This document shows, piece after piece, positions 1-64,000 of a DNA stretch of 64,000 nucleotides; within the stretch, counting starts at the first letter, position 1, and each line of letters begins with the position of its first letter. Origin of the DNA: Cupriavidus taiwanensis LMG 19424. GTDB taxonomy: Bacteria > Pseudomonadota > Gammaproteobacteria > Burkholderiales > Burkholderiaceae. Made by a program: the position numbers and the translations under genes. The notes beneath the pieces were generated by a model that saw only the letters and a program-made list of their open reading frames with translations, had not been told where the DNA came from and did no database searches. The stretch spans positions 1,730,001 through 1,794,000 of the forward strand of contig NC_010530.1 of NCBI RefSeq assembly GCF_000069785.1, read 5' to 3'.

Positions 1-434
1 ACAGCCCGTAGCCATAGCTGACATGGACCAGGTCACCGGCGCGTCCCCCCGCGGCGCGGATGGACCGCGCCACCACGCTTGCCCAGGTATCGATGTCCTT
101 CGCGGTATAGCCGACCACGGTCGGCTTGCCCGTGGTGCCGCTCGACGCATGCACGCGCGTCACCTGCTCGCGCGGCACCGCAAACATGCCGAACGGGTAG
201 TTGTCGCGCAGGTCCTGCTTGGTCAGGAACGGGAACTTCGACAGGTCGGACAGCGACTTCAGATCGTCCGGATGCACCCCGGCCACCTGGAACGCCTTGC
301 GGTAATGCGGCACGTTGTCATAGGCATGGCGCACGCTCCATTTGAGCCGTTGCAGCTGCAGCGCCTGCAGTTCGTCGCGGCTGGCGCGCTCGATCGGCTC
401 CAGCTCATTGGGGTTGGGGTTGCGTTGCACCATT
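1..434 (-). CDS. paaK: phenylacetate-CoA ligase, N-terminal part
   Basis: Partial gene: the first 144 codons are present and the rest lies beyond the left edge. The enzyme activates phenylacetate to phenylacetyl-CoA with ATP, the entry step of the aerobic hybrid pathway. The visible part has the [13 protein letters not shown] segment typical of the family and the AMP-binding P-loop [17 protein letters not shown] near residues 94-110. The ATG at 434 lies 71 bp downstream of the paaN stop on the same strand, so it is probably the last visible gene of the paa operon. Confidence 0.93.
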
Positions 435-505
435 GTCTACTCCATCTCGTTATGATGGCGCCGCGTGCGAGGGGGGCCGGCGCCTGGGTACTGCAGGCCT
501 TGCGA

Positions 506-2170
506 TCAGATAGGCGAGCGGCTCTGGACCACGCGGAAGCGGTTGGCGACGAAGGCCGCATCCGACAGCGATGCATTGGCCGCGGGGTTGGCACCGGTGG
601 CGTGGAAGTCGCTGAACGCGGCCGACTGGTTGACGAAGACGCCGCCGGTCAGGTTGAGCGACAGCGCCACGCCGGCGTCTTCCGCGGCATCGCGGATGCG
701 TTCGGTCACGCCCGCGTCGGTGGTATAGGCCGACAGCGTCAGCGCGCCGTGCGTCTTCGCGCCGCGGTGCGCCAGTTCGATGCTGTGCGCGGTGCTGTCG
801 GTCGCCACGACGAAGGAGATGGGGCCGAACAGTTCCTGCATGATCTTCGCCTCGTTGCTGGCATCGACCTTCAGCACCAGCGGCGTGCGGATGCGCGCGC
901 CCGGAAACTCGGGATGTTCGAGCACGCGGCTGTCGGCAACGATCTCGCCCAGCGCGCGCGACGCTTCGATCCGTTCCACCACGCCGTCGTTCTGGATGGC
1001 TCCGATCAGTTCCACCGCCTTGGCCGGATCGCCGGTCAGCTTGCCGACCGCCTCGCCGATCGCCGCGGCGACCTGGTCGAAGCTGACGCGCCCTTCCGGC
1101 GTGTCGATGCCGTCCTTCGGCACGTAGATGTTCTGCGGCGCCGTGCACATCTGGCCCGAGTACAGCGACAGCGAGAAGGCGATATTGCGCACCATGCCCT
1201 TGAAGTCCGCGGTGGAGTCAATGACGATCTGGTTGACGCCTGCCTTCTCGGTGTACACCTGCGCCTGGTGCGCGTTGCGCTCCAGCCAGTCGCCGTTGGC
1301 GGTGCTGCCGGTAAAGTCGATCAGGCGCACTTCCGGGCGCAACGCCAGCTTCGACGCCATGCGCTCGCTCGGGTCGTTGGCCACCAGCGTGACGATGTTC
1401 GGGTCGAAGCCGGCTTCATCCAGCACTTCACGCGCCACCTCGACGGTGATTGCCAGCGGCAGGATCGCGCCCGGGTGCGGCTTGACCACCACCGCATTGC
1501 CGGTCGCCAGGCTGGCGAACAGGCCGGGATAGCCGTTCCAGGTCGGGAACGTGCAGCAGCCGATCACCAGGCCCACGCCGCGCGGCACCACGGTGTAGCG
1601 CTTTTCCATGCGCAGCGGGTCGTTTTTGCCTTGCGGCTTCTCCCACGTGGCTTGCTTCGGGATGCGGCGCAGTTCGTCCCAGGCGTAGGCCACGGCTTCC
1701 AGGCCGCGGTCCTGCGCGTGCGGGCCGCCGGCCTGGAAGGCCATCATGAAGGCCTGCCCCGTGGTGTGCATGACGGCGTAGGCGATCTCGAAGCTGCGGC
1801 GGTTCAGGCGCTGCAGGATTTCCAGCGATACGCCTACCCATGCCTCCGGCCCGGCCTTGCGCCAGGCGGGCATACCTTGGGCCACGCCGGCAAAGAGCTG
1901 GTCCAGGTCAGGCCTGGGGTAAGTGACGCCCAGTTCCGGGCCGTACGGCGAGACTTCCTTGCCGGCCTGGCCGACGGTGCCCGGCTGCGACAGCGCGAAC
2001 GGCTGGTTCAGGCGGGCCTCGAAGGCGGCCTTGCCGTCGGCATTGGCGGTCTCACCATAGACCTTCGGGCTCGGCATTTCAGCGAACGGGCTCCAGTAGC
2101 CGCGCGTGGCGATGGCTTGGGTGGCTTGTTCCAGCAGCGCCTGGTGGCGTTCGAAAAACGGATGGGACAC
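506..2170 (-). CDS. paaN: phenylacetic acid degradation protein PaaN (ring-opening aldehyde dehydrogenase type)
   Basis: A 554-residue aldehyde dehydrogenase-superfamily protein. It matches the PaaN form without the C-terminal MaoC hydratase domain found in E. coli PaaZ (about 680 residues), so the ring-cleaving hydratase must be a separate protein. The nucleophilic Cys lies in GQMCTAPQNIYVP and the cofactor-binding segment in DFTGSTANGDW. The reading frame continues upstream to 2269, but that extension reads through a palindromic repeat. I chose the GTG at 2170 because GGAGCAAGCC precedes it with good spacing and the length fits the family. It follows paaE after a 204-bp gap holding the repeat. 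Confidence 0.92.
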   Translation of the reverse strand: MSHPFFERHQALLEQATQAIATRGYWSPFAEMPSPKVYGETANADGKAAFEARLNQPFALSQPGTVGQAGKEVSPYGPELGVTYPRPDLDQLFAGVAQGMPAWRKAGPEAWVGVSLEILQRLNRRSFEIAYAVMHTTGQAFMMAFQAGGPHAQDRGLEAVAYAWDELRRIPKQATWEKPQGKNDPLRMEKRYTVVPRGVGLVIGCCTFPTWNGYPGLFASLATGNAVVVKPHPGAILPLAITVEVAREVLDEAGFDPNIVTLVANDPSERMASKLALRPEVRLIDFTGSTANGDWLERNAHQAQVYTEKAGVNQIVIDSTADFKGMVRNIAFSLSLYSGQMCTAPQNIYVPKDGIDTPEGRVSFDQVAAAIGEAVGKLTGDPAKAVELIGAIQNDGVVERIEASRALGEIVADSRVLEHPEFPGARIRTPLVLKVDASNEAKIMQELFGPISFVVATDSTAHSIELAHRGAKTHGALTLSAYTTDAGVTERIRDAAEDAGVALSLNLTGGVFVNQSAAFSDFHATGANPAANASLSDAAFVANRFRVVQSRSPI

Positions 2171-2233
2171 GGCTTGCTCCGGGGGCGAGTGATTGGGCTT
2201 TCCTTGGTTCGCGACAGCGTAAAAACAACCACC

Positions 2234-2303
2234 GTCATTCCCGCGCAGGCGGGAATCCAGCGTCTTCAAAAGTCACTGGGTTTCCCGCCTGCGCGGGAAC
2301 GAC
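2234..2303. repeat. pair of inverted ATTCCCGCGCAGGCGGGAAT-type palindromes
   Basis: GTCATTCCCGCGCAGGCGGGAATCC at 2234-2258 is itself a near-perfect palindrome. It is followed, in opposite orientation, by TTCCCGCCTGCGCGGGAACGAC at 2282-2303. The motif ATTCCC-N8-GGGAAT is the same pattern as the Neisseria dRS3 repeat and is widespread in intergenic DNA of other proteobacteria. It sits between paaE and paaN, where a paired hairpin could attenuate or process the message. Confidence 0.8.
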
Positions 2304-2374
2304 AAGGAAAAGCGTTGTCGTGAGTTTCGGAAGTCTCAAGAGTTTTGAGTAGGTAGGCGTGGCAGGACAACGCT

Positions 2375-3451
2375 TCAGGTTTCCTGGTCGAAATCGATCA
2401 CCAGCCTGTCGCTGACGGCGTAGCTCTGGCAGCTCAGGATGAAGCCGCGCGCGACTTCGTAGTCTTCCAGCGCGAAGTTGACGTCCATGTCGACCTCGCC
2501 TTCGATGCGCTTGCAGCGGCAGGTCGAGCAGACGCCGCCCTTGCAGGAGTACGGCAGCTCGATGCCCTGCGCCAGCGCGGCGTCGAGCACGGTCTCCTTG
2601 TTCTTTTCCAGCGTGAAGGAACGGGTGCGGCCGTCCTGGATCACGGTCACCTCGCACTGCTGCTGGCCGACCTGCTTGTGCGCATGCGCGGCGGGCCGCG
2701 CCGCGGGGATGCTGGTGGCGAACAGCTCGCGCTTGATGCGGGTCTTGTCGACGCCGTTGTCGAGCAGCGCCTGCGAGACCTCTTCCATCATCGAATGCGG
2801 GCCGCAGATAAAGGCGACGTCGATGTCCTGCGGCCTGACCCAGTGCTTGAGCAGCGCGTTGACCTTGTCGCCGTCGATGCGGCCGTTGAACAGGTCGATG
2901 TCGAGCTGCTCGCGGCTGAGCACGAACACCAGGTTGAAGCGCTGCAGGTAGGTATCCTTCAGGTCTTCCAGCTCTTCCTTGAACAGCACCGACGACGAGG
3001 CGCGGTTGCCGTAGAACAGCGTGAAGCGGCTGTCCGGCTCCGCCTGCAGCGTGGTCTTGATGATCGACAGCATCGGCGTGATGCCGCTGCCGGCGGCGAA
3101 CGCAACGTAGTGCTTCGCATGCGTGGCGGACAGCGGCACGTGGAAGTGCCCGGACGGCGGCATCACTTCCAGCTTCATTCCCGGCTGCAACTGTTCGATG
3201 GCCCAGTTGGAGAACAGTCCGCCGTCGACGCGCTTGATCGCCACGCGCAGCTGCGCATCCTGCACCGCCGAGCAGATCGAGTACGAGCGGCGCACGTCTT
3301 CGCCATCGATGCCGGCGCGCAGCGTCAGGTGCTGGCCCTGCACGTAGCGGTAGGCATCGGCCAGCTCGTCCGGCACGGCAAAGGTCACGGCGACCGCGTC
3401 GCGGGTCTCGCGCGTGACCGAGGCCACCGTCAGTTCATGGAATTTGCTCAT
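2375..3451 (-). CDS. paaE: phenylacetyl-CoA 1,2-epoxidase reductase subunit PaaE
   Basis: A 358-residue NADPH-dependent flavin/iron-sulfur reductase that passes electrons to the PaaAC oxygenase. The N-terminal ferredoxin reductase domain has the FAD motif RRSYSICS and the nucleotide motif AAGSGITPMLSI. The C-terminal plant-type 2Fe-2S domain has LPYSCKGGVCSTC and a fourth Cys in LSCQSY. The frame is open far upstream, but the start MSKFHELTV at 3451 sits 17 bp after the paaD stop with a GGTGGGGAG ribosome site and gives the usual family length. Confidence 0.95.
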   Translation of the reverse strand: MSKFHELTVASVTRETRDAVAVTFAVPDELADAYRYVQGQHLTLRAGIDGEDVRRSYSICSAVQDAQLRVAIKRVDGGLFSNWAIEQLQPGMKLEVMPPSGHFHVPLSATHAKHYVAFAAGSGITPMLSIIKTTLQAEPDSRFTLFYGNRASSSVLFKEELEDLKDTYLQRFNLVFVLSREQLDIDLFNGRIDGDKVNALLKHWVRPQDIDVAFICGPHSMMEEVSQALLDNGVDKTRIKRELFATSIPAARPAAHAHKQVGQQQCEVTVIQDGRTRSFTLEKNKETVLDAALAQGIELPYSCKGGVCSTCRCKRIEGEVDMDVNFALEDYEVARGFILSCQSYAVSDRLVIDFDQET

Positions 3452-3468
3452 CTCCCCACCTTTCCTTC

Positions 3469-3984
3469 TCAGTGAGCCTTGAAGTAGTCGAACGGCTCCT
3501 TGCAGTCGCCGCAGCGGTACAGCGCCTTGCATGCGGTCGAGCCGAACTGGCTGACCAGCCGGGTATGGCGCGAGCCGCAGTGCGGGCAGGCCACCACCAG
3601 CGCCGGCGATGTCTTCCGGCTGATGCCGCTGATATCGATCACCTGTTGCGCCGGCGGCGCGATGCCATAGCCGGTGAGGCTGGCCTTGCCACGCGGCGTC
3701 ATCCAGTCGGTGGTCCACGCCGGCGCCAGTTGCGTCTGCACGCGCACCTGGTCCACGCCCTGCGCGGCGAGCGCGCTTTCGATGCCTTCGCGGATCACGG
3801 TCATGGCCGGGCAACCGGAATAGGTCGGCGTGATGGTGACAACGCAGGCATCGCCTTCCCACGCCACGTCGCGCACGATGCCGAGGTCCACCACGGAAAT
3901 CACCGGAATTTCAGGGTCCGCCACCGTGTCGAGCCAGGTCCAGACCTGCTCCACGGCGGGACGCGCCAGCGCTTGCGCGGTCAT
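3469..3984 (-). CDS. paaD: phenylacetyl-CoA epoxidase assembly protein PaaD
   Basis: A 171-residue protein with an N-terminal DUF59/MIP18-like domain (PEIPVISVVDLGIVRDV near residues 22-38). The C-terminal cysteine-rich segment CPHCG...C...CGDC probably binds metal. PaaD is needed for maturation of the epoxidase rather than for catalysis. The ATG at 3984 has GGTGA five bases upstream. A GTG at 3993, overlapping the paaC stop as GTGA, would add three residues. Translational coupling with paaC is likely either way. Confidence 0.92.
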   Translation of the reverse strand: MTAQALARPAVEQVWTWLDTVADPEIPVISVVDLGIVRDVAWEGDACVVTITPTYSGCPAMTVIREGIESALAAQGVDQVRVQTQLAPAWTTDWMTPRGKASLTGYGIAPPAQQVIDISGISRKTSPALVVACPHCGSRHTRLVSQFGSTACKALYRCGDCKEPFDYFKAH

Positions 3985-3989
3985 GACGC

Positions 3990-4742
3990 TCACCACTGCG
4001 CGCCGGGATAGGCGCGCTGAAGGAACTGCATCTCGGCCAGCAGGTAGCCGAGGTGTTCGGTATGACGGCCGTGGCGGCCGCCGCTTTGCGCCCACTGGCC
4101 GGCGGGCACGCGCAGCGTGGCTTCTTCCAGTACCTCGCCGACATGGCGCTGCCAGGGCTCGGCCAGCGTGCCGGGAGCGGGAATCACGCCTTCGTTCGCC
4201 AGCGCGGTCTCGGCCGCATCGGCTTCGAACAGCTCGCCGGTGAACATCCACAGGTCGTCGAACGCGTCCTGCATGCGGCGGTGGCTTTCCTCGCTGCCAT
4301 CGCCCAGGCGCACCACCAGGTCGGCGCTGCGGCGCACGTGGTAGGTCACTTCCTTGAGCGACTTGGCGGCGATCTCCGCGATGCGCGCATCGGTCGAGCG
4401 CTGCAGCGCCTCAAGCTGAAAGTAGTGCCACGTATCGAACAGGAACTGGCGCGCCAGCGTATCGGCATAGCTGCCGTTGGGCTGTTCCACCAGCAGCAGG
4501 TTGCGGAACTGGTGCGCATCGCGCAGGAATGCAAGGTGGTCGGCGGTGCGCCCCGCGCCCTCCACTTCCGCGGCATAGCCGAGCCACAGGCGGGTCTGGC
4601 CGATCAGGTCGAGCGCGACGTTGGTCAGCGCGATGTCCTCTTCCAGCGCCGGGCCGCGGCCGCACCATTCCGACAGGCGCTGGCCGAGCACCAGGGTGGA
4701 ATCGCCGAGGCGCAGCAAATATTCGAGCTTGTGGTTCGTCAT
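3990..4742 (-). CDS. paaC: phenylacetyl-CoA 1,2-epoxidase structural subunit PaaC
   Basis: A 250-residue ferritin-like helical protein, the structural partner of PaaA in the epoxidase complex. The N-terminus (YLLRLGDSTLVLGQRLSEWCG) and the ALTNVALDLIGQTRLWLGYAAE segment are characteristic of PaaC. It starts 13 bp after the paaB stop and its own stop touches the paaD start region, as expected in the conserved paaABCDE order. Confidence 0.95.
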   Translation of the reverse strand: MTNHKLEYLLRLGDSTLVLGQRLSEWCGRGPALEEDIALTNVALDLIGQTRLWLGYAAEVEGAGRTADHLAFLRDAHQFRNLLLVEQPNGSYADTLARQFLFDTWHYFQLEALQRSTDARIAEIAAKSLKEVTYHVRRSADLVVRLGDGSEESHRRMQDAFDDLWMFTGELFEADAAETALANEGVIPAPGTLAEPWQRHVGEVLEEATLRVPAGQWAQSGGRHGRHTEHLGYLLAEMQFLQRAYPGAQW

Positions 4743-4755
4743 GGTCCGCGCCGTA

Positions 4756-5037
4756 TCAGATGTGCTTGACCGCTTCCGGCATCGGGAAGAACGTCGGGTG
4801 GCGGTAGACCTTGCTGTTGGCGGGCTCGAACAGCGGGCCCTTGTCGCCGGGGCTGCTGGCGATCACGTCGCTGGCCCTGACCACCCAGACGCTGACGCCT
4901 TCGTTGCGGCGCGTGTAGACGTCGCGGGCGTTGTTGATCGCCATTTCGCCGTCGGGCGCGTGCAGGCTGCCCACGTGCTTGTGGGCCAGGCCGTGCTGGC
5001 TGCGGATAAAGATCTCCCAAAGCGGCCACTCTTTCAT
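4756..5037 (-). CDS. paaB: phenylacetyl-CoA 1,2-epoxidase subunit PaaB
   Basis: A 93-residue subunit of the multicomponent epoxidase that bridges PaaAC heterodimers; no catalytic residues are expected. The start MKEWPLWEIFIRSQHGLAHKHVG and the segment NARDVYTRRNEGVSVWVV are diagnostic. A strong AGGAGGTT ribosome site lies six bases before the ATG at 5037. The open frame upstream of this ATG is ignored. Confidence 0.95.
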   Translation of the reverse strand: MKEWPLWEIFIRSQHGLAHKHVGSLHAPDGEMAINNARDVYTRRNEGVSVWVVRASDVIASSPGDKGPLFEPANSKVYRHPTFFPMPEAVKHI

Positions 5038-5093
5038 GGCAACCTCCTGTGTCAAGCGATTCGATGGGGGAGCGGCGCGCTGCGCCGCATGGG

Positions 5094-6092
5094 TCAGGCG
5101 GCGGCTTGCTGCGGCTGCTTGCCGGCCTGCTTGTCCGCGTGGGCCACCAGTGCGTCGCGGAACCATGCGCCGTCGTCCCAGGCCTTGACGCGGGTGCGCA
5201 GGCGGTCGCGATTGCACGGGCCGTTGCCCTGGATCACGTTGTAGAACTCGGACCAATCGATCTCGCCGAAGTCATAGTGGCCGCGTTCCTCGTTCCACTT
5301 CAGCTTCGGGTCGGGAATGGTCAGGCCCAGGTATTCGGCCTGCGGCACGGTCTGGTCGACCATCTTCTGGCGCAGCTCGTCGTTGGAGAACAGCTTGATG
5401 CGCCATTGCATCGACTGCGCGCTGTTGGGCGAATCGCCGTCGGATGGGCCGAACATCATCAGCGCGGGCCACCACCAGCGGTTGAGCGCATCCTGCGCCA
5501 TCTGCTTCTGTTCGGGCGTGCCGTTGCACAGCTTCAGCAGGATGTCGTAGCCCTGGCGCTGGTGGAACGACTCTTCCTTGCATACGCGCACCATGGCGCG
5601 CGCATACGGGCCGTACGAGCAGCGGCACAGCGGCACCTGGTTGATGATGGCCGAGCCGTCGACCAGCCAGCCGATCATGCCGATGTCGGCCCAGGACAGC
5701 GTGGGGTAGTTGAAGATGCTGGAATACTTGGCCTTGCCCGAATGCAGGTCGCCCAGCATCTGGTCGCGCGACACGCCCAGCGTCTCGGCGGCGCTGTACA
5801 GGTACAGGCCGTGCCCGGCTTCATCCTGGATCTTGGCCAGCAGCACCGCCTTGCGCTCCAGCGTGGGCGCGCGGGTGACCCAGTTGCCTTCCGGCAGCTG
5901 GCCGACGATTTCCGAATGCGCGTGCTGGGAGATCTGGCGAACCAGGGTCTTGCGGTAGGCCTCGGGCATCCAGTCCTTGGCCTCGATCTTGATGCCGTCA
6001 TCCACGCGGGCCTGGAACGCGCGCTCCTGCGGGTCCATCTCTTCCATCGCGCGGAGCCTTGTTGCTCCTGTCTCCACCAGCTGTGCGTACAT
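5094..6092 (-). CDS. paaA: phenylacetyl-CoA 1,2-epoxidase catalytic subunit PaaA
   Basis: A 332-residue di-iron oxygenase subunit that epoxidises the ring of phenylacetyl-CoA. The ferritin-like iron ligands are visible in [14 protein letters not shown] and in [11 protein letters not shown], both ExxH-type. It is the first gene of the operon, reading away from paaX, with GGAGC before the ATG at 6092. The intergenic region carries a palindromic candidate operator. Confidence 0.96.
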
Positions 6093-6164
6093 GCCTGCTC
6101 CGCTTTTGTCGGGCCCCGCCCGGGGTCTTGATTTGCGTCAACCGCATTAGTTGCAATGCATGGT

Positions 6165-6207
6165 AGTGATACAATTTGATTCAAGCAATCAACGATTGTG
6201 TATCACT
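6165..6207. promoter_or_regulatory. candidate PaaX operator between paaA and paaX
   Basis: A perfect 9-bp inverted repeat, AGTGATACA at 6165-6173 and TGTATCACT at 6199-6207, encloses a second inverted repeat, TTGATT (6176-6181) and AATCAA (6187-6192). The nested symmetry is centred near 6185, 13 bp before the paaX ribosome site and 73 bp before the paaA start. PaaX repressors bind palindromic TGATTC-type elements and are released by phenylacetyl-CoA. Assignment to PaaX here is inferred from position. Confidence 0.7.
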
Positions 6208-6219
6208 TTTAGGACCGCG

Positions 6220-7143
6220 ATGGCGACCGCTCCCGACCCGCAACAGCCCTCCCCGCGCATTGCCCGGCTGGCGCGCGGCCTCAAGCTGGGTGCAAATTCC
6301 TTGCTGGTGACGCTATTCGGCGACGTGGTGGCGCCACGGCCGCAGGCAGTGTGGCTGGGGAGCCTGATCCGCCTCGCGGCGCCGTTCGGCATCAACGACC
6401 GGCTGGTGCGGACCGCTACGTTCCGGCTGACCGCGGACGACTGGCTCGCCGCCACCAGGATTGGCCGGCGCAGCTATTACGGCCTGTCGGAAGCCGGCCT
6501 GCAACGCGTCGTGCACGCCGGCAAGCGCATCTATGCGGGCGAGGCGCAGGAATGGGATGGCCGCTGGACGCTGGTGATGGTGCGCGGTGACGTGCGCGCC
6601 ACCGTCCGGCAGAAGCTGAAGCGGGAGTTGCTGTGGGAAGGCTTCGGCGCGATCGCGCCCGGGGTCATGGCGCATCCCAGTGCGGACCTTGGCTCGCTGC
6701 GAGAGATTATCCAGTCAGCGCGCGCGCAGGACTACGTGGCGGTGATGGAGGCAAGCAGCCTGGCAGCATTCTCGATCCGGCCGCTGCAGGCGCTGATGCA
6801 CCAGACCTTCAAGCTGGGCGATGTGGCGCACGCGTGGCAGGCGCTGCTGCGGCGATTTTCACCACTGGCGGAGGAAGCGGCAGACTTGCCGCCGGTCGAT
6901 GCGTTCTTTGTCAGGACGCTGCTGGTCCATGAATACCGGCGCGTGCTGCTGCGCGACCCGAACCTGCCGGAGGCGCTGCTGCCGCAGGACTGGCCGGGGC
7001 GGACGGCGCGGGGGATGTGCAGCGGGATGTATGGGGCGCTGCTGGAGGCGAGCGAGGAATACCTGCATGGGGTGGTGGAGGTGGCGGAGGGCGGGTTGGC
7101 CGATGCGTCGAACGAATTGCGCAAACGGTTCAAGCATGCCTGA
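6220..7143 (+). CDS. paaX: phenylacetic acid degradation repressor PaaX
   Basis: A 307-residue PaaX-family regulator with an N-terminal winged helix (SLIRLAAPFGINDRLVRTATFRLTADDWL, roughly residues 45-80). The central and C-terminal domains sense phenylacetyl-CoA in characterised relatives. The frame is open from 6151. The ATG at 6220 follows AGGA and gives the usual length, while an earlier start would run through the operator. Divergent from paaA, it probably represses both directions. Confidence 0.92.
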   Translation: MATAPDPQQPSPRIARLARGLKLGANSLLVTLFGDVVAPRPQAVWLGSLIRLAAPFGINDRLVRTATFRLTADDWLAATRIGRRSYYGLSEAGLQRVVHAGKRIYAGEAQEWDGRWTLVMVRGDVRATVRQKLKRELLWEGFGAIAPGVMAHPSADLGSLREIIQSARAQDYVAVMEASSLAAFSIRPLQALMHQTFKLGDVAHAWQALLRRFSPLAEEAADLPPVDAFFVRTLLVHEYRRVLLRDPNLPEALLPQDWPGRTARGMCSGMYGALLEASEEYLHGVVEVAEGGLADASNELRKRFKHA

Positions 7144-7166
7144 CATCCCGCGAAACCCACCGGTCT

Positions 7167-7198
7167 GCTCCCCTCTCCCGCGCGCGGGCGAGGGGAGC
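7167..7198. repeat. CCCTCTCCCGC hairpin repeat, solo copy
   Basis: GCTCCCCTCTCCCGCG with its near-complement CGGGCGAGGGGAGC forms a long hairpin between the convergent ends of paaX and boxA. It belongs to the dispersed family also present near 18.1, 26.7, 41.4, 50.7 and 59.2 kb, and could act as a bidirectional terminator here. Confidence 0.75.
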
Positions 7199-7238
7199 CT
7201 GTGCGGGCGGCGATGGCGCTATCTGCGACGCCTCGCCT

Positions 7239-8519
7239 TCAGTACGTCTCCAGATGCAACCGCCCTTCCCGCTTCAATCCTTCCGCCAGGGATTCCCAAT
7301 GCAACCCCGCCTGCTGCGCCACGTCGCGCAAGGCCAGCACCACGCCCTCCTCCATGCTCTTCAGCCCGCAGACATAGAAGTACGTGTCGGGTGAAGCCAG
7401 CAGCGCCGCGAGGTCTGCCGCGCGTTCGCGCATCAGGTCCTGCACATACCGCCTGGGCTGCCCCGGCGTGCGCGAGAACGCCAGGTTGATGTCGATGAAA
7501 TCCTTCGGCAGGTTCTGCAGCGGCCCGAAATACGGCAGCTCTTCCTTGCTGCGCGCGCCGAAGAACAGCATCAGCTTGCCGCTGTCGAACTTGCCGGCCT
7601 TGCGCAGCCGGCGGCGCCATTCGGTCATCGCGCGCATCGGCGCGCTGCCGGTGCCCGTGCAGATCATCACGATATTCGAGCGCGGATGGTTGGGCATCAG
7701 GAAGCTGGCGCCGAACGGCCCGATCACTTCCACCTTGTCGCCCACCTTCAGGTCGCACATGTAGTTCGAGCCGATGCCGCGCACGGGATTGCCGTCGTGG
7801 TCCTGCAGCACCCGCTTGATGGTCAGTGACAGGTTGTTGTAGCCGGGCCGCTCGCCGTTGCGCGGACTGGCGATGGAGTACTGGCGCGCGTGGTGCGGGC
7901 GGCCGCTGGCGTCCGTGCCTGGCGGCACGATGCCGATCGACTGTCCTTCCAGCACCGGGAACGGCGTGGTGCCGAAATCCAGCACGATGTGGTGCGTGTC
8001 GTATTCGCGGCCGACCTCGGTCACGCGCACGTTGCCGGTCACCGTGGCGGTGATGGTCTTGCTCGCCGACTTCGCGCCGTACAGGTTGGTGTAGGCATGG
8101 GCGGCGGACCACGGCGGCACGGTGGCGCCGTAACGCGCGGTGCTGAAGGCTTCCTCGACGGTGCCGGCCAGCGGCGATGCCGCAGGAATCTCCGGCACTG
8201 CGGACTGCATGTCGGCACCGGGGGCCAGGTCGGCGAGCTGCTCGGGCGACAACGGCTCCGGCAGTGCGTCCCATGTCAGTTGTTCCTCGACACTGTAGGC
8301 GCGCAGTTTCGGCATATCGCGCCAGTTATCGATCGAGCCGGTCGGACACGGGGAAATGCAGGCCATGCACAGGTTGCACTTGTCCGCATCGACCACATAG
8401 TTGCGCGAGTCATGGGTGATCGCGCCCACCGGGCAGGTGGCTTCGCAGGTGTTGCAGCGGATGCAGATCTCGGGATCGATCAGGTGCTGCTTGATGACTT
8501 GAATTTCTGCCATGTCCAT
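7239..8519 (-). CDS. boxA: benzoyl-CoA 2,3-epoxidase reductase subunit BoxA
   Basis: A 426-residue NADPH-dependent reductase supplying electrons to BoxB. The N-terminus holds two 4Fe-4S motifs, Cys 19/22/25/29 and 48/51/54/58. The C-terminal ferredoxin-NADP reductase domain contains RQYSIASP (FAD) and [14 protein letters not shown] (NADPH), ending in the typical GRLHLETY. The ATG at 8519 has GGAGA upstream. It is the last gene of the boxCBA run, 44 bp after boxB. Confidence 0.94.
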
Positions 8520-8563
8520 GGCGGTCTCCAGAGCAAACAGGGAGCAGTTGATGACACCGTGGA

Positions 8564-9991
8564 TCAGTTAAACCGCACGTACTCGAAATCCACCGGCTGG
8601 CGGTTGATGCCCATCACCGGCGGCGCGATCCAGTTGGCGAACTTGCCCGGCTCGACCACGCGACCCATCAGGCTGGCGACGAAGGCGCGGTCGCCTTCGG
8701 TGGGCAGCCACTGGTCGCGGAAATCGCGCCATTCGGCGTCGGAGACCACGCGGCCGTCGGGTGATACCTTGACGCCGGCCAGCGCGCCGATATTGCGGTG
8801 GAAGGCCTTGTGCGGCACCGTCAGGCGGAACGGGATGCCGGCCTTGTCGATCACCTTGTTCCAGCGCTCGACGCCGGCCATGCTGTCCTTGATGTAGTCG
8901 TCGCGCAGCACTTCATTGAGGGCGTTGAGCATCGGCACCTCCTTCTCCGTCAGCTGGCCGTTCTGCGCCTGCAGGATGCGGTAGGTCTGGCCCTTGAGCA
9001 CATGGTCGTCCATGCGCTTGCCCTCTTCGTAGCGGCCCTTCAGGCCGGTGCTGTAGAAGGTGGCGGCATTGCTCGACTCATCGGCGCCGAACAGGTCGAT
9101 GGTGACGCTGTAGTGGAAGTTCAGGTAGCGCTGGATGGTCGGCAGGTCGATCACGCCGGCGGCGCGCAGCCTGGCCGGATCGTCGGTCTTCAGTTCGTTC
9201 ATCACCTGGCAGGTGCGCTGGATCACGCGCGACACGCCGCTCTCGCCGACGAACATGTGGTGCGCTTCCTCGGTCAGCATGAATTTTGTGGTCCGTGCCA
9301 GCGGGTCGAAGGCGCTCTCGGCCAGCGCGCACAGCTGGAACTTGCCGTCGCGGTCGGTGAAGTAGGTGAACATGAAGAACGACAGCCAGTCGGGCGTCTG
9401 TTCGTTGAATGCCTGCAGGATGCGCGGGTTGTCCTGCTGGCCGCTGCGGCGCTCCAGCAGCGCCTCGCCCTCTTCGCGGCCATCGCGGCCGAAGTACTTG
9501 TGCAGCAGGTAGACCATGGCCCACAGGTGGCGGCCTTCTTCCACGTTGACCTGGAACAGGTTGCGCAGGTCGTACATGCTGGGCGCGGTCAGGCCGAGGT
9601 GGCGCTGCTGCTCGACCGACGCCGGCTCGGTATCGCCCTGCGTCACGATGATGCGGCGCAGGTTGGCGCGGTACTCGCCGGGCACGTCCTGCCACGCGGC
9701 CTCGCCCTTGTGGTCGCCGAAGTGGATCTTGCGGTCGGCCTCGGCCGGGTTCAGGAAGATGCCCCAGCGGTAGTCCGGCATCTTGACGTGGCCGAAGTGG
9801 GCCCAGCCCTGGGGATCGACGCTGATCGCGGTGCGCAGGTAGATGTCATGGCTGTGCGAGCCTTCCGGGCCCATGTCGTTCCACCAGCTCAGGTAGTTGG
9901 GCTGCCACTGCTCGAGCGCGCGCTGCAGGGTGCGGTCCTCGCTCAGGTTGACGTTGTTGGGGATCTTGTCGCTGTAGTTGATGCCGGACAT
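8564..9991 (-). CDS. boxB: benzoyl-CoA 2,3-epoxidase oxygenase subunit BoxB
   Basis: A 475-residue di-iron oxygenase that forms 2,3-epoxybenzoyl-CoA. Iron-ligand motifs are visible in [15 protein letters not shown] and in [15 protein letters not shown]. The N-terminus [15 protein letters not shown] and the overall length match the BoxB family. It starts with AGGAGACC before the ATG, 63 bp downstream of boxC. Confidence 0.96.
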
Positions 9992-10054
9992 GGTGGTCTC
10001 CTGGGGACGATGCGGTTGTCGTGCGGTGCGGATCGGTGCGGGATCGGTGCGGAA

Positions 10055-11713
10055 TCAGACGCGGTTCCAGTCGAAGGCGGCCTTGTCGCCCTTGCCGTAG
10101 ACCTTGAGCGCCCCCTTTTCGCCGACCGCGTTGGGGCGCTGGAAGATCCAGTTCTGCCACGCGGTCAGGCGGCCGAAGATGCGGGTGAACATGTTTTCCT
10201 GGCCGTTGAAGCGCAGGTTGGCTTCCATGCCGGTGAGCGCATCGGGCGACATCGCCACGCGCTCTTCCAGCGCGATGCGCACCTCGTCGGTCCAGTCGAT
10301 ATCGTCGGGATTAGCCGTGACCAGGCCGAGGGCATGCGCGGCATCGGCATCGAGCGGCTGGCCGGCTTTGGCGCGCACGGCATCCAGCGCGGGCTGCTCG
10401 TCGTAGAAGCGGCGGCCCAGGCGGCTCTGGCCGGTAGCCATGGGGTACAGACCGAAGTTGACGTCGGCCACGGTAATCTTCGGCGCGCGCGCCTCGTCGT
10501 CGGGCAGCGCCAGGTGGTAGCTGCGGTCGCAGGCCAGCGCCAGTTCCAGGAATGTGCCGGCAAAGCACGAATCCGGCTCGATCAGCGCGAACAGGCTGCG
10601 CGACGACACGTCCAGGCGGCTCAGCGTGCGGCGCAGCAGGCCGATGGTCTCGCGCACGAACCAGTGGTCCTTGTGCGCCAGCAGCGTGGCATCGTTGGCC
10701 AGCACCGCGGCGGCGTCGCCGCTGGTCTTGATCAGCCAGGTGCCGATGTCCAGCTCGTTGGTGCGCATCGACAGGATCGCGTCTTCCAGCTCGCGCGCCA
10801 GTTGCAGCGGGTACCAGGCGGCGCCGGCTTGCACGATGTCCTCGATGTTCTGCGGCTGCGGGCCCGTCGGCGCCTTCACCGTGAAGGTGGCGGTGCGGCC
10901 GGCGCGGTCGATCTCGACGGTCACATGCGTGTAGCGCAGCGCATCGGCTTCAATGGTGCGCTCCAGCGGCATGAGCGCCACGCCCTGTGCATCGGCCGGG
11001 CGGTCGCTCTGCGCGGCCAGCGCCAGCGCGCGCTCCTGCACCTTCTGCGCGAACACCGCCGGCTTGGCGATATCGTCGACCAGGCGCCAGTCCTTGGCGC
11101 GCTGTCCGCGCACGCCCTCGGTGGTGGTGCAGAAGATATCGGCCAGGTCGTGGCGCACATGGCGCTTGTCGGTCACGCGGGTCAGGCCGCCGGTGCCCGG
11201 CAGCACGCCGAGCAGCGGCACTTCCGGCAGGCTCACCGCTGACGAGCGGTCGTCCACCAGCAGGATCTCGTCGCAGGCCAGCGCCAGTTCATAGCCGCCG
11301 CCGGCGCAGGCGCCGTTCACCGCGGCCAGGAACTTCAGGCCGCTATGCGCCGAGGAATCCTCGATACCGTTGCGGGTTTCGTTGGTGAACTTGCAGAAGT
11401 TGACCTTCCACGCATGGCTGCTGACGCCAAGCATGAAGATGTTGGCGCCCGAGCAGAACACCTTGTCCTTGCCGCTGGTGATGACCACGGTGCGGACTTC
11501 CGGATGCTCGAAGCGGACACGGTTGAGCGCGTCGTTCAGCTCGATGTCGACGCCGAGGTCATAGCTGTTGAGCTTGAGCTTGTAGCCCGGACGCAGTCCG
11601 GCGTTCTCGTCGATGTCCACCGCCAGCGTGGCGACGGGACCGTCGAATGCCAGCTTCAGATGCTTGTATTGGGAAGGATCGGTCTGGTAGTCGACGCGGG
11701 GGGCGGTGGTCAC
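10055..11713 (-). CDS. boxC: benzoyl-CoA-dihydrodiol lyase BoxC
   Basis: A 552-residue crotonase-superfamily protein that opens the ring of epoxybenzoyl-CoA with loss of formate. The N-terminal crotonase core includes AAVNGACAGGGYELALACDEIL and PLLGVLPGTGG. I chose the GTG at 11713, preceded by AGGAGACCCGCC. The frame also has an ATG at 11749, but that codon lies inside the TGCA-N6-TGCA operator, so the GTG start is more plausible. It is first of the boxCBA operon. Confidence 0.92.
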   Translation of the reverse strand: MTTAPRVDYQTDPSQYKHLKLAFDGPVATLAVDIDENAGLRPGYKLKLNSYDLGVDIELNDALNRVRFEHPEVRTVVITSGKDKVFCSGANIFMLGVSSHAWKVNFCKFTNETRNGIEDSSAHSGLKFLAAVNGACAGGGYELALACDEILLVDDRSSAVSLPEVPLLGVLPGTGGLTRVTDKRHVRHDLADIFCTTTEGVRGQRAKDWRLVDDIAKPAVFAQKVQERALALAAQSDRPADAQGVALMPLERTIEADALRYTHVTVEIDRAGRTATFTVKAPTGPQPQNIEDIVQAGAAWYPLQLARELEDAILSMRTNELDIGTWLIKTSGDAAAVLANDATLLAHKDHWFVRETIGLLRRTLSRLDVSSRSLFALIEPDSCFAGTFLELALACDRSYHLALPDDEARAPKITVADVNFGLYPMATGQSRLGRRFYDEQPALDAVRAKAGQPLDADAAHALGLVTANPDDIDWTDEVRIALEERVAMSPDALTGMEANLRFNGQENMFTRIFGRLTAWQNWIFQRPNAVGEKGALKVYGKGDKAAFDWNRV

Positions 11714-11734
11714 GGCGGGTCTCCTCTGCGAAAC

Positions 11735-11748
11735 TGCACTATCGTGCA
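11735..11748. promoter_or_regulatory. BoxR-type operator TGCA-N6-TGCA upstream of boxC
   Basis: TGCACTATCGTGCA is an exact TGCA-N6-TGCA palindrome 22 bp upstream of the boxC GTG. BzdR, the Azoarcus homologue of BoxR, binds TGCA repeats of this spacing. It probably occludes the start or promoter of boxCBA until benzoyl-CoA accumulates. Confidence 0.75.
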
Positions 11749-11769
11749 TTGACTGGAATCTGGTTTAAC

Positions 11770-11814
11770 GAACTATAGTTCATTACGTCAGGCTTCAGCA
11801 AGCATTATTGTGCA
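11770..11814. promoter_or_regulatory. additional palindrome and imperfect BoxR-type site
   Basis: GAACTATAGTTC at 11770-11781 is a perfect 12-bp palindrome, and AGCATTATTGTGCA at 11801-11814 is a TGCA-N6-TGCA site with one mismatch. Both lie between boxC and the end of boxR, in the expected promoter region of boxCBA. Confidence 0.5.
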
Positions 11815-11871
11815 GATTCAATGAGGCGTGACTGGCAATGCCCTTCGCGCCATGCTATGGCGCAGGACACG

Positions 11872-12834
11872 TCACAACGGCATGCGCAACGCCTGCCGCA
11901 CCAGCCCACGCAGGGCGGCAAAGGTGGCGTCAAGCGGCTGCGCGCTGGTGTCCAGCGCGAACTCCGCCTTGGAATAAAAGGCGGCGCGGCCGGCCAGGAT
12001 CTGGCGCAGGTCTTCCATGGCCTCCCTGCTGGCAGCCATCGGGCGGAAATCGCCCTGCGCCCGCACCCGCTCCATATGGTCTTCGGGCTCGGCCTGCAGC
12101 CACACCGTGGTGCAGTGGGCCAGCAGCAGGTTGAAGGTGGCCGGGTCCGACACCAGGCCGCCCGGCGTGGCGATCACGGCCTCGGGATAGATCTGGATGG
12201 CCTCCTCCAGCGCCCGCCGCTCGTAGCGGCGATAGGCGTTCATGCCATACAGGCCCTGGATCTCGGAAATGCTGCAGCCGGCGAATTTCTCGATCTCGCG
12301 GCTCAGTTCCACGAACGGAAAATCCAGGTCCTCGGCCAGCATGCCGCCCAGCGTGGTCTTGCCGGCGCCGCGCAGCCCGATCAGCGCCACGCGCGGGCTG
12401 CGCGCCGCCTGGGCTGCATTTTCGCCACCGGTGCCCAGCATCTGGCCCACGGCGATCCGCACGCGCCGCAGCGTGGCTTCGTCGCGGTGCTCCAGCAGTT
12501 CGCGCAACAGGATCCATTCCGGCGATGACGTGGTGACGTCGCCCAGCAGCCCGGCCAGCGAGCACTGCAGGGCCTCGGCGACGTGCTGCAGCACGAGGAT
12601 GGAGGCGTTGCCGCTGCCGTATTCCAGGTTGGCGAGGTGACGTTCGGAAACCCCGGCCGCCTGCGCGGCGGCCTTGCGGGTCAGGCCGCGGCAGGCACGC
12701 TGCTGGCGCACGCGCTCGCCTAGCGAGACCAGGAAGGGATTCTTCTGCGCTCCGTTGGCGGCCCCGCCATCCGAACCATGGTGCAGTTCTGTATCCCGGG
12801 TTAACCCAGCATCATGCAATATAGTGCTTGACAT
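11872..12834 (-). CDS. boxR: benzoyl-CoA-responsive transcriptional repressor BoxR/BzdR family
   Basis: A 320-residue two-domain regulator. An XRE-type helix-turn-helix occupies about residues 30-90 (RVRQQRACRGLTRKAAAQAAGVSERHLANLEYG). A shikimate-kinase-like domain follows from about residue 150, with the P-loop IGLRGAGKTTLG. In BzdR this second domain binds benzoyl-CoA and releases the repressor. The ATG at 12834 lies close to an imperfect TGCA site, so a downstream start is possible; the next family-conserved segment begins at NPFLVSLGERV. It reads toward boxC, 158 bp away. Confidence 0.92.
   Translation of the reverse strand: MSSTILHDAGLTRDTELHHGSDGGAANGAQKNPFLVSLGERVRQQRACRGLTRKAAAQAAGVSERHLANLEYGSGNASILVLQHVAEALQCSLAGLLGDVTTSSPEWILLRELLEHRDEATLRRVRIAVGQMLGTGGENAAQAARSPRVALIGLRGAGKTTLGGMLAEDLDFPFVELSREIEKFAGCSISEIQGLYGMNAYRRYERRALEEAIQIYPEAVIATPGGLVSDPATFNLLLAHCTTVWLQAEPEDHMERVRAQGDFRPMAASREAMEDLRQILAGRAAFYSKAEFALDTSAQPLDATFAALRGLVRQALRMPL
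12815..12828. promoter_or_regulatory. imperfect BoxR-type site at the boxR start
   Basis: TGCAATATAGTGCT matches TGCA-N6-TGCA except for the last base and overlaps codons 3-7 of boxR as annotated. It may serve autoregulation, or may indicate that the real boxR start is further downstream. Confidence 0.5.
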
Positions 12835-12863
12835 GGTTTGCCTGCGGCTCTATTTTTCATACA

Positions 12864-12877
12864 TGCACAATAATGCA
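12864..12877. promoter_or_regulatory. BoxR-type operator TGCA-N6-TGCA before the plus-strand benzoate operon
   Basis: TGCACAATAATGCA is an exact TGCA-N6-TGCA palindrome, 46 bp upstream of the ATG of the DUF4863 gene and 30 bp upstream of boxR. It is well placed to control both divergent transcripts. Confidence 0.72.
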
Positions 12878-12923
12878 TGAGGCCAGTGAAGGCAACTGGC
12901 GAATCAGACGGAGCCCCTTTCCT

Positions 12924-13388
12924 ATGTCCCCCACTGAATTCCGCAGCCAGATTGCCAGCCTCACCGCGCAACTGGCCGGCCGCCCGCTCGATGCGGCGCT
13001 CGATGCCTGGCTGAACGACCGGCATGGCGCCGGCAGCCCCCTCTACCAGCAGTTGACGGCGTCATGCCAGGCCGGCGTGGCCGCAGGCTGGCTATGCGAC
13101 CGCGAGGGCGGCGGCATCCGCTATGGCCGCATCTTCAAGCCCGCCGGCGACCTGCACGGCTTTTCGGTCGACGTGGTCGACATGCAGGACGTGGCCGGCC
13201 CGCACCACACCCATCCCCTCGGCGAAATCGACCTGATCATGCCGCTCGACAGCGAGGCACGGTTCGACGGCCGCCCCGCCGGCTGGCTGGTGTGCCCGCC
13301 GGGCAGCGCCCATCGCCCCACCGTCAGCAGCGGCCGTGCGCTGGTGCTGTACCTGCTGCCGCAAGGCCGTATCGACTTCACGCGCTGA
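12924..13388 (+). CDS. DUF4863 family protein, 4-hydroxylaminobenzoate lyase-like
   Basis: A 154-residue protein of the DUF4863/PnbB family. PnbB is the 4-hydroxylaminobenzoate lyase of nitrobenzoate degraders. The conserved core DVVDMQDVAGPHHTHPLGEIDLIMP (residues about 76-100) has a cupin-like HxH arrangement. It is the first gene of the plus-strand benzoate operon, 9 bp before the aldehyde dehydrogenase. That context suggests a role in benzoate or substituted-benzoate metabolism, not necessarily lyase activity. The frame is open from 12828, but the ATG at 12924 follows GGAG and matches family length. Confidence 0.75.
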   Translation: MSPTEFRSQIASLTAQLAGRPLDAALDAWLNDRHGAGSPLYQQLTASCQAGVAAGWLCDREGGGIRYGRIFKPAGDLHGFSVDVVDMQDVAGPHHTHPLGEIDLIMPLDSEARFDGRPAGWLVCPPGSAHRPTVSSGRALVLYLLPQGRIDFTR

Positions 13389-13397
13389 GATCTCCCC

Positions 13398-14945
13398 ATG
13401 ACTGAACTCCTTTCCAATTACCTTGGCGGCACCTGGCAACGCGGCAGCGGCGCCGGCACCGCACTGTTCGACCCGGTGCTCGGCAATGAACTGGTGCGCG
13501 TCGACGCCACCGGCCTGGACCTTGCGGCCGGCTTCGCCTTCGCCCGCGAGCAAGGCGGCGCCGCGCTGCGCGCGCTGACCTACCGGCAACGCGCCGCGCT
13601 GCTGGGCGAGGTGGTCAAGGTGCTGCAGGCCAATCGCGATGCCTATTACGACATCGCCACCGCCAACAGCGGCACGGTGCGCAACGACTCGGCGGTCGAC
13701 ATCGATGGCGGCATCTTCACGCTGGGCACTTACGCCCGGCTCGGCGATACCCTCGGCGACCGGCATCACTTGCCGGACGGCGAAGCTGCCAGGCTGGGCA
13801 AGGACCCGCTGTTCCAGTCGCAGCACGTGCTGGTGCCCACGCGCGGCGTGGCGCTGTTTATCAATGCCTTCAACTTCCCGGCCTGGGGCCTGTGGGAGAA
13901 AGCCGCGCCGGCACTGCTGGCGGGCGTGCCCGTGATCGTCAAACCCGCGACCGCCACGGCCTGGCTGACCCAGCGCATGGTGCGCGACGTGGTCGAGGCC
14001 GGGATACTGCCGGCGGGCGCGCTGTCGGTGGTGTGCGGCAGCGCCGCGGGGATGCTGGACGCACTGCAGCCGTTCGACGTGGTGTCGTTCACCGGTTCGG
14101 CCGACACCGCGGCAGTGATCCGTTCGCATCCGGCCATCGCGCGGCGCTCGGTGCGCGTGAATATTGAAGCGGACAGCATCAATGCCGCCGTGCTGCTGCC
14201 GCAGGACGGCGCCGACAGCGCCGCCTTCGATTTGCTGGCGAAGGAAGTCGTGCGCGAGATGACGGTCAAGTCCGGCCAGAAATGCACCGCGATCCGGCGC
14301 GTGTTCGTGCCCGAGGCCCTGTATGCCCGGGCTACCGAGGCCATCGGCGCACGGCTGTCGAAAGTGACGGTGGGCAATCCGCGCCATGACACGGTGCGCA
14401 TGGGCGCGCTGGTCAGCCGCGCGCAGTTCGACGCGGTGCAGGCGGGCCTGGACGGGCTGCGCCGTCACGCACAGGTGCTGCATGACGGTTCCCGCCAGCC
14501 CCTGGTCGATGCCGACCCGGCGGTGGCCTGCTGCATCGGCCCGACGCTGCTGGGGGTGACCGATGCGGACGCGGCCGGCACGGTGCACGATACCGAAGTA
14601 TTCGGCCCGGTCGCCACGCTGCTGCCCTATCGGGATACGGCCCACGCCCTGGCCCTGGTGCGCCGTGGCCAGGGGTCGCTGGTGGCCTCGCTCTATGGCA
14701 GCGACGCGGCCGCGCTCGGCGCCGCCGCGCTCGAACTGGCGGACAGCCACGGCCGCGTCCATGTGATTTCGCCCGACGTGGCGCAGCTGCATACCGGCCA
14801 CGGCAACGTCATGCCGCAATCGCTGCACGGCGGTCCGGGCCGCGCGGGCGGCGGCGAAGAGCTGGGCGGCCTGCGCGCCCTGCACTTCTATCACCGCCGC
14901 TGCGCCATCCAGGCCAGCACCGCGGTGCTCGGCACCCTGGCCTGA
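13398..14945 (+). CDS. boxD: 3,4-dehydroadipyl-CoA semialdehyde dehydrogenase
   Basis: A 515-residue aldehyde dehydrogenase that oxidises the ring-opened semialdehyde made by BoxC to 3,4-dehydroadipyl-CoA. The catalytic Cys lies in VKSGQKCTAIRRVFVP, and the N-terminal half has LFINAFNFPAWGLWEKAAPAL and VVSFTGSADTA. The sequence resembles the PaaZ/BoxD branch rather than ordinary aldehyde dehydrogenases. It lies 9 bp after the DUF4863 gene and 85 bp before the ligase. Confidence 0.9.
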   Translation: MTELLSNYLGGTWQRGSGAGTALFDPVLGNELVRVDATGLDLAAGFAFAREQGGAALRALTYRQRAALLGEVVKVLQANRDAYYDIATANSGTVRNDSAVDIDGGIFTLGTYARLGDTLGDRHHLPDGEAARLGKDPLFQSQHVLVPTRGVALFINAFNFPAWGLWEKAAPALLAGVPVIVKPATATAWLTQRMVRDVVEAGILPAGALSVVCGSAAGMLDALQPFDVVSFTGSADTAAVIRSHPAIARRSVRVNIEADSINAAVLLPQDGADSAAFDLLAKEVVREMTVKSGQKCTAIRRVFVPEALYARATEAIGARLSKVTVGNPRHDTVRMGALVSRAQFDAVQAGLDGLRRHAQVLHDGSRQPLVDADPAVACCIGPTLLGVTDADAAGTVHDTEVFGPVATLLPYRDTAHALALVRRGQGSLVASLYGSDAAALGAAALELADSHGRVHVISPDVAQLHTGHGNVMPQSLHGGPGRAGGGEELGGLRALHFYHRRCAIQASTAVLGTLA

Positions 14946-15030
14946 GAGATCCGGCCCACCGCATTCCCGCGCCGCCACATCCGCATGGCGCCGCGCGGCA
15001 CACCGTACACCAGTAACGGGGAGACAACCC

Positions 15031-16635
15031 ATGAACGCCACGCCCGCAGCGCCACCGGTCCCGCCACCCGGCGAGACTTTCAACTTTGCCGCACACCTGC
15101 TCGCCTGCAATGCCGGCCGTCCCGGCAAGGTGGCCTATCTGGACGACGACGGCCAGCTCACCTATGGCGAACTCGGGCTGCAGGTGCGGCGCCTGGCCGC
15201 GGCGCTGCTCGCCGCCGGCATCCGCCGCGAAGAGCGCGTGCTGCTGCTGATGCACGACTGCACCGACTGGCCGGTCTGCTTCCTCGGCGCGATGTACGCC
15301 GGCATCGTGCCCGTGGCCGTCAACACCCTGCTCACCGCCGACGACTACGCCTACATGCTGCAGCACAGCCGCGCGCAGGCGGTGCTGGTGTCGGCGGCGC
15401 TGCTGCCGGTGTTGCAGGATGCGCTGGCACGGCCGGGCCATGAGGTACGGCAGGTGCTGGTGTCGCGCGCACAGGCACCGCTGCCCGAGGGCACGGCCCC
15501 GCTGGACGCGGCGCTTGCCGCGCAGGCGCCGCTGCAGTCGCCCGCCGCCACCGGTTGCGACGATCCCGGCTTCTGGCTCTACTCGTCCGGCTCGACCGGC
15601 CAGCCCAAGGGCGTGGTGCACAGCCACGGCAACCCGTACTGGACCGCGGCGCTCTATGCCGGGCCGGTGCTCGGCCTGCGCGAACAGGACGTGTGCTTCT
15701 CCGCGGCCAAGCTGTATTTCGCCTACGGCCTGGGCAACGGCCTGAGCTTTCCGCTCAGCGTCGGCGCCACCGTGGTGCTGATGGCCGAGCGGCCCACGCC
15801 CGAAGCCACCGTCCGGCGCTGGCTGCAGCACCAGCCGACGGTGTTCTTCGGCGCGCCGACCGGATACGCCGGCCTGCTCGCCTCCCCGGCGCTGCCGGGC
15901 CGCGCCGAGGTAGCGCTGCGCTTGTGCTCGTCGGCCGGCGAAGCGCTGCCGGCGGACCTCGGCGAGCGTTTCACCGCGCACTTCGGCTGCGAGATCATCG
16001 ACGGCATCGGTTCCACCGAAATGCTGCACATCTTCCTGTCGAACCGCCCCGGCCAGGTGCGCTACGGCACCACCGGCTGGCCGGTGCCGGGCTACACCAT
16101 CGAGCTGCGCGACGAAGACGGCCGCCCGGTGCCCGACGGCGAGATCGGCGACCTGTATATCCAGGGCCCCAGCGCGGCGATGATGTACTGGGCCAACCGC
16201 GAGAAGTCGCGCGAGACCTTCCGCGGCGGCTGGACCAAGAGCGGCGACAAATACGTGCGCAACCCCGACGGCACCTACAGCTACGCCGGACGCAGCGACG
16301 ACATGCTCAAGGTCAGCGGCATCTACGTGTCGCCGTTCGAGGTCGAGGCCACCCTGGTGCAGCATCCCGCGGTACTGGAGGCGGCGGTGATCGGCGTGCC
16401 CGACCACGACGGGCTGGTCAAGACCAAGGCCTTCGTGGTGCTGAAGGCCGGCGCGCAGCTGGCCGAGGACGAACTGAAGGCCTTCGTCAAGGAACGGCTG
16501 GCGGCCTACAAATACCCGCGCGCCATTGCCTTCGTGGATGCGCTGCCCAAGACCGCCACCGGCAAGATCCAGCGCTTCATGCTGCGCGAACGAGAACTGC
16601 AGGCCGCCGCAGAGCGTGCCGCCGCGGTGGCGTGA
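15031..16635 (+). CDS. bclA: benzoate-CoA ligase
   Basis: A 534-residue acyl-AMP-forming ligase that converts benzoate to benzoyl-CoA, the entry step of the box pathway. The P-loop YSSGSTGQPKGVVHSH lies near residues 187-202, the substrate-pocket segment AAKLYFAYGLGNGLSFPLSVGA is typical of benzoate-CoA ligases, and the C-terminal catalytic Lys is in KTATGKIQRF (about residue 512). GGGGAG precedes the ATG. Confidence 0.93.
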   Translation: MNATPAAPPVPPPGETFNFAAHLLACNAGRPGKVAYLDDDGQLTYGELGLQVRRLAAALLAAGIRREERVLLLMHDCTDWPVCFLGAMYAGIVPVAVNTLLTADDYAYMLQHSRAQAVLVSAALLPVLQDALARPGHEVRQVLVSRAQAPLPEGTAPLDAALAAQAPLQSPAATGCDDPGFWLYSSGSTGQPKGVVHSHGNPYWTAALYAGPVLGLREQDVCFSAAKLYFAYGLGNGLSFPLSVGATVVLMAERPTPEATVRRWLQHQPTVFFGAPTGYAGLLASPALPGRAEVALRLCSSAGEALPADLGERFTAHFGCEIIDGIGSTEMLHIFLSNRPGQVRYGTTGWPVPGYTIELRDEDGRPVPDGEIGDLYIQGPSAAMMYWANREKSRETFRGGWTKSGDKYVRNPDGTYSYAGRSDDMLKVSGIYVSPFEVEATLVQHPAVLEAAVIGVPDHDGLVKTKAFVVLKAGAQLAEDELKAFVKERLAAYKYPRAIAFVDALPKTATGKIQRFMLRERELQAAAERAAAVA

Positions 16636-16684
16636 GCGGCAACGCCGCCCGCCGCCGCACCCCAACCCTGTCCGGAGACAAACC

Positions 16685-18043
16685 ATGCGTCAGATCGATG
16701 TCCACCAGCTGGCCGACACGGCCCGCTTCAACCGCTTCCACGCGCTCATCCTGTTCTGGTGCGCGCTGATCATCATCTTCGACGGCTATGACCTGGCGGT
16801 GGCGGGCATTGCCCTGCCGTCGATCATGAAGGAAATGGGCGTGACTGCCACCAGCGCCGGCTTCATGGTCAGCTCGGCGCTGTTCGGCATGATGTTCGGC
16901 GCGATCTTTCTCGGCACCGTGGCCGACCGCATCGGCCGCCGGCGCGCCATCGCCATCTGCATCGCGCTGTTCAGCGTGTTCACCGCGGCGGCGGGCCTGA
17001 CCAGCGACCCTGTCAGCTTCAGCGTCACGCGCTTCCTCGCGGGGCTGGGCATCGGCGGCGTGATGCCCAACGTGGTGGCGCAGATGACCGAGTACTCGCC
17101 GCGCAAGCTGCGCGGCACGCTGGTGACGCTGATGTTCAGCGGCTATTCGGTCGGCGGCATGCTGGCCGCGCTGCTCGGCAAGGGGCTGATCGAAAGCTAC
17201 GGCTGGCAGTCGGTGTTCCTCGCCGCCGGCCTGCCGGTGGTGCTGATCCCGCTGGTGCTGCGCGCGCTGCCGGAATCGATGCCCTACCTGATCCGCACCG
17301 GCCAGACCGCGACGCTGCAGGCAGTGGTGTCGCGGCTCGCGCCGTCGCACCGGCCGCAGGCCGGCGATGTCTTTGTCCTGCCCGCCGATGAGGGCGCGGC
17401 CGGCAGCGCCCCGATCCGCCGCCTGTTCCAGGACGGCCGCGGCGTCAGCACGGTGATGTTCTGGGTGGCGTTCTTCATGTGCCTGTTCATGGTGTACGCG
17501 CTCAGCTCGTGGCTGGCCAAGCTGATGGCAGGCGCTGGCTACAGCCTGGGTTCGGCACTGACCTTCGTGCTGGTGCTGAACTTCGGCGCGATGCTGGGCG
17601 CGATCGGCGGCGGCTGGCTGGCCGACCGCCTGCCCATCAAGCACGTGCTGATCGGCATGTATGCGCTGGCAGCGGTGTCGATCACGCTGCTGGGCTATCC
17701 GATGCCCAGCGCCGCGCTGTTCGTGGTGGTGGGCCTGGCGGGCGCATCCACCATCGGCACGCAGATCGTCACCTATGCCTACGCGGGCCAGTTCTATCCG
17801 ATGGCGGTGCGCGGCACCGGCATCGGCTGGGCTTCGGGCGTGGGCCGCAGCGGTGCCATCCTGGCGCCGATCGTGATCGGCGTGCTGGTCGGGATGTCGC
17901 TGCCGCTGCAGCAGAATTTCATGGCGATGGCGATCCCCGCGGTGATCGCGGCCGGGGCGGTATCGATGATCAACCACAGGCGCTCGGCCTCGGCGCAGGC
18001 GGAAGTCGCTGCGCCGGTGCGGGCAGCGGTGCGGGAAGCCTGA
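16685..18043 (+). CDS. aromatic acid/H+ symporter, MFS (AAHS) family
   Basis: A 452-residue major facilitator with twelve predicted membrane segments. The AAHS signature IIFDGYDLAVAGIALPSIM is in helix 1, and the MFS motif GTVADRIGRRRAI lies between helices 2 and 3. Homologues BenK and PcaK import benzoate or hydroxybenzoates, and location after the benzoate-CoA ligase argues for benzoate. It is the last gene of this operon and is followed by a hairpin repeat. Confidence 0.88.
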   Translation: MRQIDVHQLADTARFNRFHALILFWCALIIIFDGYDLAVAGIALPSIMKEMGVTATSAGFMVSSALFGMMFGAIFLGTVADRIGRRRAIAICIALFSVFTAAAGLTSDPVSFSVTRFLAGLGIGGVMPNVVAQMTEYSPRKLRGTLVTLMFSGYSVGGMLAALLGKGLIESYGWQSVFLAAGLPVVLIPLVLRALPESMPYLIRTGQTATLQAVVSRLAPSHRPQAGDVFVLPADEGAAGSAPIRRLFQDGRGVSTVMFWVAFFMCLFMVYALSSWLAKLMAGAGYSLGSALTFVLVLNFGAMLGAIGGGWLADRLPIKHVLIGMYALAAVSITLLGYPMPSAALFVVVGLAGASTIGTQIVTYAYAGQFYPMAVRGTGIGWASGVGRSGAILAPIVIGVLVGMSLPLQQNFMAMAIPAVIAAGAVSMINHRRSASAQAEVAAPVRAAVREA

Positions 18044-18089
18044 GGGAAATGGCTTGTGACTTGAGTCCTCCCGCATGCCCATTGTTTGC

Positions 18090-18118
18090 CCCCTCTCCCG
18101 CCGGGCGGGAGAGGGGAG
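18090..18118. repeat. CCCTCTCCCGC hairpin repeat, solo copy
   Basis: CCCCTCTCCCGCC pairs with GGCGGGAGAGGGG, forming a strong stem between the convergent ends of the MFS gene and the hydrolase gene. It is a member of the dispersed family and may act as a terminator for both. Confidence 0.75.
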
Positions 18119-18146
18119 CTAACCAGCGGCTTGCCCAGGGGTGTTC

Positions 18147-18773
18147 CTACTTCCCGCCCTTCACCGTGGTATAGGCCGTGATCAGGTTCCGGTAGTCCGG
18201 AATGTGGTTCGAGAACAGCGTGCCCAGGCCTTCGATGTCATTGCGCCAGTCGCGGTGCAACTCGCACGCCACGCCGAACCATGTCATCAGTTGCGCGCCG
18301 GCTTCCGACATCCGGTGCCAGGCCGAATCGCGCGTGATTTCATTGAAGGTGCCCGAGGCATCGGTCACGACGAACACGTCAAAGCCTTCTTCGATCGCCG
18401 ACAGCGCCGGGAACGCCACGCATACCTCCGTGACCACGCCGGCGATCAGCAGCTGCTTCTTGCCGGTGGCGCGCACCGCCGCGACGAAGTCTTCGTTGTC
18501 CCAGGCGTTGATCTGGCCGGGGCGGGGAATGAACGGCGCATCCGGGAACATGGCCTTCAGTTCAGGCACCATCGGCCCGTTGGGGCCATCCTCGAAGCTG
18601 GTCGTCAGCACCGTCGGCAGCTTGAAGTACTTGGCCAGGTCGGCCAGCGCCAACACGTTGTTCTTGAACTTGTCGGGCTCGATGTCCCGCACCAGCGACA
18701 GCAGGCCGGCCTGGTGGTCGACCATCAGCACGGCTGCCTGGGTCTTGTCCAGGCGTTTGTAGGGCTTACTCAT
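18147..18773 (-). CDS. isochorismatase-fold hydrolase, YcaC-like
   Basis: A 208-residue cysteine hydrolase. The putative triad is Asp in VLMVDHQAGLL (about residue 19), Lys in the central region, and Cys in GVVTEVCVAFPALSA (about residue 117). The substrate of YcaC-type proteins is not established. It is downstream of, and related to, the next hydrolase gene (85-bp gap), so the pair probably arose by tandem duplication and is co-transcribed. Confidence 0.85.
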   Translation of the reverse strand: MSKPYKRLDKTQAAVLMVDHQAGLLSLVRDIEPDKFKNNVLALADLAKYFKLPTVLTTSFEDGPNGPMVPELKAMFPDAPFIPRPGQINAWDNEDFVAAVRATGKKQLLIAGVVTEVCVAFPALSAIEEGFDVFVVTDASGTFNEITRDSAWHRMSEAGAQLMTWFGVACELHRDWRNDIEGLGTLFSNHIPDYRNLITAYTTVKGGK

Positions 18774-18858
18774 GGCGCGCTCCTGTGGAGAAATTGCGGG
18801 CGCGGCCGGGATCCCTGGCCGCGCCCGCGTTGAGAAGCAGTGCCTACAGGTTAGGACG

Positions 18859-19536
18859 TCAGCGCTGGGAGTCCAGTACCTCGTGCTTCTTCTCGACTTC
18901 CTGCGCCTTCATGTAGCTTTCGATCAGCAACTGGTAGGCCGGGAAGATCTTGGTGTAGACCTCGGCCCATTGCTGCGCGTCCGCGCGGTTCCAGGTCTGC
19001 TGCAGCTCCGACGCCACTGCGGCGGTGTCCATCGGCACCACGCCGGCCTGGACGATGCGCGCCAGCGTGATTTCCTGCGCCATCTTGGAATAGGTGCCGG
19101 AGGCGTCGACCACCGCGAAGACCTTGTAGCCGTCCGCCACCGCGCTGATCGACGGGAACGCCATGCACACGCTGGTGATGGTGCCGGCGATGATCAGGGT
19201 CTTTTTGCCGGTCTCGCGCACGGCGGCGACGAAGTCCGGGTTGTCCCAGGCGTTGATCTCGCCCTTGCGTGCGACGTATTTGGCATGCGGGGCGTTTTCA
19301 TGGATCTCGGGGATCAGCGGGCCGTTGGGGCCCTGCGGCACCGAAGCGGTGGTGATCACCGGCAGCTTGCTCAGCGTCGCCATCCTGGCCAGCGCGGCGG
19401 CGCGCAGGCGCAGCTCGGGCATCGGCATATCGCCCACGGTCTGGAACAGGCCACTCTGGTGGTCGATCAGCAGCATTGCCGTATCGGCGGGATCGATGGC
19501 CGGACGCTTTCCGTTGAAATTGGCGGGTGTGGTCAT
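18859..19536 (-). CDS. isochorismatase-fold hydrolase, paralogue of the adjacent gene
   Basis: A 225-residue hydrolase of the same subfamily as its neighbour. Shared segments include [43 protein letters not shown] and [12 protein letters not shown], which carries the nucleophilic Cys. The ATG at 19536 follows TAGGAGAATG; the longer open frame is not needed. It is transcribed divergently from a LysR gene, which probably regulates the pair. The substrate is unknown. Confidence 0.85.
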
Positions 19537-19684
19537 GGGGCATTCTCCTATGCGGTGGGCAAAACCGGCGGACCGGACCATCCGGAACCGACGGTGTTGC
19601 GAAAGCATAGGACTTGGCAAATCCGCCCGGTAGGCCGGAAAATCTGCCCTCAGCGTCCTACTGGCAGGACGACAGGAGCGGCTT

Positions 19685-20593
19685 TTGCATCCGGACCTCA
19701 ATGACCTGTACTACTTCGCGCAGGTGGTCGACCACCAGGGCTTTGCCCCGGCAGGGCGTGTCCTGGGCATCCCCAAGTCCAAGCTCAGCCGGCGCGTGGC
19801 GCTGCTGGAAGAGCGCCTGGGCGTGCGCCTGATCCAGCGCTCGACACGGCGCTTTTCGGTGACCGAACTGGGGCAGACCTATTACGCCCACTGCAAGGCC
19901 ATGCTGGTCGAGGCCGAGGCCGCCGAGAGCGCGATCGAGCAAAGCCGCGCCGAGCCCAGCGGCCTGGTGCGCATGACCTGCCCGGTGGCGCTGCTGCATG
20001 CGCGCGTGGGCGAGATGGTCGCCGACTTCATGGCGGCCAACCCCAAGGTCATCGTGCATCTGGAGGCAACCAACCGGCGTGTCGACGTGGTGGCCGAGGG
20101 TATCGACCTGGCCGTGCGCGTGCGGGTGCCGCCGCTGGAAGACAGCGACCTGGTGATGCGGGTGCTGGCCCAGCGCGCCTGGTGCTTTGTCGCGAGCCCC
20201 GCGTTGCTGGCCCACCACGGGCCGCTGCTGACGCCGGCGGACCTGAACCGCCTCCCTACGCTGGACCTGGGCCCGCCCCGCCCTTCGCACACGTGGTCGC
20301 TGTCCGGCCCTGGCGGCGCCAGCGCCGACCTGCACCACAAGCCCCGGCTGGTCACCGACGACATGATCATGCTGCGCGCCGCGGCGGTGGCCGGCGCCGG
20401 CGTCGTGCAGCTGCCGGTGATGATGATGACCGACGAGCTGCGCGATGGCCGCCTGGTGAAGGTATTGCCGGAATGGTCGGTCAAGGGCGGCGTGATCCAC
20501 GCCGTGTTTCCGTCGCGGCGCGGGCTGCTGCCGTCGGTGCGCGAGCTGATCGATTTCCTGACGCAGCGCTTCGCCCGGATCGACGAATCCTGA
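19685..20593 (+). CDS. LysR-family transcriptional regulator
   Basis: A 302-residue regulator with the LysR helix-turn-helix in the first 60 residues ([39 protein letters not shown]). A co-inducer-binding domain follows. The start is a TTG, supported by AGGAG ten bases upstream and by the HTH beginning immediately. It is divergent from the two hydrolase genes across 148 bp, the usual LysR-target arrangement. Confidence 0.88.
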
Positions 20594-21061
20594 TCGCCGG
20601 CAGCGCACCGGCGCCACGGGCAGCGGCCGTCACCCGGGCAGGGTTGGCCTGGAAGTGGTATCATCCGGCATCCCATGTGCAGACCAGGCCGGCAACGCCA
20701 TACTGCTGCACATCTGCCGCGGCGCACGCACTGCAAGCACTCCAGCAGCGGCATATCGGGCGCAAACCCGGGCCGATACCCGACACCTGCGTCTTCGGGC
20801 CAGAAGGCCCATCACCCTTTTCCGACCGGCGGCTGGTCCGCTCCGCAACCATCGCCCGTACCGCTGCCAACGGCAGCCCGGTACGGCGGCGCACCGGCTT
20901 GCGCAGGCATGGTCCCCTTCACGCCAGATGCAACGCCCGTGCTGCCGCACGGGCCAGAGCCTGGCCTATCGCAACGGCTGACGCCGCCATCGGGCCCCGC
21001 GCCGCATCGGCTTGCCGATGCCCCGCGCCGCCCACGGCCGCGCCCATGAACAGGTAACACA
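20594..21061 (+). other. gene-free 468 bp with two strong hairpins, possible leader RNA
   Basis: No convincing protein is encoded here; the open frames have no family resemblance. Two stems stand out. The first is CCGTACC-GCTGCC-AAC-GGCAGC-cc-GGTACGG at 20856-20886. The second is the perfect 8-bp GCATCGGC-tt-GCCGATGC at 21004-21021, ending 40 bp before the next gene. They may be part of a structured 5' leader or a small RNA upstream of the infA operon. Confidence 0.4.
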
Positions 21062-21295
21062 TTGAATCGAGTCACCCCTATCCAGCACAGCCCCTATACC
21101 GTTTCCGTCTACCCGATCGAGCAGGAACCCGGCCTCTGGTTCGCGACCTACATGATTGCGGAATACCGCAATGGCGCCGAACGCATCGTCGCCAACGTGG
21201 CCATGCGCCACGACACCCACCGCTCGGAAGCGCGTGCCCGTCAGGCGGCCCGCCGCGCGGGCGAACATGCCGCAGCACGGCTGCGCCAGCAGTAA
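21062..21295 (+). CDS. small hypothetical protein upstream of infA
   Basis: A 77-residue soluble protein that I do not recognise. The N-terminal half is strand-rich ([26 protein letters not shown]). The C-terminal half is a basic, Ala/Arg-rich helix ([23 protein letters not shown]). The only suitable start is TTG at 21062 with AGGT upstream. The IF-1 gene follows 94 bp later on the same strand, which also starts with TTG, so the two may share a transcript. Confidence 0.6.
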
Positions 21296-21389
21296 GCCGC
21301 GGCAAGCCCCATCCCCTCGGTCCGCCGTCACCGGCTGGCCGCCACCACAGCACGCGCGCAAGCCGCGCGGCTACAAGCAAGGAGCCTCC

Positions 21390-21611
21390 TTGGCAAAAGA
21401 AGAACTGGTCGAATTTGGCGGCAAGGTGTCGGAAGTGCTGCCCGACAACCGCTTTCGCGTGATCCTGGAAAACGGCTTCGAAGTCTGGGCGTATTCGTCC
21501 GGGCGGTTGAAGAAGAACCGCATCCGCGTGCTGGCGGGCGATCGCGTCACGCTGGAGATGTCGCCCTATGACCTGACCAAGGGACGCATCAACTACCGGC
21601 ACAAGTCGTAA
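21390..21611 (+). CDS. infA: translation initiation factor IF-1 (additional copy)
   Basis: A 73-residue OB-fold protein. Comparison with E. coli IF-1 shows [58 protein letters not shown] conserved throughout. Translation must start at TTG 21390, which follows AAGGAGCC. It is away from the ribosomal protein operon, so this is probably a second infA paralogue, as many beta-proteobacteria carry. Closeness to cspA suggests a stress or cold-related role, which is inference. Confidence 0.9.
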
Positions 21612-21697
21612 GCCTGACGTGCCCGCGCCATGGCATGCGCCGCAGCGGTGCGTGCCGTTTCCTCAACGCCCTATCCCTCAATCAAGGAGAACCGATC

Positions 21698-21952
21698 ATG
21701 TCCGTCATCGAAGAATGGGAAGCCCTGCATCTGACGCCGGAAGGCTGGCAACCGGGCAGCTACCGGCACGCGCCGTGGCAGGCCGTGGAAGTCGCGCCGC
21801 CGGCAGCGGGCGTGCTGACGGTCAGGCGCCACGTCACCGCCACCTATTGCGGGCCGTCGCGCGCGGTGGAAGACCGCACCCCGGAAATCACCGACATGGC
21901 GCTGATCGAAGCGCTGCTGGAGCGCCACGGCGACCCGGTGTTCCACATCTGA
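21698..21952 (+). CDS. small hypothetical protein downstream of infA
   Basis: An 84-residue protein of unknown function, with TGW-like segment TPEGWQPGSYRHAPWQAVEV and a C-terminal acidic helix. AAGGAGAACC sits directly before the ATG at 21698. It is 86 bp after infA on the same strand and probably co-transcribed. No membrane segment or signal peptide is present. Confidence 0.65.
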   Translation: MSVIEEWEALHLTPEGWQPGSYRHAPWQAVEVAPPAAGVLTVRRHVTATYCGPSRAVEDRTPEITDMALIEALLERHGDPVFHI

Positions 21953-21967
21953 TACTGGCGCGCAAAG

Positions 21968-21996
21968 CGCCGGCGTGCCCGCGCACGACGCCGGCG
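21968..21996. terminator. hairpin between convergent genes
   Basis: CGCCGGCGT (21968-21976) and ACGCCGGCG (21988-21996) form a perfect 9-bp stem with an 11-nt loop, between the ends of the plus-strand small gene and the minus-strand small gene. A U-tract is almost absent, so its strength as an intrinsic terminator is uncertain. Confidence 0.5.
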
Positions 21997-22018
21997 TTAT
22001 CCCTGACGCGCCGGCGCG

Positions 22019-22393
22019 TCAGCCAAGCACGCGCACATGCGGCCGGGCCGTCCTGAGCCCGGCGCCGACCGAACGCAACTCGCCATCCCAGGGGGCGGCG
22101 GCCAGGTCCAGCAGGTAGTCGCCCTCGCGCGACTTGTCGTGCAACTGGTCACGCACCACCTGGCCGATGGCCAGGCGGCACAAGGCCTCGCCGCTGGTGG
22201 CAAGCTCGCCCCGCAAGGCGGCAGGATCGGTCAGCACGCCGAACGAACGCCGCCCCACGCCCACGAAGCTGGTGAACAGCACCCCTGTGGGACGCTCCGC
22301 ATCGATAAAGCAGATCGCCACGTGATAGGTGATGCCTTTGCCCTCGCCGGGCAACGTGCATAAAAAACCGGATGATCCCGTACGCATGTCCAT
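22019..22393 (-). CDS. hypothetical protein, 124 residues
   Basis: An unrecognised soluble protein. The mixed alpha/beta sequence includes GITYHVAICFIDAERPTGVLFTSF and ends ARPHVRVLG. The ATG at 22393 follows AAGGAGTCC. It is last of three small minus-strand genes between infA and cspA. There are no cysteine clusters, signal peptide or membrane segments. Confidence 0.6.
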   Translation of the reverse strand: MDMRTGSSGFLCTLPGEGKGITYHVAICFIDAERPTGVLFTSFVGVGRRSFGVLTDPAALRGELATSGEALCRLAIGQVVRDQLHDKSREGDYLLDLAAAPWDGELRSVGAGLRTARPHVRVLG

Positions 22394-22481
22394 GAACGGA
22401 CTCCTTGCAGTCTGCGGATAACACCGCCGCCTCCGGTTGCGCAACGCGCCGGACGGATCGGCACCCTGCAAATACCGGCGC

Positions 22482-22808
22482 CTAGAGCGACGCCACGGTT
22501 TCGCCGGCAACCAGCCCGTCGATGATGTCTTCGCCGAACTGCAGCGCGCCGCGGCGCGCCGTGCCGATGTTCTCCCAGCGCGACTGCCCGACGCGAAACA
22601 CGCGCGCATGGTCCTCGCCGGGCCGATAGCCTTCGCGGCAGATCACGATCGAAGCCAGGAAACTGTTGTCGGGCTTGGTGCGCGGCCAGGCCTGCTGGGG
22701 CTGGTGGCGGTAAACCAGGGGGTAGAGGTCAAAGCCCTTGTAGCTGGCAAAGGGCGTGCTGCCGGGAACATTGTTGCCGGGACTTCGGCTGGGGCTGCTG
22801 TCGCTCAC
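22482..22808 (-). CDS. hypothetical protein, tandem paralogue A (YKG-DLYPLVY family)
   Basis: A 108-residue protein with a low-complexity N-terminus and a core clearly related to the next gene upstream: YKGFDLYPLVYRH, an aspartate-rich middle with SIVICREG, then RWENIGTARRGALQFGEDIIDG. I chose the GTG at 22808, preceded by GGAG. An ATG at 22826 would add six residues. Function unknown; the sequence suggests a small beta-rich fold. Confidence 0.65.
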   Translation of the reverse strand: MSDSSPSRSPGNNVPGSTPFASYKGFDLYPLVYRHQPQQAWPRTKPDNSFLASIVICREGYRPGEDHARVFRVGQSRWENIGTARRGALQFGEDIIDGLVAGETVASL

Positions 22809-22875
22809 GACGGCTCCATGCGGCATCGCACCGCGTTGATGGGAAGAAATTCCGGACCGGCGCGCCCTGTTTCGC

Positions 22876-23175
22876 TCAGGACGCCGGCACGCCAGGCGAT
22901 GCCATCGAAAGCCCCGGCACCGCGCCGTTGATGATGGCCTCGGCATAGCGCAGCACGCCGCGGCGTGCGCCGCCGACGTTGTCCCACGGCGTGGCTTCCA
23001 GGCGGAACGTGCGCGCCTGCGCGCCTTCGGGCGACTCACCCTCGAGGCAGATCACCACCGCGGCATCGAAAGAGCGGTCGGGCCGAGGCTCGGGCCACGC
23101 GCGCGTGATGGCGTGCTTGTACACCAGGGGATAGAGGTCATACCCCTTGTATGTCGCAGCGGGATAGATATCCAT
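22876..23175 (-). CDS. hypothetical protein, tandem paralogue B (YKG-DLYPLVY family)
   Basis: A 99-residue protein sharing YKGYDLYPLVYKH, AVVICLEG and PWDNVGGARRGVLRYAEAIINGAVPG with the gene downstream of it, at roughly half identity by eye. The two are 67 bp apart and in the same orientation, consistent with an old tandem duplication. The ATG at 23175 follows GGAGG. The function is unknown. Confidence 0.7.
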   Translation of the reverse strand: MDIYPAATYKGYDLYPLVYKHAITRAWPEPRPDRSFDAAVVICLEGESPEGAQARTFRLEATPWDNVGGARRGVLRYAEAIINGAVPGLSMASPGVPAS

Positions 23176-23275
23176 GGCAGCCTCCGGCGCAATCGTGGTC
23201 TTGCCCCCACTCTACGCCTGTTGCACGCTGCGCAGTGGCTTTATTTCGCCATTGGCGGGCATCGTGCCGGCCAAA

Positions 23276-23309
23276 ATAAAAAAGCTCCGCGATAGCGGAG
23301 CTCTTTTTT
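23276..23309 (-). terminator. intrinsic terminator of cspA
   Basis: AGCTCCGC-gata-GCGGAGCT (23283-23302) is flanked by an A-rich run on the left and six T on the right. It therefore works as a U-tract terminator on the minus strand after cspA and could also stop plus-strand transcription. Confidence 0.85.
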
Positions 23310-23356
23310 CATCGAACTGGCGCCGGGGCGCTCAGCTCAACTGGGTTCGGTGCGAC

Positions 23357-23560
23357 TCAGATCGGTTCGATCTTGGTTGCGGCCGGGCCCTTCTGGCCGA
23401 CGCCGGCAACGTAACGCACCTTCTGGCCTTCCGCCAGCGACTTGAAGCCGCTGCCCTGGATTTCGGAGAAGTGCGCGAACAGGTCGTTGCCGCCTGCATC
23501 AGGCGTAATGAAGCCAAAACCCTTCGAATCGTTGAACCACTTGACGGTACCGGTTTCCAT
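23357..23560 (-). CDS. cspA: cold shock protein, CspA family
   Basis: A 67-residue single-stranded nucleic-acid-binding protein. Both RNA-binding motifs are intact: KGFGFITP (RNP1-like) and DLFAHFSEI (RNP2-like). It acts as an RNA chaperone. A promoter lies about 150 bp upstream, leaving a long leader as in cold-inducible csp mRNAs, and a strong terminator follows, so it is monocistronic. Confidence 0.95.
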
Positions 23561-23704
23561 GTTGGATTCCTCAATAATTGTTTCTCGCCTGACAAAAGCG
23601 CCGGCAAGGCATGACGATCAAGGAAGTAACTTGGAGAATAAGTGGCGCCGTGTGGGCAAGCACCTGGACTTCGAGATTGCTGCTTGATTGATCCTGCAAC
23701 CACC

Positions 23705-23733
23705 CTTATACAGGTCACCCCCCACCAAGTCAA
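23705..23733 (-). promoter_or_regulatory. sigma-70 promoter of cspA
   Basis: On the minus strand TTGACT (complement of 23728-23733) and TATAAG (complement of 23705-23710) are separated by 17 bp. Transcription would start near 23698, giving a leader of about 138 nt before the cspA ATG. Confidence 0.7.
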
Positions 23734-23842
23734 CGAACTTCGCCGAATCCCTGCAGAATCGCAGGCAAAGTGCGGGTTGAGGGTCTTGCCGTTCCGCACG
23801 CGGCATGCATGCTACAGTGGCCCATCGAACGGAACACCACGG

Positions 23843-24070
23843 ATGACACTCTGCACTGCCTGCCAGGCCATTGAACGCCATGTGCGCGGCGCCCCCGGGC
23901 ATGCCGCACTGCGCATCACCGACACTCGCCGCATCAAGCCGCCGCGTTCGGCAGCCATCACCATCAGCAGCTTCGTCTGCCAGGATTGCGGCGCGCTGTG
24001 GACCTACCGCGACCAGAAGAGCGGGCCCGAACAAGGGTGGGACTTGCCTGCGCAAACGCCACAGCAATAG
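23843..24070 (+). CDS. small zinc-ribbon-like hypothetical protein
   Basis: A 75-residue protein with two CxxC pairs: CTAC near the N-terminus (residues 4-7) and CQDC near residue 47. Together they could form one zinc site. The ATG at 23843 follows ACCACGG, a weak ribosome site. It is divergent from cspA and convergent with icd. I recognise no family with confidence. Confidence 0.5.
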   Translation: MTLCTACQAIERHVRGAPGHAALRITDTRRIKPPRSAAITISSFVCQDCGALWTYRDQKSGPEQGWDLPAQTPQQ

Positions 24071-24090
24071 GCGCACCCGCGGCACAAACG

Positions 24091-24115
24091 AAAAACCCCG
24101 GACCAGGGTCCGGGG
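24091..24115 (-). terminator. intrinsic terminator of icd
   Basis: CCCCGGAC-cagg-GTCCGGGG (24096-24115) is an 8-bp stem. On the minus strand it is followed by TTTTT, the form expected for the end of the icd transcript. Confidence 0.8.
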
Positions 24116-24154
24116 TCTTGCTCACGGCCGGCCCGCCACGCGGGCCGGCGGCGC

Positions 24155-26392
<2,238 letters not shown>

Positions 26393-26740
26393 TGCTTCTC
26401 TCAGATCCTCTATCGGTGGGTGGGACTTCTGCCTGCCGGGTCACGGTCAGGGCAACAAACTAGGCGAAAAGTAGAATTTTGCCTCAGTTTGCTTTCAGGA
26501 ATCTGAAAACCACCGCATCCGGGGCGGCAATCGGGCAGAAATTTGGGTTGGCACCCGGCTTGCGGCGCCGGATGGCGTTCGTTGCACCTCAACGGTGCCG
26601 TCCAGGCGGCCGCTCTGCTATGTAGGGACAGGCAAGGGCACGCCGACTGACCGCAGGTGCCACCGACGGATCACATCCATACCGGGGGGGGGCGCCAGCC
26701 CTCTCCCCCTTGGGGAGAGGGAAAACCGCCGGCTGGCCCG
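26393..26740. other. 348-bp region upstream of icd and downstream of the chemoreceptor gene
   Basis: Contains the palindrome TTTCAG-gaat-CTGAAA at 26493-26508, about 100 bp upstream of icd, in the A/T-rich stretch most likely to hold its promoter. A partial copy of the CCCTCTCCC repeat lies at 26692-26721. No protein-coding gene is evident. Confidence 0.5.
26692..26721. repeat. CCCTCTCCC hairpin repeat, partial copy
   Basis: CGCCAGCCCTCTCCCCC followed by TTGGGGAGAGGG forms a short hairpin 20 bp beyond the chemoreceptor stop. The CGCCaGCCCTCTCCC part resembles the internal part of the long composite copies at 41.4 and 59.2 kb rather than the solo hairpins. Confidence 0.6.
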
Positions 26741-28282
26741 TCAGGCCGCCAGCCTGAACGTCGCCACCGCCTCCTTCAGCCGCTGCGCCTGTTCCTCCAG
26801 CGAACCTGCCGCCGCCGCGGCTTCTTCCACCAGCGCCGCGTTCTGCTGCGTCACCGTATCCATCTGCGTCACCGCCTGGTTCACCTGCTCGATGCCCGAG
26901 CTCTGCTCGGCCGACGCCGCGCTGATCTCGCCCATGATGTCGGTCACGCGCTTGACTGCCGCGACGATCTCTTCCATGGTCTGGCCCGACTGCGTCACCA
27001 GCATCGAGCCCTTCTCGACGCGATCGACCGAATCGCCGATCAGCGCCTTGATTTCCTTGGCCGCGGTCGCGCTGCGCTGCGCCAGGGTTCGCACTTCGCC
27101 CGCCACCACCGCGAAGCCGCGGCCTTGCTCGCCGGCGCGCGCGGCTTCCACCGCGGCGTTCAGTGCCAGGATATTGGTCTGGAACGCAATGCCTTCGATG
27201 ACGGCGATGATGTCGACCACCTTCTTCGACGCGCCGTTGATCTCTTCCATGGTCTCGGCCACCTTGCCCGCGACTTCGCCACCCTTGGCCGCGATATCGG
27301 ACGCGTTGACCGCCAGCGTGCTGGCCTGGCGCGCATTGTCCGCGTTCTGGCGCACGATGCTGGTCAGCTCTTCCATGCTGGCCGCGGTCTGCTGCAGCGA
27401 CGAGGCCTGTTCCTCGGTGCGCTGCGACAGGTCGGTGTTGCCTGCCGCGATCTGGCTGGTGCCGGACACGATCGATTCGGTACCGGCGCGCACCTGGCGC
27501 ACGATGCGCAGGATATTGGCGTTCATGTCCGCCAGCGCCTGCAGCAGCTGGCCGGTCTCGTCGCGGCTGTCGACCTCGATGCGGCTGGTCAGGTCGCCCG
27601 AGGCCACGGTGCGTGCCACCGCCACCGCCCGATGCAGCGGACGCGTAATGCCGATGGTCAGCCAGAACGCGAACGCAATGCCGATCCCCAGCACCACCAC
27701 GCCCAGCCCGATCAGGCTGTTGCGCGCATTGACGTAGATGGCGTTGATCTCGCGCGCGGTGGCGTCGATGCTGGCACGCTGGATGTCGAGCAGCTTCTGG
27801 ATCTCGGCCAGGTAGGCGTCGCCGGCGGGCACGAACTCTTTCTCCAGCACCTGGTTGGCTTCCTCGGTCAGGCCTTCCTGCTTGAGCCTGGTGATCTTGT
27901 CGCGGCCATTGTTGTACGGGTCGCGCACGCTCAGGATCTTCTGGAACGCAGCCTTTTCCTGCTCGGAGCTGAGCATCGGCTGCAGCTTGTCGCGCAGCTG
28001 CGCAATGCCTTCGATCGAGGCCTTGGTCTCGGCGGCAAAGAACTGGCCCAGTGACGGGTCGGCGCTGCGCGCCACCGCGGTGGTGCGGCGCACGCTGGTA
28101 TGCATGAGGCGGTACCAGTCGCTGACCAGCCGCTCCTTGGTCAGCGGTTGCTGCATCATCGCGTGGGTGCGCTCGGCCACCTGCTGCAGCCGCATCATGC
28201 CGAATACCGTCATCAGCGCCGACAGCAGCAATACCACCCCAAAACCGATGCCGAGGCGAACCCCGATACCTAGATTCTTCAT
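26741..28282 (-). CDS. methyl-accepting chemotaxis protein
   Basis: A 513-residue chemoreceptor: TM1 near residues 7-28 and a periplasmic four-helix-type sensor (about 30-185). TM2 is about residues 186-207 ([21 protein letters not shown]), then a HAMP domain. The signalling hairpin has the conserved tip [32 protein letters not shown]. There is no C-terminal CheR-tethering pentapeptide. I chose MKNLGIG at 28282, as in related receptors; an ATG at 28309 would add nine residues but has no ribosome site. The ligand is unknown. Confidence 0.9.
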
Positions 28283-28564
28283 TTCTTCTACCTGATTAGC
28301 ATTGGTCATGGCGAAGTGCTGCCGCACACGAAACGGCTCGGCGCAACGCTCTTCGCTCTCATCGTCCGCGGGCGGGCCGGCTCGGGCCGACGCACAGGCG
28401 GGCTATGGATGCCAACGGCAGGGGCGGCGGTAACTTTAGGGTCTTCCTCGATTGACGGCCAGAAGTGTGCGGATACCGGCTATAGTGGACAGGATCCCGG
28501 CCAAAAGGCGCACGCCGTCCCCGCCGCCGGCCGACCTGCCAGTCCTTCCACCAGGAGACCCAGC

Positions 28565-28999
28565 ATGGCCACGCCTCCCAATCCCTTTGCCGATTTCACC
28601 AGGATGATGGAACAGTTCCGCCTGCCAGGCGTGGACATGAGCGCGGTGATCGAAGCGCGCCGCAAGGACATCGAGGCCCTGGCCGAGGCCAACCGGCTGG
28701 CCTATGAAGGCATGCAGGCCATCGTGAAGAAGCAGCAGGAGATCTTCGCCCAGACCATGCAGCAGCTGCAGGCGGCCGCCCAGCAGTACGGCACGGCAAG
28801 CAATCCGGCGGAGGCGATGACCAGGCACAGCGAGTTCGTGCAACAGCAGCTGCACCAGGCGCTGGAAAACATGCGCGCGCTGGCCGAAACGGCGCAGAAG
28901 GCGCAAGCCGAGGCGCTTGCCGTGATCAGCCAGCGCGCCGAACAGAACGTGAAGGAGGCCGGCGAACTGCTCCAGCCGAAAACGAAATCCCGCGGCTAG
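28565..28999 (+). CDS. phasin family protein
   Basis: A 144-residue amphipathic, Gln/Ala-rich helical protein of the phasin family, which coats polyhydroxyalkanoate granules. Typical features are the N-terminal NPFADFTRMMEQFRLPGVDM and the helix ALAEANRLAYEGMQAIVKKQQEIF. AGGAGACCCAGC precedes the ATG at 28565. Its stop codon overlaps the stop of the convergent gene in the palindrome CTAG. Confidence 0.88.
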   Translation: MATPPNPFADFTRMMEQFRLPGVDMSAVIEARRKDIEALAEANRLAYEGMQAIVKKQQEIFAQTMQQLQAAAQQYGTASNPAEAMTRHSEFVQQQLHQALENMRALAETAQKAQAEALAVISQRAEQNVKEAGELLQPKTKSRG

Positions 29000-29301
29000 C
29001 GCCGCTCTGGCACGACCTGTCCAACCGCCTCGACCAGGCGCGCATGCGCGGCAAGGTCCACCGGCCGGTGTTTCACCTTGGTACTGGCCGGGTCGTTGCC
29101 CAGGTAATTGCCGTTCTTCCAGTCGCGCGCCGGCCGCACCGGCCGCGGCGCGAAGCCACCCCCGCAGTTCGGGCAGACATTGCCCAGCAGTTCGACGCAG
29201 CCCGTGCAGAAGGTGCATTCATACGAGCAGATGCGCGCTTCGGTGGAGTCCGGCGGCAGGGGCTTGTTGCAGTGTTCGCAGCCTGGTCTGAGTTCCAGCA
29301 T
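28996..29301 (-). CDS. DUF1272 family cysteine-rich protein
   Basis: A 101-residue protein with the DUF1272 pattern: MLELRPGCEHCNKPLPPDS, then ICSYECTFCTGC and NVCPNCGGG. This gives eight or more Cys arranged as a zinc-ribbon-like unit. The C-terminus is extended relative to the minimal domain. Function unknown. It ends tail-to-tail with the phasin gene, sharing the bases CTAG. Confidence 0.85.
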   Translation of the reverse strand: MLELRPGCEHCNKPLPPDSTEARICSYECTFCTGCVELLGNVCPNCGGGFAPRPVRPARDWKNGNYLGNDPASTKVKHRPVDLAAHARLVEAVGQVVPERR

Positions 29302-29586
29302 GGTGCTCGCTTCCTGATCTTGTGAACGGTTTTGGAATCCCGGTATCGTAGCCGGATTCCGCATGCGCGGGTCGGCTGACCTGCCCTGCCCGCTGCTGCG
29401 CGCCGATACCCCCGCCACGCTTTCGACCGCTGACCGCGCTGGCCGACGCTGGCATGGTCGCCCGGAAGATTCTTCCCTCTCCGCAGACAGCTCGCAGCCT
29501 CGTGCAGCCATCGCTGCACGCCATTGCTGAATACGCGAACGCCGCCAGCGCGGCCGGGCCGCTAACCTGCAGCACATCGACAGCAA

Positions 29587-29601
29587 TGAGAATTATTTTC
29601 A
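29587..29601. promoter_or_regulatory. Fur-box-like site before the C39 peptidase operon
   Basis: TGAGAATTATTTTCA matches the 7-1-7 Fur consensus TGATAATnATTATCA at 12 of 14 specified positions. It ends three bases before the annotated ATG. It would place the following operon under iron control, but the site has not been tested and its overlap with the start region is unusual. Confidence 0.5.
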
Positions 29602-29604
29602 TCC

Positions 29605-30255
29605 ATGCGATGTGCTCACCCCTGGAGGCCTTGCCGCGGACAGTCTGCACTGCAACGCCACACCATCACGTTGCTGGCGCTGGCACTTGGACAGGTTAGC
29701 CACGCCGCTGCAGTCGAGTCGCCGGTGCGCTCATGGAAGGCGATGCGCGATGAAGGCGTGGTCCGGCAACAGTATGACTATTCGTGCGGCGCCGCGGCGC
29801 TGGCCACGCTGCTGCGGCACTACTACGGAGAAGCGGTCAGCGAGACCGACGTCCTGAAGCAGATCGCCGCCAAGGGACCGGCCACGCTCAGCACCCTGTC
29901 GGCCGCGGCAACGCATTTTGGCTACGAAGCGCGCGGCTATGCGCTGTCGCTCGAGGCCCTGCGGCAGATCAATGTGCCCGCGATCGTGTTTCTCCACGTC
30001 GGTAACGACAATCACTTTTCGGTCCTCCGCAGTATCGATGCGCATTCGGTGGAACTGGCCGATCCTTCGCTAGGCAACCGCATCTACAGCACGACGGATT
30101 TCCTGAGGCTGTGGACCACCCGGCTGAACCGGAACTACCCCGGCCGCGCCTTGATCGTGATGCCGCGCGACGCAAGGCGGGCCGCAAATCCGGCCTTCAT
30201 GCGGCCGATTCCAGCCCGGTTCGCCGGGTTGACCCTGAGACCGTTCCGGCCATGA
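29605..30255 (+). CDS. stand-alone C39 cysteine peptidase, probably periplasmic
   Basis: A 216-residue peptidase of the C39 (double-glycine leader-cleaving) family. The Cys-His-Asp triad is complete: C61 in DYSCGAAALATLL, H137 in NDNHFSVL and D153 in ELADPSLG. Unlike bacteriocin exporters it has no ABC transporter attached. An N-terminal hydrophobic stretch (HTITLLALALGQVSHAAA) looks like a Sec signal, as in FapD of Pseudomonas functional-amyloid operons. The ATG at 29605 lacks a good ribosome site, so the start is uncertain. The stop overlaps the next ATG (ATGA). Confidence 0.85.
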   Translation: MRCAHPWRPCRGQSALQRHTITLLALALGQVSHAAAVESPVRSWKAMRDEGVVRQQYDYSCGAAALATLLRHYYGEAVSETDVLKQIAAKGPATLSTLSAAATHFGYEARGYALSLEALRQINVPAIVFLHVGNDNHFSVLRSIDAHSVELADPSLGNRIYSTTDFLRLWTTRLNRNYPGRALIVMPRDARRAANPAFMRPIPARFAGLTLRPFRP

Positions 30256-31157
30256 TCCGCCGCCTGACACGCGTAGCCACCGCCGCGGCCGCGTTCGCCC
30301 CATGCCACGCGTGGTCGCAAATCGTACCCACGCTGGAAGACTTGCTGACGGCCCAGAACCGGTGGCGAGCCGAAGCCGGCTTGTCCTACTTCAACCAGGA
30401 GGGCAGCGGCACCGCGGCCAGTGGTCCCATCTATATCCAGGTGGGGCCCAACATCATTCCCGTGGCGACCGGGGTCGTGCCCAAGACGCGCAATGTCGAT
30501 TCGCTGGTGGCGTATGCCGGCTTGCGCTACGGCTATTCGGCGAATACCGAACTGTCGTTTTCCGGCACCGGCTCATATACGAGTGAGCGGACGCTGTTCG
30601 AGGGCATCGATCAGCAGTCCAGCCATAGCACCCGCTTTTCCAGCCTCACTTTGGCCATCAGCCACCGCCTGCTCAAGGAGCAAGGCAGCCCCGGCCTGGT
30701 CGGCTTCGTGGAGACCGGCGCGGTGGAACACAGCGGCAATGCTGTCTCGTACTTCAGCAGCTTCACCGCCGGCGGCACGCTCTATCGCTCGATCGATCCG
30801 GTGGTGCTCAGCCTGAATGCCTCCTATCGCCTGAACCTGCCGCGGCATGACGGCATCGCGACGCCGGGCAACGTGTTGATGCTGACGCCGCAGGTGGGAT
30901 TTGCCGCCAACGAGACCGTCACGCTCTACGGCGGCATCAACTGGCAGTTGCAGCAGGCAGACAGCAATCCTCGAGGACTGCCCGCGCAACGCAACACACA
31001 AACCGCACTGGTCTTTGGCCTGGGCTATCGCGCCAGCGACCGGACCACCATTTCACTGAGCGGCAACGCCAATGTCAGCGGCCGCGGGGGTGCGCAGATC
31101 ACGCTCGGTACGGTAGTAAAGCTGGGCGCCATGCCCGCAAGGGAACGTTTGCAATAA
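30252..31157 (+). CDS. outer-membrane beta-barrel protein, putative exporter
   Basis: A 301-residue protein with a signal peptide (cleavage likely after CHAWSQ). Alternating amphipathic strands such as RWRAEAGLSYFNQ, GLRYGYSANTELSFSGTGSYTS and ITLGTVVKLGA suggest an outer-membrane barrel of the Phenol_MetA_deg/FapF-like kind. It is translationally coupled to the C39 gene (ATGA) and 26 bp before the leader-peptide gene, so it is a candidate secretion pore for that peptide. Barrel type and role are inferred. Confidence 0.65.
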   Translation: MIRRLTRVATAAAAFAPCHAWSQIVPTLEDLLTAQNRWRAEAGLSYFNQEGSGTAASGPIYIQVGPNIIPVATGVVPKTRNVDSLVAYAGLRYGYSANTELSFSGTGSYTSERTLFEGIDQQSSHSTRFSSLTLAISHRLLKEQGSPGLVGFVETGAVEHSGNAVSYFSSFTAGGTLYRSIDPVVLSLNASYRLNLPRHDGIATPGNVLMLTPQVGFAANETVTLYGGINWQLQQADSNPRGLPAQRNTQTALVFGLGYRASDRTTISLSGNANVSGRGGAQITLGTVVKLGAMPARERLQ

Positions 31158-31183
31158 CTCGCTTTGAGCTAAGGAGAAAATCC

Positions 31184-31612
31184 ATGGATCTGGTTCAGAA
31201 GACCCTGGCCGCGGTGGCGCTGGCCAGCCTCGGCGGCACGGCTTGCGCCAAGGCGGTGACATTCGAAGAGATCGAGCGTGCGGACACCGTATCAGGCCGG
31301 TACATCAGCCATCTGTCGGCGACGGAAATGGAAGCGGTGGAAGGGTCGGTGGCACCGGTCGTCATTGCCGGGGTTGCGGCGACCGCCGGCGCGATCGCCA
31401 ATGGCGGGGCCTATTGGGTGAATACGCCCAACCCCACCGCCGCCGGGCTGGCGTGGAACGCGGGAACGGGCTTTACCTCCGGCTTCCTGGGTGGCATCGC
31501 GTCAAGCTTGCCAAGGGTCGGCACCGTGCTGGTAACCGGCGCCGCGCCGTTCATCCCTGCACTCCCCCAGCCGCCGCTGCAGAAATGCGGCGCTGCCGGG
31601 CTGGCTTGCTGA
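31184..31612 (+). CDS. secreted peptide precursor with Sec signal and double-glycine-type leader
   Basis: A 142-residue precursor. Residues 1-24 look like a Sec signal ending AKA. Residues 44-55, LSATEMEAVEGS, match the double-glycine leader at every key position (L-12, S-11, E-8, M-7, V-4, G-2, S-1). The expected product is about 87 residues, Gly/Ala-rich, with helix-packing patterns (GVAATAGAIANGG, GTGFTSGFLGG) and two C-terminal Cys (135, 142), as in microcins or class II bacteriocins. Strong AAGGAG site. The adjacent C39 peptidase is the likely processing enzyme. An amyloid-like or adhesive product is an alternative. Confidence 0.65.
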   Translation: MDLVQKTLAAVALASLGGTACAKAVTFEEIERADTVSGRYISHLSATEMEAVEGSVAPVVIAGVAATAGAIANGGAYWVNTPNPTAAGLAWNAGTGFTSGFLGGIASSLPRVGTVLVTGAAPFIPALPQPPLQKCGAAGLAC

Positions 31613-31666
31613 CGCACGTCAGATTAACGGGCCGGCGCCATCGCCGCCGGCCGCCCGGAACCTTTC

Positions 31667-31984
31667 ATGGACATGGACTTAGGCATGACTGACTACGAAA
31701 GACTTCAGGCGCTCTGCAACGGCCTGGTCTTCTTCTATCTTGTGCCCAGGTACCTGCTGTTCCCGTCCCTGTATGCCGAGCGCTATCTGCGCACGGCGAT
31801 GATATTGGGCGCGGCGCTGGCAGCAAACTGTCTGTTGCTGTGGCAGACCCTCGGCGGCGAAGCCGCGCCAACACTCTACCGCGCATGCTTCGGCCCGGTG
31901 ATGAGCCTGCTGATGGCGCTGCTCCACTGCAAGATCGAGAAAGACAATCCCGGCTACTTCACCAATGCGGAGCGTCGCAGATGA
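31667..31984 (+). CDS. small membrane protein, tandem paralogue 1
   Basis: A 105-residue protein with about three membrane segments (LCNGLVFFYLVPRYLLFP, TAMILGAALAANCLLLW, FGPVMSLLMALLHC). The VPRYLLFPSLYAERY motif is shared with the next gene. It lies 54 bp after the peptide precursor and overlaps the next start as ATGA. A position beside a bacteriocin-like precursor makes immunity a reasonable guess, without direct evidence. In-frame ATGs at 31673 and 31685 are alternative starts. Confidence 0.6.
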   Translation: MDMDLGMTDYERLQALCNGLVFFYLVPRYLLFPSLYAERYLRTAMILGAALAANCLLLWQTLGGEAAPTLYRACFGPVMSLLMALLHCKIEKDNPGYFTNAERRR

Positions 31985-32331
31985 CAGGCACCCCGATCGC
32001 AGATCTCCAGCTCACCGTCCCCGGCATCGCCATGTTCGGTTACACCGTCATCGTGCTCATCGTGCTGGCGCCCAGGTATTGGTTTATCCCGGCGCTTCAC
32101 CGGCGCCTGTATGGCTGGGCGGCCGCTGCGCTGGCTGGGGTGCTGGCGCTCAACCTGTGCGTCTATTCCATGCTGATGCCGGCCAGGCCGCGCTTACCGC
32201 TCGATGAAGCGTTCGCGGGTGCGTGTCTAAGCTTGTGCCTGTCGCTGCTGCTATGCCATCGGGCCAGGGCTCGCCGCTCCGCTGCCGCGGCCACAACCCG
32301 GCCGCCGGCAGAGCAGCGCCGGCAGCAGTAG
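31981..32331 (+). CDS. small membrane protein, tandem paralogue 2
   Basis: A 116-residue protein with three hydrophobic segments. It is similar to the preceding gene in order and motif (APRYWFIPALHRRLYG against VPRYLLFPSLYAERY, and FAGACLSLCLSLLLCH against FGPVMSLLMALLHC). It has a basic, low-complexity C-terminal tail. Coupled by ATGA to paralogue 1. It is the last gene before the convergent gdhA. Confidence 0.6.
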   Translation: MTGTPIADLQLTVPGIAMFGYTVIVLIVLAPRYWFIPALHRRLYGWAAAALAGVLALNLCVYSMLMPARPRLPLDEAFAGACLSLCLSLLLCHRARARRSAAAATTRPPAEQRRQQ

Positions 32332-32344
32332 CTGCCTCGGGATA

Positions 32345-32367
32345 GCGGCCGGCATCGCGCCGGCCGC
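32345..32367. terminator. hairpin between convergent operon and gdhA
   Basis: GCGGCCGG (32345-32352) and CCGGCCGC (32360-32367) form a GC-only 8-bp stem between the two convergent ends. There is no clear U-tract. Confidence 0.4.
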
Positions 32368-32377
32368 CGCTTTCCCG

Positions 32378-33721
32378 TCAGATCACGCCCTGCGCCAGCA
32401 TCGCGTCGGCCACCTTGACGAAGCCGGCGATGTTCGCGCCTTCGACGTAATTGATGTAGCCATCCGCCTTCTGGCCGTGGTGGATGCAGTTCTGGTGGAT
32501 GTCCTTCATGATCGCGTGCAGCTTCTCGTCGACCTCGGCATGGTGCCAGGACAGGCGCATCGCGTTCTGCGACATCTCCAGGCCGGAGGTGGCCACGCCG
32601 CCGGCGTTGCTGGCCTTGCCCGGCGCGTACAGGATCTTGGCGTCGACAAAGCGGTCCACCGCCTCCAGCGTCGACGGCATGTTGGCGCCTTCGGCGACGC
32701 AGATCACGCCATTGCCGAGCAGGGTCTCGGCGTCGTTGCCGTCGAGTTCGTTCTGCGTCGCGCACGGCAGCGCCACGTCGGCGGGCACGTGCCACGGGGT
32801 GCGGCCGGCCTCGAAGGTCATGCCGTGGCGGGCGGCAAAGTCCGACAGGCGGCCGCGCTCTTCATTCTTGAAGGCCATCACTTCGGCCAGTTGCTCGGTG
32901 GTCATGCCCTGCGGGTAGTGCAGCACGCCGCCGGAGTCGGACAGCGTCAGCACCTTGGCGCCCAGCTCGATTGCCTTCTCGGCCGCGTACTGCGCCACGT
33001 TGCCCGAGCCGGAGATCAGCACGCGCAGCCCGTCGAAGCCGCGTCCGCGACGGTGCAGCATTTCCTGGGCGAAGTAGACGGTGCCGTAGCCGGTCGCTTC
33101 CGGGCGCATCAGGCTGCCGCCATAGGCCAGGCCCTTGCCGGTAAACACGCAGGCCGACTGGTTCGACAGCTTCTTCATCATGCCGGCCATAAAGCCGACC
33201 TCGCGCGCGCCCACGCCGATGTCGCCGGCCGGGATGTCGGTATCCGGGCCCAGGTGGCGGTACAGCTCGGTCACCAGCGCCTGGCAGAAGCGCATCACTT
33301 CACCATCCGACTTGCCCTTGGGATCGAAGTCCGATCCGCCCTTGCCGCCGCCCATGGGCAGCGTGGTCAGCGCGTTCTTGAAGGTCTGCTCGAAACCCAG
33401 GAACTTCAGCACCGACAGGTTCACGGTCGGGTGGAAGCGCATGCCGCCCTTGAACGGGCCGATGGCCGAGCTGTGCTGCACGCGGAAGGCGCGGTTGACC
33501 TGCACGCGGTTCTGGTCGTCGGTCCATGCCACGCGGAACTGGATCACGCGCTCGGGCTCGACCAGGCGTTCGAGCAAGGCCTGGTCGGCGTAGCGCGGAT
33601 TGCGCTCGACGAACGGCCACAGCGTCATCATGACTTCCTTCACGGCCTGGAGGAATTCGGGTTGATTGGGGTCGCGGCGGGCAACCCCCGCCAGAAATGC
33701 TTCAAGGGAAGGAGAATTCAC
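32378..33721 (-). CDS. gdhA: NADP-specific glutamate dehydrogenase
   Basis: A 447-residue GDH of the hexameric bacterial type, making glutamate from 2-oxoglutarate and ammonium. The catalytic region PMGGGKGGSDFDPKGKSDGEVMRFCQ and the substrate segment GPFKGGMRFHPTVNLSVLKFL are intact. A Rossmann motif SGSGNVAQYAAEKA follows. It is monocistronic; its promoter must lie in the 396-bp upstream gap. Confidence 0.96.
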   Translation of the reverse strand: MNSPSLEAFLAGVARRDPNQPEFLQAVKEVMMTLWPFVERNPRYADQALLERLVEPERVIQFRVAWTDDQNRVQVNRAFRVQHSSAIGPFKGGMRFHPTVNLSVLKFLGFEQTFKNALTTLPMGGGKGGSDFDPKGKSDGEVMRFCQALVTELYRHLGPDTDIPAGDIGVGAREVGFMAGMMKKLSNQSACVFTGKGLAYGGSLMRPEATGYGTVYFAQEMLHRRGRGFDGLRVLISGSGNVAQYAAEKAIELGAKVLTLSDSGGVLHYPQGMTTEQLAEVMAFKNEERGRLSDFAARHGMTFEAGRTPWHVPADVALPCATQNELDGNDAETLLGNGVICVAEGANMPSTLEAVDRFVDAKILYAPGKASNAGGVATSGLEMSQNAMRLSWHHAEVDEKLHAIMKDIHQNCIHHGQKADGYINYVEGANIAGFVKVADAMLAQGVI

Positions 33722-34117
33722 GGATGTCTCTTGCTGTGCTGGAGTGGCTGGATGCGGCAGCCTTGCCGGCTGGATGCCGGTCTGCGGTGCCGTCTGGCGT
33801 TGCGCCGATGGAAGGTGGGTCGCCTCCGGTTTATCGGACGGGCACGACTAACCGTGCCGGTCCGACAACCCAGCACTTTAGCACCGCCATGGGGCACACG
33901 ACAGTCAAAACACCTGTGACAGCAGCATCAAAGCTGTATTTTGGTGCATCAGGCGGGGATTTCCGTGCGATCAGCGGACAGCATCTGAAGTCACCCTTAA
34001 ATCTGTCCTCAGAAATAATCACGGCAATAACGCACAAAGATGGCATTCCTGGACGCATGGCACTAGTCACTGCTCCCTACACTCCGCTCGTCACAACATA
34101 AAGAACGAGAGGGAGAA
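33722..34117. other. 396-bp gene-free boundary region between gdhA and the accessory operon
   Basis: The divergent promoters of gdhA and the plus-strand operon must lie here. The sequence becomes noticeably more A/T-rich from about 33900, marking the left edge of an atypical stretch. One hairpin, GGACGGGCACG-actaac-CGTGCCGGTCC, with one mismatch, is at 33836-33863. An open frame across the region has no recognisable homology and was not called. Confidence 0.5.
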
Positions 34118-34861
34118 ATGAGCTCAACAACCACCGTACAGCATGAGATTGCGATACTCGCCGGGCCGGGGTCTGTCCGAAATGCGTCAGACTTTCGCAA
34201 CATGCCGTCGGAGTATCAGGAGCTCGCCATACGGCTGATGCTCGTCCATACGGAAGGCGAGCTTACGGGCGCGGACGACTATACCCAGATCTTTTACAAC
34301 CTGGCGCCCAATGCCTTCGAGAAACAGGTTTGCTGCGAGCGGGCATCGGAGGAGATCCAGCATTACCGGCTTAGTGCAGACGTGCTCGCCGAACTCGGCG
34401 TCGACACGGGTCACATGCTCCGCCAACATTTTCTGGAGCGTCCTTACTACCCGAACGAGCTGGTGCGCGGAGTCAGGAACTGGATGGAGCGCGGCATCTT
34501 CTCGTTCATTGGCGAGGCGGTCGTACTTGAACACCTCCTCGAATTCGCCGACTGCAGCTACAAGCCGTTCGCCGACATCTTCATCAAGCAGATTATCAGC
34601 GATGAGCATACCCACGTCGCGCACGGCTACCGCATTATCAATGAGGCCTGCATGACCGATGAAGGCCGAATTGCCGCCCAGCAGGCCCTGAGCCGGCTGT
34701 GGCCGCACCTGCTCGATCTGTTCGGGCGCTCCGACTCCCAGCGCTCGCGACTCTATATCAAGTGGGGCCTACGTAAGACAAGCAACGAGGCCTTGCGCAA
34801 TCAGTTCATCAAGAAAACGGTGCCGCGCCTGACGGCGATGGGCTTGCTCGTGCCGGACTGA
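34118..34861 (+). CDS. PaaA-like ferritin-fold di-iron protein
   Basis: A 247-residue protein of the phenylacetate-catabolism ferritin-like family but distinct from the PaaA at 5.1-6.1 kb. Likely iron ligands: Glu in HTEGELTG (about 46-48), E79xxH82 in SEEIQHYR, Glu in IGEAVVLEHL (133/138) and E163xxH166 in DEHTHVAHG. An oxygenase or oxidase role is inferred; the substrate is unknown. GAGGGAG precedes the ATG. It is first in a four-gene coupled operon. Confidence 0.75.
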   Translation: MSSTTTVQHEIAILAGPGSVRNASDFRNMPSEYQELAIRLMLVHTEGELTGADDYTQIFYNLAPNAFEKQVCCERASEEIQHYRLSADVLAELGVDTGHMLRQHFLERPYYPNELVRGVRNWMERGIFSFIGEAVVLEHLLEFADCSYKPFADIFIKQIISDEHTHVAHGYRIINEACMTDEGRIAAQQALSRLWPHLLDLFGRSDSQRSRLYIKWGLRKTSNEALRNQFIKKTVPRLTAMGLLVPD

Positions 34862-34890
34862 CCAACCGCGCGTTTGTTTGAGGAGGCGCC

Positions 34891-36078
34891 ATGAGCGAAA
34901 CAGATTCGCTGCACCAGCAACGCAAGCATCTGATCGCTGAGCGTTTGCCTGGGCTCCTTGCTCGGGATCCCGCACTGACCGAGCGCTTCAATGCGGTACG
35001 CAGCTTTTCTGCGCGCGTGCGGGCGGCCGAGTATCACCTGACGAACGCATGCAATATCCGCTGCAAGGGCTGCTGGTTCTTTGAGTTTGGCCACGACAAG
35101 CGTGCGCCTGAGGCCAAGAACCTGGCTCAGTGGACCACATTCATCGATGCACAGCGCAAGCAAAAGGTGAATGCAGCGCTGCTAATCGGCGGAGAGCCGA
35201 CGCTGTTTGTGGACCGAATTGCCGCCTTTGTGGAACGCATGCGCTTTGTCTCGATCTCCACCAATGGCCTCAAGCCATTCCCGAATACCGCGCCATTCGA
35301 GGATGTGACGGTCTTCATTACGCTGTTCGGCGGCGGACCGCTGGACGATGAATTGCGCGCCATCCGGCCCGGCGGGCGCAGATTCTCTGGCCTGTTCGAG
35401 ACCACGCTGGCCAACTACAAAGACGATCCGCGCGCATGTTATGTCTATGCCGTGACCGAAGGCGGCATCTCGTACATAGAGCCGACCGTACGCCGAATTC
35501 AGGAGAACGGTAACACGGTGACCTTCAACTTCTATAGCCAGTACAACACGGGACACCCCCTGCGCATGCGCAACGAGCAATTGTTGCTACGTGAAATGCT
35601 GCGCGTCCGCCAGCTCTTCCCGAATACGGTCCTGAACCATCCTGCACATATCGAGGCAATGGTTACCGGCCAGGCATGGTGTGGCACTTTCGGCTACGAC
35701 ACGTGCCCGAGCATCAGCCAGGATCACCCTGACAACCAGCAGCGCTTGGCTAACGGCAATCCCGGCCTGACGTTCTTCAACACATGGAAAGCCGACTTGC
35801 AGACGCTGGAGCGCTGCTGCACATCCGGCCACTGTGAAGGCTGCCGCGACAGCCAGGCGGTCTACAGCTGGCTCATCGTCAGCCTGGCGTGCTCGCTGGC
35901 ATCGACGGAAACCCTGCGCACGTGGGTGGAAGTGGCCGAGTCTTACTGGCGCCAGTTCATTTGGTCACCTTATCGGAAGACGCCAGGTAAAACGGCCGCG
36001 GACAGGTCCGCCAAAAGTACCGGCACGGTGCCCCCCGCCCGGCGCGCGGCATCCGCCTCCGAGGAAATTCTGACATGA
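34891..36078 (+). CDS. radical SAM enzyme of unknown specificity
   Basis: A 395-residue radical SAM protein. The cluster motif CNIRCKGC provides Cys 54, 58 and 61, and LLIGGEPTLF carries the SAM-binding GGE. Additional Cys near the C-terminus (WCGTFGYDTC and CCTSGHCEGC) could hold an auxiliary iron-sulfur cluster. AGGAGG precedes the ATG. The stop overlaps the next gene as ATGA. I cannot assign the reaction. Confidence 0.82.
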   Translation: MSETDSLHQQRKHLIAERLPGLLARDPALTERFNAVRSFSARVRAAEYHLTNACNIRCKGCWFFEFGHDKRAPEAKNLAQWTTFIDAQRKQKVNAALLIGGEPTLFVDRIAAFVERMRFVSISTNGLKPFPNTAPFEDVTVFITLFGGGPLDDELRAIRPGGRRFSGLFETTLANYKDDPRACYVYAVTEGGISYIEPTVRRIQENGNTVTFNFYSQYNTGHPLRMRNEQLLLREMLRVRQLFPNTVLNHPAHIEAMVTGQAWCGTFGYDTCPSISQDHPDNQQRLANGNPGLTFFNTWKADLQTLERCCTSGHCEGCRDSQAVYSWLIVSLACSLASTETLRTWVEVAESYWRQFIWSPYRKTPGKTAADRSAKSTGTVPPARRAASASEEILT

Positions 36079-36626
36079 GCTTCGTCGCGAGCCACGAACA
36101 TGCGCAGTCGCGGGCGCAGGGGCTGCGCCTGCCCGTTGCCGCCGAGGATCGCGCGCAATGGCAGCAGCGCCTGAACGCGCTGCCGGTGCTGCGCCACATG
36201 GGCGCGGAGCTTGACCTGACCGACCCTGCCGTAGTCCGGCTCCGTCTGGTGCGGCAACTCGATTCTCACATGGGAGGCCTCGGAACATCGGCGCTCAATG
36301 GTGCAGTGATCGCTGGAATGATCGACTGTGGCATATCGACCGCCGGCATCCTGCAGTTCCGCGGCCGCACGTGCGGAACGGTACACCTGTCGATCGATTT
36401 CATGAAGCCGGTGCGCATCGCGCTCCCTACGCTCGAGTGCCGCGTGGTGAGGCGCACGGATTCACTGGCATTTATCGAGGCGGGCCTGCTCGCACCTGAC
36501 GGCGGCACCAGCACCCAGGCAAGCGGCATCGTCGCCCTGGCACGTCTTCCAGCGAGAGACCCGGCGGGAGCACCGGCGGGAAACTGGCGAACGATTTTCA
36601 ACGATACCCTGCAGCAACATGCCTAA
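36075..36626 (+). CDS. hotdog-fold thioesterase, PaaI/4HBT family
   Basis: A 183-residue hotdog protein. The characteristic helix GLGTSALNGAVIAGMIDCGI (about residues 67-87) and the following strand GTVHLSIDFMKPVRIALP match PaaI-type thioesterases, which hydrolyse acyl-CoA or acyl-carrier thioesters. Its start overlaps the radical SAM stop and its end overlaps the next gene by 8 bp, so the genes are translated together. Confidence 0.8.
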   Translation: MSFVASHEHAQSRAQGLRLPVAAEDRAQWQQRLNALPVLRHMGAELDLTDPAVVRLRLVRQLDSHMGGLGTSALNGAVIAGMIDCGISTAGILQFRGRTCGTVHLSIDFMKPVRIALPTLECRVVRRTDSLAFIEAGLLAPDGGTSTQASGIVALARLPARDPAGAPAGNWRTIFNDTLQQHA

Positions 36627-37869
36627 GACACGCTCCATCTTGCAGCGCGCGGCGCGCATCTGCATCGCGGCGGGGGATCGCGCCGAGCAGCGGCACGTGC
36701 GCGAATCCATGCGCGATGCCGGCAGTTTCCTGCCTGGCCCGCTGTATCGCACTGTCCAGCGCTTCCTGACCTGGTTGACGGGCAAGGCCTTGCCCGGCCA
36801 ACAACCCGCCATCCTTCTCGGCCCCTGGTCGCACGTTGCGCTCAACACGCTGGCGTTGACCACCGGGGTGGCGCTTTCGTGCCTTGCATACGCGCGGGGC
36901 GGCGCTTGGTGGCTCGCGCTGCTGCCCGGTTGGCTGCTGACCGTACACGCTGCGCGAAAATTCTTCTTGGTGATCTGCCACGGAGGTATACATGAGGCAT
37001 TTTCTCGCCGAGCAAGCGTGAACAGGATGTTTGTCGATGTCGTGTCGTTGCTGCTTCTGACGTTGCCATATGAGCAATTTCGGCAGGATCACGCAATCGA
37101 TCACCACGCGCGCTACTTCTCCGGCAAAGGGGACCCGGACGCCGATGTGCTGTACGGCATCGGTCTTCGCCCCGGGCGCCAATTGGAAACGCTTTGGCTG
37201 GCCGTCGGCTGGGCGCTGGTAAACCCACGCTTTCATTTGCGCTACACGTTGGCGCGTGGCCGCGCCAACTTCGTCGGTGCGCTGCCACTGCGCCGTATGG
37301 CGGCCATACTCGCCTATGCCGCTGCCGGATGCGCGCTGACATGGTTCAACCTGTGGCCTGTCTTTCTGGTGGTATGGGCAATTCCGCTCACGGTCGGCTT
37401 CCAGAATGCGGCCCTGCTGACCTTTGCCGGCGAGCACAAATGGTTCCGCGTGCAAGGGGCGGACGAGCGCAGGGCCGCATGGCTGCAGCAGCAGACCTCC
37501 GCACGCTTCATGGGATGTCCCTATCCCTGTCGATGCGGAAGCGCAGTCAGGCATGTACTGCAACGCGCGGGGTGGTGGCTACGGATGCTGTGCTGGTTCC
37601 TGCCGCTGCGCTTGTTGGTAGTGCCAGGGGATATGCCGGTACACGATTATCACCACAGCAACCCGCGCGGCGACTGGACTAACACACTCTATGTCCGACC
37701 CGAATGGATCGCGCAGAATCGACCGCTGCATAGCGAGACGTGGGGGTTCTGCGCAGCGGTCAATAACGCACTACGGCCCATGAGCGAAATCCCGGTGGAC
37801 TATCTCGCCCATGGCGGCGCACCGATTGCGGCCAGCGAGCCGACGTTCGACTCGTTTACCGCGCTCTAG
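36619..37869 (+). CDS. membrane fatty-acid desaturase/hydroxylase-like protein
   Basis: A 416-residue integral membrane protein with the histidine-box pattern of di-iron membrane desaturases: H121-GGI-H125, H158-AID-H162-H163 and H342-DY-H345-H346. Hydrophobic segments lie near residues 72-90, 97-112, 137-150, 228-243 and 247-262. It probably desaturates or hydroxylates a lipid or acyl substrate. It is last of the coupled operon. Confidence 0.78.
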   Translation: MPKTRSILQRAARICIAAGDRAEQRHVRESMRDAGSFLPGPLYRTVQRFLTWLTGKALPGQQPAILLGPWSHVALNTLALTTGVALSCLAYARGGAWWLALLPGWLLTVHAARKFFLVICHGGIHEAFSRRASVNRMFVDVVSLLLLTLPYEQFRQDHAIDHHARYFSGKGDPDADVLYGIGLRPGRQLETLWLAVGWALVNPRFHLRYTLARGRANFVGALPLRRMAAILAYAAAGCALTWFNLWPVFLVVWAIPLTVGFQNAALLTFAGEHKWFRVQGADERRAAWLQQQTSARFMGCPYPCRCGSAVRHVLQRAGWWLRMLCWFLPLRLLVVPGDMPVHDYHHSNPRGDWTNTLYVRPEWIAQNRPLHSETWGFCAAVNNALRPMSEIPVDYLAHGGAPIAASEPTFDSFTAL

Positions 37870-37880
37870 CAAAGAGTTCT

Positions 37881-38086
37881 ATGACCGAGTCCCACATTGG
37901 CGCCGCCCACCTCGTCTACCTCGCGATCAGGATCCTCGGGATCTCGGTGGCGCCTGCCGGCACCCCGGCCAATGCGTGCCAGATCGGTTTTAGGGAGTGG
38001 TGGTCTTCCGGTTCGCCAACCCCAAGGCCTGGATGATGGGCCTTTCTGCTTCCTCTCTCTTCGTGCTGCACGCCGACAAGCTGTAG
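37881..38086 (+). pseudogene. decayed LysE/RhtB-family exporter remnant
   Basis: Two fragments of an amino-acid exporter remain in different frames. The first, from ATG 37881, reads GAAHLVYLAIRIL. The second, ending at TAG 38084-38086, reads VVFRFANPKAWMMGLSASSLF, the NPKAWMM segment diagnostic of the LysE superfamily. A frameshift and deletions separate them. A full protein would be about 200 residues, so this is a non-functional relic. Confidence 0.75.
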
Positions 38087-38138
38087 CCGGACCGGCCACC
38101 TATCATTCCCTTCCGCGACTTCCGACATTCCCCTCGAC

Positions 38139-39461
38139 ATGGACACCAAACAGATTACCAATGTTGCCGCCGGAATCCTCCCGAACGCTCATTTACACCC
38201 TTCCGCCAAATTCCCCAATGCGGAGGGCTTCGCCAGTCGCGTAGGCCGCGTGCAGAGTTCCGCTGTGCGAGACCTGCTGAAGTACAGCAAGATGCCCGGC
38301 GTCATCTCACTTGCAGGTGGAATACCTGCGTCGGACCTGTTCGATGCGGCAGGCCTGCGCGAATCGCTTGCGGCAGTCGTGGACAGCGACGCTACGTCCG
38401 CGTTTCAGTACGGACTGACCGAAGGCGAACCAGCACTGCGCGAACAGATCATGCACCTGCTGCGGCATCGCGGTATCGCCGCGAGTCCGGCTGGCATCCT
38501 GGTCACATCTGGCTCGCAACAAGGCCTGGATCTCGCGGCGCGTACTCTGCTCAACCCTGGCGACACGGTGCTGGTGGAACGGCCGTCGTATCTGGCGGCG
38601 CTGCAGGCATTCGGCCTTGCCGAGGCCAACATCGTCTCCGTGCCCTCCGATGAAGCGGGCATCGATGTGGACTGGATCGAGTCCTATGCCTCGCGTCATC
38701 CGGTCAAGGCCATTTACGTCGTCCCGAACTTCGGTAATCCCAGCGGGCGCACACTCTCCCTGGAACGGCGGCAGCAACTCACCCACTTTGCCGGTTCCAA
38801 CGGAACCTACATCATCGAGGATGATCCCTATGGCGAACTGCGACTCTGCGGCGACCCCGTCGCCAGCATCGTGGCGCTCGCAGCGGAAAGTGCTGCGCAG
38901 TGTCGCGTGCTTTACCTGTCGTCGTTTTCCAAGATCCTGTCTCCTGGCCTGCGCGCCGGCTGGATGGTCTTACCCCCATCGGTGTTCGACCGCGCTGCGC
39001 TGGTTAAGCAGGCGATCGATCTCCACACATGCAGTCTCTCCCAGCAGCTCGTTGCGGCATATCTGGCTAACGGACGGTTGCAGCCCCGGTTCGAGCTGCT
39101 ACGGAACGCGTACCGTGAGCGACGCGACGCGCTGATTAGCGGACTGCACCGCCACCTGGGCGAGGCTATCCATTTCAATGTCCCGGAAGGCGGGATGTTC
39201 CTGTGGGCCCGATTCGCACCGCAGGTAGACACCGCGCGGGTGCTGCAGGCCGCTATTCAAGCCGGCGTAGTCTTCGTGCCGGGCGCCGCATTCTTTGCCG
39301 ATACTCCCGAACGTAATACCCTCCGCCTGTCGTACTCGACCGTCGACGCCGAGTCCGCTGACATCGGCGCCTCCAGACTGGCCCAGGCGCTGCGCGCCAG
39401 CTGCAACGGCGCTCTGCCTCCGGCCATTCCGGCCGACGGAATGCGCAAGGTCAAAAACTGA
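38139..39461 (+). CDS. PLP-dependent aminotransferase, class I/II (2-aminoadipate transaminase-like)
   Basis: A 440-residue fold-type I aminotransferase. It has AFQYGLTEGEPALREQI, the PLP-contact segment VVPNFGNPSGRTLS and the Schiff-base Lys in YLSSFSKILSPGLRAGW. It lacks the winged-helix domain of MocR regulators, so it is an enzyme, closest in pattern to LysN/aromatic or aminoadipate transaminases. It follows the exporter remnant and precedes an AraC gene. A link to the upstream operon is possible but not shown. Confidence 0.85.
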   Translation: MDTKQITNVAAGILPNAHLHPSAKFPNAEGFASRVGRVQSSAVRDLLKYSKMPGVISLAGGIPASDLFDAAGLRESLAAVVDSDATSAFQYGLTEGEPALREQIMHLLRHRGIAASPAGILVTSGSQQGLDLAARTLLNPGDTVLVERPSYLAALQAFGLAEANIVSVPSDEAGIDVDWIESYASRHPVKAIYVVPNFGNPSGRTLSLERRQQLTHFAGSNGTYIIEDDPYGELRLCGDPVASIVALAAESAAQCRVLYLSSFSKILSPGLRAGWMVLPPSVFDRAALVKQAIDLHTCSLSQQLVAAYLANGRLQPRFELLRNAYRERRDALISGLHRHLGEAIHFNVPEGGMFLWARFAPQVDTARVLQAAIQAGVVFVPGAAFFADTPERNTLRLSYSTVDAESADIGASRLAQALRASCNGALPPAIPADGMRKVKN

Positions 39462-39515
39462 AAATTCATACCTGAAAGCGCGAAATTTCCGGAGGATCTA
39501 CCCACTTCGCGGGCA

Positions 39516-39543
39516 TTGGACACCGTTGGCGCGTTGGTAGAAT
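39516..39543 (+). promoter_or_regulatory. sigma-70-like promoter of the AraC gene
   Basis: TTGGAC (39516-39521) and TAGAAT (39538-39543) are 16 bp apart. Transcription would start about 20 bp before the ATG at 39571. Confidence 0.55.
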
Positions 39544-39570
39544 CGAGCACATACCTAAAGGACTGCCTCG

Positions 39571-40491
39571 ATGACGGTGCGCAAGCTCGATTTCCGCAAT
39601 CCGGACCACCATGCCTCGTTGTTTTCCGTCGCGCCTGTGCGCAGCAGCACGCCGTACGACTGGAAAGCGTTGTATTTCGAGCGGCGCGACGATGCACTGT
39701 TCCAGACCGGCGAGCACGCCATTGACGGGCACTATCTGATGGTCAAGCTCAATCCGCTCTCGATCGCGGAGCGCCGCATCGACGGCAGACTGCGTACTGA
39801 AGTGCAGCGTCGCGGTTCCACCGCTTACGTGCCAAACGGATGCAGCCACAGCGTGCGCTATGTGCGTCCGCTCGGCAGCCTGTGCCTCATGACGCTGCAT
39901 GACTGCACGCTGCACGAAGTCGCCGACGAGCTCGGCGTCACAGGTTTTGACGGTGTGCCAACCTTTGCCCAGGCGCCAGACAACTTCGTGCTCAACGCCT
40001 TTGAGGCGCTCGACCGGGAACTGCGCAACGGCAATCCACACGGCGCGCTAATCGGTGAGACGTATGCACGCCTCGTAGCGGCGCATATCGTGACGTGCTA
40101 CGGCAAAGGGCCTCGCGTTGGCGGCCGCATGCCGGCGTTGGCTATCGCGCGCATGAAACAGCTGGATGAGTACATAGACGCGCACCTCACGCATCGCATA
40201 ACGCTGGAGACATTGGCCCGGCAAGCGGGCCTCAGCCCTTACTATTTCACTCGCGTGTTCAAGGACGCCACTGGCCTGCCGCCCTATCGCTACGTCCTGC
40301 ATAAGCGCATCGAATCTGCCTGCGCCGCCTTGCGCCGTGACGAGCTTTCGATTGAAGGTGTGGCGCTAGCCTGCGGCTTCAGCGATAACGCCCAGTTCTC
40401 CAAGCAGTTCAAGAAGATCTGCGGCGTAACGCCATCCGTCTATCGAATGGCGTGCAGGCGGGAGAAAATGCCGGAATCGCTTGACGCATGA
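39571..40491 (+). CDS. AraC-family transcriptional regulator
   Basis: A 306-residue regulator. The C-terminal 100 residues hold two helix-turn-helix units (RITLETLARQAGLSPYYFTRVFKDATG and LSIEGVALACGFSDNAQFSKQFKKICGVTP). The N-terminal AraC-binding-like domain probably senses an effector. AAAGGA precedes the ATG. It closes the A/T-richer accessory stretch and is a candidate regulator of the aminotransferase or of the radical SAM operon. Confidence 0.88.
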   Translation: MTVRKLDFRNPDHHASLFSVAPVRSSTPYDWKALYFERRDDALFQTGEHAIDGHYLMVKLNPLSIAERRIDGRLRTEVQRRGSTAYVPNGCSHSVRYVRPLGSLCLMTLHDCTLHEVADELGVTGFDGVPTFAQAPDNFVLNAFEALDRELRNGNPHGALIGETYARLVAAHIVTCYGKGPRVGGRMPALAIARMKQLDEYIDAHLTHRITLETLARQAGLSPYYFTRVFKDATGLPPYRYVLHKRIESACAALRRDELSIEGVALACGFSDNAQFSKQFKKICGVTPSVYRMACRREKMPESLDA

Positions 40492-40560
40492 GAAGCTCCA
40501 CCCGCCTTCGCAAAAACGGTGAGGCGAGGATTATATCCAGAGCGCCAAGGCACCGGCAGC

Positions 40561-41316
40561 TCAGGCAATCAGCAGCTTCGTCCCGCGCTCCTTCAGCGCC
40601 GCCCCCAGCTCAGGCTCCGGCGCCATGTCGGTAATCACCCAGGCCGCCAGTTCCGCATGCTTGATGGTGACGCCGGTGTTGCGGCCGAACTTGGTGTGGT
40701 CGGCGACCACGCAGGCCACGTCGGCGGCCAGCAGCATGCGGCTGCGCAGCTCCGCCGCGGCGCGCGAGAAGTCGCAGATCTCGCCGCGCGGCGTGATGCC
40801 GCCGATGCCGATAAAGGCAAAGTCGGTGTGGTAGCGCGACAGCTGCTCGATGGTGTCCCAGCCATGCGTGGCGTCTTCGTTGTCCTGCAGTTCGCCGCCC
40901 AGCACGATTACGCGGTTGCCGTTGCGCCGGCCCAGCAGCTGGGCGATGGCCAGGTCGTTGGTGTAGACCAGCAGGTTGTGGTGCCCGTGCAGCGCCTGCG
41001 CCACCGCATGCGTGGTGGTGCCGTAGTCCAGGATCAGCGAGGCGCCGTCGCGCACCAGCTCCGCCGCGCGCACGCCGATGGCGCGCTTGCCCTCGGCATT
41101 GACCTGGGCGCGGGTCTGGGTATCGGGCTCGGTCCGGTCCGGCGCCAGCGCGCCGCCGTGGGTCAGTACCAGCAGCCCGCGCGTGGCCAGCGCGTTGAGA
41201 TCGCGCCGGATGGTTTCGCGCGACACGTCGAGCTCGCTCACCAGCTCGCTGATGGCCAGCGCGCCGGTCGCGGACAGCTGGTCGAGGATGTATTTCTGCC
41301 GTTGTTCGGCGAGCAC
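40561..41316 (-). CDS. DeoR/GlpR-family transcriptional regulator
   Basis: A 251-residue DeoR-type repressor with the N-terminal helix-turn-helix RQKYILDQLSATGALAISELVSELDVSRETIRRDLNAL. The C-terminal sugar-phosphate-sensing fold (SLILDYGTTTHAVAQAL, FIGIGGI) follows. The GTG at 41316 has GGAG at good spacing; the longer frame reads through repeat DNA. Effector and target are unknown. It lies downstream of phnY but is separated from it by a composite repeat. Confidence 0.87.
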   Translation of the reverse strand: MLAEQRQKYILDQLSATGALAISELVSELDVSRETIRRDLNALATRGLLVLTHGGALAPDRTEPDTQTRAQVNAEGKRAIGVRAAELVRDGASLILDYGTTTHAVAQALHGHHNLLVYTNDLAIAQLLGRRNGNRVIVLGGELQDNEDATHGWDTIEQLSRYHTDFAFIGIGGITPRGEICDFSRAAAELRSRMLLAADVACVVADHTKFGRNTGVTIKHAELAAWVITDMAPEPELGAALKERGTKLLIA

Positions 41317-41412
41317 GGGGACTCCGGGTGGGTCGGGGACTTGGGGGCTGATTTTAGCGCAGCCTATCCTTGGCGTGCGAAGGCGCCCTGCCCTGAAAAC
41401 GACCGCTGGCAG

Positions 41413-41538
41413 GCTCCCTCTCCCGCTTGCGGGAGAGGGTTGGGGAGAGGGCCGAAGCCTCCACGAAGTGAGGGCTGTCGTGATTGCCAGCGCCGGCCCT
41501 CTCCCCCGGCCCCTCTCCCGCAAGCGGGAGAGTGGAGC
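41413..41538 (-). repeat. composite CCCTCTCCCGC repeat, full-length copy 1
   Basis: About 126 bp bounded by hairpins CCCTCTCCCGC-ttgc-GGGAGAGGG on one side and CCCTCTCCCGC-aa-GCGGGAGAG on the other. Its reverse complement aligns along nearly its whole length with 59232-59360, including the internal GGCGCTGGC and CTTCGTGGA...CGGCCCTCTCCCC segments. It looks like a small non-autonomous mobile or REP-type composite element. Confidence 0.75.
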
Positions 41539-41569
41539 AAAACAGCGTCCGGGTCATGCCTTCAGGGCC

Positions 41570-43033
41570 TCACCCCCACGGCAACGTAATCGTCTTCAAG
41601 TTCGTAAAACTCTTCGCCGCCTCCTGCACCCCCTCCTTGTAGCCCAGCCCCGAATCCTTGATCCCCCCGAACGGCGTCAGCTCGATGCGGTAGCCAGGCA
41701 CTTCCCACAGGTTCACGGTGCCCACATGCAGCGAATTGGCGATCCTGGTGAAGGCCTCGATATTGTTGGTGCAGACCCCTGACGACAGCCCGAACGCCGT
41801 GCCGTTGGAAATGCGGATGGCGTCGTCGACGTCGCGGAAGGTGATGATGGGCGAGACCGGACCGAAGGTTTCCTCGCGCACGACGGTCATCGACGGATCG
41901 ACGCGGTCCAGCACCGTCGGCGAATAGCTGGCGCCGCGGCGCTGGTTGCCGACCAGCAGCCGCGCGCCCTGCGCCACCGCCTCGTTGACGCGGGCCTCGA
42001 ACAGTTGCGCGGCCTGCTCGTCGATGACGGTGCCCATGTCGACGCTGCGGTCCATCGGGTCGCCATGCTTCCAGGCGCGGGTCTTCTCCACCACCAGTTC
42101 GGTAAAGCGCGCCGCCACCGCCTGATGCACCAGCATGCGCTTGACCGCGGTGCAGCGCTGGCCGGAGTTCTTGTACGAGCCCTGCACCGCCAGGTCGGAG
42201 GCGCGGTCGAGGTCGGCATCGTCCAGCACGATCAGCGGATCGTTGCCGCCCAGCTCGAGCACCACGCGCTTGTAGCCGGCCTTGCTGGCAATGTACTTGC
42301 CGATCGCGACACCGCCGGTAAAGGTGACAAGGTCCACCGCCGGGTGCGTGATCAGTTCATCGGCGATCTCGCGCGGATCGCCGGTGACCACCTGGAACAT
42401 CTGCGGCGGCAGGCCGGCTTCATACAGCAGGTCGGCCAGGTAGAACGCCGACAGCGGCACCTTCTCCGACGGCTTGAGCACCATGCGGTTGTTGGTGGCA
42501 ATCGACGGCGCGACCTTGTGCGCGACCTGGTTCATCGGGTGGTTGAACGGCGTGATGGCGCTGATCACGCCCATCAGCGGCTCGCGCTGGGTCATCACGC
42601 GGCGCTTCTTGCCGTGCGGCGTCAGGTCGCACGAGAACAGCTGGCCGTCGTCGCGCAGCGCCTCGGTGGCGGCAAAGCCGAGCACGTCGGCGACGCGGCC
42701 GATCTCATAGAGCGAGTCCTTCTTGGACAGGCCGGATTCCAGCGTGATCAGGTCCGACGCCTCCTCGGTGCGCTCGCGCAGCAAGGCCGCGGCGCGGTTC
42801 AGGATGGCGGCGCGCTCGTAGCGCGTCAGCGTGGCGCGGTAGGCCTGGCCCACCTCGAACGCGCGGCGCACGTCTTCCAGCGTGGCCTTGGGCACGGTGC
42901 CCACCAGCGATCCGTCGAACGGATTGCGCACTTCGATCACGCGCTCGCGAACGATCTTCTGGCCGTCGATGCGCAGCGCCTCGGCGCGGAAATGGGGGCT
43001 GACGGCGCCAGCGGGAAATTGGGGGGCGTTCAT
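41570..43033 (-). CDS. phnY: phosphonoacetaldehyde dehydrogenase
   Basis: A 487-residue aldehyde dehydrogenase that oxidises phosphonoacetaldehyde to phosphonoacetate with NAD+. The catalytic Cys lies in [16 protein letters not shown] and the Glu in [11 protein letters not shown]. Assignment rests on the PhnY-like N-terminal extension and the position 62 bp downstream of phnA in an AEP cluster. Confidence 0.9.
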
Positions 43034-43095
43034 GAGTATCCTCCGGAAAATGCGTGTTCAGGCGGCGGCTTGCACCGCCGCTGCGATCCAGGCGT

Positions 43096-45158
<2,063 letters not shown>

Positions 45159-45229
45159 GAAAACCCCCGTTTGTGACGGATTCAGCAGTATCGAAAATCC
45201 TTATTGCCATTAAAGCAAGCGGTTTGTAT

Positions 45230-45241
45230 ATTGTCAACAAT
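45230..45241. promoter_or_regulatory. candidate GntR operator
   Basis: ATTGTCAACAAT is a perfect 5-2-5 palindrome in the divergent region, 71 bp upstream of the GntR start. FCD-type GntR regulators typically bind short TTGT-N2-ACAA-like palindromes. Confidence 0.55.
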
Positions 45242-45422
45242 CAAGGCATCGGCGCGGTCAGATGGGTGACGGAGCAAGCGCCAGAATTCAGGCACATGTC
45301 TTGCAAGTGTTGTAGCACAAGGGTTTTACGGTGATTCAATGTTGTGCAAGGCGCCCCGCGGCATTGCAACAGATTCACCACATTGACACATTTCTCCACC
45401 TACAATGCCGGAAGGAGTCCCC

Positions 45423-46457
45423 ATGCAACCGTCCTTCACCACCACCCTGCGCACCGCCGCCACCCTGCTTGCGCTAGCCGCCTCCGGCACCGCGCTGGCC
45501 CAGAAGACCACGCTCACCGTCTATACGGCGTGGGAGATCGAGACCCTCAAGCCCTATGCCGAGGGCTTTGCCAAAGTGGCGCCCGATATCGAACTGAAAT
45601 ACGTGCGCGATTCGACCGGCGTCATCACCGCCAAGGCGCTGGCCGAGAAAGCCAACCCGCAGGCCGACGTGATCGCCGGGCTGGCGGCGTCGAGCCTGGA
45701 ACTGCTCAAGCAGGAAGGGATGCTGGTGCCCTACACCCCCAAGGGCTTTGAAAAGCTGACGCGCGACTACAGCGACAAGGCCACGCCGCCATCCTGGGTG
45801 GGCCTGGATGTCTGGGGCGCCACGATCTGCTTCAACACCGTCGAGGCCAAGAAACGCAACCTGCCGCGCCCCGAAACCTGGAAAGACCTGGCCAAGCCGG
45901 TCTACAAGGGCGCCATCGTCATGCCTAACCCGGCGTCGTCCGGCACGGGCTTCCTGGACGTGACCGCCTGGCTGCAGCTCTACGGCGAGCAGGAAGGCTG
46001 GAAATACATGGACGCGCTGCACGAGAACATCGCGCAATACACGCATTCCGGGTCCAAGCCCTGCAAGCAGGCCGGCTCCGGCGAATTCCCGATCGGGATC
46101 TCGTTCGAACTGCGTGCGCACAAGACCCTGGCCTCGGGCGCGCCGATCGAGATGATCTTCCCCAAGGAGGGCCTGGGCTACGACATCGAGGCCGCCGGCA
46201 TCGTCAAGGGCACGAAGAAGATGGAGGCCGCACAGCGTTACCTGGACTGGCTGGCCAGCAAGGAGGCCAACCAGCTCTTCGCCAGGGACTGGGCCATCGT
46301 CGCCTACCCCGGCGTGGCAAGGAAGGTCGAGACCATCCCGGCCAACTACGAGCAGATGCTGGTCAAGAACGATTTCGGCTATATCGCGAAGAACCGCGAG
46401 CGCGTGCTGGCCGAATGGCAGAAGCGCTACGCCAGCAAGTCGGAGAAGCAGCCCTGA
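45423..46457 (+). CDS. phnS: 2-aminoethylphosphonate ABC transporter, substrate-binding protein
   Basis: A 344-residue periplasmic binding protein. Residues 1-26 form a Sec signal (LRTAATLLALAASGTALAQ), then the iron/sulfate-type fold TLTVYTAWEIETLKPYAEGF. The ATG at 45423 has GGAAGGAG just upstream; an ATG at 45405 is less likely. It is first of the plus-strand phn operon. Confidence 0.88.
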   Translation: MQPSFTTTLRTAATLLALAASGTALAQKTTLTVYTAWEIETLKPYAEGFAKVAPDIELKYVRDSTGVITAKALAEKANPQADVIAGLAASSLELLKQEGMLVPYTPKGFEKLTRDYSDKATPPSWVGLDVWGATICFNTVEAKKRNLPRPETWKDLAKPVYKGAIVMPNPASSGTGFLDVTAWLQLYGEQEGWKYMDALHENIAQYTHSGSKPCKQAGSGEFPIGISFELRAHKTLASGAPIEMIFPKEGLGYDIEAAGIVKGTKKMEAAQRYLDWLASKEANQLFARDWAIVAYPGVARKVETIPANYEQMLVKNDFGYIAKNRERVLAEWQKRYASKSEKQP

Positions 46458-46550
46458 GCGCCTGAGCGCCGTCCTGTACCGGCTGCCGCCAGCCCGCGTC
46501 ATGGGCTGGCGGCAGCCGGGCCCCCAACAGAACACAACAGGCCCCACGCC

Positions 46551-47693
46551 ATGCAGACCTCCACATCCACGGCCGAGACCTACCTCAGCCTGAAAGGCAT
46601 CCACAAGCGCTTCGGCGGCAGCAGCGGCGCCTTCGTCGCCCTGCACAACATCGACCTCGACGTGCGCCAGGGCGAGCTGCTGTGCTTCCTGGGCCCGTCG
46701 GGCTGCGGCAAGACCACGCTGCTGCGCATCATTGCGGGGCTGGAGTCGCAGAACGCCGGCACCATCCACCAGGGCGGACGCGATATCTCCGCGCTGCCGC
46801 CGATGGAACGCGACTACGGCATCGTGTTCCAGTCCTACGCGCTGTTCCCCAACCTGACCGTGGCCGACAACGTCGCCTACGGCCTGGTCAACCGGCGCAT
46901 GCCGCGCGACCAGCGCCGCGCCCGCGTCGCCGAACTGCTGACGCTGGTGGGCCTGCCCGATCGCGGCAACCAGTACCCGGCGCAGCTGTCCGGCGGCCAG
47001 CAGCAGCGCGTGGCGATTGCGCGCGCGCTGGCCACGTCGCCCGGACTGCTGTTGCTCGACGAGCCGCTGTCGGCGCTCGACGCGCGCGTGCGGGTGCGGC
47101 TGCGCAGCGAGATCCGCGCGCTGCAGCAGCGGCTGAACATCACCACCATCCTGGTCACGCATGACCAGGAAGAAGCGCTGTCGATGGCGGACCGCATCGT
47201 GGTGATGAACCAGGGCGCGATCGAGCAGGTCGGCACCCCGGCGCAGGTCTACCAGCGCCCGGCCACGCCGTTCGCGGCGGACTTCGTCGGCAAGACCAAC
47301 ATGCTGGGCGCGCGGGTCTGCGGCGACGGCGAGCTGCACCTGGGCGGCGTGCGCATGCGCTGTGCCGCGCCCGCGGGCTGCTGCCCGGACGAGGACGTGC
47401 AGGTGTTCTTTCGCCCCGAAGACGTCTGCGTGCGCGGCGTCGAACAGCATGGCCCCAATGTGCTGGAGGCCACCGTCGACAAGATCGAGTTCCTCGGCGC
47501 CTTCTCGCGACTGACGCTGCGGCTGCCGGACGCCGCCCCCGCGCCGGCGGGTGCCCCCGGTGCGTCCGGTGGCGCGCTCTATGCCGACCTCTCGCTCAAT
47601 GACCTGCACGAGCTGCGCCCGCACACCGGCGACCGGCTGCGCCTGGCCATTCCCGCTGACCGTATCCGCATCTTCCGCCACGCATGCGCATGA
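46551..47693 (+). CDS. phnT: 2-aminoethylphosphonate ABC transporter, ATP-binding protein
   Basis: A 380-residue ATPase. Walker A GPSGCGKTT, signature LSGGQQQRVAIARAL, Walker B LLLLDEPLSALD and the H-loop TILVTHDQEEAL are all intact. A C-terminal TOBE-type regulatory domain follows from about residue 240. Its end overlaps the permease start by 10 bp. Confidence 0.92.
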   Translation: MQTSTSTAETYLSLKGIHKRFGGSSGAFVALHNIDLDVRQGELLCFLGPSGCGKTTLLRIIAGLESQNAGTIHQGGRDISALPPMERDYGIVFQSYALFPNLTVADNVAYGLVNRRMPRDQRRARVAELLTLVGLPDRGNQYPAQLSGGQQQRVAIARALATSPGLLLLDEPLSALDARVRVRLRSEIRALQQRLNITTILVTHDQEEALSMADRIVVMNQGAIEQVGTPAQVYQRPATPFAADFVGKTNMLGARVCGDGELHLGGVRMRCAAPAGCCPDEDVQVFFRPEDVCVRGVEQHGPNVLEATVDKIEFLGAFSRLTLRLPDAAPAPAGAPGASGGALYADLSLNDLHELRPHTGDRLRLAIPADRIRIFRHACA

Positions 47694-49504
47694 CCCTCAC
47701 TGCGGCGCCGGCCACCACGTCTGCCACCATGCCGGCTACCGATACGCTCTCCCCCGCCCCCGCCAGCGCGCCGGCGGCACCTGCCCATCCGGACGCGCAG
47801 CCGGCGCCGCCGGGGCTGGTCGCAACGTCGGTGCGCGCACACTGGACCGACCGCCTTGCGCACGTGCTGCTGGCGCTGGCCGCGCTGGCGCTGGCCTGCT
47901 TCGTGCTGGCGCCGATCGTGATGATCCTGGCCAAGAGCGTGCAGAACCGCGACGGTACCCTCGCCGGCATCGCGCACTTCCGCGCCTACTTCGAGTCGCC
48001 CGCGCTGCTGCGCTCGGTGTGGAACAGCCTGTGGGTCTCGGCGCTGGCCACCTGCATCACGGTGCCGCTGGCATTCGGCTTTGCCTATGCGCTCACGCGC
48101 AGCCGCATCGCCTGCAAGGGCCTGCTGCGCAACCTGGCGCTGATCCCCCTGCTGGCGCCCTCGCTGCTGGCGGCCATCTCCTTCATCTTCTGGTTCGGCA
48201 ACCAGGGACTGCTCAAGCCGTGGATGGGCAGCACGCAGATCTACGGGCCGCTGGGCATCGTCGCGTCGCTGGTGTTCGCCACCTTTCCGCACGCGCTGAT
48301 GATCCTGATCACCGCGCTGTCGCTGACGGACGCGCGGCTGTATGAGGCCGCCGATGCGCTGGGCACCTCGACCGTGCGCAAGTTCTTCACCATCACCGTG
48401 CCCGGCGCGCGCTACGGGCTGGTCAGCGCCGCCATGGTGGTGTTCACCTATGCGATCTCGGATTTCGGCATCCCGAAGGTGATCGGCGGCAACTTCCATA
48501 TGCTGGCGACCGACATCTACAAGCTGGTGATCGGCATGCAGGACTTCTCGCAGGGCGCGGTGGTGTCGCTGATGCTGCTGGTGCCGGTGGCCGTGACGTA
48601 CTGCGTCGACGCCCGCGTGCAGCGCCGCCAGATGGCGCTGATGTCGGCGCGCTCGGTGCCCTACGTGCCGCGCCGCAGCCCCCGCTTCGATCTGGCCATG
48701 GCGGTGTTCTGCTGGCTGATGGCGGCGCTGATGCTGGCGGTGATGGGCATGGCGGTGTATGCGTCCTTCGTCAAACTGTGGCCGTACAACTTCTCGCTGT
48801 CGCTGAACCACTACCGCGTCGGGCTGGTCGAGGGCGGCGTGGTCGACTCGTACCTGAACAGCCTGCGCATGGCGGGCCTGGCCGCGGTGATCGGGCCGGT
48901 GTTCATCTTTGCCACCGCCTACCTGCTGGAGAAGACCCGCGGCATGGACTGGCTGCGCGGCTTCGTGCGGCTGATGGCGGTGCTGCCGATGGGCGTGCCG
49001 GGACTGGTGCTGGGCCTGGGCTACATCTTCTTCTTCGTGCCGCAGGCCAATCCCCTGCACGGGCTGTACCAGACGCTGGGCATCCTGGTGCTGGTGACCA
49101 TCGTCCACTACTACGCGTCGTGCCACCTGACGGCGGTGACCGCGCTCAAGCAGCTCGACAGCGAGTTCGAGGCCGTGTCGGCGTCGCTCAAGGTGCCGTT
49201 CTACAAGACCTTCTTCAAGGTCACGGTGCCGGCCTGCCTGCCCGCCATCCTGGAGATCTCGCGCTACCTGTTCATCAATGCGATGACCACGGTTTCGGCG
49301 GTGGTGTTCCTGTACGGCGCCGACACCAAGCTGGCCTCGGTCGAGATCGTCAACCTGGACGAGTCCGGCGACATCGGCCCGGCGGCGGCCATGGCCACGC
49401 TGGTGGTGCTGACCTCGGCCTTCGCCTGCCTGCTCTATTACCTGCTGCAACGCGTGCTCGATTGCAAGACCCAGGCCTGGCGCCAGGGCCAGGGCAACGA
49501 CTGA
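47684..49504 (+). CDS. 2-aminoethylphosphonate ABC transporter, fused permease
   Basis: A 606-residue inner-membrane protein holding two permease modules in one chain, equivalent to PhnU and PhnV. Each half has about six membrane segments and an EAA loop (EAADALGTSTVRKFFTITVPGA and AVSASLKVPFYKTFFKVTVPAC). The first 60 residues are a Pro/Ala-rich cytoplasmic tail. It starts inside the end of phnT. Confidence 0.9.
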   Translation: MRMTLTAAPATTSATMPATDTLSPAPASAPAAPAHPDAQPAPPGLVATSVRAHWTDRLAHVLLALAALALACFVLAPIVMILAKSVQNRDGTLAGIAHFRAYFESPALLRSVWNSLWVSALATCITVPLAFGFAYALTRSRIACKGLLRNLALIPLLAPSLLAAISFIFWFGNQGLLKPWMGSTQIYGPLGIVASLVFATFPHALMILITALSLTDARLYEAADALGTSTVRKFFTITVPGARYGLVSAAMVVFTYAISDFGIPKVIGGNFHMLATDIYKLVIGMQDFSQGAVVSLMLLVPVAVTYCVDARVQRRQMALMSARSVPYVPRRSPRFDLAMAVFCWLMAALMLAVMGMAVYASFVKLWPYNFSLSLNHYRVGLVEGGVVDSYLNSLRMAGLAAVIGPVFIFATAYLLEKTRGMDWLRGFVRLMAVLPMGVPGLVLGLGYIFFFVPQANPLHGLYQTLGILVLVTIVHYYASCHLTAVTALKQLDSEFEAVSASLKVPFYKTFFKVTVPACLPAILEISRYLFINAMTTVSAVVFLYGADTKLASVEIVNLDESGDIGPAAAMATLVVLTSAFACLLYYLLQRVLDCKTQAWRQGQGND

Positions 49505-49540
49505 CCTTCCCTTTCCAGCCTTCCCAATCAGGAGCTCAAC

Positions 49541-50674
49541 ATGATCCGCGGCAATGACCCGATCCTTCTGACCCCCGGCCCCCTGACCACCTCGCTCGCC
49601 ACCAAGCAGGCCATGCTGCGCGACTGGGGCTCGTGGGACGCCGCCTTCAACACCATCACCCGCAGCCTGTGCGACGACCTGGTGCGCATCGTCCACGGCG
49701 AAGGCACCCATGTCTGCGTGCCGATGCAGGGCAGCGGCACCTTCTCGGTCGAAGCCGCCATCGCCAACGTGGTGCCGCGCGACGGCAAGGTGCTGGTGCC
49801 GCAGAACGGCGCCTACTGCCAGCGCATCCTGAAGATCTGCAAGGTGCTCGGGCGCGCCAGCGTGGAACTGCCGATCCCTGAAGACCAGCCCGCCAGCGCC
49901 GCGCTGATCGAAGACGCGCTGCGGCGCGACCCGTCGATCACGCATGTGGCGCAGGTGCATTGCGAGACCGGCGCGGGCGTGCTCAACCCGCTGCAGGACA
50001 TCGCCCTGCTGTGCCAGCGGCTGGGCAAGGGCCTGATCGTCGACGCCATGAGCTCGTTCGGCGCGATCGAGATCGATGCCCGCACCATGCCCTTCGACGC
50101 GCTGGTTGCGGCCACCGGCAAATGCATCGAGGGCGTGCCCGGCATGGGCTTCGTGCTGGTGAAGAAGGACGTGCTGGAAGCCAGCCAGGGCAACAGCCAT
50201 TCGCTGGCGCTCGACCTGCACGACCAGTATGTGTACATGCAGAAGACCACGCAGTGGCGCTTCACCCCGCCCACGCACGTGGTGGCGGCCTTCCGCGCGG
50301 CGCTGGACCAGTTCCTGGAAGAAGGCGGCCAGCCGGTGCGCGGCGCGCGCTATCGCCGCAACTGCGACACGCTGGTCAAGGGCATGGCGGCGCTGGGCTT
50401 CCGCACCTTCCTGCCCACGGCGGTGCAGGCGCCGATCATCGTCACCTTCCATGCGCCGGCGGATGCGCGCTATGACTTCAAGACCTTCTACGCCAAGGTG
50501 CGCGAGCGCGGCTACATCCTGTACCCGGGCAAGCTGACCCAGGTGGAAACCTTCCGCGTCGGCTGCATCGGCGCGATCGACGACAACGAGATGCGCAACG
50601 TGGTGACGGCGATCGGCGAAGTGCTGAGGGAGATGGGGATCGAGATGCAGGGGCGGCTGGCGGAGGCGGCGTAA
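49541..50674 (+). CDS. phnW: 2-aminoethylphosphonate-pyruvate transaminase
   Basis: A 377-residue class V aminotransferase that converts AEP and pyruvate to phosphonoacetaldehyde and alanine. The PLP lysine is K194 in [15 protein letters not shown], and [13 protein letters not shown] binds the cofactor phosphate. CAGGAG precedes the ATG. With PhnY and PhnA it completes the oxidative AEP route; no phosphonatase (PhnX) is seen here. Confidence 0.95.
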
Positions 50675-50706
50675 GTCGTTTTTTATCTCCGACGCCAGCA
50701 GCAAGT

Positions 50707-50735
50707 TCCCCTCTCCCGCGCGCGGGAGAGGAGAG
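50707..50735. repeat. CCCTCTCCCGC hairpin repeat, solo copy
   Basis: CCCCTCTCCCGCG pairs with CGCGGGAGAGG, a compact stem 33 bp after phnW. It may attenuate transcription into the downstream membrane-protein gene. Confidence 0.75.
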
Positions 50736-50788
50736 CAAACAAGCGGGCGTACGAATGCACCAGCAGATCACAAGAACAACTCCCCTTC

Positions 50789-51640
50789 ATGTCCCTCCCC
50801 CCCGATTTCCACGGCCTTGCCTTTGCCGCCGTGATGCTGTCGGCGCTGATGCATGCGTCGTGGAACGCCATCGTCAAGATCGGCGGCGACCGGCTGTCTT
50901 CGATGGCGCTGATCGACACCTTCTGCCTGCTGGTGGCGCTGCCGTTCCTGTTCGTGGTGCCGATGCCGGCACCGCAGGTATGGCCATTCCTGCTGGCCAC
51001 GGTGGCGCTGGAGGTGGTCTACAAGCTGTCGCTGGTGGCCGCCTATAACCGCGGCGACTTCAGCCAGGCGTATCCGCTGATGCGCGGCTCGGCGCCGATG
51101 ATGGTGGCGATCCTGCTGTTGCTGACCGGCAGCGAAAAGCTGGGGCTTGGCGGCTATGCCGGCATCGCGCTGATCTGCTTCGGACTGGTCAGCCTGGTGC
51201 ACTGGCGGCGGCAGGCGCCCGACCTGCTCGGCTTCGCGCTGCTGGCCGGGGCCTGCCTGGCGGGCGGCACCGTGATCGACGGCACCGCGGTCAAGCGCCA
51301 TGGCGAGGTGCTGACCTACATCGTCTGGCTGCAGGCGATGTCGCATGTGTTCATGCCCGGCTATGCCTTCGTCCGCCGCGGCACGGCGCTGACGGCGTTG
51401 CTGCGCACGGAATGGAAGCGCGCCGGCATCGGCGGCATCAACCGCGTGGGCTCGTACGCGCTGATGCTGTGGGCCATGACGCTGGCGCCGGTGGCCAAGC
51501 TGGCGGCGCTGCGCGAGTCGAGCGTGATCTTTGCCGCGCTGCTGGGCCACTTCCTGCTGCGCGAAGCCTTCGATCGCCGCCGCGTGGTGGCTACCGCGCT
51601 GGTGCTGGCGGGCATCGTCACACTGCAACTGGCGCGCTGA
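50789..51640 (+). CDS. EamA-like membrane protein associated with phosphonate use
   Basis: A 283-residue integral membrane protein with about ten segments arranged as two EamA (DUF6) repeats. It resembles the family that co-occurs with Burkholderiales phosphonate clusters (phosphonate-utilisation-associated membrane protein). Its substrate is not known; export of an intermediate or of an amine is possible. It lies between phnW and the FAD oxidoreductase. Confidence 0.8.
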   Translation: MSLPPDFHGLAFAAVMLSALMHASWNAIVKIGGDRLSSMALIDTFCLLVALPFLFVVPMPAPQVWPFLLATVALEVVYKLSLVAAYNRGDFSQAYPLMRGSAPMMVAILLLLTGSEKLGLGGYAGIALICFGLVSLVHWRRQAPDLLGFALLAGACLAGGTVIDGTAVKRHGEVLTYIVWLQAMSHVFMPGYAFVRRGTALTALLRTEWKRAGIGGINRVGSYALMLWAMTLAPVAKLAALRESSVIFAALLGHFLLREAFDRRRVVATALVLAGIVTLQLAR

Positions 51641-51729
51641 GGTTTGTTGCGTTTTGCGTTGTTTATTGGCGTTTTGTGGCATACCATGGCAATCATCCTC
51701 CACCGCCTTCGCCCCGCGCGCTGAACACC

Positions 51730-54210
51730 ATGTCCATCCCTTCCCAAACCCGCGTCGTCATCATCGGCGGCGGCATCATCGGCTGCAGCGTGGCCTACCA
51801 CCTGACCCGGCTCGGCTGGACCGACGTGGTGCTGCTCGAGCAAGGCCAGCTGTCGTGCGGCACCACGTGGCACGCGGCCGGCCTGGTCGGCCAGTTGCGC
51901 TCGCAGGAAAGCATGACGAAGCTGATTCGCTATTCCACGCAGCTCTACAGCGAACTGGAAGCGGAAACCGGCCTTGGCACCGGCTGGAAGCAATGCGGCT
52001 CGCTGTCGGTCGCGCGCACCGCCGAACGGATGACGCAACTGCGCCGCACCGCGGCGGTGGCGCGCGCCTACGGGGTGGAATGCGAGGTGATCTCGCCCGC
52101 GCAGGCCGGCGAACTGTGGCCCGTGATGCGTACCGACGACTTGCTGGGCGCGGTTTGGCTGCCCGGCGACGGCAAGGCCAACCCGACCGACCTGACGCAG
52201 GCGCTGGCACGCGGCGCGCGCAGCCGCGGCGCCCGTATCGCGCAAGACACGAAGATCACCGCGGTCCATACCCGCGACGGCCGCGCCTCCGGCGTCAGCT
52301 GGCGCAACAAGGCCGGCGACGAAGGCCGCATCGAAGCCGAGATCGTGGTCAATTGCGCCGGGCAGTGGGCACGCCAGGTGGGGCTGATGTGCGGCGTGAC
52401 CGTCCCGCTGCATTCGGCCGAGCACTACTACATCGTCACCGAGCGTATTGCCGGCGTGCATCCCGACCTGCCAGTGATGCGCGACCCCGACGGGTTTATC
52501 TACTTCAAGGAGGAAGTGGGCGGGCTGGTGATGGGCGGATTCGAGCCGGACGCCAAGCCGTGGGGCATGCAGGGCATCCCCGAGCCGTTCGAGTTCCAGC
52601 TGCTGCCCGATGACTGGGACCAGTTCCAGGTGCTGATGGAAAACGCGCTGGTGCGCGTGCCGGCGCTAGAAACGGCGCAGGTCAAGCAGTTCTACAACGG
52701 CCCGGAATCGTTCACGCCGGACAACAATTTCATCCTGGGCGAGGCGCCGGAGCTGCGCAATTTCTACGTCGGCGCGGGCTTCAACTCGATGGGCATCGCG
52801 TCCGCCGGCGGCGCCGGCATGGCGCTGGCGGAATGGATCGTCGCGGGCGAGCCGACCATGGACCTGTGGCCGGTCGATATCCGCCGCTTCGCCGGCTTCA
52901 ACGGCAACCAGGGCTGGCTGCACGACCGCGTCAAGGAAACGCTCGGGCTGCATTACGCGATGCCCTGGCCGAACCGCGAACTGGAGACCGCACGGCCGTT
53001 CCGCCGCTCCGCGCTGTATGCACACCTGCGCGATGCCGGTGCCAACTTCGGCAGCAAGATGGGCTGGGAGCGGCCCAACTTTTTCGCGCCGCCGGGCACG
53101 TCGCCGCAAATCGAATATGCCTTCGGCCAGCAGAACTGGCTGCCGTGGAGCGGCACCGAACACCGTGCCTGCCGCGAGGGCGTGGCGCTGTTCGACATGA
53201 GCTCGTTCTCCAAGTACCTGGTCAAGGGCGCCGACGCCGAGGCGGTGCTGCAGTACGTGATGAGCAACGACGTGGCGGTGCCGCCCGGCCAGACTGTCTA
53301 TACCGCGATGCTCAACGAGCGCGGCACCTATGAGTCCGACCTGACCGTGACGCGGCTGGCGCAAGACCAGTACCTGGTGGTGACGGGGTCGGCGCAGACC
53401 ACGCGCGACTTCAGCTATATCGAGCGGCTGATCCCGGCCGACCAGCGCTGCGTGATCGTCGACGTCACCGGCCAGTACGCGGTGCTGGCGGTGATGGGAC
53501 CGCGCTCGCGCGAGCTGCTGCAGCGGGTATCGCGCGCGGATTTCTCCAATGAGGGCTTTCCCTTCGGCAGTTCGCGCAAGATCGACCTGGGCTATGCCAC
53601 CGTGCGCGCCACGCGGCTCACTTACGTGGGCGAGCTGGGCTGGGAGCTGTACGTGCCGGTGGAATTCGCGGTGGGCGTGTACGAGACCCTGCACGAGGCG
53701 GGCCGCACGCTCGGGCTGGTCAATGCCGGCTACTACGCGATCGAATCGCTGCGGCTGGAAAAGGGCTACCGCGCCTGGGGCCGCGAGCTGTCGCCTTCGG
53801 TCAATCCGTTCGAGGCGGGACTGTCATTCGCCTGCAAGCTTGCCAGCGGCATGAACTTCCGCGGGCGTGACGCGCTGCTGCGGCTGCGGCAGGCGGGCGC
53901 GCCCACGCGGCGCATGGTGGTCGTGACGGTCGACGGCGCCAGCGACGCCATGCTGTGGGGCGGCGAAGCCGTGCTGCGCACCGGCCCCGACGGCAGCGTG
54001 CGCGCGGTGGGCTCGCTCAGTTCGGCCGCCTTCGGCCATACGCTGGGCTGCCCCTTGGGCATGGCCTTGCTGGCGCGCGAGGATGGACCGGCCGATACCG
54101 CATGGCTGGAAGCCGGCACCTACCATGTCGACCTGGCCGGCACGCTGCTGCCGGCGCGCGTGCACCTGCGCGCGCCCTACGATCCGGCATCGGCGCGGCC
54201 GAAGGCTTGA
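51730..54210 (+). CDS. FAD oxidoreductase fused to GcvT domains (dimethylglycine/sarcosine dehydrogenase-like)
   Basis: An 826-residue two-part enzyme. Residues 1-390 form a DAO-type FAD domain with VVIIGGGIIGCSVAYHLTRLG, the covalent-flavin-type His in CGTTWHAAGLVGQLRS and GAGFNSMGIASAGGAG. Residues from about 430 form a GcvT/aminomethyltransferase region that takes one-carbon units to tetrahydrofolate. Such enzymes oxidatively demethylate N-methyl amines. In this AEP cluster the substrate may be an N-methylated aminophosphonate or a betaine, which is inference. Confidence 0.82.
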   Translation: MSIPSQTRVVIIGGGIIGCSVAYHLTRLGWTDVVLLEQGQLSCGTTWHAAGLVGQLRSQESMTKLIRYSTQLYSELEAETGLGTGWKQCGSLSVARTAERMTQLRRTAAVARAYGVECEVISPAQAGELWPVMRTDDLLGAVWLPGDGKANPTDLTQALARGARSRGARIAQDTKITAVHTRDGRASGVSWRNKAGDEGRIEAEIVVNCAGQWARQVGLMCGVTVPLHSAEHYYIVTERIAGVHPDLPVMRDPDGFIYFKEEVGGLVMGGFEPDAKPWGMQGIPEPFEFQLLPDDWDQFQVLMENALVRVPALETAQVKQFYNGPESFTPDNNFILGEAPELRNFYVGAGFNSMGIASAGGAGMALAEWIVAGEPTMDLWPVDIRRFAGFNGNQGWLHDRVKETLGLHYAMPWPNRELETARPFRRSALYAHLRDAGANFGSKMGWERPNFFAPPGTSPQIEYAFGQQNWLPWSGTEHRACREGVALFDMSSFSKYLVKGADAEAVLQYVMSNDVAVPPGQTVYTAMLNERGTYESDLTVTRLAQDQYLVVTGSAQTTRDFSYIERLIPADQRCVIVDVTGQYAVLAVMGPRSRELLQRVSRADFSNEGFPFGSSRKIDLGYATVRATRLTYVGELGWELYVPVEFAVGVYETLHEAGRTLGLVNAGYYAIESLRLEKGYRAWGRELSPSVNPFEAGLSFACKLASGMNFRGRDALLRLRQAGAPTRRMVVVTVDGASDAMLWGGEAVLRTGPDGSVRAVGSLSSAAFGHTLGCPLGMALLAREDGPADTAWLEAGTYHVDLAGTLLPARVHLRAPYDPASARPKA

Positions 54211-54522
54211 GCGGACAGCCGGCGGGGAATATTCGCGCCGGCTGATAACCACTATTCAACGCCCCGCCTTGAGGTAAACCCTAGGCCACGGCGACAATCG
54301 CGGGGTCAGCGCAGCCGTTCAGCGCCAGGACCATGACAACCATGCCCCGCCCCGATTCACCCGCGCCGCAGCCGTAGTGACTGGCGGCACGCCATGCCCT
54401 GCAGCGGCCGCACATCGCGGCCGCGCTCCCTGAACACCTGAACCGTATCCGCGCCAGCTTTCGGGCTGGCCCGCGGATGGCTGCCCTTGCCGCGCAATCT
54501 TGCGCCATCCCCAAGGAAATCC
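54211..54522. other. 312-bp intergenic region
   Basis: A hairpin CAGCCGGC...GCCGGCTG at 54216-54244, directly after the FAD oxidoreductase stop, may end the phn operon. The rest should carry the promoter of the molybdenum-enzyme operon, but no clear promoter or coding sequence was recognised. Confidence 0.4.
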
Positions 54523-57357
54523 ATGCCCAGCTTCAACCCTTCACGACGCACCTTCCTCAAAGCCAGCGTCGTGGCCGGGGTGTCGGTCTATATCGCACCC
54601 ATCGGCGGCAAGGCTTTCGCGGCCTTGTTCGAAGACAAGATCCTGACCCCCGTGCAGTGGGACGCCAGGGCCGGCGCCCCACGGTTCCGCATCGACGGCA
54701 TCGCCAAGGTCACCGGCGCCAAGGTGTTTGCGCGCGATATCCGCTCGCGCGACATGCCGCACTGGCCGCGGCAGCAGTCGCACGCCTTCATCCTGCGCGC
54801 AACCCGGGCCGACCGTGTCTATGCGGGCTTCGACCTCGGCGTGCTGGGCGATGAACTCAGGCCCGATCGCGTTGTCACCGCCGATGACCTGGCCCGCGAC
54901 GGCGTCGCCTTCCCCGCCTTCTACGGCGACGACATGCTGCTGCCCGAGGGCAAGACGCCGGCCTACCTGGGCCACGCCGTGGCGATCCTGATCTACCACG
55001 ACTTCGCGCGCTTCCGCTTTGCCAAGGACAAGCTCAAGTTCCGCGACGACGTGATCCGCTATGGCGCGAAGACCGGCCCGCTGGAACGCGACCCGTGGGG
55101 CACCTTCCGCTTCGTGCGCGTGGGCGGCGCCACGCCCTATGACGACGATGTGTTCTCCAGCCTGAAGCACGCGCCGGTGTTCCCCAGCATGATGCGCAAG
55201 CACCAGCCGGTCTGGCCGGACGGCAAGGACCACGGCCAGCTCGGCGAACAGGGCATGCACCACGCCGCCCAGATCCGCGCGCAACTGGCCAGGCCATCCG
55301 ACGACTGGCTGGTGCTGGAGCGCGAATACAACTCGCAGTCGGTCGATACCGCCGCGCTCGAGCCCGACAACGCCAATTGCTGGTACGACGCCGCCGCGCA
55401 GGCGCTGCACATGGTGGTGCCGACGCAAGGGCCGAACGAGGTCGCCGAAAGCGTGGCCGAGATGCTGGCGAAGGCCAGGGGCGCGTTCCCGGTGAAGCAG
55501 GTGTTCCTGCACCCGTGCTACACGGTGGGCTACGGCTCCAAGGACCACTACAACTTCCCGTTCTACGGCCTGGTCACGGCGCTGTACGCCGACGGCAGGC
55601 CAGTGCGGCTGGCCAACGACCGCTACGAGCAGTTCCAGACCTCGATCAAGCGCCATGCCTTCCGGATGCGCTACCGCATCGCGGTGGACCGCAAGACCGG
55701 CCTGTTCCAGGCCTTCCAGGGCGACCTGGAAGCCAACGGCGGCGGGCGCTCCAACTTCTCGCCGTCGGTGGCGATGGTGGGCGCCACCGCGGCGCAATCG
55801 ATCTATTACTTCCCGAAGAACGACCTGACCGCCGTGGCGATCGCCTCGCGCGCCGTCGACGCTGGTTCTGCGCGCGGCTACGGCACGCTGCAGAGCATGG
55901 CCGCGACCGAGATGATGGTCGACGAGTTCGCCGAGCAGCTCAAGCTCGACCCGATCGAGTTCCGGCTGAAGAACGCGCTGCGCTCGGGCATGAAGAACAC
56001 GCAGGGGGCAATCCCCGCCGGCGCGATCCGCGTCGACGAGGTGCTGGAGGCGGCAAAGGCCTATCCGCTGTGGACCCATCGCGCCAGCAAGAAGGCGGAG
56101 TATGAAGCCGCCCACCCGGGTCGCCGCTATGGCGTGGGCTTTGCCTGCGTGCAGAAGGACTTTGGCACGGGCGCGGAAGCGTCGTTCGCCAAGGTCGAAC
56201 TGAAGGCCGACGGCAGCATCGTGCTGCATCACTCCGGCGCCGAGATCGGCACCGGCATGTCGACCTCGCAGGCCGCCGCGGTGGCGCGCTGGCTGGGCAA
56301 GCCGGCGGGCGAGGTGCGCACCTCCGTCACCGACTGGACCGACCTGCCGGTGACCACCTCCGGCGACCCCTACCTGATGAGCCAGGCCGAGCAGGACAGG
56401 CTGTCGGCCAACCCGCGCTGGTCGCCGGCCTATGCGTCGCCCGCCAGCGCCACCAACTCGGCCTACTACTTCACGCACAGCACGCGCGAGGCCGCCCGCG
56501 TGGTGTTCCTTCACGGCCTGTGGCCGGCGGCGATGGCGATCTGGAGCCAGGGCATCGGCGGCGGCCAGGCCGCTTCACTGGTGGTGCGCGTGGAAGACGC
56601 GCGCTGGGTCGACGGCAAGCTCAGCGCCGGTGGCCTGCAGGCGCTGCCGCTGGAGCAGCTCGCGGCCAAGGCGCATGAGCTGGGGCTGGTGACCGGCGCC
56701 ACCGTGCACGCCTTCAACCGCTGGCAATGGAGCGAGGCCGATTTCGACATCAACGGACAGGCTGCGCGGCTGCCGGTCGATGGCCTGTCGGTGCGCTACG
56801 GCGATGGCGCCGATGCCGCGCGCAAGGCGCGCATGCGCACCGCCGGCGGCTGGCATGTGCTCGATCGCAGCAAGGTCCATATCGCGCCCACGCAGCGCAA
56901 CAACGCCGCGGTGACCTACTACAGCGCGGTCGGCACCTTCGTGGAGCTGTCGGTGCACGAGGCCAGCGGCAAGGTGGAGATCCTGTCGCACCACTCGATC
57001 ATGGAATGCGGCACGCAGCTGTCGCCGCAACTGGTGTCCGGCCAGCTGCAGGGCGGCATTGCCATGGGCATCGGCCACGCGCTGCACGAATACCTTCCGC
57101 TGTACGAGGACGGCCCCGGCAACGGCACCTGGAACTTCAACCGCTACCACCTGCCGCGCGCCAGCGACGTGGCGGTGTGGAGCCAGACCGGCACGGTGCT
57201 GCCGCCGGTCACCGAAACCGACCCGCCCAAGGGCATCGCCGAGGTGGTGATGATCCCGGTGGTGGGCGCCATCGTCAACGGCATCGCGCATGCCATCGGC
57301 CACCGCTTCACCGACCTGCCGGTGACGGCGGCCAAGATCCAGGAGGTACTGGCATGA
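54523..57357 (+). CDS. xanthine dehydrogenase-family molybdopterin-binding large subunit, Tat-exported
   Basis: A 944-residue molybdenum hydroxylase subunit. The N-terminus has a twin-arginine signal (SRRTFLKASVVAGVSVY), placing the enzyme in the periplasm. Typical Mo-cofactor regions include NGGGRSNFSPS, GSARGYGTLQSMAATEMMVDEFAEQL, GAEIGTGMSTSQAAAVA and ETDPPKGIAEV. It resembles isoquinoline 1-oxidoreductase/aldehyde dehydrogenase large subunits. AAGGAAAT precedes the ATG. The substrate may be an aldehyde or N-heterocycle. Confidence 0.85.
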   Translation: MPSFNPSRRTFLKASVVAGVSVYIAPIGGKAFAALFEDKILTPVQWDARAGAPRFRIDGIAKVTGAKVFARDIRSRDMPHWPRQQSHAFILRATRADRVYAGFDLGVLGDELRPDRVVTADDLARDGVAFPAFYGDDMLLPEGKTPAYLGHAVAILIYHDFARFRFAKDKLKFRDDVIRYGAKTGPLERDPWGTFRFVRVGGATPYDDDVFSSLKHAPVFPSMMRKHQPVWPDGKDHGQLGEQGMHHAAQIRAQLARPSDDWLVLEREYNSQSVDTAALEPDNANCWYDAAAQALHMVVPTQGPNEVAESVAEMLAKARGAFPVKQVFLHPCYTVGYGSKDHYNFPFYGLVTALYADGRPVRLANDRYEQFQTSIKRHAFRMRYRIAVDRKTGLFQAFQGDLEANGGGRSNFSPSVAMVGATAAQSIYYFPKNDLTAVAIASRAVDAGSARGYGTLQSMAATEMMVDEFAEQLKLDPIEFRLKNALRSGMKNTQGAIPAGAIRVDEVLEAAKAYPLWTHRASKKAEYEAAHPGRRYGVGFACVQKDFGTGAEASFAKVELKADGSIVLHHSGAEIGTGMSTSQAAAVARWLGKPAGEVRTSVTDWTDLPVTTSGDPYLMSQAEQDRLSANPRWSPAYASPASATNSAYYFTHSTREAARVVFLHGLWPAAMAIWSQGIGGGQAASLVVRVEDARWVDGKLSAGGLQALPLEQLAAKAHELGLVTGATVHAFNRWQWSEADFDINGQAARLPVDGLSVRYGDGADAARKARMRTAGGWHVLDRSKVHIAPTQRNNAAVTYYSAVGTFVELSVHEASGKVEILSHHSIMECGTQLSPQLVSGQLQGGIAMGIGHALHEYLPLYEDGPGNGTWNFNRYHLPRASDVAVWSQTGTVLPPVTETDPPKGIAEVVMIPVVGAIVNGIAHAIGHRFTDLPVTAAKIQEVLA

Positions 57358-57914
57358 GCATCGCCACCCAGCCCATCACGCTCCACATCAACGGCAAGGA
57401 CGTCGGCCCGGTCGACGTGCCCGAAGGCCTGATGATGATCGATTTCCTGCACGAATACCTGGACCTGACCGGCTCGCGGCTGGGCTGCGGCCAGGGCATC
57501 TGCCACGCCTGCGTGGTGATCCACGACAAGCCCGACGGCACCAGCGAGGAAGTGCGCAGCTGCATCACCGGTGCGCACTGGTTCAACGGCCGCAAGGTGC
57601 GCACCGTGGAAGGCCACGGCAAGCGCAACGAGCAAGGCGAGGTGGTCGAGCTGACGCCGGTGCAGCAGAAGTTCCTGGAGCATTTCAGCTTCCAGTGTGG
57701 CTACTGCACGCCGGGCTTCGTCAACGGCGCCACCATCCTGGTGGAACAGCTCAGGCGCAAGCCGGTGCCGAAGGACCAGGTCGAAGCCACCATCACCCGG
57801 GCGCTCGACGGCCATATCTGCCGCTGCACCGGCTACGTGCGCTACTACGAGGCGGTCAGGGACGTGATCACCAGCACGCCGGGCCTGGTGCTGGACAGCG
57901 GGAGCGACAAGTGA
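57354..57914 (+). CDS. 2Fe-2S subunit of the molybdenum hydroxylase
   Basis: A 186-residue small subunit with two 2Fe-2S clusters. The plant-type cluster uses CGQGICHAC and a later Cys in VRSCITG; the second uses FQCGYCTPG and HICRCTGY. It has no export signal of its own, so it probably crosses the membrane with the Tat-targeted large subunit. The start overlaps the large-subunit stop (ATGA). Confidence 0.9.
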   Translation: MSIATQPITLHINGKDVGPVDVPEGLMMIDFLHEYLDLTGSRLGCGQGICHACVVIHDKPDGTSEEVRSCITGAHWFNGRKVRTVEGHGKRNEQGEVVELTPVQQKFLEHFSFQCGYCTPGFVNGATILVEQLRRKPVPKDQVEATITRALDGHICRCTGYVRYYEAVRDVITSTPGLVLDSGSDK

Positions 57915-59197
57915 TGCAGCGCACGCCCCTGATGATCGCCACGCGCGCCGCGCTGGCAGCGCTGGCCGCGGCCGCGGTCATGGCCGGCTGCGGCAGCCGC
58001 ACCGAAGCCATTGCGCCCGCAGCCGACCAGGCGCCCAAGGCGCAGTTGTCGCCGGCCGAACAGATCGCGCGCGGCCGCTACCTGGTGCGCGCTGCGGATT
58101 GCGCCGCCTGCCATACCGCGCCGGAAGGCGCACCGTTTGCCGGCGGCGTGGAGCTGGCCTCGCCCTTCGGCACCTTCTACGGCACCAACATCACGCCGGA
58201 CAAGACCCACGGCATCGGCAACTGGAGCGCGGACGATTTCTACAAGGCGCTGCATGACGGCAAGGCCCCTGGCAAGCAGCTCTACCCGGCGATGCCGTAC
58301 ACCTCGTACCGCGGCCTGTCGCGCGCGGATTCGGATGCCATGTACGCCTACCTGATGCAGGTGAAGCCGGCCCCCGTGGCCAACCGCCCGCACGACCTGC
58401 AGTTCCCGTACAACCTGCGCTTCGCGCTGGCGGGCTGGAACCTGCTGTTCCTCGAGGACAAGCTGCCGGATGCTTCGCAGGGCAATTCGGCGTCGTGGCA
58501 GCGCGGCCGCTACCTGTCCAACGCGCTGGGCCACTGCGCCGAGTGCCACACGCCGCGCGCCGCGTTCGGCCGGCTGGACCTGTCGAAGCCGCTGGCCGGC
58601 TCCGCGCTGGCGCGTGTCGGCGCGCCGGACATCACGCCCGCCGGGCTGGCCGCGCGCGGCTGGACCGCCGCCGACCTGCAGCAGTTCTTCGCCACCGGCA
58701 TCGCGCCGCAGGGCTCGGCCTTCGGCGAGATGTACCCGGTGGTGCATCTGAGCAGCCAGTACCTGAACCCGGGCGACCTGGCGGCGATGACCACCTACCT
58801 GCTCGGCGACCAGCCGCCCGCGCCGCAGCCGGTGAAGGCCGTGAGCGCCGACGCCGCGCAACTGGTACCGGGCCGCCGCCACTACGTCGCGGTCTGCGCC
58901 GGCTGCCACGGACGCGAGGGCGAAGGCAAGCCGCACGTGGCGGTATCGATGGCCGGCAATTCGACGGTGCGCAACGCCGATGCGCGCAACCTGCTCGTGT
59001 CGCTGCTCGATGGCATCGCGGCACAACGCTTTCCGGGCGTGGAGGCGATGCAGGAGATGCCCGGCTTTGCGGAACGCATGAGCGATGAGGAGCTGGCGCA
59101 GCTGGCCAACTACCTGCGGGCGACGTGGGGTGGGCAGCCGGCCGATGTGAAACCGGGTGATGTGAAGGCGCTGCGCGCGGCCGGGCCGGGGCATTGA
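57914..59197 (+). CDS. tri-haem c-type cytochrome, electron acceptor of the molybdenum enzyme
   Basis: A 427-residue exported cytochrome with three haem sites (CAACH, CAECH, CAGCH). The N-terminus is hydrophobic and ends in VMAGCGS, which could be a lipoprotein lipobox. It would carry electrons from the periplasmic hydroxylase to the respiratory chain, as in membrane-bound alcohol or aldehyde dehydrogenases. Coupled to the 2Fe-2S gene by overlapping TGATG. Confidence 0.88.
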   Translation: MQRTPLMIATRAALAALAAAAVMAGCGSRTEAIAPAADQAPKAQLSPAEQIARGRYLVRAADCAACHTAPEGAPFAGGVELASPFGTFYGTNITPDKTHGIGNWSADDFYKALHDGKAPGKQLYPAMPYTSYRGLSRADSDAMYAYLMQVKPAPVANRPHDLQFPYNLRFALAGWNLLFLEDKLPDASQGNSASWQRGRYLSNALGHCAECHTPRAAFGRLDLSKPLAGSALARVGAPDITPAGLAARGWTAADLQQFFATGIAPQGSAFGEMYPVVHLSSQYLNPGDLAAMTTYLLGDQPPAPQPVKAVSADAAQLVPGRRHYVAVCAGCHGREGEGKPHVAVSMAGNSTVRNADARNLLVSLLDGIAAQRFPGVEAMQEMPGFAERMSDEELAQLANYLRATWGGQPADVKPGDVKALRAAGPGH

Positions 59198-59231
59198 CGA
59201 CTGACGGCGGCGCGAATCATCCCGCCGTTTT

Positions 59232-59360
59232 GCTCCCCTCTCCCGCTTGCGGGAGAGGGGCCGGGGGAGAGGGCGGGCGCTGGCATACCGAAGCGCCGTT
59301 CTTCGTGGATGCTCCGGCCCTCTCCCCCGCCCCTCTCCCACTTCGCGGGGAGAGGGGAGC
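59232..59360 (+). repeat. composite CCCTCTCCCGC repeat, full-length copy 2
   Basis: About 129 bp, starting GCTCCCCTCTCCCGC and ending GGGGAGAGGGGAGC. It aligns with the reverse complement of 41413-41538 through both terminal hairpins and the internal segments GGGGGAGAGGGC, GGCGCTGGCA and CTTCGTGGA. Confidence 0.75.
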
Positions 59361-59412
59361 GATTGCGCGGGTTAACGGCAATCGCCAACGCACTCGCATA
59401 ACAACTCCGCGA

Positions 59413-59431
59413 GTGTTCCAATCTTGAACAC
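59413..59431. promoter_or_regulatory. inverted repeat upstream of acoD, likely enhancer-binding site
   Basis: GTGTTC (59413-59418) and GAACAC (59426-59431) form a perfect 6-bp inverted repeat with a 7-bp spacer, about 80 bp upstream of the sigma-54-type promoter. This is the usual distance for an activator of the AcoR type. Confidence 0.6.
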
Positions 59432-59512
59432 CCGCTGTCACGCGCTGGCACACCAGGCCAGATTGCGCGGCCAGATATTCCGTTTTCCCCCTCTTTTCCG
59501 CCCTCCCCGCCC

Positions 59513-59527
59513 CGGCACACCTCTTGC
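59513..59527 (+). promoter_or_regulatory. sigma-54 (RpoN) promoter of acoD
   Basis: CGGCAC-acctc-TTGC retains the GG (-24) and GC (-12) doublets with exactly 10 bp between them, against the consensus TGGCAC-N5-TTGC. Transcription would start about 55 bp before the acoD ATG. Confidence 0.65.
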
Positions 59528-59594
59528 GATCTGCTCCCGTGCGCACGGCCCACGCCGTGGCGGCACCACACAGATCACTCGAACGGAGCGAGAC

Positions 59595-61115
<1,521 letters not shown>

Positions 61116-61117
61116 CC

Positions 61118-61519
61118 ATGGCGGGCACGGGCTCCGCGCCGGCCGCAGCGCCGGTCGAGCGCGTGGTGGCAACGCCGGCCGCGCTCGCGCTGATCGCCGA
61201 GCTGGCCGCGCGGCACGGCCCGCTGATGTTCCACCAGTCCGGCGGCTGCTGCGATGGCAGCGCGCCGATGTGCTATCCCGCGGGCGAGTTGCTGGTGGGC
61301 CCGGGCGATGTCTGCCTGGGCCGGATTGGCGGCGCCGCGTTCTACATGACGCGCGCGCAGTTCGAGTACTGGCGCCACACACGGCTGGTGATCGACGTGG
61401 TGCCGGGCGCCGGCGGGATGTTCTCGCTGGAAGGACGCACGGGCAGGCGGTTCCTGACGCGCTCCGAGCTGTTCAGCGACGCGGAGGCCGCGTGGCTGGC
61501 GCAACAGCCGGAACCGTGA
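61118..61519 (+). CDS. DUF779 family protein
   Basis: A 133-residue protein of the DUF779 family, recognisable by HGPLMFHQSGGCCDGSAPMC with its three cysteines. The family nearly always follows an acoD/exaC-type aldehyde dehydrogenase gene, as here, suggesting an accessory role. The biochemical function is unknown. It is translated directly after acoD. Confidence 0.88.
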   Translation: MAGTGSAPAAAPVERVVATPAALALIAELAARHGPLMFHQSGGCCDGSAPMCYPAGELLVGPGDVCLGRIGGAAFYMTRAQFEYWRHTRLVIDVVPGAGGMFSLEGRTGRRFLTRSELFSDAEAAWLAQQPEP

Positions 61520-61588
61520 GGCCATCCGCCGGCATGGCGTGCGGGCGGCTCATGCCCGCACGCCGTGTCCGGCGTTCCGCACGGCGGT

Positions 61589-61831
61589 TCAGCGCTTCTC
61601 GTCGAGCAGGTCGTTCAGGATCTCGTCGAACCTGGCCTGGGCGTCCTCCAGCGCCTGCAGCGCCGCGTCGAAGGTCTGCAGCGCCAGCTTCGACGGCTTG
61701 CCGCTGCCCTGCGGCGGATAGTGGGCCTGCAGCGCCGTGAAGGCTACCTGCACCTGCCGCGTGGCGGCGACCACGCGTTCCATGGCCTGCGCCTCTTCGG
61801 CGCGGTACTGCTCGTGCTTCTGTTCGCTCAT
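61589..61831 (-). CDS. small hypothetical helical protein
   Basis: An 80-residue, mostly helical, charged protein (AEEAQAMERVVAATRQVQVAFTAL and a C-terminal helix ALQALEDAQARFDEILNDLLDEKR). The frame is open far upstream, but the ATG at 61831 gives a compact sequence with codon use like its neighbours. It is convergent with the DUF779 gene. No family recognised. Confidence 0.65.
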   Translation of the reverse strand: MSEQKHEQYRAEEAQAMERVVAATRQVQVAFTALQAHYPPQGSGKPSKLALQTFDAALQALEDAQARFDEILNDLLDEKR

Positions 61832-61984
61832 GCGATTGGCTCCCTGAAGGCGCGTCGTCTGGGTGGGGTGCGCGCGCCTGAATGAGGCATATCGTACAAG
61901 AACTGCGCCGACCGGCTTGCGCCGCGGCGGCGCCCCCGGCAAAAATAGGGTAGGCTGCGCGGCTGGGCGGCAAGGCCCGCGCAC

Positions 61985-62995
61985 ATGCGCCACGCCAGGC
62001 CGCGGCCACTGACGAATGCCATGCCACTGACCACCCGCCGCGCGCTGGCAGCCGCGCTGATGACCGCCAGCGGCTTCGCCTGCTACTGGACCTACCTGAC
62101 CCTGAACCAGGACCGGCTGCTGTTCGACGCGCGCCGGCGCCCGCCACGCGACCTGCCGGACGGCATCATCGGCTATTCGCACGTCATTCCCGGCGGCGTG
62201 GTGCGCGGCTATATCTACCACGCGCCCGGCGACGCCGTGCGCGACCTGCTGTTCTACCTGCCCGGCCGCGGCGAAGATGTGCTGGAAACGCTGCAATACG
62301 CGCGCTGGCTGCCCGCGGGCATGGGCTTTGCCACCTACGATTACCGCGGCCTGGGCCACTCCGACGGGCGCCCGTCCGAGAGCGCGGCGGTGGCCGATGC
62401 CAGCCAGTTCCTGCTGCACGTGCGGCGCGTGTTTCCGGACACGCGCGTGCACGTGGTCGGGCGCAGCCTGGGTACCGGCGTGGCGATCCAGCTGGCGGAC
62501 CTGCAGGACTTCGAGAGCCTGCAGCTGATCACGCCCTATGACTCGCTGCTGGAACTGGTGCGCAAGCGCTTTCCGCTGGTGCCTTTGCGCCAGCTGATGC
62601 GCCACCACTTCGACTCGATCGCGCATTGCAAGAAGGTGGTGCAAAGCACCAAGGTGCTGCTGGCCGCCACCGACGAAGTGGTGCCGCACGCCTGCTCGGA
62701 ACGGCTGATGGCGGCCTGGCCGGGCCCGGTAGCGCTGCAGACCATGCCGGACACGGATCACTTCACCATCATCGAACGCGAGGAAACCTGGCTGTCGCTG
62801 TGCGAATTCGCACGCCAGCACAGCCTGGCGCGCTTGCGCGCGGCCGCCGTCGAGCCTGAGCCGCCGCCGCCACATCCGACGCAAGATCCGACGCAAAATC
62901 CGCCGCCACGGCCGGTACCGCCTGACGCCCCGGCGCCGCTGCCGGTCGACCATGACGAGCTGGGCAATCCGCTGCCGCTGGCGGCCAGTCGCTGA
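61985..62995 (+). CDS. alpha/beta hydrolase, membrane-anchored
   Basis: A 336-residue hydrolase; the ATG at 62021 would give 324 residues. One N-terminal membrane segment (LAAALMTASGFACYWTYLTL) is followed by an alpha/beta domain. The nucleophile elbow is VVGRSLGTGVAIQLA (GRSLG), with a probable acid in AATDEVVPH and His in DTDHFTII. The C-terminal 50 residues are proline-rich. It resembles the ABHD/BAAT-type serine hydrolases; the substrate is unknown. Confidence 0.78.
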   Translation: MRHARPRPLTNAMPLTTRRALAAALMTASGFACYWTYLTLNQDRLLFDARRRPPRDLPDGIIGYSHVIPGGVVRGYIYHAPGDAVRDLLFYLPGRGEDVLETLQYARWLPAGMGFATYDYRGLGHSDGRPSESAAVADASQFLLHVRRVFPDTRVHVVGRSLGTGVAIQLADLQDFESLQLITPYDSLLELVRKRFPLVPLRQLMRHHFDSIAHCKKVVQSTKVLLAATDEVVPHACSERLMAAWPGPVALQTMPDTDHFTIIEREETWLSLCEFARQHSLARLRAAAVEPEPPPPHPTQDPTQNPPPRPVPPDAPAPLPVDHDELGNPLPLAASR

Positions 62996-63027
62996 TCCGG
63001 CCCGTGGCTGCGGTTAAAATGCGGCCC

Positions 63028-64000
63028 ATGAAAACATTCGCAGTCAAGGCAGGCGGCGCCGCACTGGCACTGGCTGCCGCCGGCGCCCTGCTGGCCGGCT
63101 TTGCCGCCGTGGTCAGCCTGCGGCAGCTCCCCCCGGTCGATGCGCTGCGCGACTACCGGCCCGATGTCCCGCTGCGCATCTACACCAGCGACAACGTCCA
63201 GATCGGCGAGTTCGGCAGCGAGCACCGCGAGTTCATCCCCTTCGAGCAGATGCCGCGGCGCATGGTCCAGGCGCTGCTCGCGGCCGAGGACGACCAGTTC
63301 TACGAGCACGAGGGCATCGATGTGGCAGGCGTATTCCGCGCCGCGCTGGCGAACCTTGGCCAGGGCTACGCCCAGGGCGCTTCCACCATCACCATGCAGG
63401 TGGCGCGGGCCTTCTACCTGTCGCGCGAGAAGACGCTGGCGCGCAAATGGTACGAGATGCTGCTGGCCTGGCGCATCGACCACGCACTGCCCAAGGACCG
63501 CATCCTCGAGCTGTACATGAACCAGGTCTACCTGGGCGAGCATGCATACGGCTTCGGCAGCGCCGCGCACGCGTACTTCGGCAAGCCGCTGGCGTCGCTG
63601 TCGCTGGCCGAGACCGCGATGCTGGCGGGCCTGCCGAAGGCGCCGTCGACGATGAACCCGGTGGCCAACTTCGCGCGCGCCAAGCGGCGCCAGGAGTATG
63701 TGCTGGGACGCATGCTGGCGCTGGGCATGATCAGCCAGGACGATTACCGCGAAGCCCGCGCCGCGCGCCTGGCGATCAGCGACGACAGCCCCGGCAGCTT
63801 TGCCGGCCATGCGGAGTACGTGGCCGAACTGGCGCGCCAGCTCGCGCGCGAGCGCTTCGGCGACGAGGCCTACACACGCGGCCTGAACGTCTACACCACG
63901 GTGTCATCGGTGCGCCAGACCCTGGCCTACGACGCCGTGCACGGCGGGCTGGAAAGCTATGCCCGCCGCCACCGCAAGTTCGTCAAGGACCTGTCGCAAG
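63028..64000 (+). CDS. mrcA: class A penicillin-binding protein 1A, N-terminal part
   Basis: Partial: 324 codons are present and the gene runs off the right edge. A membrane anchor (residues 8-30) precedes a GT51 peptidoglycan glycosyltransferase domain with catalytic Glu in LLAAEDDQFYEHEGID. GASTITMQVARAFYLSREKTLARKW, ILELYMNQVYLGEHAYGFGSAA and AMLAGLPKAPSTMNP follow. The transpeptidase domain would lie outside the window. It polymerises and cross-links the cell wall. Confidence 0.93.
   Translation, partial: MKTFAVKAGGAALALAAAGALLAGFAAVVSLRQLPPVDALRDYRPDVPLRIYTSDNVQIGEFGSEHREFIPFEQMPRRMVQALLAAEDDQFYEHEGIDVAGVFRAALANLGQGYAQGASTITMQVARAFYLSREKTLARKWYEMLLAWRIDHALPKDRILELYMNQVYLGEHAYGFGSAAHAYFGKPLASLSLAETAMLAGLPKAPSTMNPVANFARAKRRQEYVLGRMLALGMISQDDYREARAARLAISDDSPGSFAGHAEYVAELARQLARERFGDEAYTRGLNVYTTVSSVRQTLAYDAVHGGLESYARRHRKFVKDLSQ

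Follow-up and report, generated by a model that had tools for sequence, protein, structure and literature searches.

The window analysed here, a stretch of 64,000 nucleotides from Cupriavidus taiwanensis LMG 19424, contains five plus-strand genes encoding a stand-alone C39 peptidase, an outer-membrane barrel, a peptide precursor and two small membrane proteins that we call TM1 and TM2 (Table 1). A preliminary description of this DNA had read them as one operon. All five are indeed present on the plus strand, but the proposed start at 29587 falls on a stop in the C39 frame, and the C39 gene begins at 29605. The barrel and TM2 starts overlap the ends of C39 and TM1, respectively, in an ATGA. Two other Cupriavidus genomes have the same five genes at the corresponding site, which makes the set more than a chance neighbourhood; a failure of the genes to co-occur, named in the preliminary description as the finding that would speak against it, was not seen, as all five stand together in three of the 60 genomes searched (its own included). 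Scans for promoters and terminators gave no more than in shuffled sequences, and PADLOC found nothing. The GC content of the operon (64.7% vs. 66.6% for the window) was not telling as to horizontal transfer, and weak matches to DUF481, PorP, DUF2721 and a cerein model, all under their cut-offs, were dropped.

Table 1. Genes and precursor segments of the operon, with positions in the window.
Feature	Position	Strand	Remarks
Stand-alone C39 peptidase	29605..30255	+	216 aa, signal-like N-terminus, Q55/C61/H137/D153
FapF/NapF-type 12-stranded outer-membrane barrel	30252..31157	+	301 aa
Precursor, whole gene	31184-31612	+	142 aa
Precursor residues 1-23, signal-peptide-like segment	31184..31252	+	read from sequence
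Precursor residues 24-55, double-glycine-type leader	31253..31348	+	predicted C39 cut after G54-S55
Precursor residues 56-142 and stop, predicted mature 87-aa core	31349..31612	+	evidence from P0002-P0008
TM1, a small membrane protein with a putative immunity role	31667..31984	+	105 aa
TM2, related to TM1, likewise with a putative immunity role	31981..32331	+	116 aa

The peptidase matches PF03412 (E=1.7e-24), and the C61/H137/D153 triad recognized earlier is complete; together with Q55 it is invariant in a 24-row alignment (A1). The genome has five C39 matches, of which only the stand-alone peptidase lies within the window; accordingly, no ABC exporter with a C39 domain was detected in the window, in agreement with the preliminary description. 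Under the FapD equivalog model NF058616 the peptidase scores 83 bits, below the cut-off of 330. Profile A1 recovers three gonococcal C39 proteins of stand-alone size, among them the presumed NapP (E=2.8e-84), matches that are not independent given that the profile already included two meningococcal-type rows. Identity to P0058 of N. meningitidis is 41%. In a quick tree with an unresolved base, the presumed NapP (L141) falls within a 36-row clade (SH-aLRT 98) and the window peptidase forms with those of L134 and L010 a clade of its own (99) outside it, belonging neither to the main nap clade nor to that of Fap. The gonococcal C39 of L034, for which no barrel was found, groups with another gonococcal C39, L143, and not with the presumed NapP.

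The second gene, previously called beta-barrel-like, encodes a homologue of FapF, which forms the pore in the outer membrane for the amyloid system of Pseudomonas. Profile A3 matches the FapF structure 5o67 (E=7.9e-9), and a Foldseek search with the AlphaFold2 model (pLDDT 81.7, with residues 1-26 under 50) gave FapF at all ranks from 1 to 11. The resemblance to FapD/FapF suspected before holds for both proteins, for the barrel by profile and fold. The 301 residues leave no room for the periplasmic coiled coil of FapF, strand 1 beginning at residue 38. Two gonococcal barrels are recovered by profile A3, two of whose rows are from Neisseriaceae. One, at 171 kb, is matched over its full length (E=2.7e-105), the other over half the model (E=1.5e-50), at positions 9-166 of 291 only. 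The latter lies 3.3 kb from the presumed NapP, and it is from this barrel-C39 spacing that the locus in the gonococcal record was taken as the nap island. Direct tblastn of the window barrel against the 171-kb barrel gave 36.9% over 86%. Phage records contained no barrel match at E<=1e-5.

The precursor has a signal-like N-terminus and then the double-glycine leader noted before, which is canonical and ends at G54-S55. All seven canonical positions are present (L-12, S-11, E-8, M-7, V-4, G-2 and S-1), and T47, E48, M49, V52, E53, G54 and S55 are invariant in the eight rows of precursor alignment A4, from which P0007, lacking its first residues as annotated, was left out. P0009-P0012, leader-only homologues with a common N-terminus and different sequences thereafter, were not counted as precursors. 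The predicted core is hydrophobic (GRAVY 0.76), with 16% Gly and a net charge of +2, and ends in KCGAAGLAC. A glycine zipper is unsupported for this core (8 small-residue i/i+4 pairs vs. 8.8 in shuffles), and an AlphaFold2 model of the precursor (mean pLDDT 46.6) was discarded. A hydrophobic, glycine-containing core beside a barrel and a peptidase of the FapF/FapD superfamily could be that of a small Fap-like subunit, a protein with a structural role at the surface or in biofilms, with TM1 and TM2 as inner-membrane helpers or holin-like proteins. We consider this quite unlikely: the lack of FapB/FapC repeats noted before extends to all six frames of 24001-40000 (16 kb), where neither the exact published FapC-type repeat nor at least 7 of its 10 fixed positions were matched, the core has only 7% N+Q, the FapD model score argues against it, and loci with several precursors differing in core, described below, are not readily explained by structural subunits. 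It is highly improbable that the core is a cell-to-cell communication signal, with TM1 and TM2 as receptor or transporter, as pheromones are usually shorter than this hydrophobic core of 87 residues and the five operon genes gave no kinase or regulator match; what speaks for it is that double-glycine peptides can be pheromones, a role suggested for the meningococcal type I peptides (PMC2784325).

TM1 and TM2 show three hydrophobic segments each. Their paralogy, claimed from the start, is traced through family members: in a small BLAST set, TM1 of L010 matches TM2 of L134 (E=1.6e-5), and L131_a matches both kinds. Neither protein has a Pfam or NCBIfam match above cut-off, a known immunity family or a functionally named relative. 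The preliminary description gave them no role; from the sequence data, our best reading is that they may be immunity proteins. In genome G029 both TM genes are open, and the same site holds only remnants of the barrel and precursor, without C39. In G080 a tandem TM pair stands without precursor or machinery nearby, so the family may have other roles.

A motif search revealed a nearby precursor with the conserved leader in 33 of 42 C39+barrel loci, the window included. Among 25 Fap-type loci it was seen in 2, and among 14 loci without a visible barrel in 3, and 50 residue shuffles gave an average of 0.2 loci. The leader is typically LSxxEMxETEGA, that of the window ending in VEGS and not TEGA; the motif leaves position -1 free, and 11 of the 38 hits have a residue other than Ala or Ser there. 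In nine of the 42 loci the search did not find the motif; L042, one of these nine, has it on the strand of the barrel. A barrel-only search of 369 genomes, from which eight loci were fetched, found C39 within 5 kb in all eight and the leader in six; as two were already in the first set, the new counts are 6/6 and 4/6. Within 600 nt downstream, a small ORF with at least two hydrophobic stretches follows 22 of 38 precursors, vs. 5 of 290 other long-ORF ends, and was undetected for the other 16. In four loci there are several precursors (two or three) whose leaders are almost the same and whose cores differ: six of nine within-locus pairs (four of five loci) share 54-59 of 60 leader residues, the exception being L012, whose precursors do not have near-identical leaders. 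Loci of the general type were seen in Alpha-, Beta- and Gammaproteobacteria, Campylobacterota, Aquificota and one Nitrospirota MAG, and on two Acinetobacter plasmids; the relatives in other bacteria encode differing peptides, often beside small membrane proteins with a possible part in protecting the producer.

DNA identity with the nearest Cupriavidus allele (G014), taken in 150-nt steps, is high in the barrel (94-99%), the leader (95%) and gdhA (95-99%), whereas the core (77-89%), TM1 (79-81%) and TM2 (65-81%) diverge together. The stretch upstream of C39 diverges too (63-85%). Values of dS are 0.09 for the barrel, 0.11 for gdhA, 0.19 each for C39, leader and MCP, 0.38 for the core, 0.45 for TM1 and 0.57 for TM2. 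The contrast of core and TM genes with leader, barrel and gdhA was absent from a second allele comparison: with the C. necator allele the core is better conserved (72% at the amino acid level) than the leader (59%) or the signal (43%), so a fixed leader with a variable core fails for this pair.

From the gene content, homologies, leader, predicted barrel fold, co-occurrence and the cassette pattern observed in several loci, we infer how cleavage, route, export, toxicity and immunity might be arranged. The precursor would be made with a Sec signal and then a double-glycine leader, be delivered by Sec to the periplasm and be cut there by the stand-alone C39 peptidase after G54-S55. The 87-residue core would exit through the FapF-like barrel, and TM1 and TM2, in the inner membrane, would shield the producer against its own core. 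Leader, peptidase and barrel would form a chassis, and the core and TM genes an exchangeable cassette. Such a modular export line for a small hydrophobic secreted protein, with TM1 and TM2 as immunity proteins, is in our judgement somewhat probable. The route from Sec through a periplasmic C39 to an outer-membrane barrel, put forward in the preliminary description, is favoured by the FapF-like barrel, the signal-like segment with its canonical leader and the 33 of 42 loci.

More tentatively, and at slightly less than even confidence, we suggest that the operon is one of a class of polymorphic Gram-negative peptide weapons, widespread and for the most part undescribed, chromosomal and plasmid-borne, with a Sec signal and LSxxEMxETEGA-type leader, a periplasmic C39, a FapF-like barrel and cores travelling with their own small membrane immunity genes. 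If the cassette reading is true, many bacteria have in common a simple chassis that secretes in two steps and whose cargo and immunity genes can be exchanged. Narrow-range antibacterial peptides could then be sought in a new place, and Gram-negative cells might gain a tool for secreting small proteins.

In class II microcin-type systems an immunity gene is adjacent. These systems and the Neisseria type I GG peptides (PMC2784325) resemble the operon in the double-glycine leader, C39 cut and small product; here, however, the five genes include no ABC exporter or adaptor, and the precursor has its own signal-like segment. The contact-dependent glycine-zipper bacteriocin Cdz of Caulobacter also consists of small secreted proteins with an immunity protein, CdzI, of three predicted TM segments, but it uses type I secretion, and the portion of the Cdz paper drawn on here describes no stand-alone C39 or FapF-like barrel (PMC5380434).

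The nap island of Neisseria gonorrhoeae, published in 2025, comprises NapP, NapF, NapABC, NapI and NapH, with periplasmic cleavage and then export through NapF as the proposed route (PMC11798529). Like it, the window locus combines a stand-alone, NapP-homologous C39, a FapF/NapF-type barrel and a GG-type precursor; according to the same source, NapI is a proposed LagC-like immunity protein and NapH a small three-TM inner-membrane protein, which we set beside TM1 and TM2 by description. The island differs in its Naps of 16-36 aa, compared by length alone with the one predicted 87-aa core here, and in having C39 and barrel at opposite ends where ours are adjacent; the window also has two related TM genes and a full-length barrel, whereas the presumed nap-island barrel is matched only in part. 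In that account the gonococcal Naps, the one relative tested, act in autolysis and showed no antimicrobial activity, which speaks against our favoured reading. By the same export route, the core could likewise act on its own producers, causing autolysis or fratricide at a time set by the TM proteins, as befits a system whose closest studied relative acts so and whose gonococcal C39 and barrel counterparts match the window-family profiles. We regard this as the least improbable of the alternatives, but still unlikely, in view of the different predicted mature lengths and because TM genes without machinery, and a core that diverges in one block with its TM genes, fit inter-strain conflict better. 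Given that both peptidase and barrel have homologues in the nap island and in FapD/FapF, the idea of export is well founded and the system is of a known kind; the route is less novel than first thought, the nap island being a published system of C39, FapF-like barrel, GG peptides and immunity-like proteins. What is new comes from the locus comparison: the frequency of the leader motif, the multi-precursor loci and the downstream small multi-helix ORFs.

With Fap systems the operon shares a periplasmic C39 peptidase and a homologous 12-stranded outer-membrane barrel, from which it differs by the lack of amyloid repeats and of coiled-coil length on the barrel and by its canonical GG-type leader. 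FapD works in the periplasm and requires its Cys; the 2017 paper describes Fap proteins as being without a GG-type leader and this C39 peptidase class as uncharacterised (PMC5557850), and FapD's substrate is given as undetermined in the 2017 and 2018 papers (PMC5557850, PMC6173800). If the wider reading as a class of peptide weapons is true, the leader would also reveal the substrate of a C39 peptidase in the periplasm, a step that the Fap work leaves open. A peptidase of this kind with an obvious candidate substrate makes the FapD-type substrate question directly testable.

The window is part of a 2.5-Mb contig, in which the five operon genes lie tightly packed between a DUF1272 gene and gdhA. 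ATGA overlaps join the C39 peptidase gene to the barrel gene, and TM1 to TM2. All five plus-strand genes of the preliminary description were found; position 29587, which it gave as the peptidase start, reads as a stop in the peptidase's frame, and the gene begins at 29605. Beyond gdhA, three packed ORFs of 247, 395 and 183 aa (34118-36626) look like a separate small pathway; by reading only, the 395-aa ORF has a radical-SAM-like CxxxCxxC and the 183-aa ORF is thioesterase-like.

Genes of the operon (window coordinates)
Gene	Position	Strand	Length
C39 peptidase	29605-30255	+	216 aa
Barrel	30252-31157	+	301 aa
Precursor	31184-31612	+	142 aa
TM1	31667-31984	+	105 aa
TM2	31981-32331	+	116 aa

The peptidase matches PF03412 (E=1.7e-24) and falls under the NCBIfam cut-offs for FapD (83 bits vs 330) and FilB (65 bits vs 475). 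Its proposed catalytic residues C61/H137/D153 are borne out by the alignment, and the catalytic Cys is preceded by Gln55, the residue with the oxyanion role. In a quick tree of 95 rows, Fap-type peptidases formed one group (35 rows, SH-aLRT 91) and the main nap-type peptidases, gonococcal rows among them, another (36 rows, SH-aLRT 98). The window peptidase formed its own clade with those of genome G014 and C. necator (SH-aLRT 99), further loci with a close barrel also fell outside the main nap clade, and the base of the tree was not resolved. A second C39 of stand-alone size in the window's genome (a 301-aa frame, L002, G000:C3:58254-58661) groups with the Fap-type rows and has similar matches in many genomes of the genus. 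No Pfam family exceeded its cut-off for the barrel. A profile of 34 barrel rows matches FapF in the PDB (E=7.9e-9), the AlphaFold2 model (mean pLDDT 81.7) has some 12 long strands, and Foldseek returned FapF at every rank from 1 to 11. The proposed route of Sec export, periplasmic C39 cleavage and passage through the barrel is well supported by homology.

Residues 1-23 of the precursor read as signal-like, the leader carries L-12, S-11, E-8, M-7, V-4, G-2 and S-1, and the predicted hydrophobic core of 87 residues ends in KCGAAGLAC. Searched against 5.8 billion proteins, with scoring of the 7,995 candidates that had most words in common, the precursor had 11 relatives among those candidates, four alike in the N-terminus only and five organism-named, all Cupriavidus. 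TM1 and TM2 are mutually related, with three hydrophobic segments each; of their 17 database matches, the window's own counted, the seven organism-named are all Cupriavidus.

A C39-alignment scan of genome contigs confirmed at least 574 relatives; the best 80 and the window gave 81 loci. A barrel profile derived from part of those same loci sorted them into three groups: 42 had a close barrel (E<1e-30), 25 a distant one, FapF-like and mostly longer, and 14 none visible, some of these sitting at contig ends. Among these best-scoring loci, counting motifs that follow a hydrophobic stretch, share the strand of the C39 and lie no more than 4.5 kb away, the leader was present in 33 of 42 close-barrel, 2 of 25 distant-barrel and 3 of 14 no-barrel loci. 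Shuffled ORFs of the close-barrel loci gave a mean of 0.2 loci with the motif (maximum 1 hit). Position -1, unconstrained in the motif, was Ala or Ser in 27 of the 38 hits and another residue in 11. Since the motif had been loosened once examples had been seen, it was tested on other loci, taken from a barrel-only search (E<=1e-25) through 369 genomes of the class to which the window belongs. Six genomes matched, the window's own included, at 11 places; from the five others, eight were fetched, leaving out the own locus and two places in the gammaproteobacterial genome G129. A C39 lay within 5 kb in 8/8 and a leader in 6/8, or 6/6 and 4/6 without duplicates of loci L042 and L059, three of those six being from G129. 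The C39/barrel peptide system is sporadic in distribution. G129 itself (L149, L152-L156) has six nap-type barrel matches, with a C39 adjoining the barrel in all four fetched. In seven loci (L016, L018, L020, L024, L028, L032 and L036) a protein of 181-224 aa with several hydrophobic segments immediately precedes the C39.

Of 38 precursors, 22 had an ORF of 45-135 aa with at least two hydrophobic stretches within the next 600 nt; so did 5 of 290 other long-ORF ends from these loci (Fisher p=1.4e-19, a generous value because near-copies occur among the loci and the control takes in spurious ORFs). Nine precursor pairs came from the five loci that carry more than one precursor. In six pairs (L137, L018, L028 and L031), the leaders agreed at 54-59 of their last 60 residues and the cores were poorly alignable (3/14, 8/28, 15/42, 1/7, 13/41 and 36/89); the three L012 pairs showed no near-identical leaders (17-22 of 54-59 residues kept). 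The mobilizable 6.3-kb Acinetobacter plasmid pTR11_4 carries such a locus, in the order barrel, precursor, 108-aa three-TM ORF, C39, toxin-antitoxin pair and mobilisation genes, and on the 135-kb plasmid p12SAAs474 there are three precursors with a small ORF behind each (with 2, 1 and 3 hydrophobic stretches). The Halomonas locus L028 has, besides two precursors, four consecutive small multi-TM ORFs downstream of the C39 (6645-7995), possibly a store of immunity genes. Because of these core-plus-membrane-protein cassettes and the family-wide leader, TM1 and TM2 are candidate immunity proteins, open to experiment.

Within Cupriavidus, 3 of 60 genomes, the window's own included, had a close C39 (at least 72%) and a close barrel (at least 83%): G000 (the window's own), G014 and G070. 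In all three the precursor and both TM genes occupy the same site, in keeping with the expected co-occurrence of the genes; loci L010 and L133 are one and the same. In G009, C39 and barrel are distant relatives (40% and 30%), with a precursor-like ORF elsewhere. Between the window and G014, identity upstream is 95-97% for phasin, 87-93% for DUF1272 and 63-85% for the intergenic stretch; it is 87-96% for the C39, 94-99% for the barrel and 95% for the leader, drops to 77% in the core, 79-81% in TM1 and 65-81% in TM2, and returns to 95-99% in gdhA. The dS values, rough and from short segments, step from 0.09 (barrel), 0.19 (C39), 0.19 (leader) and 0.11 (gdhA) to 0.38 (core), 0.45 (TM1) and 0.57 (TM2), a step that points to exchange of core, TM1 and TM2 as a block. 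The comparison with the C. necator allele does not fit a fixed leader, because the core is better kept (72% amino acid identity) than leader (59%) or signal (43%); dS is 0.8-1.1 over the whole operon, 1.7 in the signal segment and 0.25-0.28 in the flanks. At the operon site G029 is without C39 and barrel. Its TM1 and TM2 are still open and adjoin the tail of a barrel and a precursor fragment of the first 58 residues; farther on lie LysR, aldehyde dehydrogenase and MFS genes. G002 retains the precursor start alone. In G080 two TM relatives stand in tandem at a different site; its genome gave neither a close C39 nor a barrel, and the 12-kb region there contained no precursor match. The simplest account of such machinery-free TM genes is that they are orphan immunity genes; the G080 pair could also reflect another role for the TM family.

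The operon is real and of a kind already known. The gonococcal nap island comprises NapP (C39), NapF (FapF-like), NapABC (GG peptides), NapI (LagC-like) and NapH; Naps are described as promoting autolysis and not inhibiting other bacteria, and napI deletion in the wild type as impossible (PMC11798529). In gonococcal NZ_CP119142.1 (loci L138 and L140), the presumed NapP has a barrel 3.3 kb away, a 188-aa open frame that covers only model positions 9-166/291; at about 171 kb (L138), far from the presumed nap island, a full-length FapF-like barrel is followed by a leader-bearing ORF. Meningococcal GG peptides are reported with ABC exporters (PMC2784325), and CdzI, with three predicted TM segments, confers immunity (PMC5380434). 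Homologues of fapD and fapF had already been seen co-located in five further phyla, the FapD substrate being given as undetermined as of 2018 (PMC6173800). Listings and abstract openings of open-licence literature gave no account of the leader-bearing family at large or of its cassettes; any novelty would rest on that family-wide leader and on the core-plus-membrane-protein cassettes. Judged from homology, the operon would work like nap and FapDF, as a divergent branch not clearly within the nap clade. FapD is described as acting in the periplasm and requiring its Cys, with a target left unclear in that paper, which reports canonical C39 sequences as lacking in Fap proteins (PMC5557850), whereas the window precursor carries a canonical leader.
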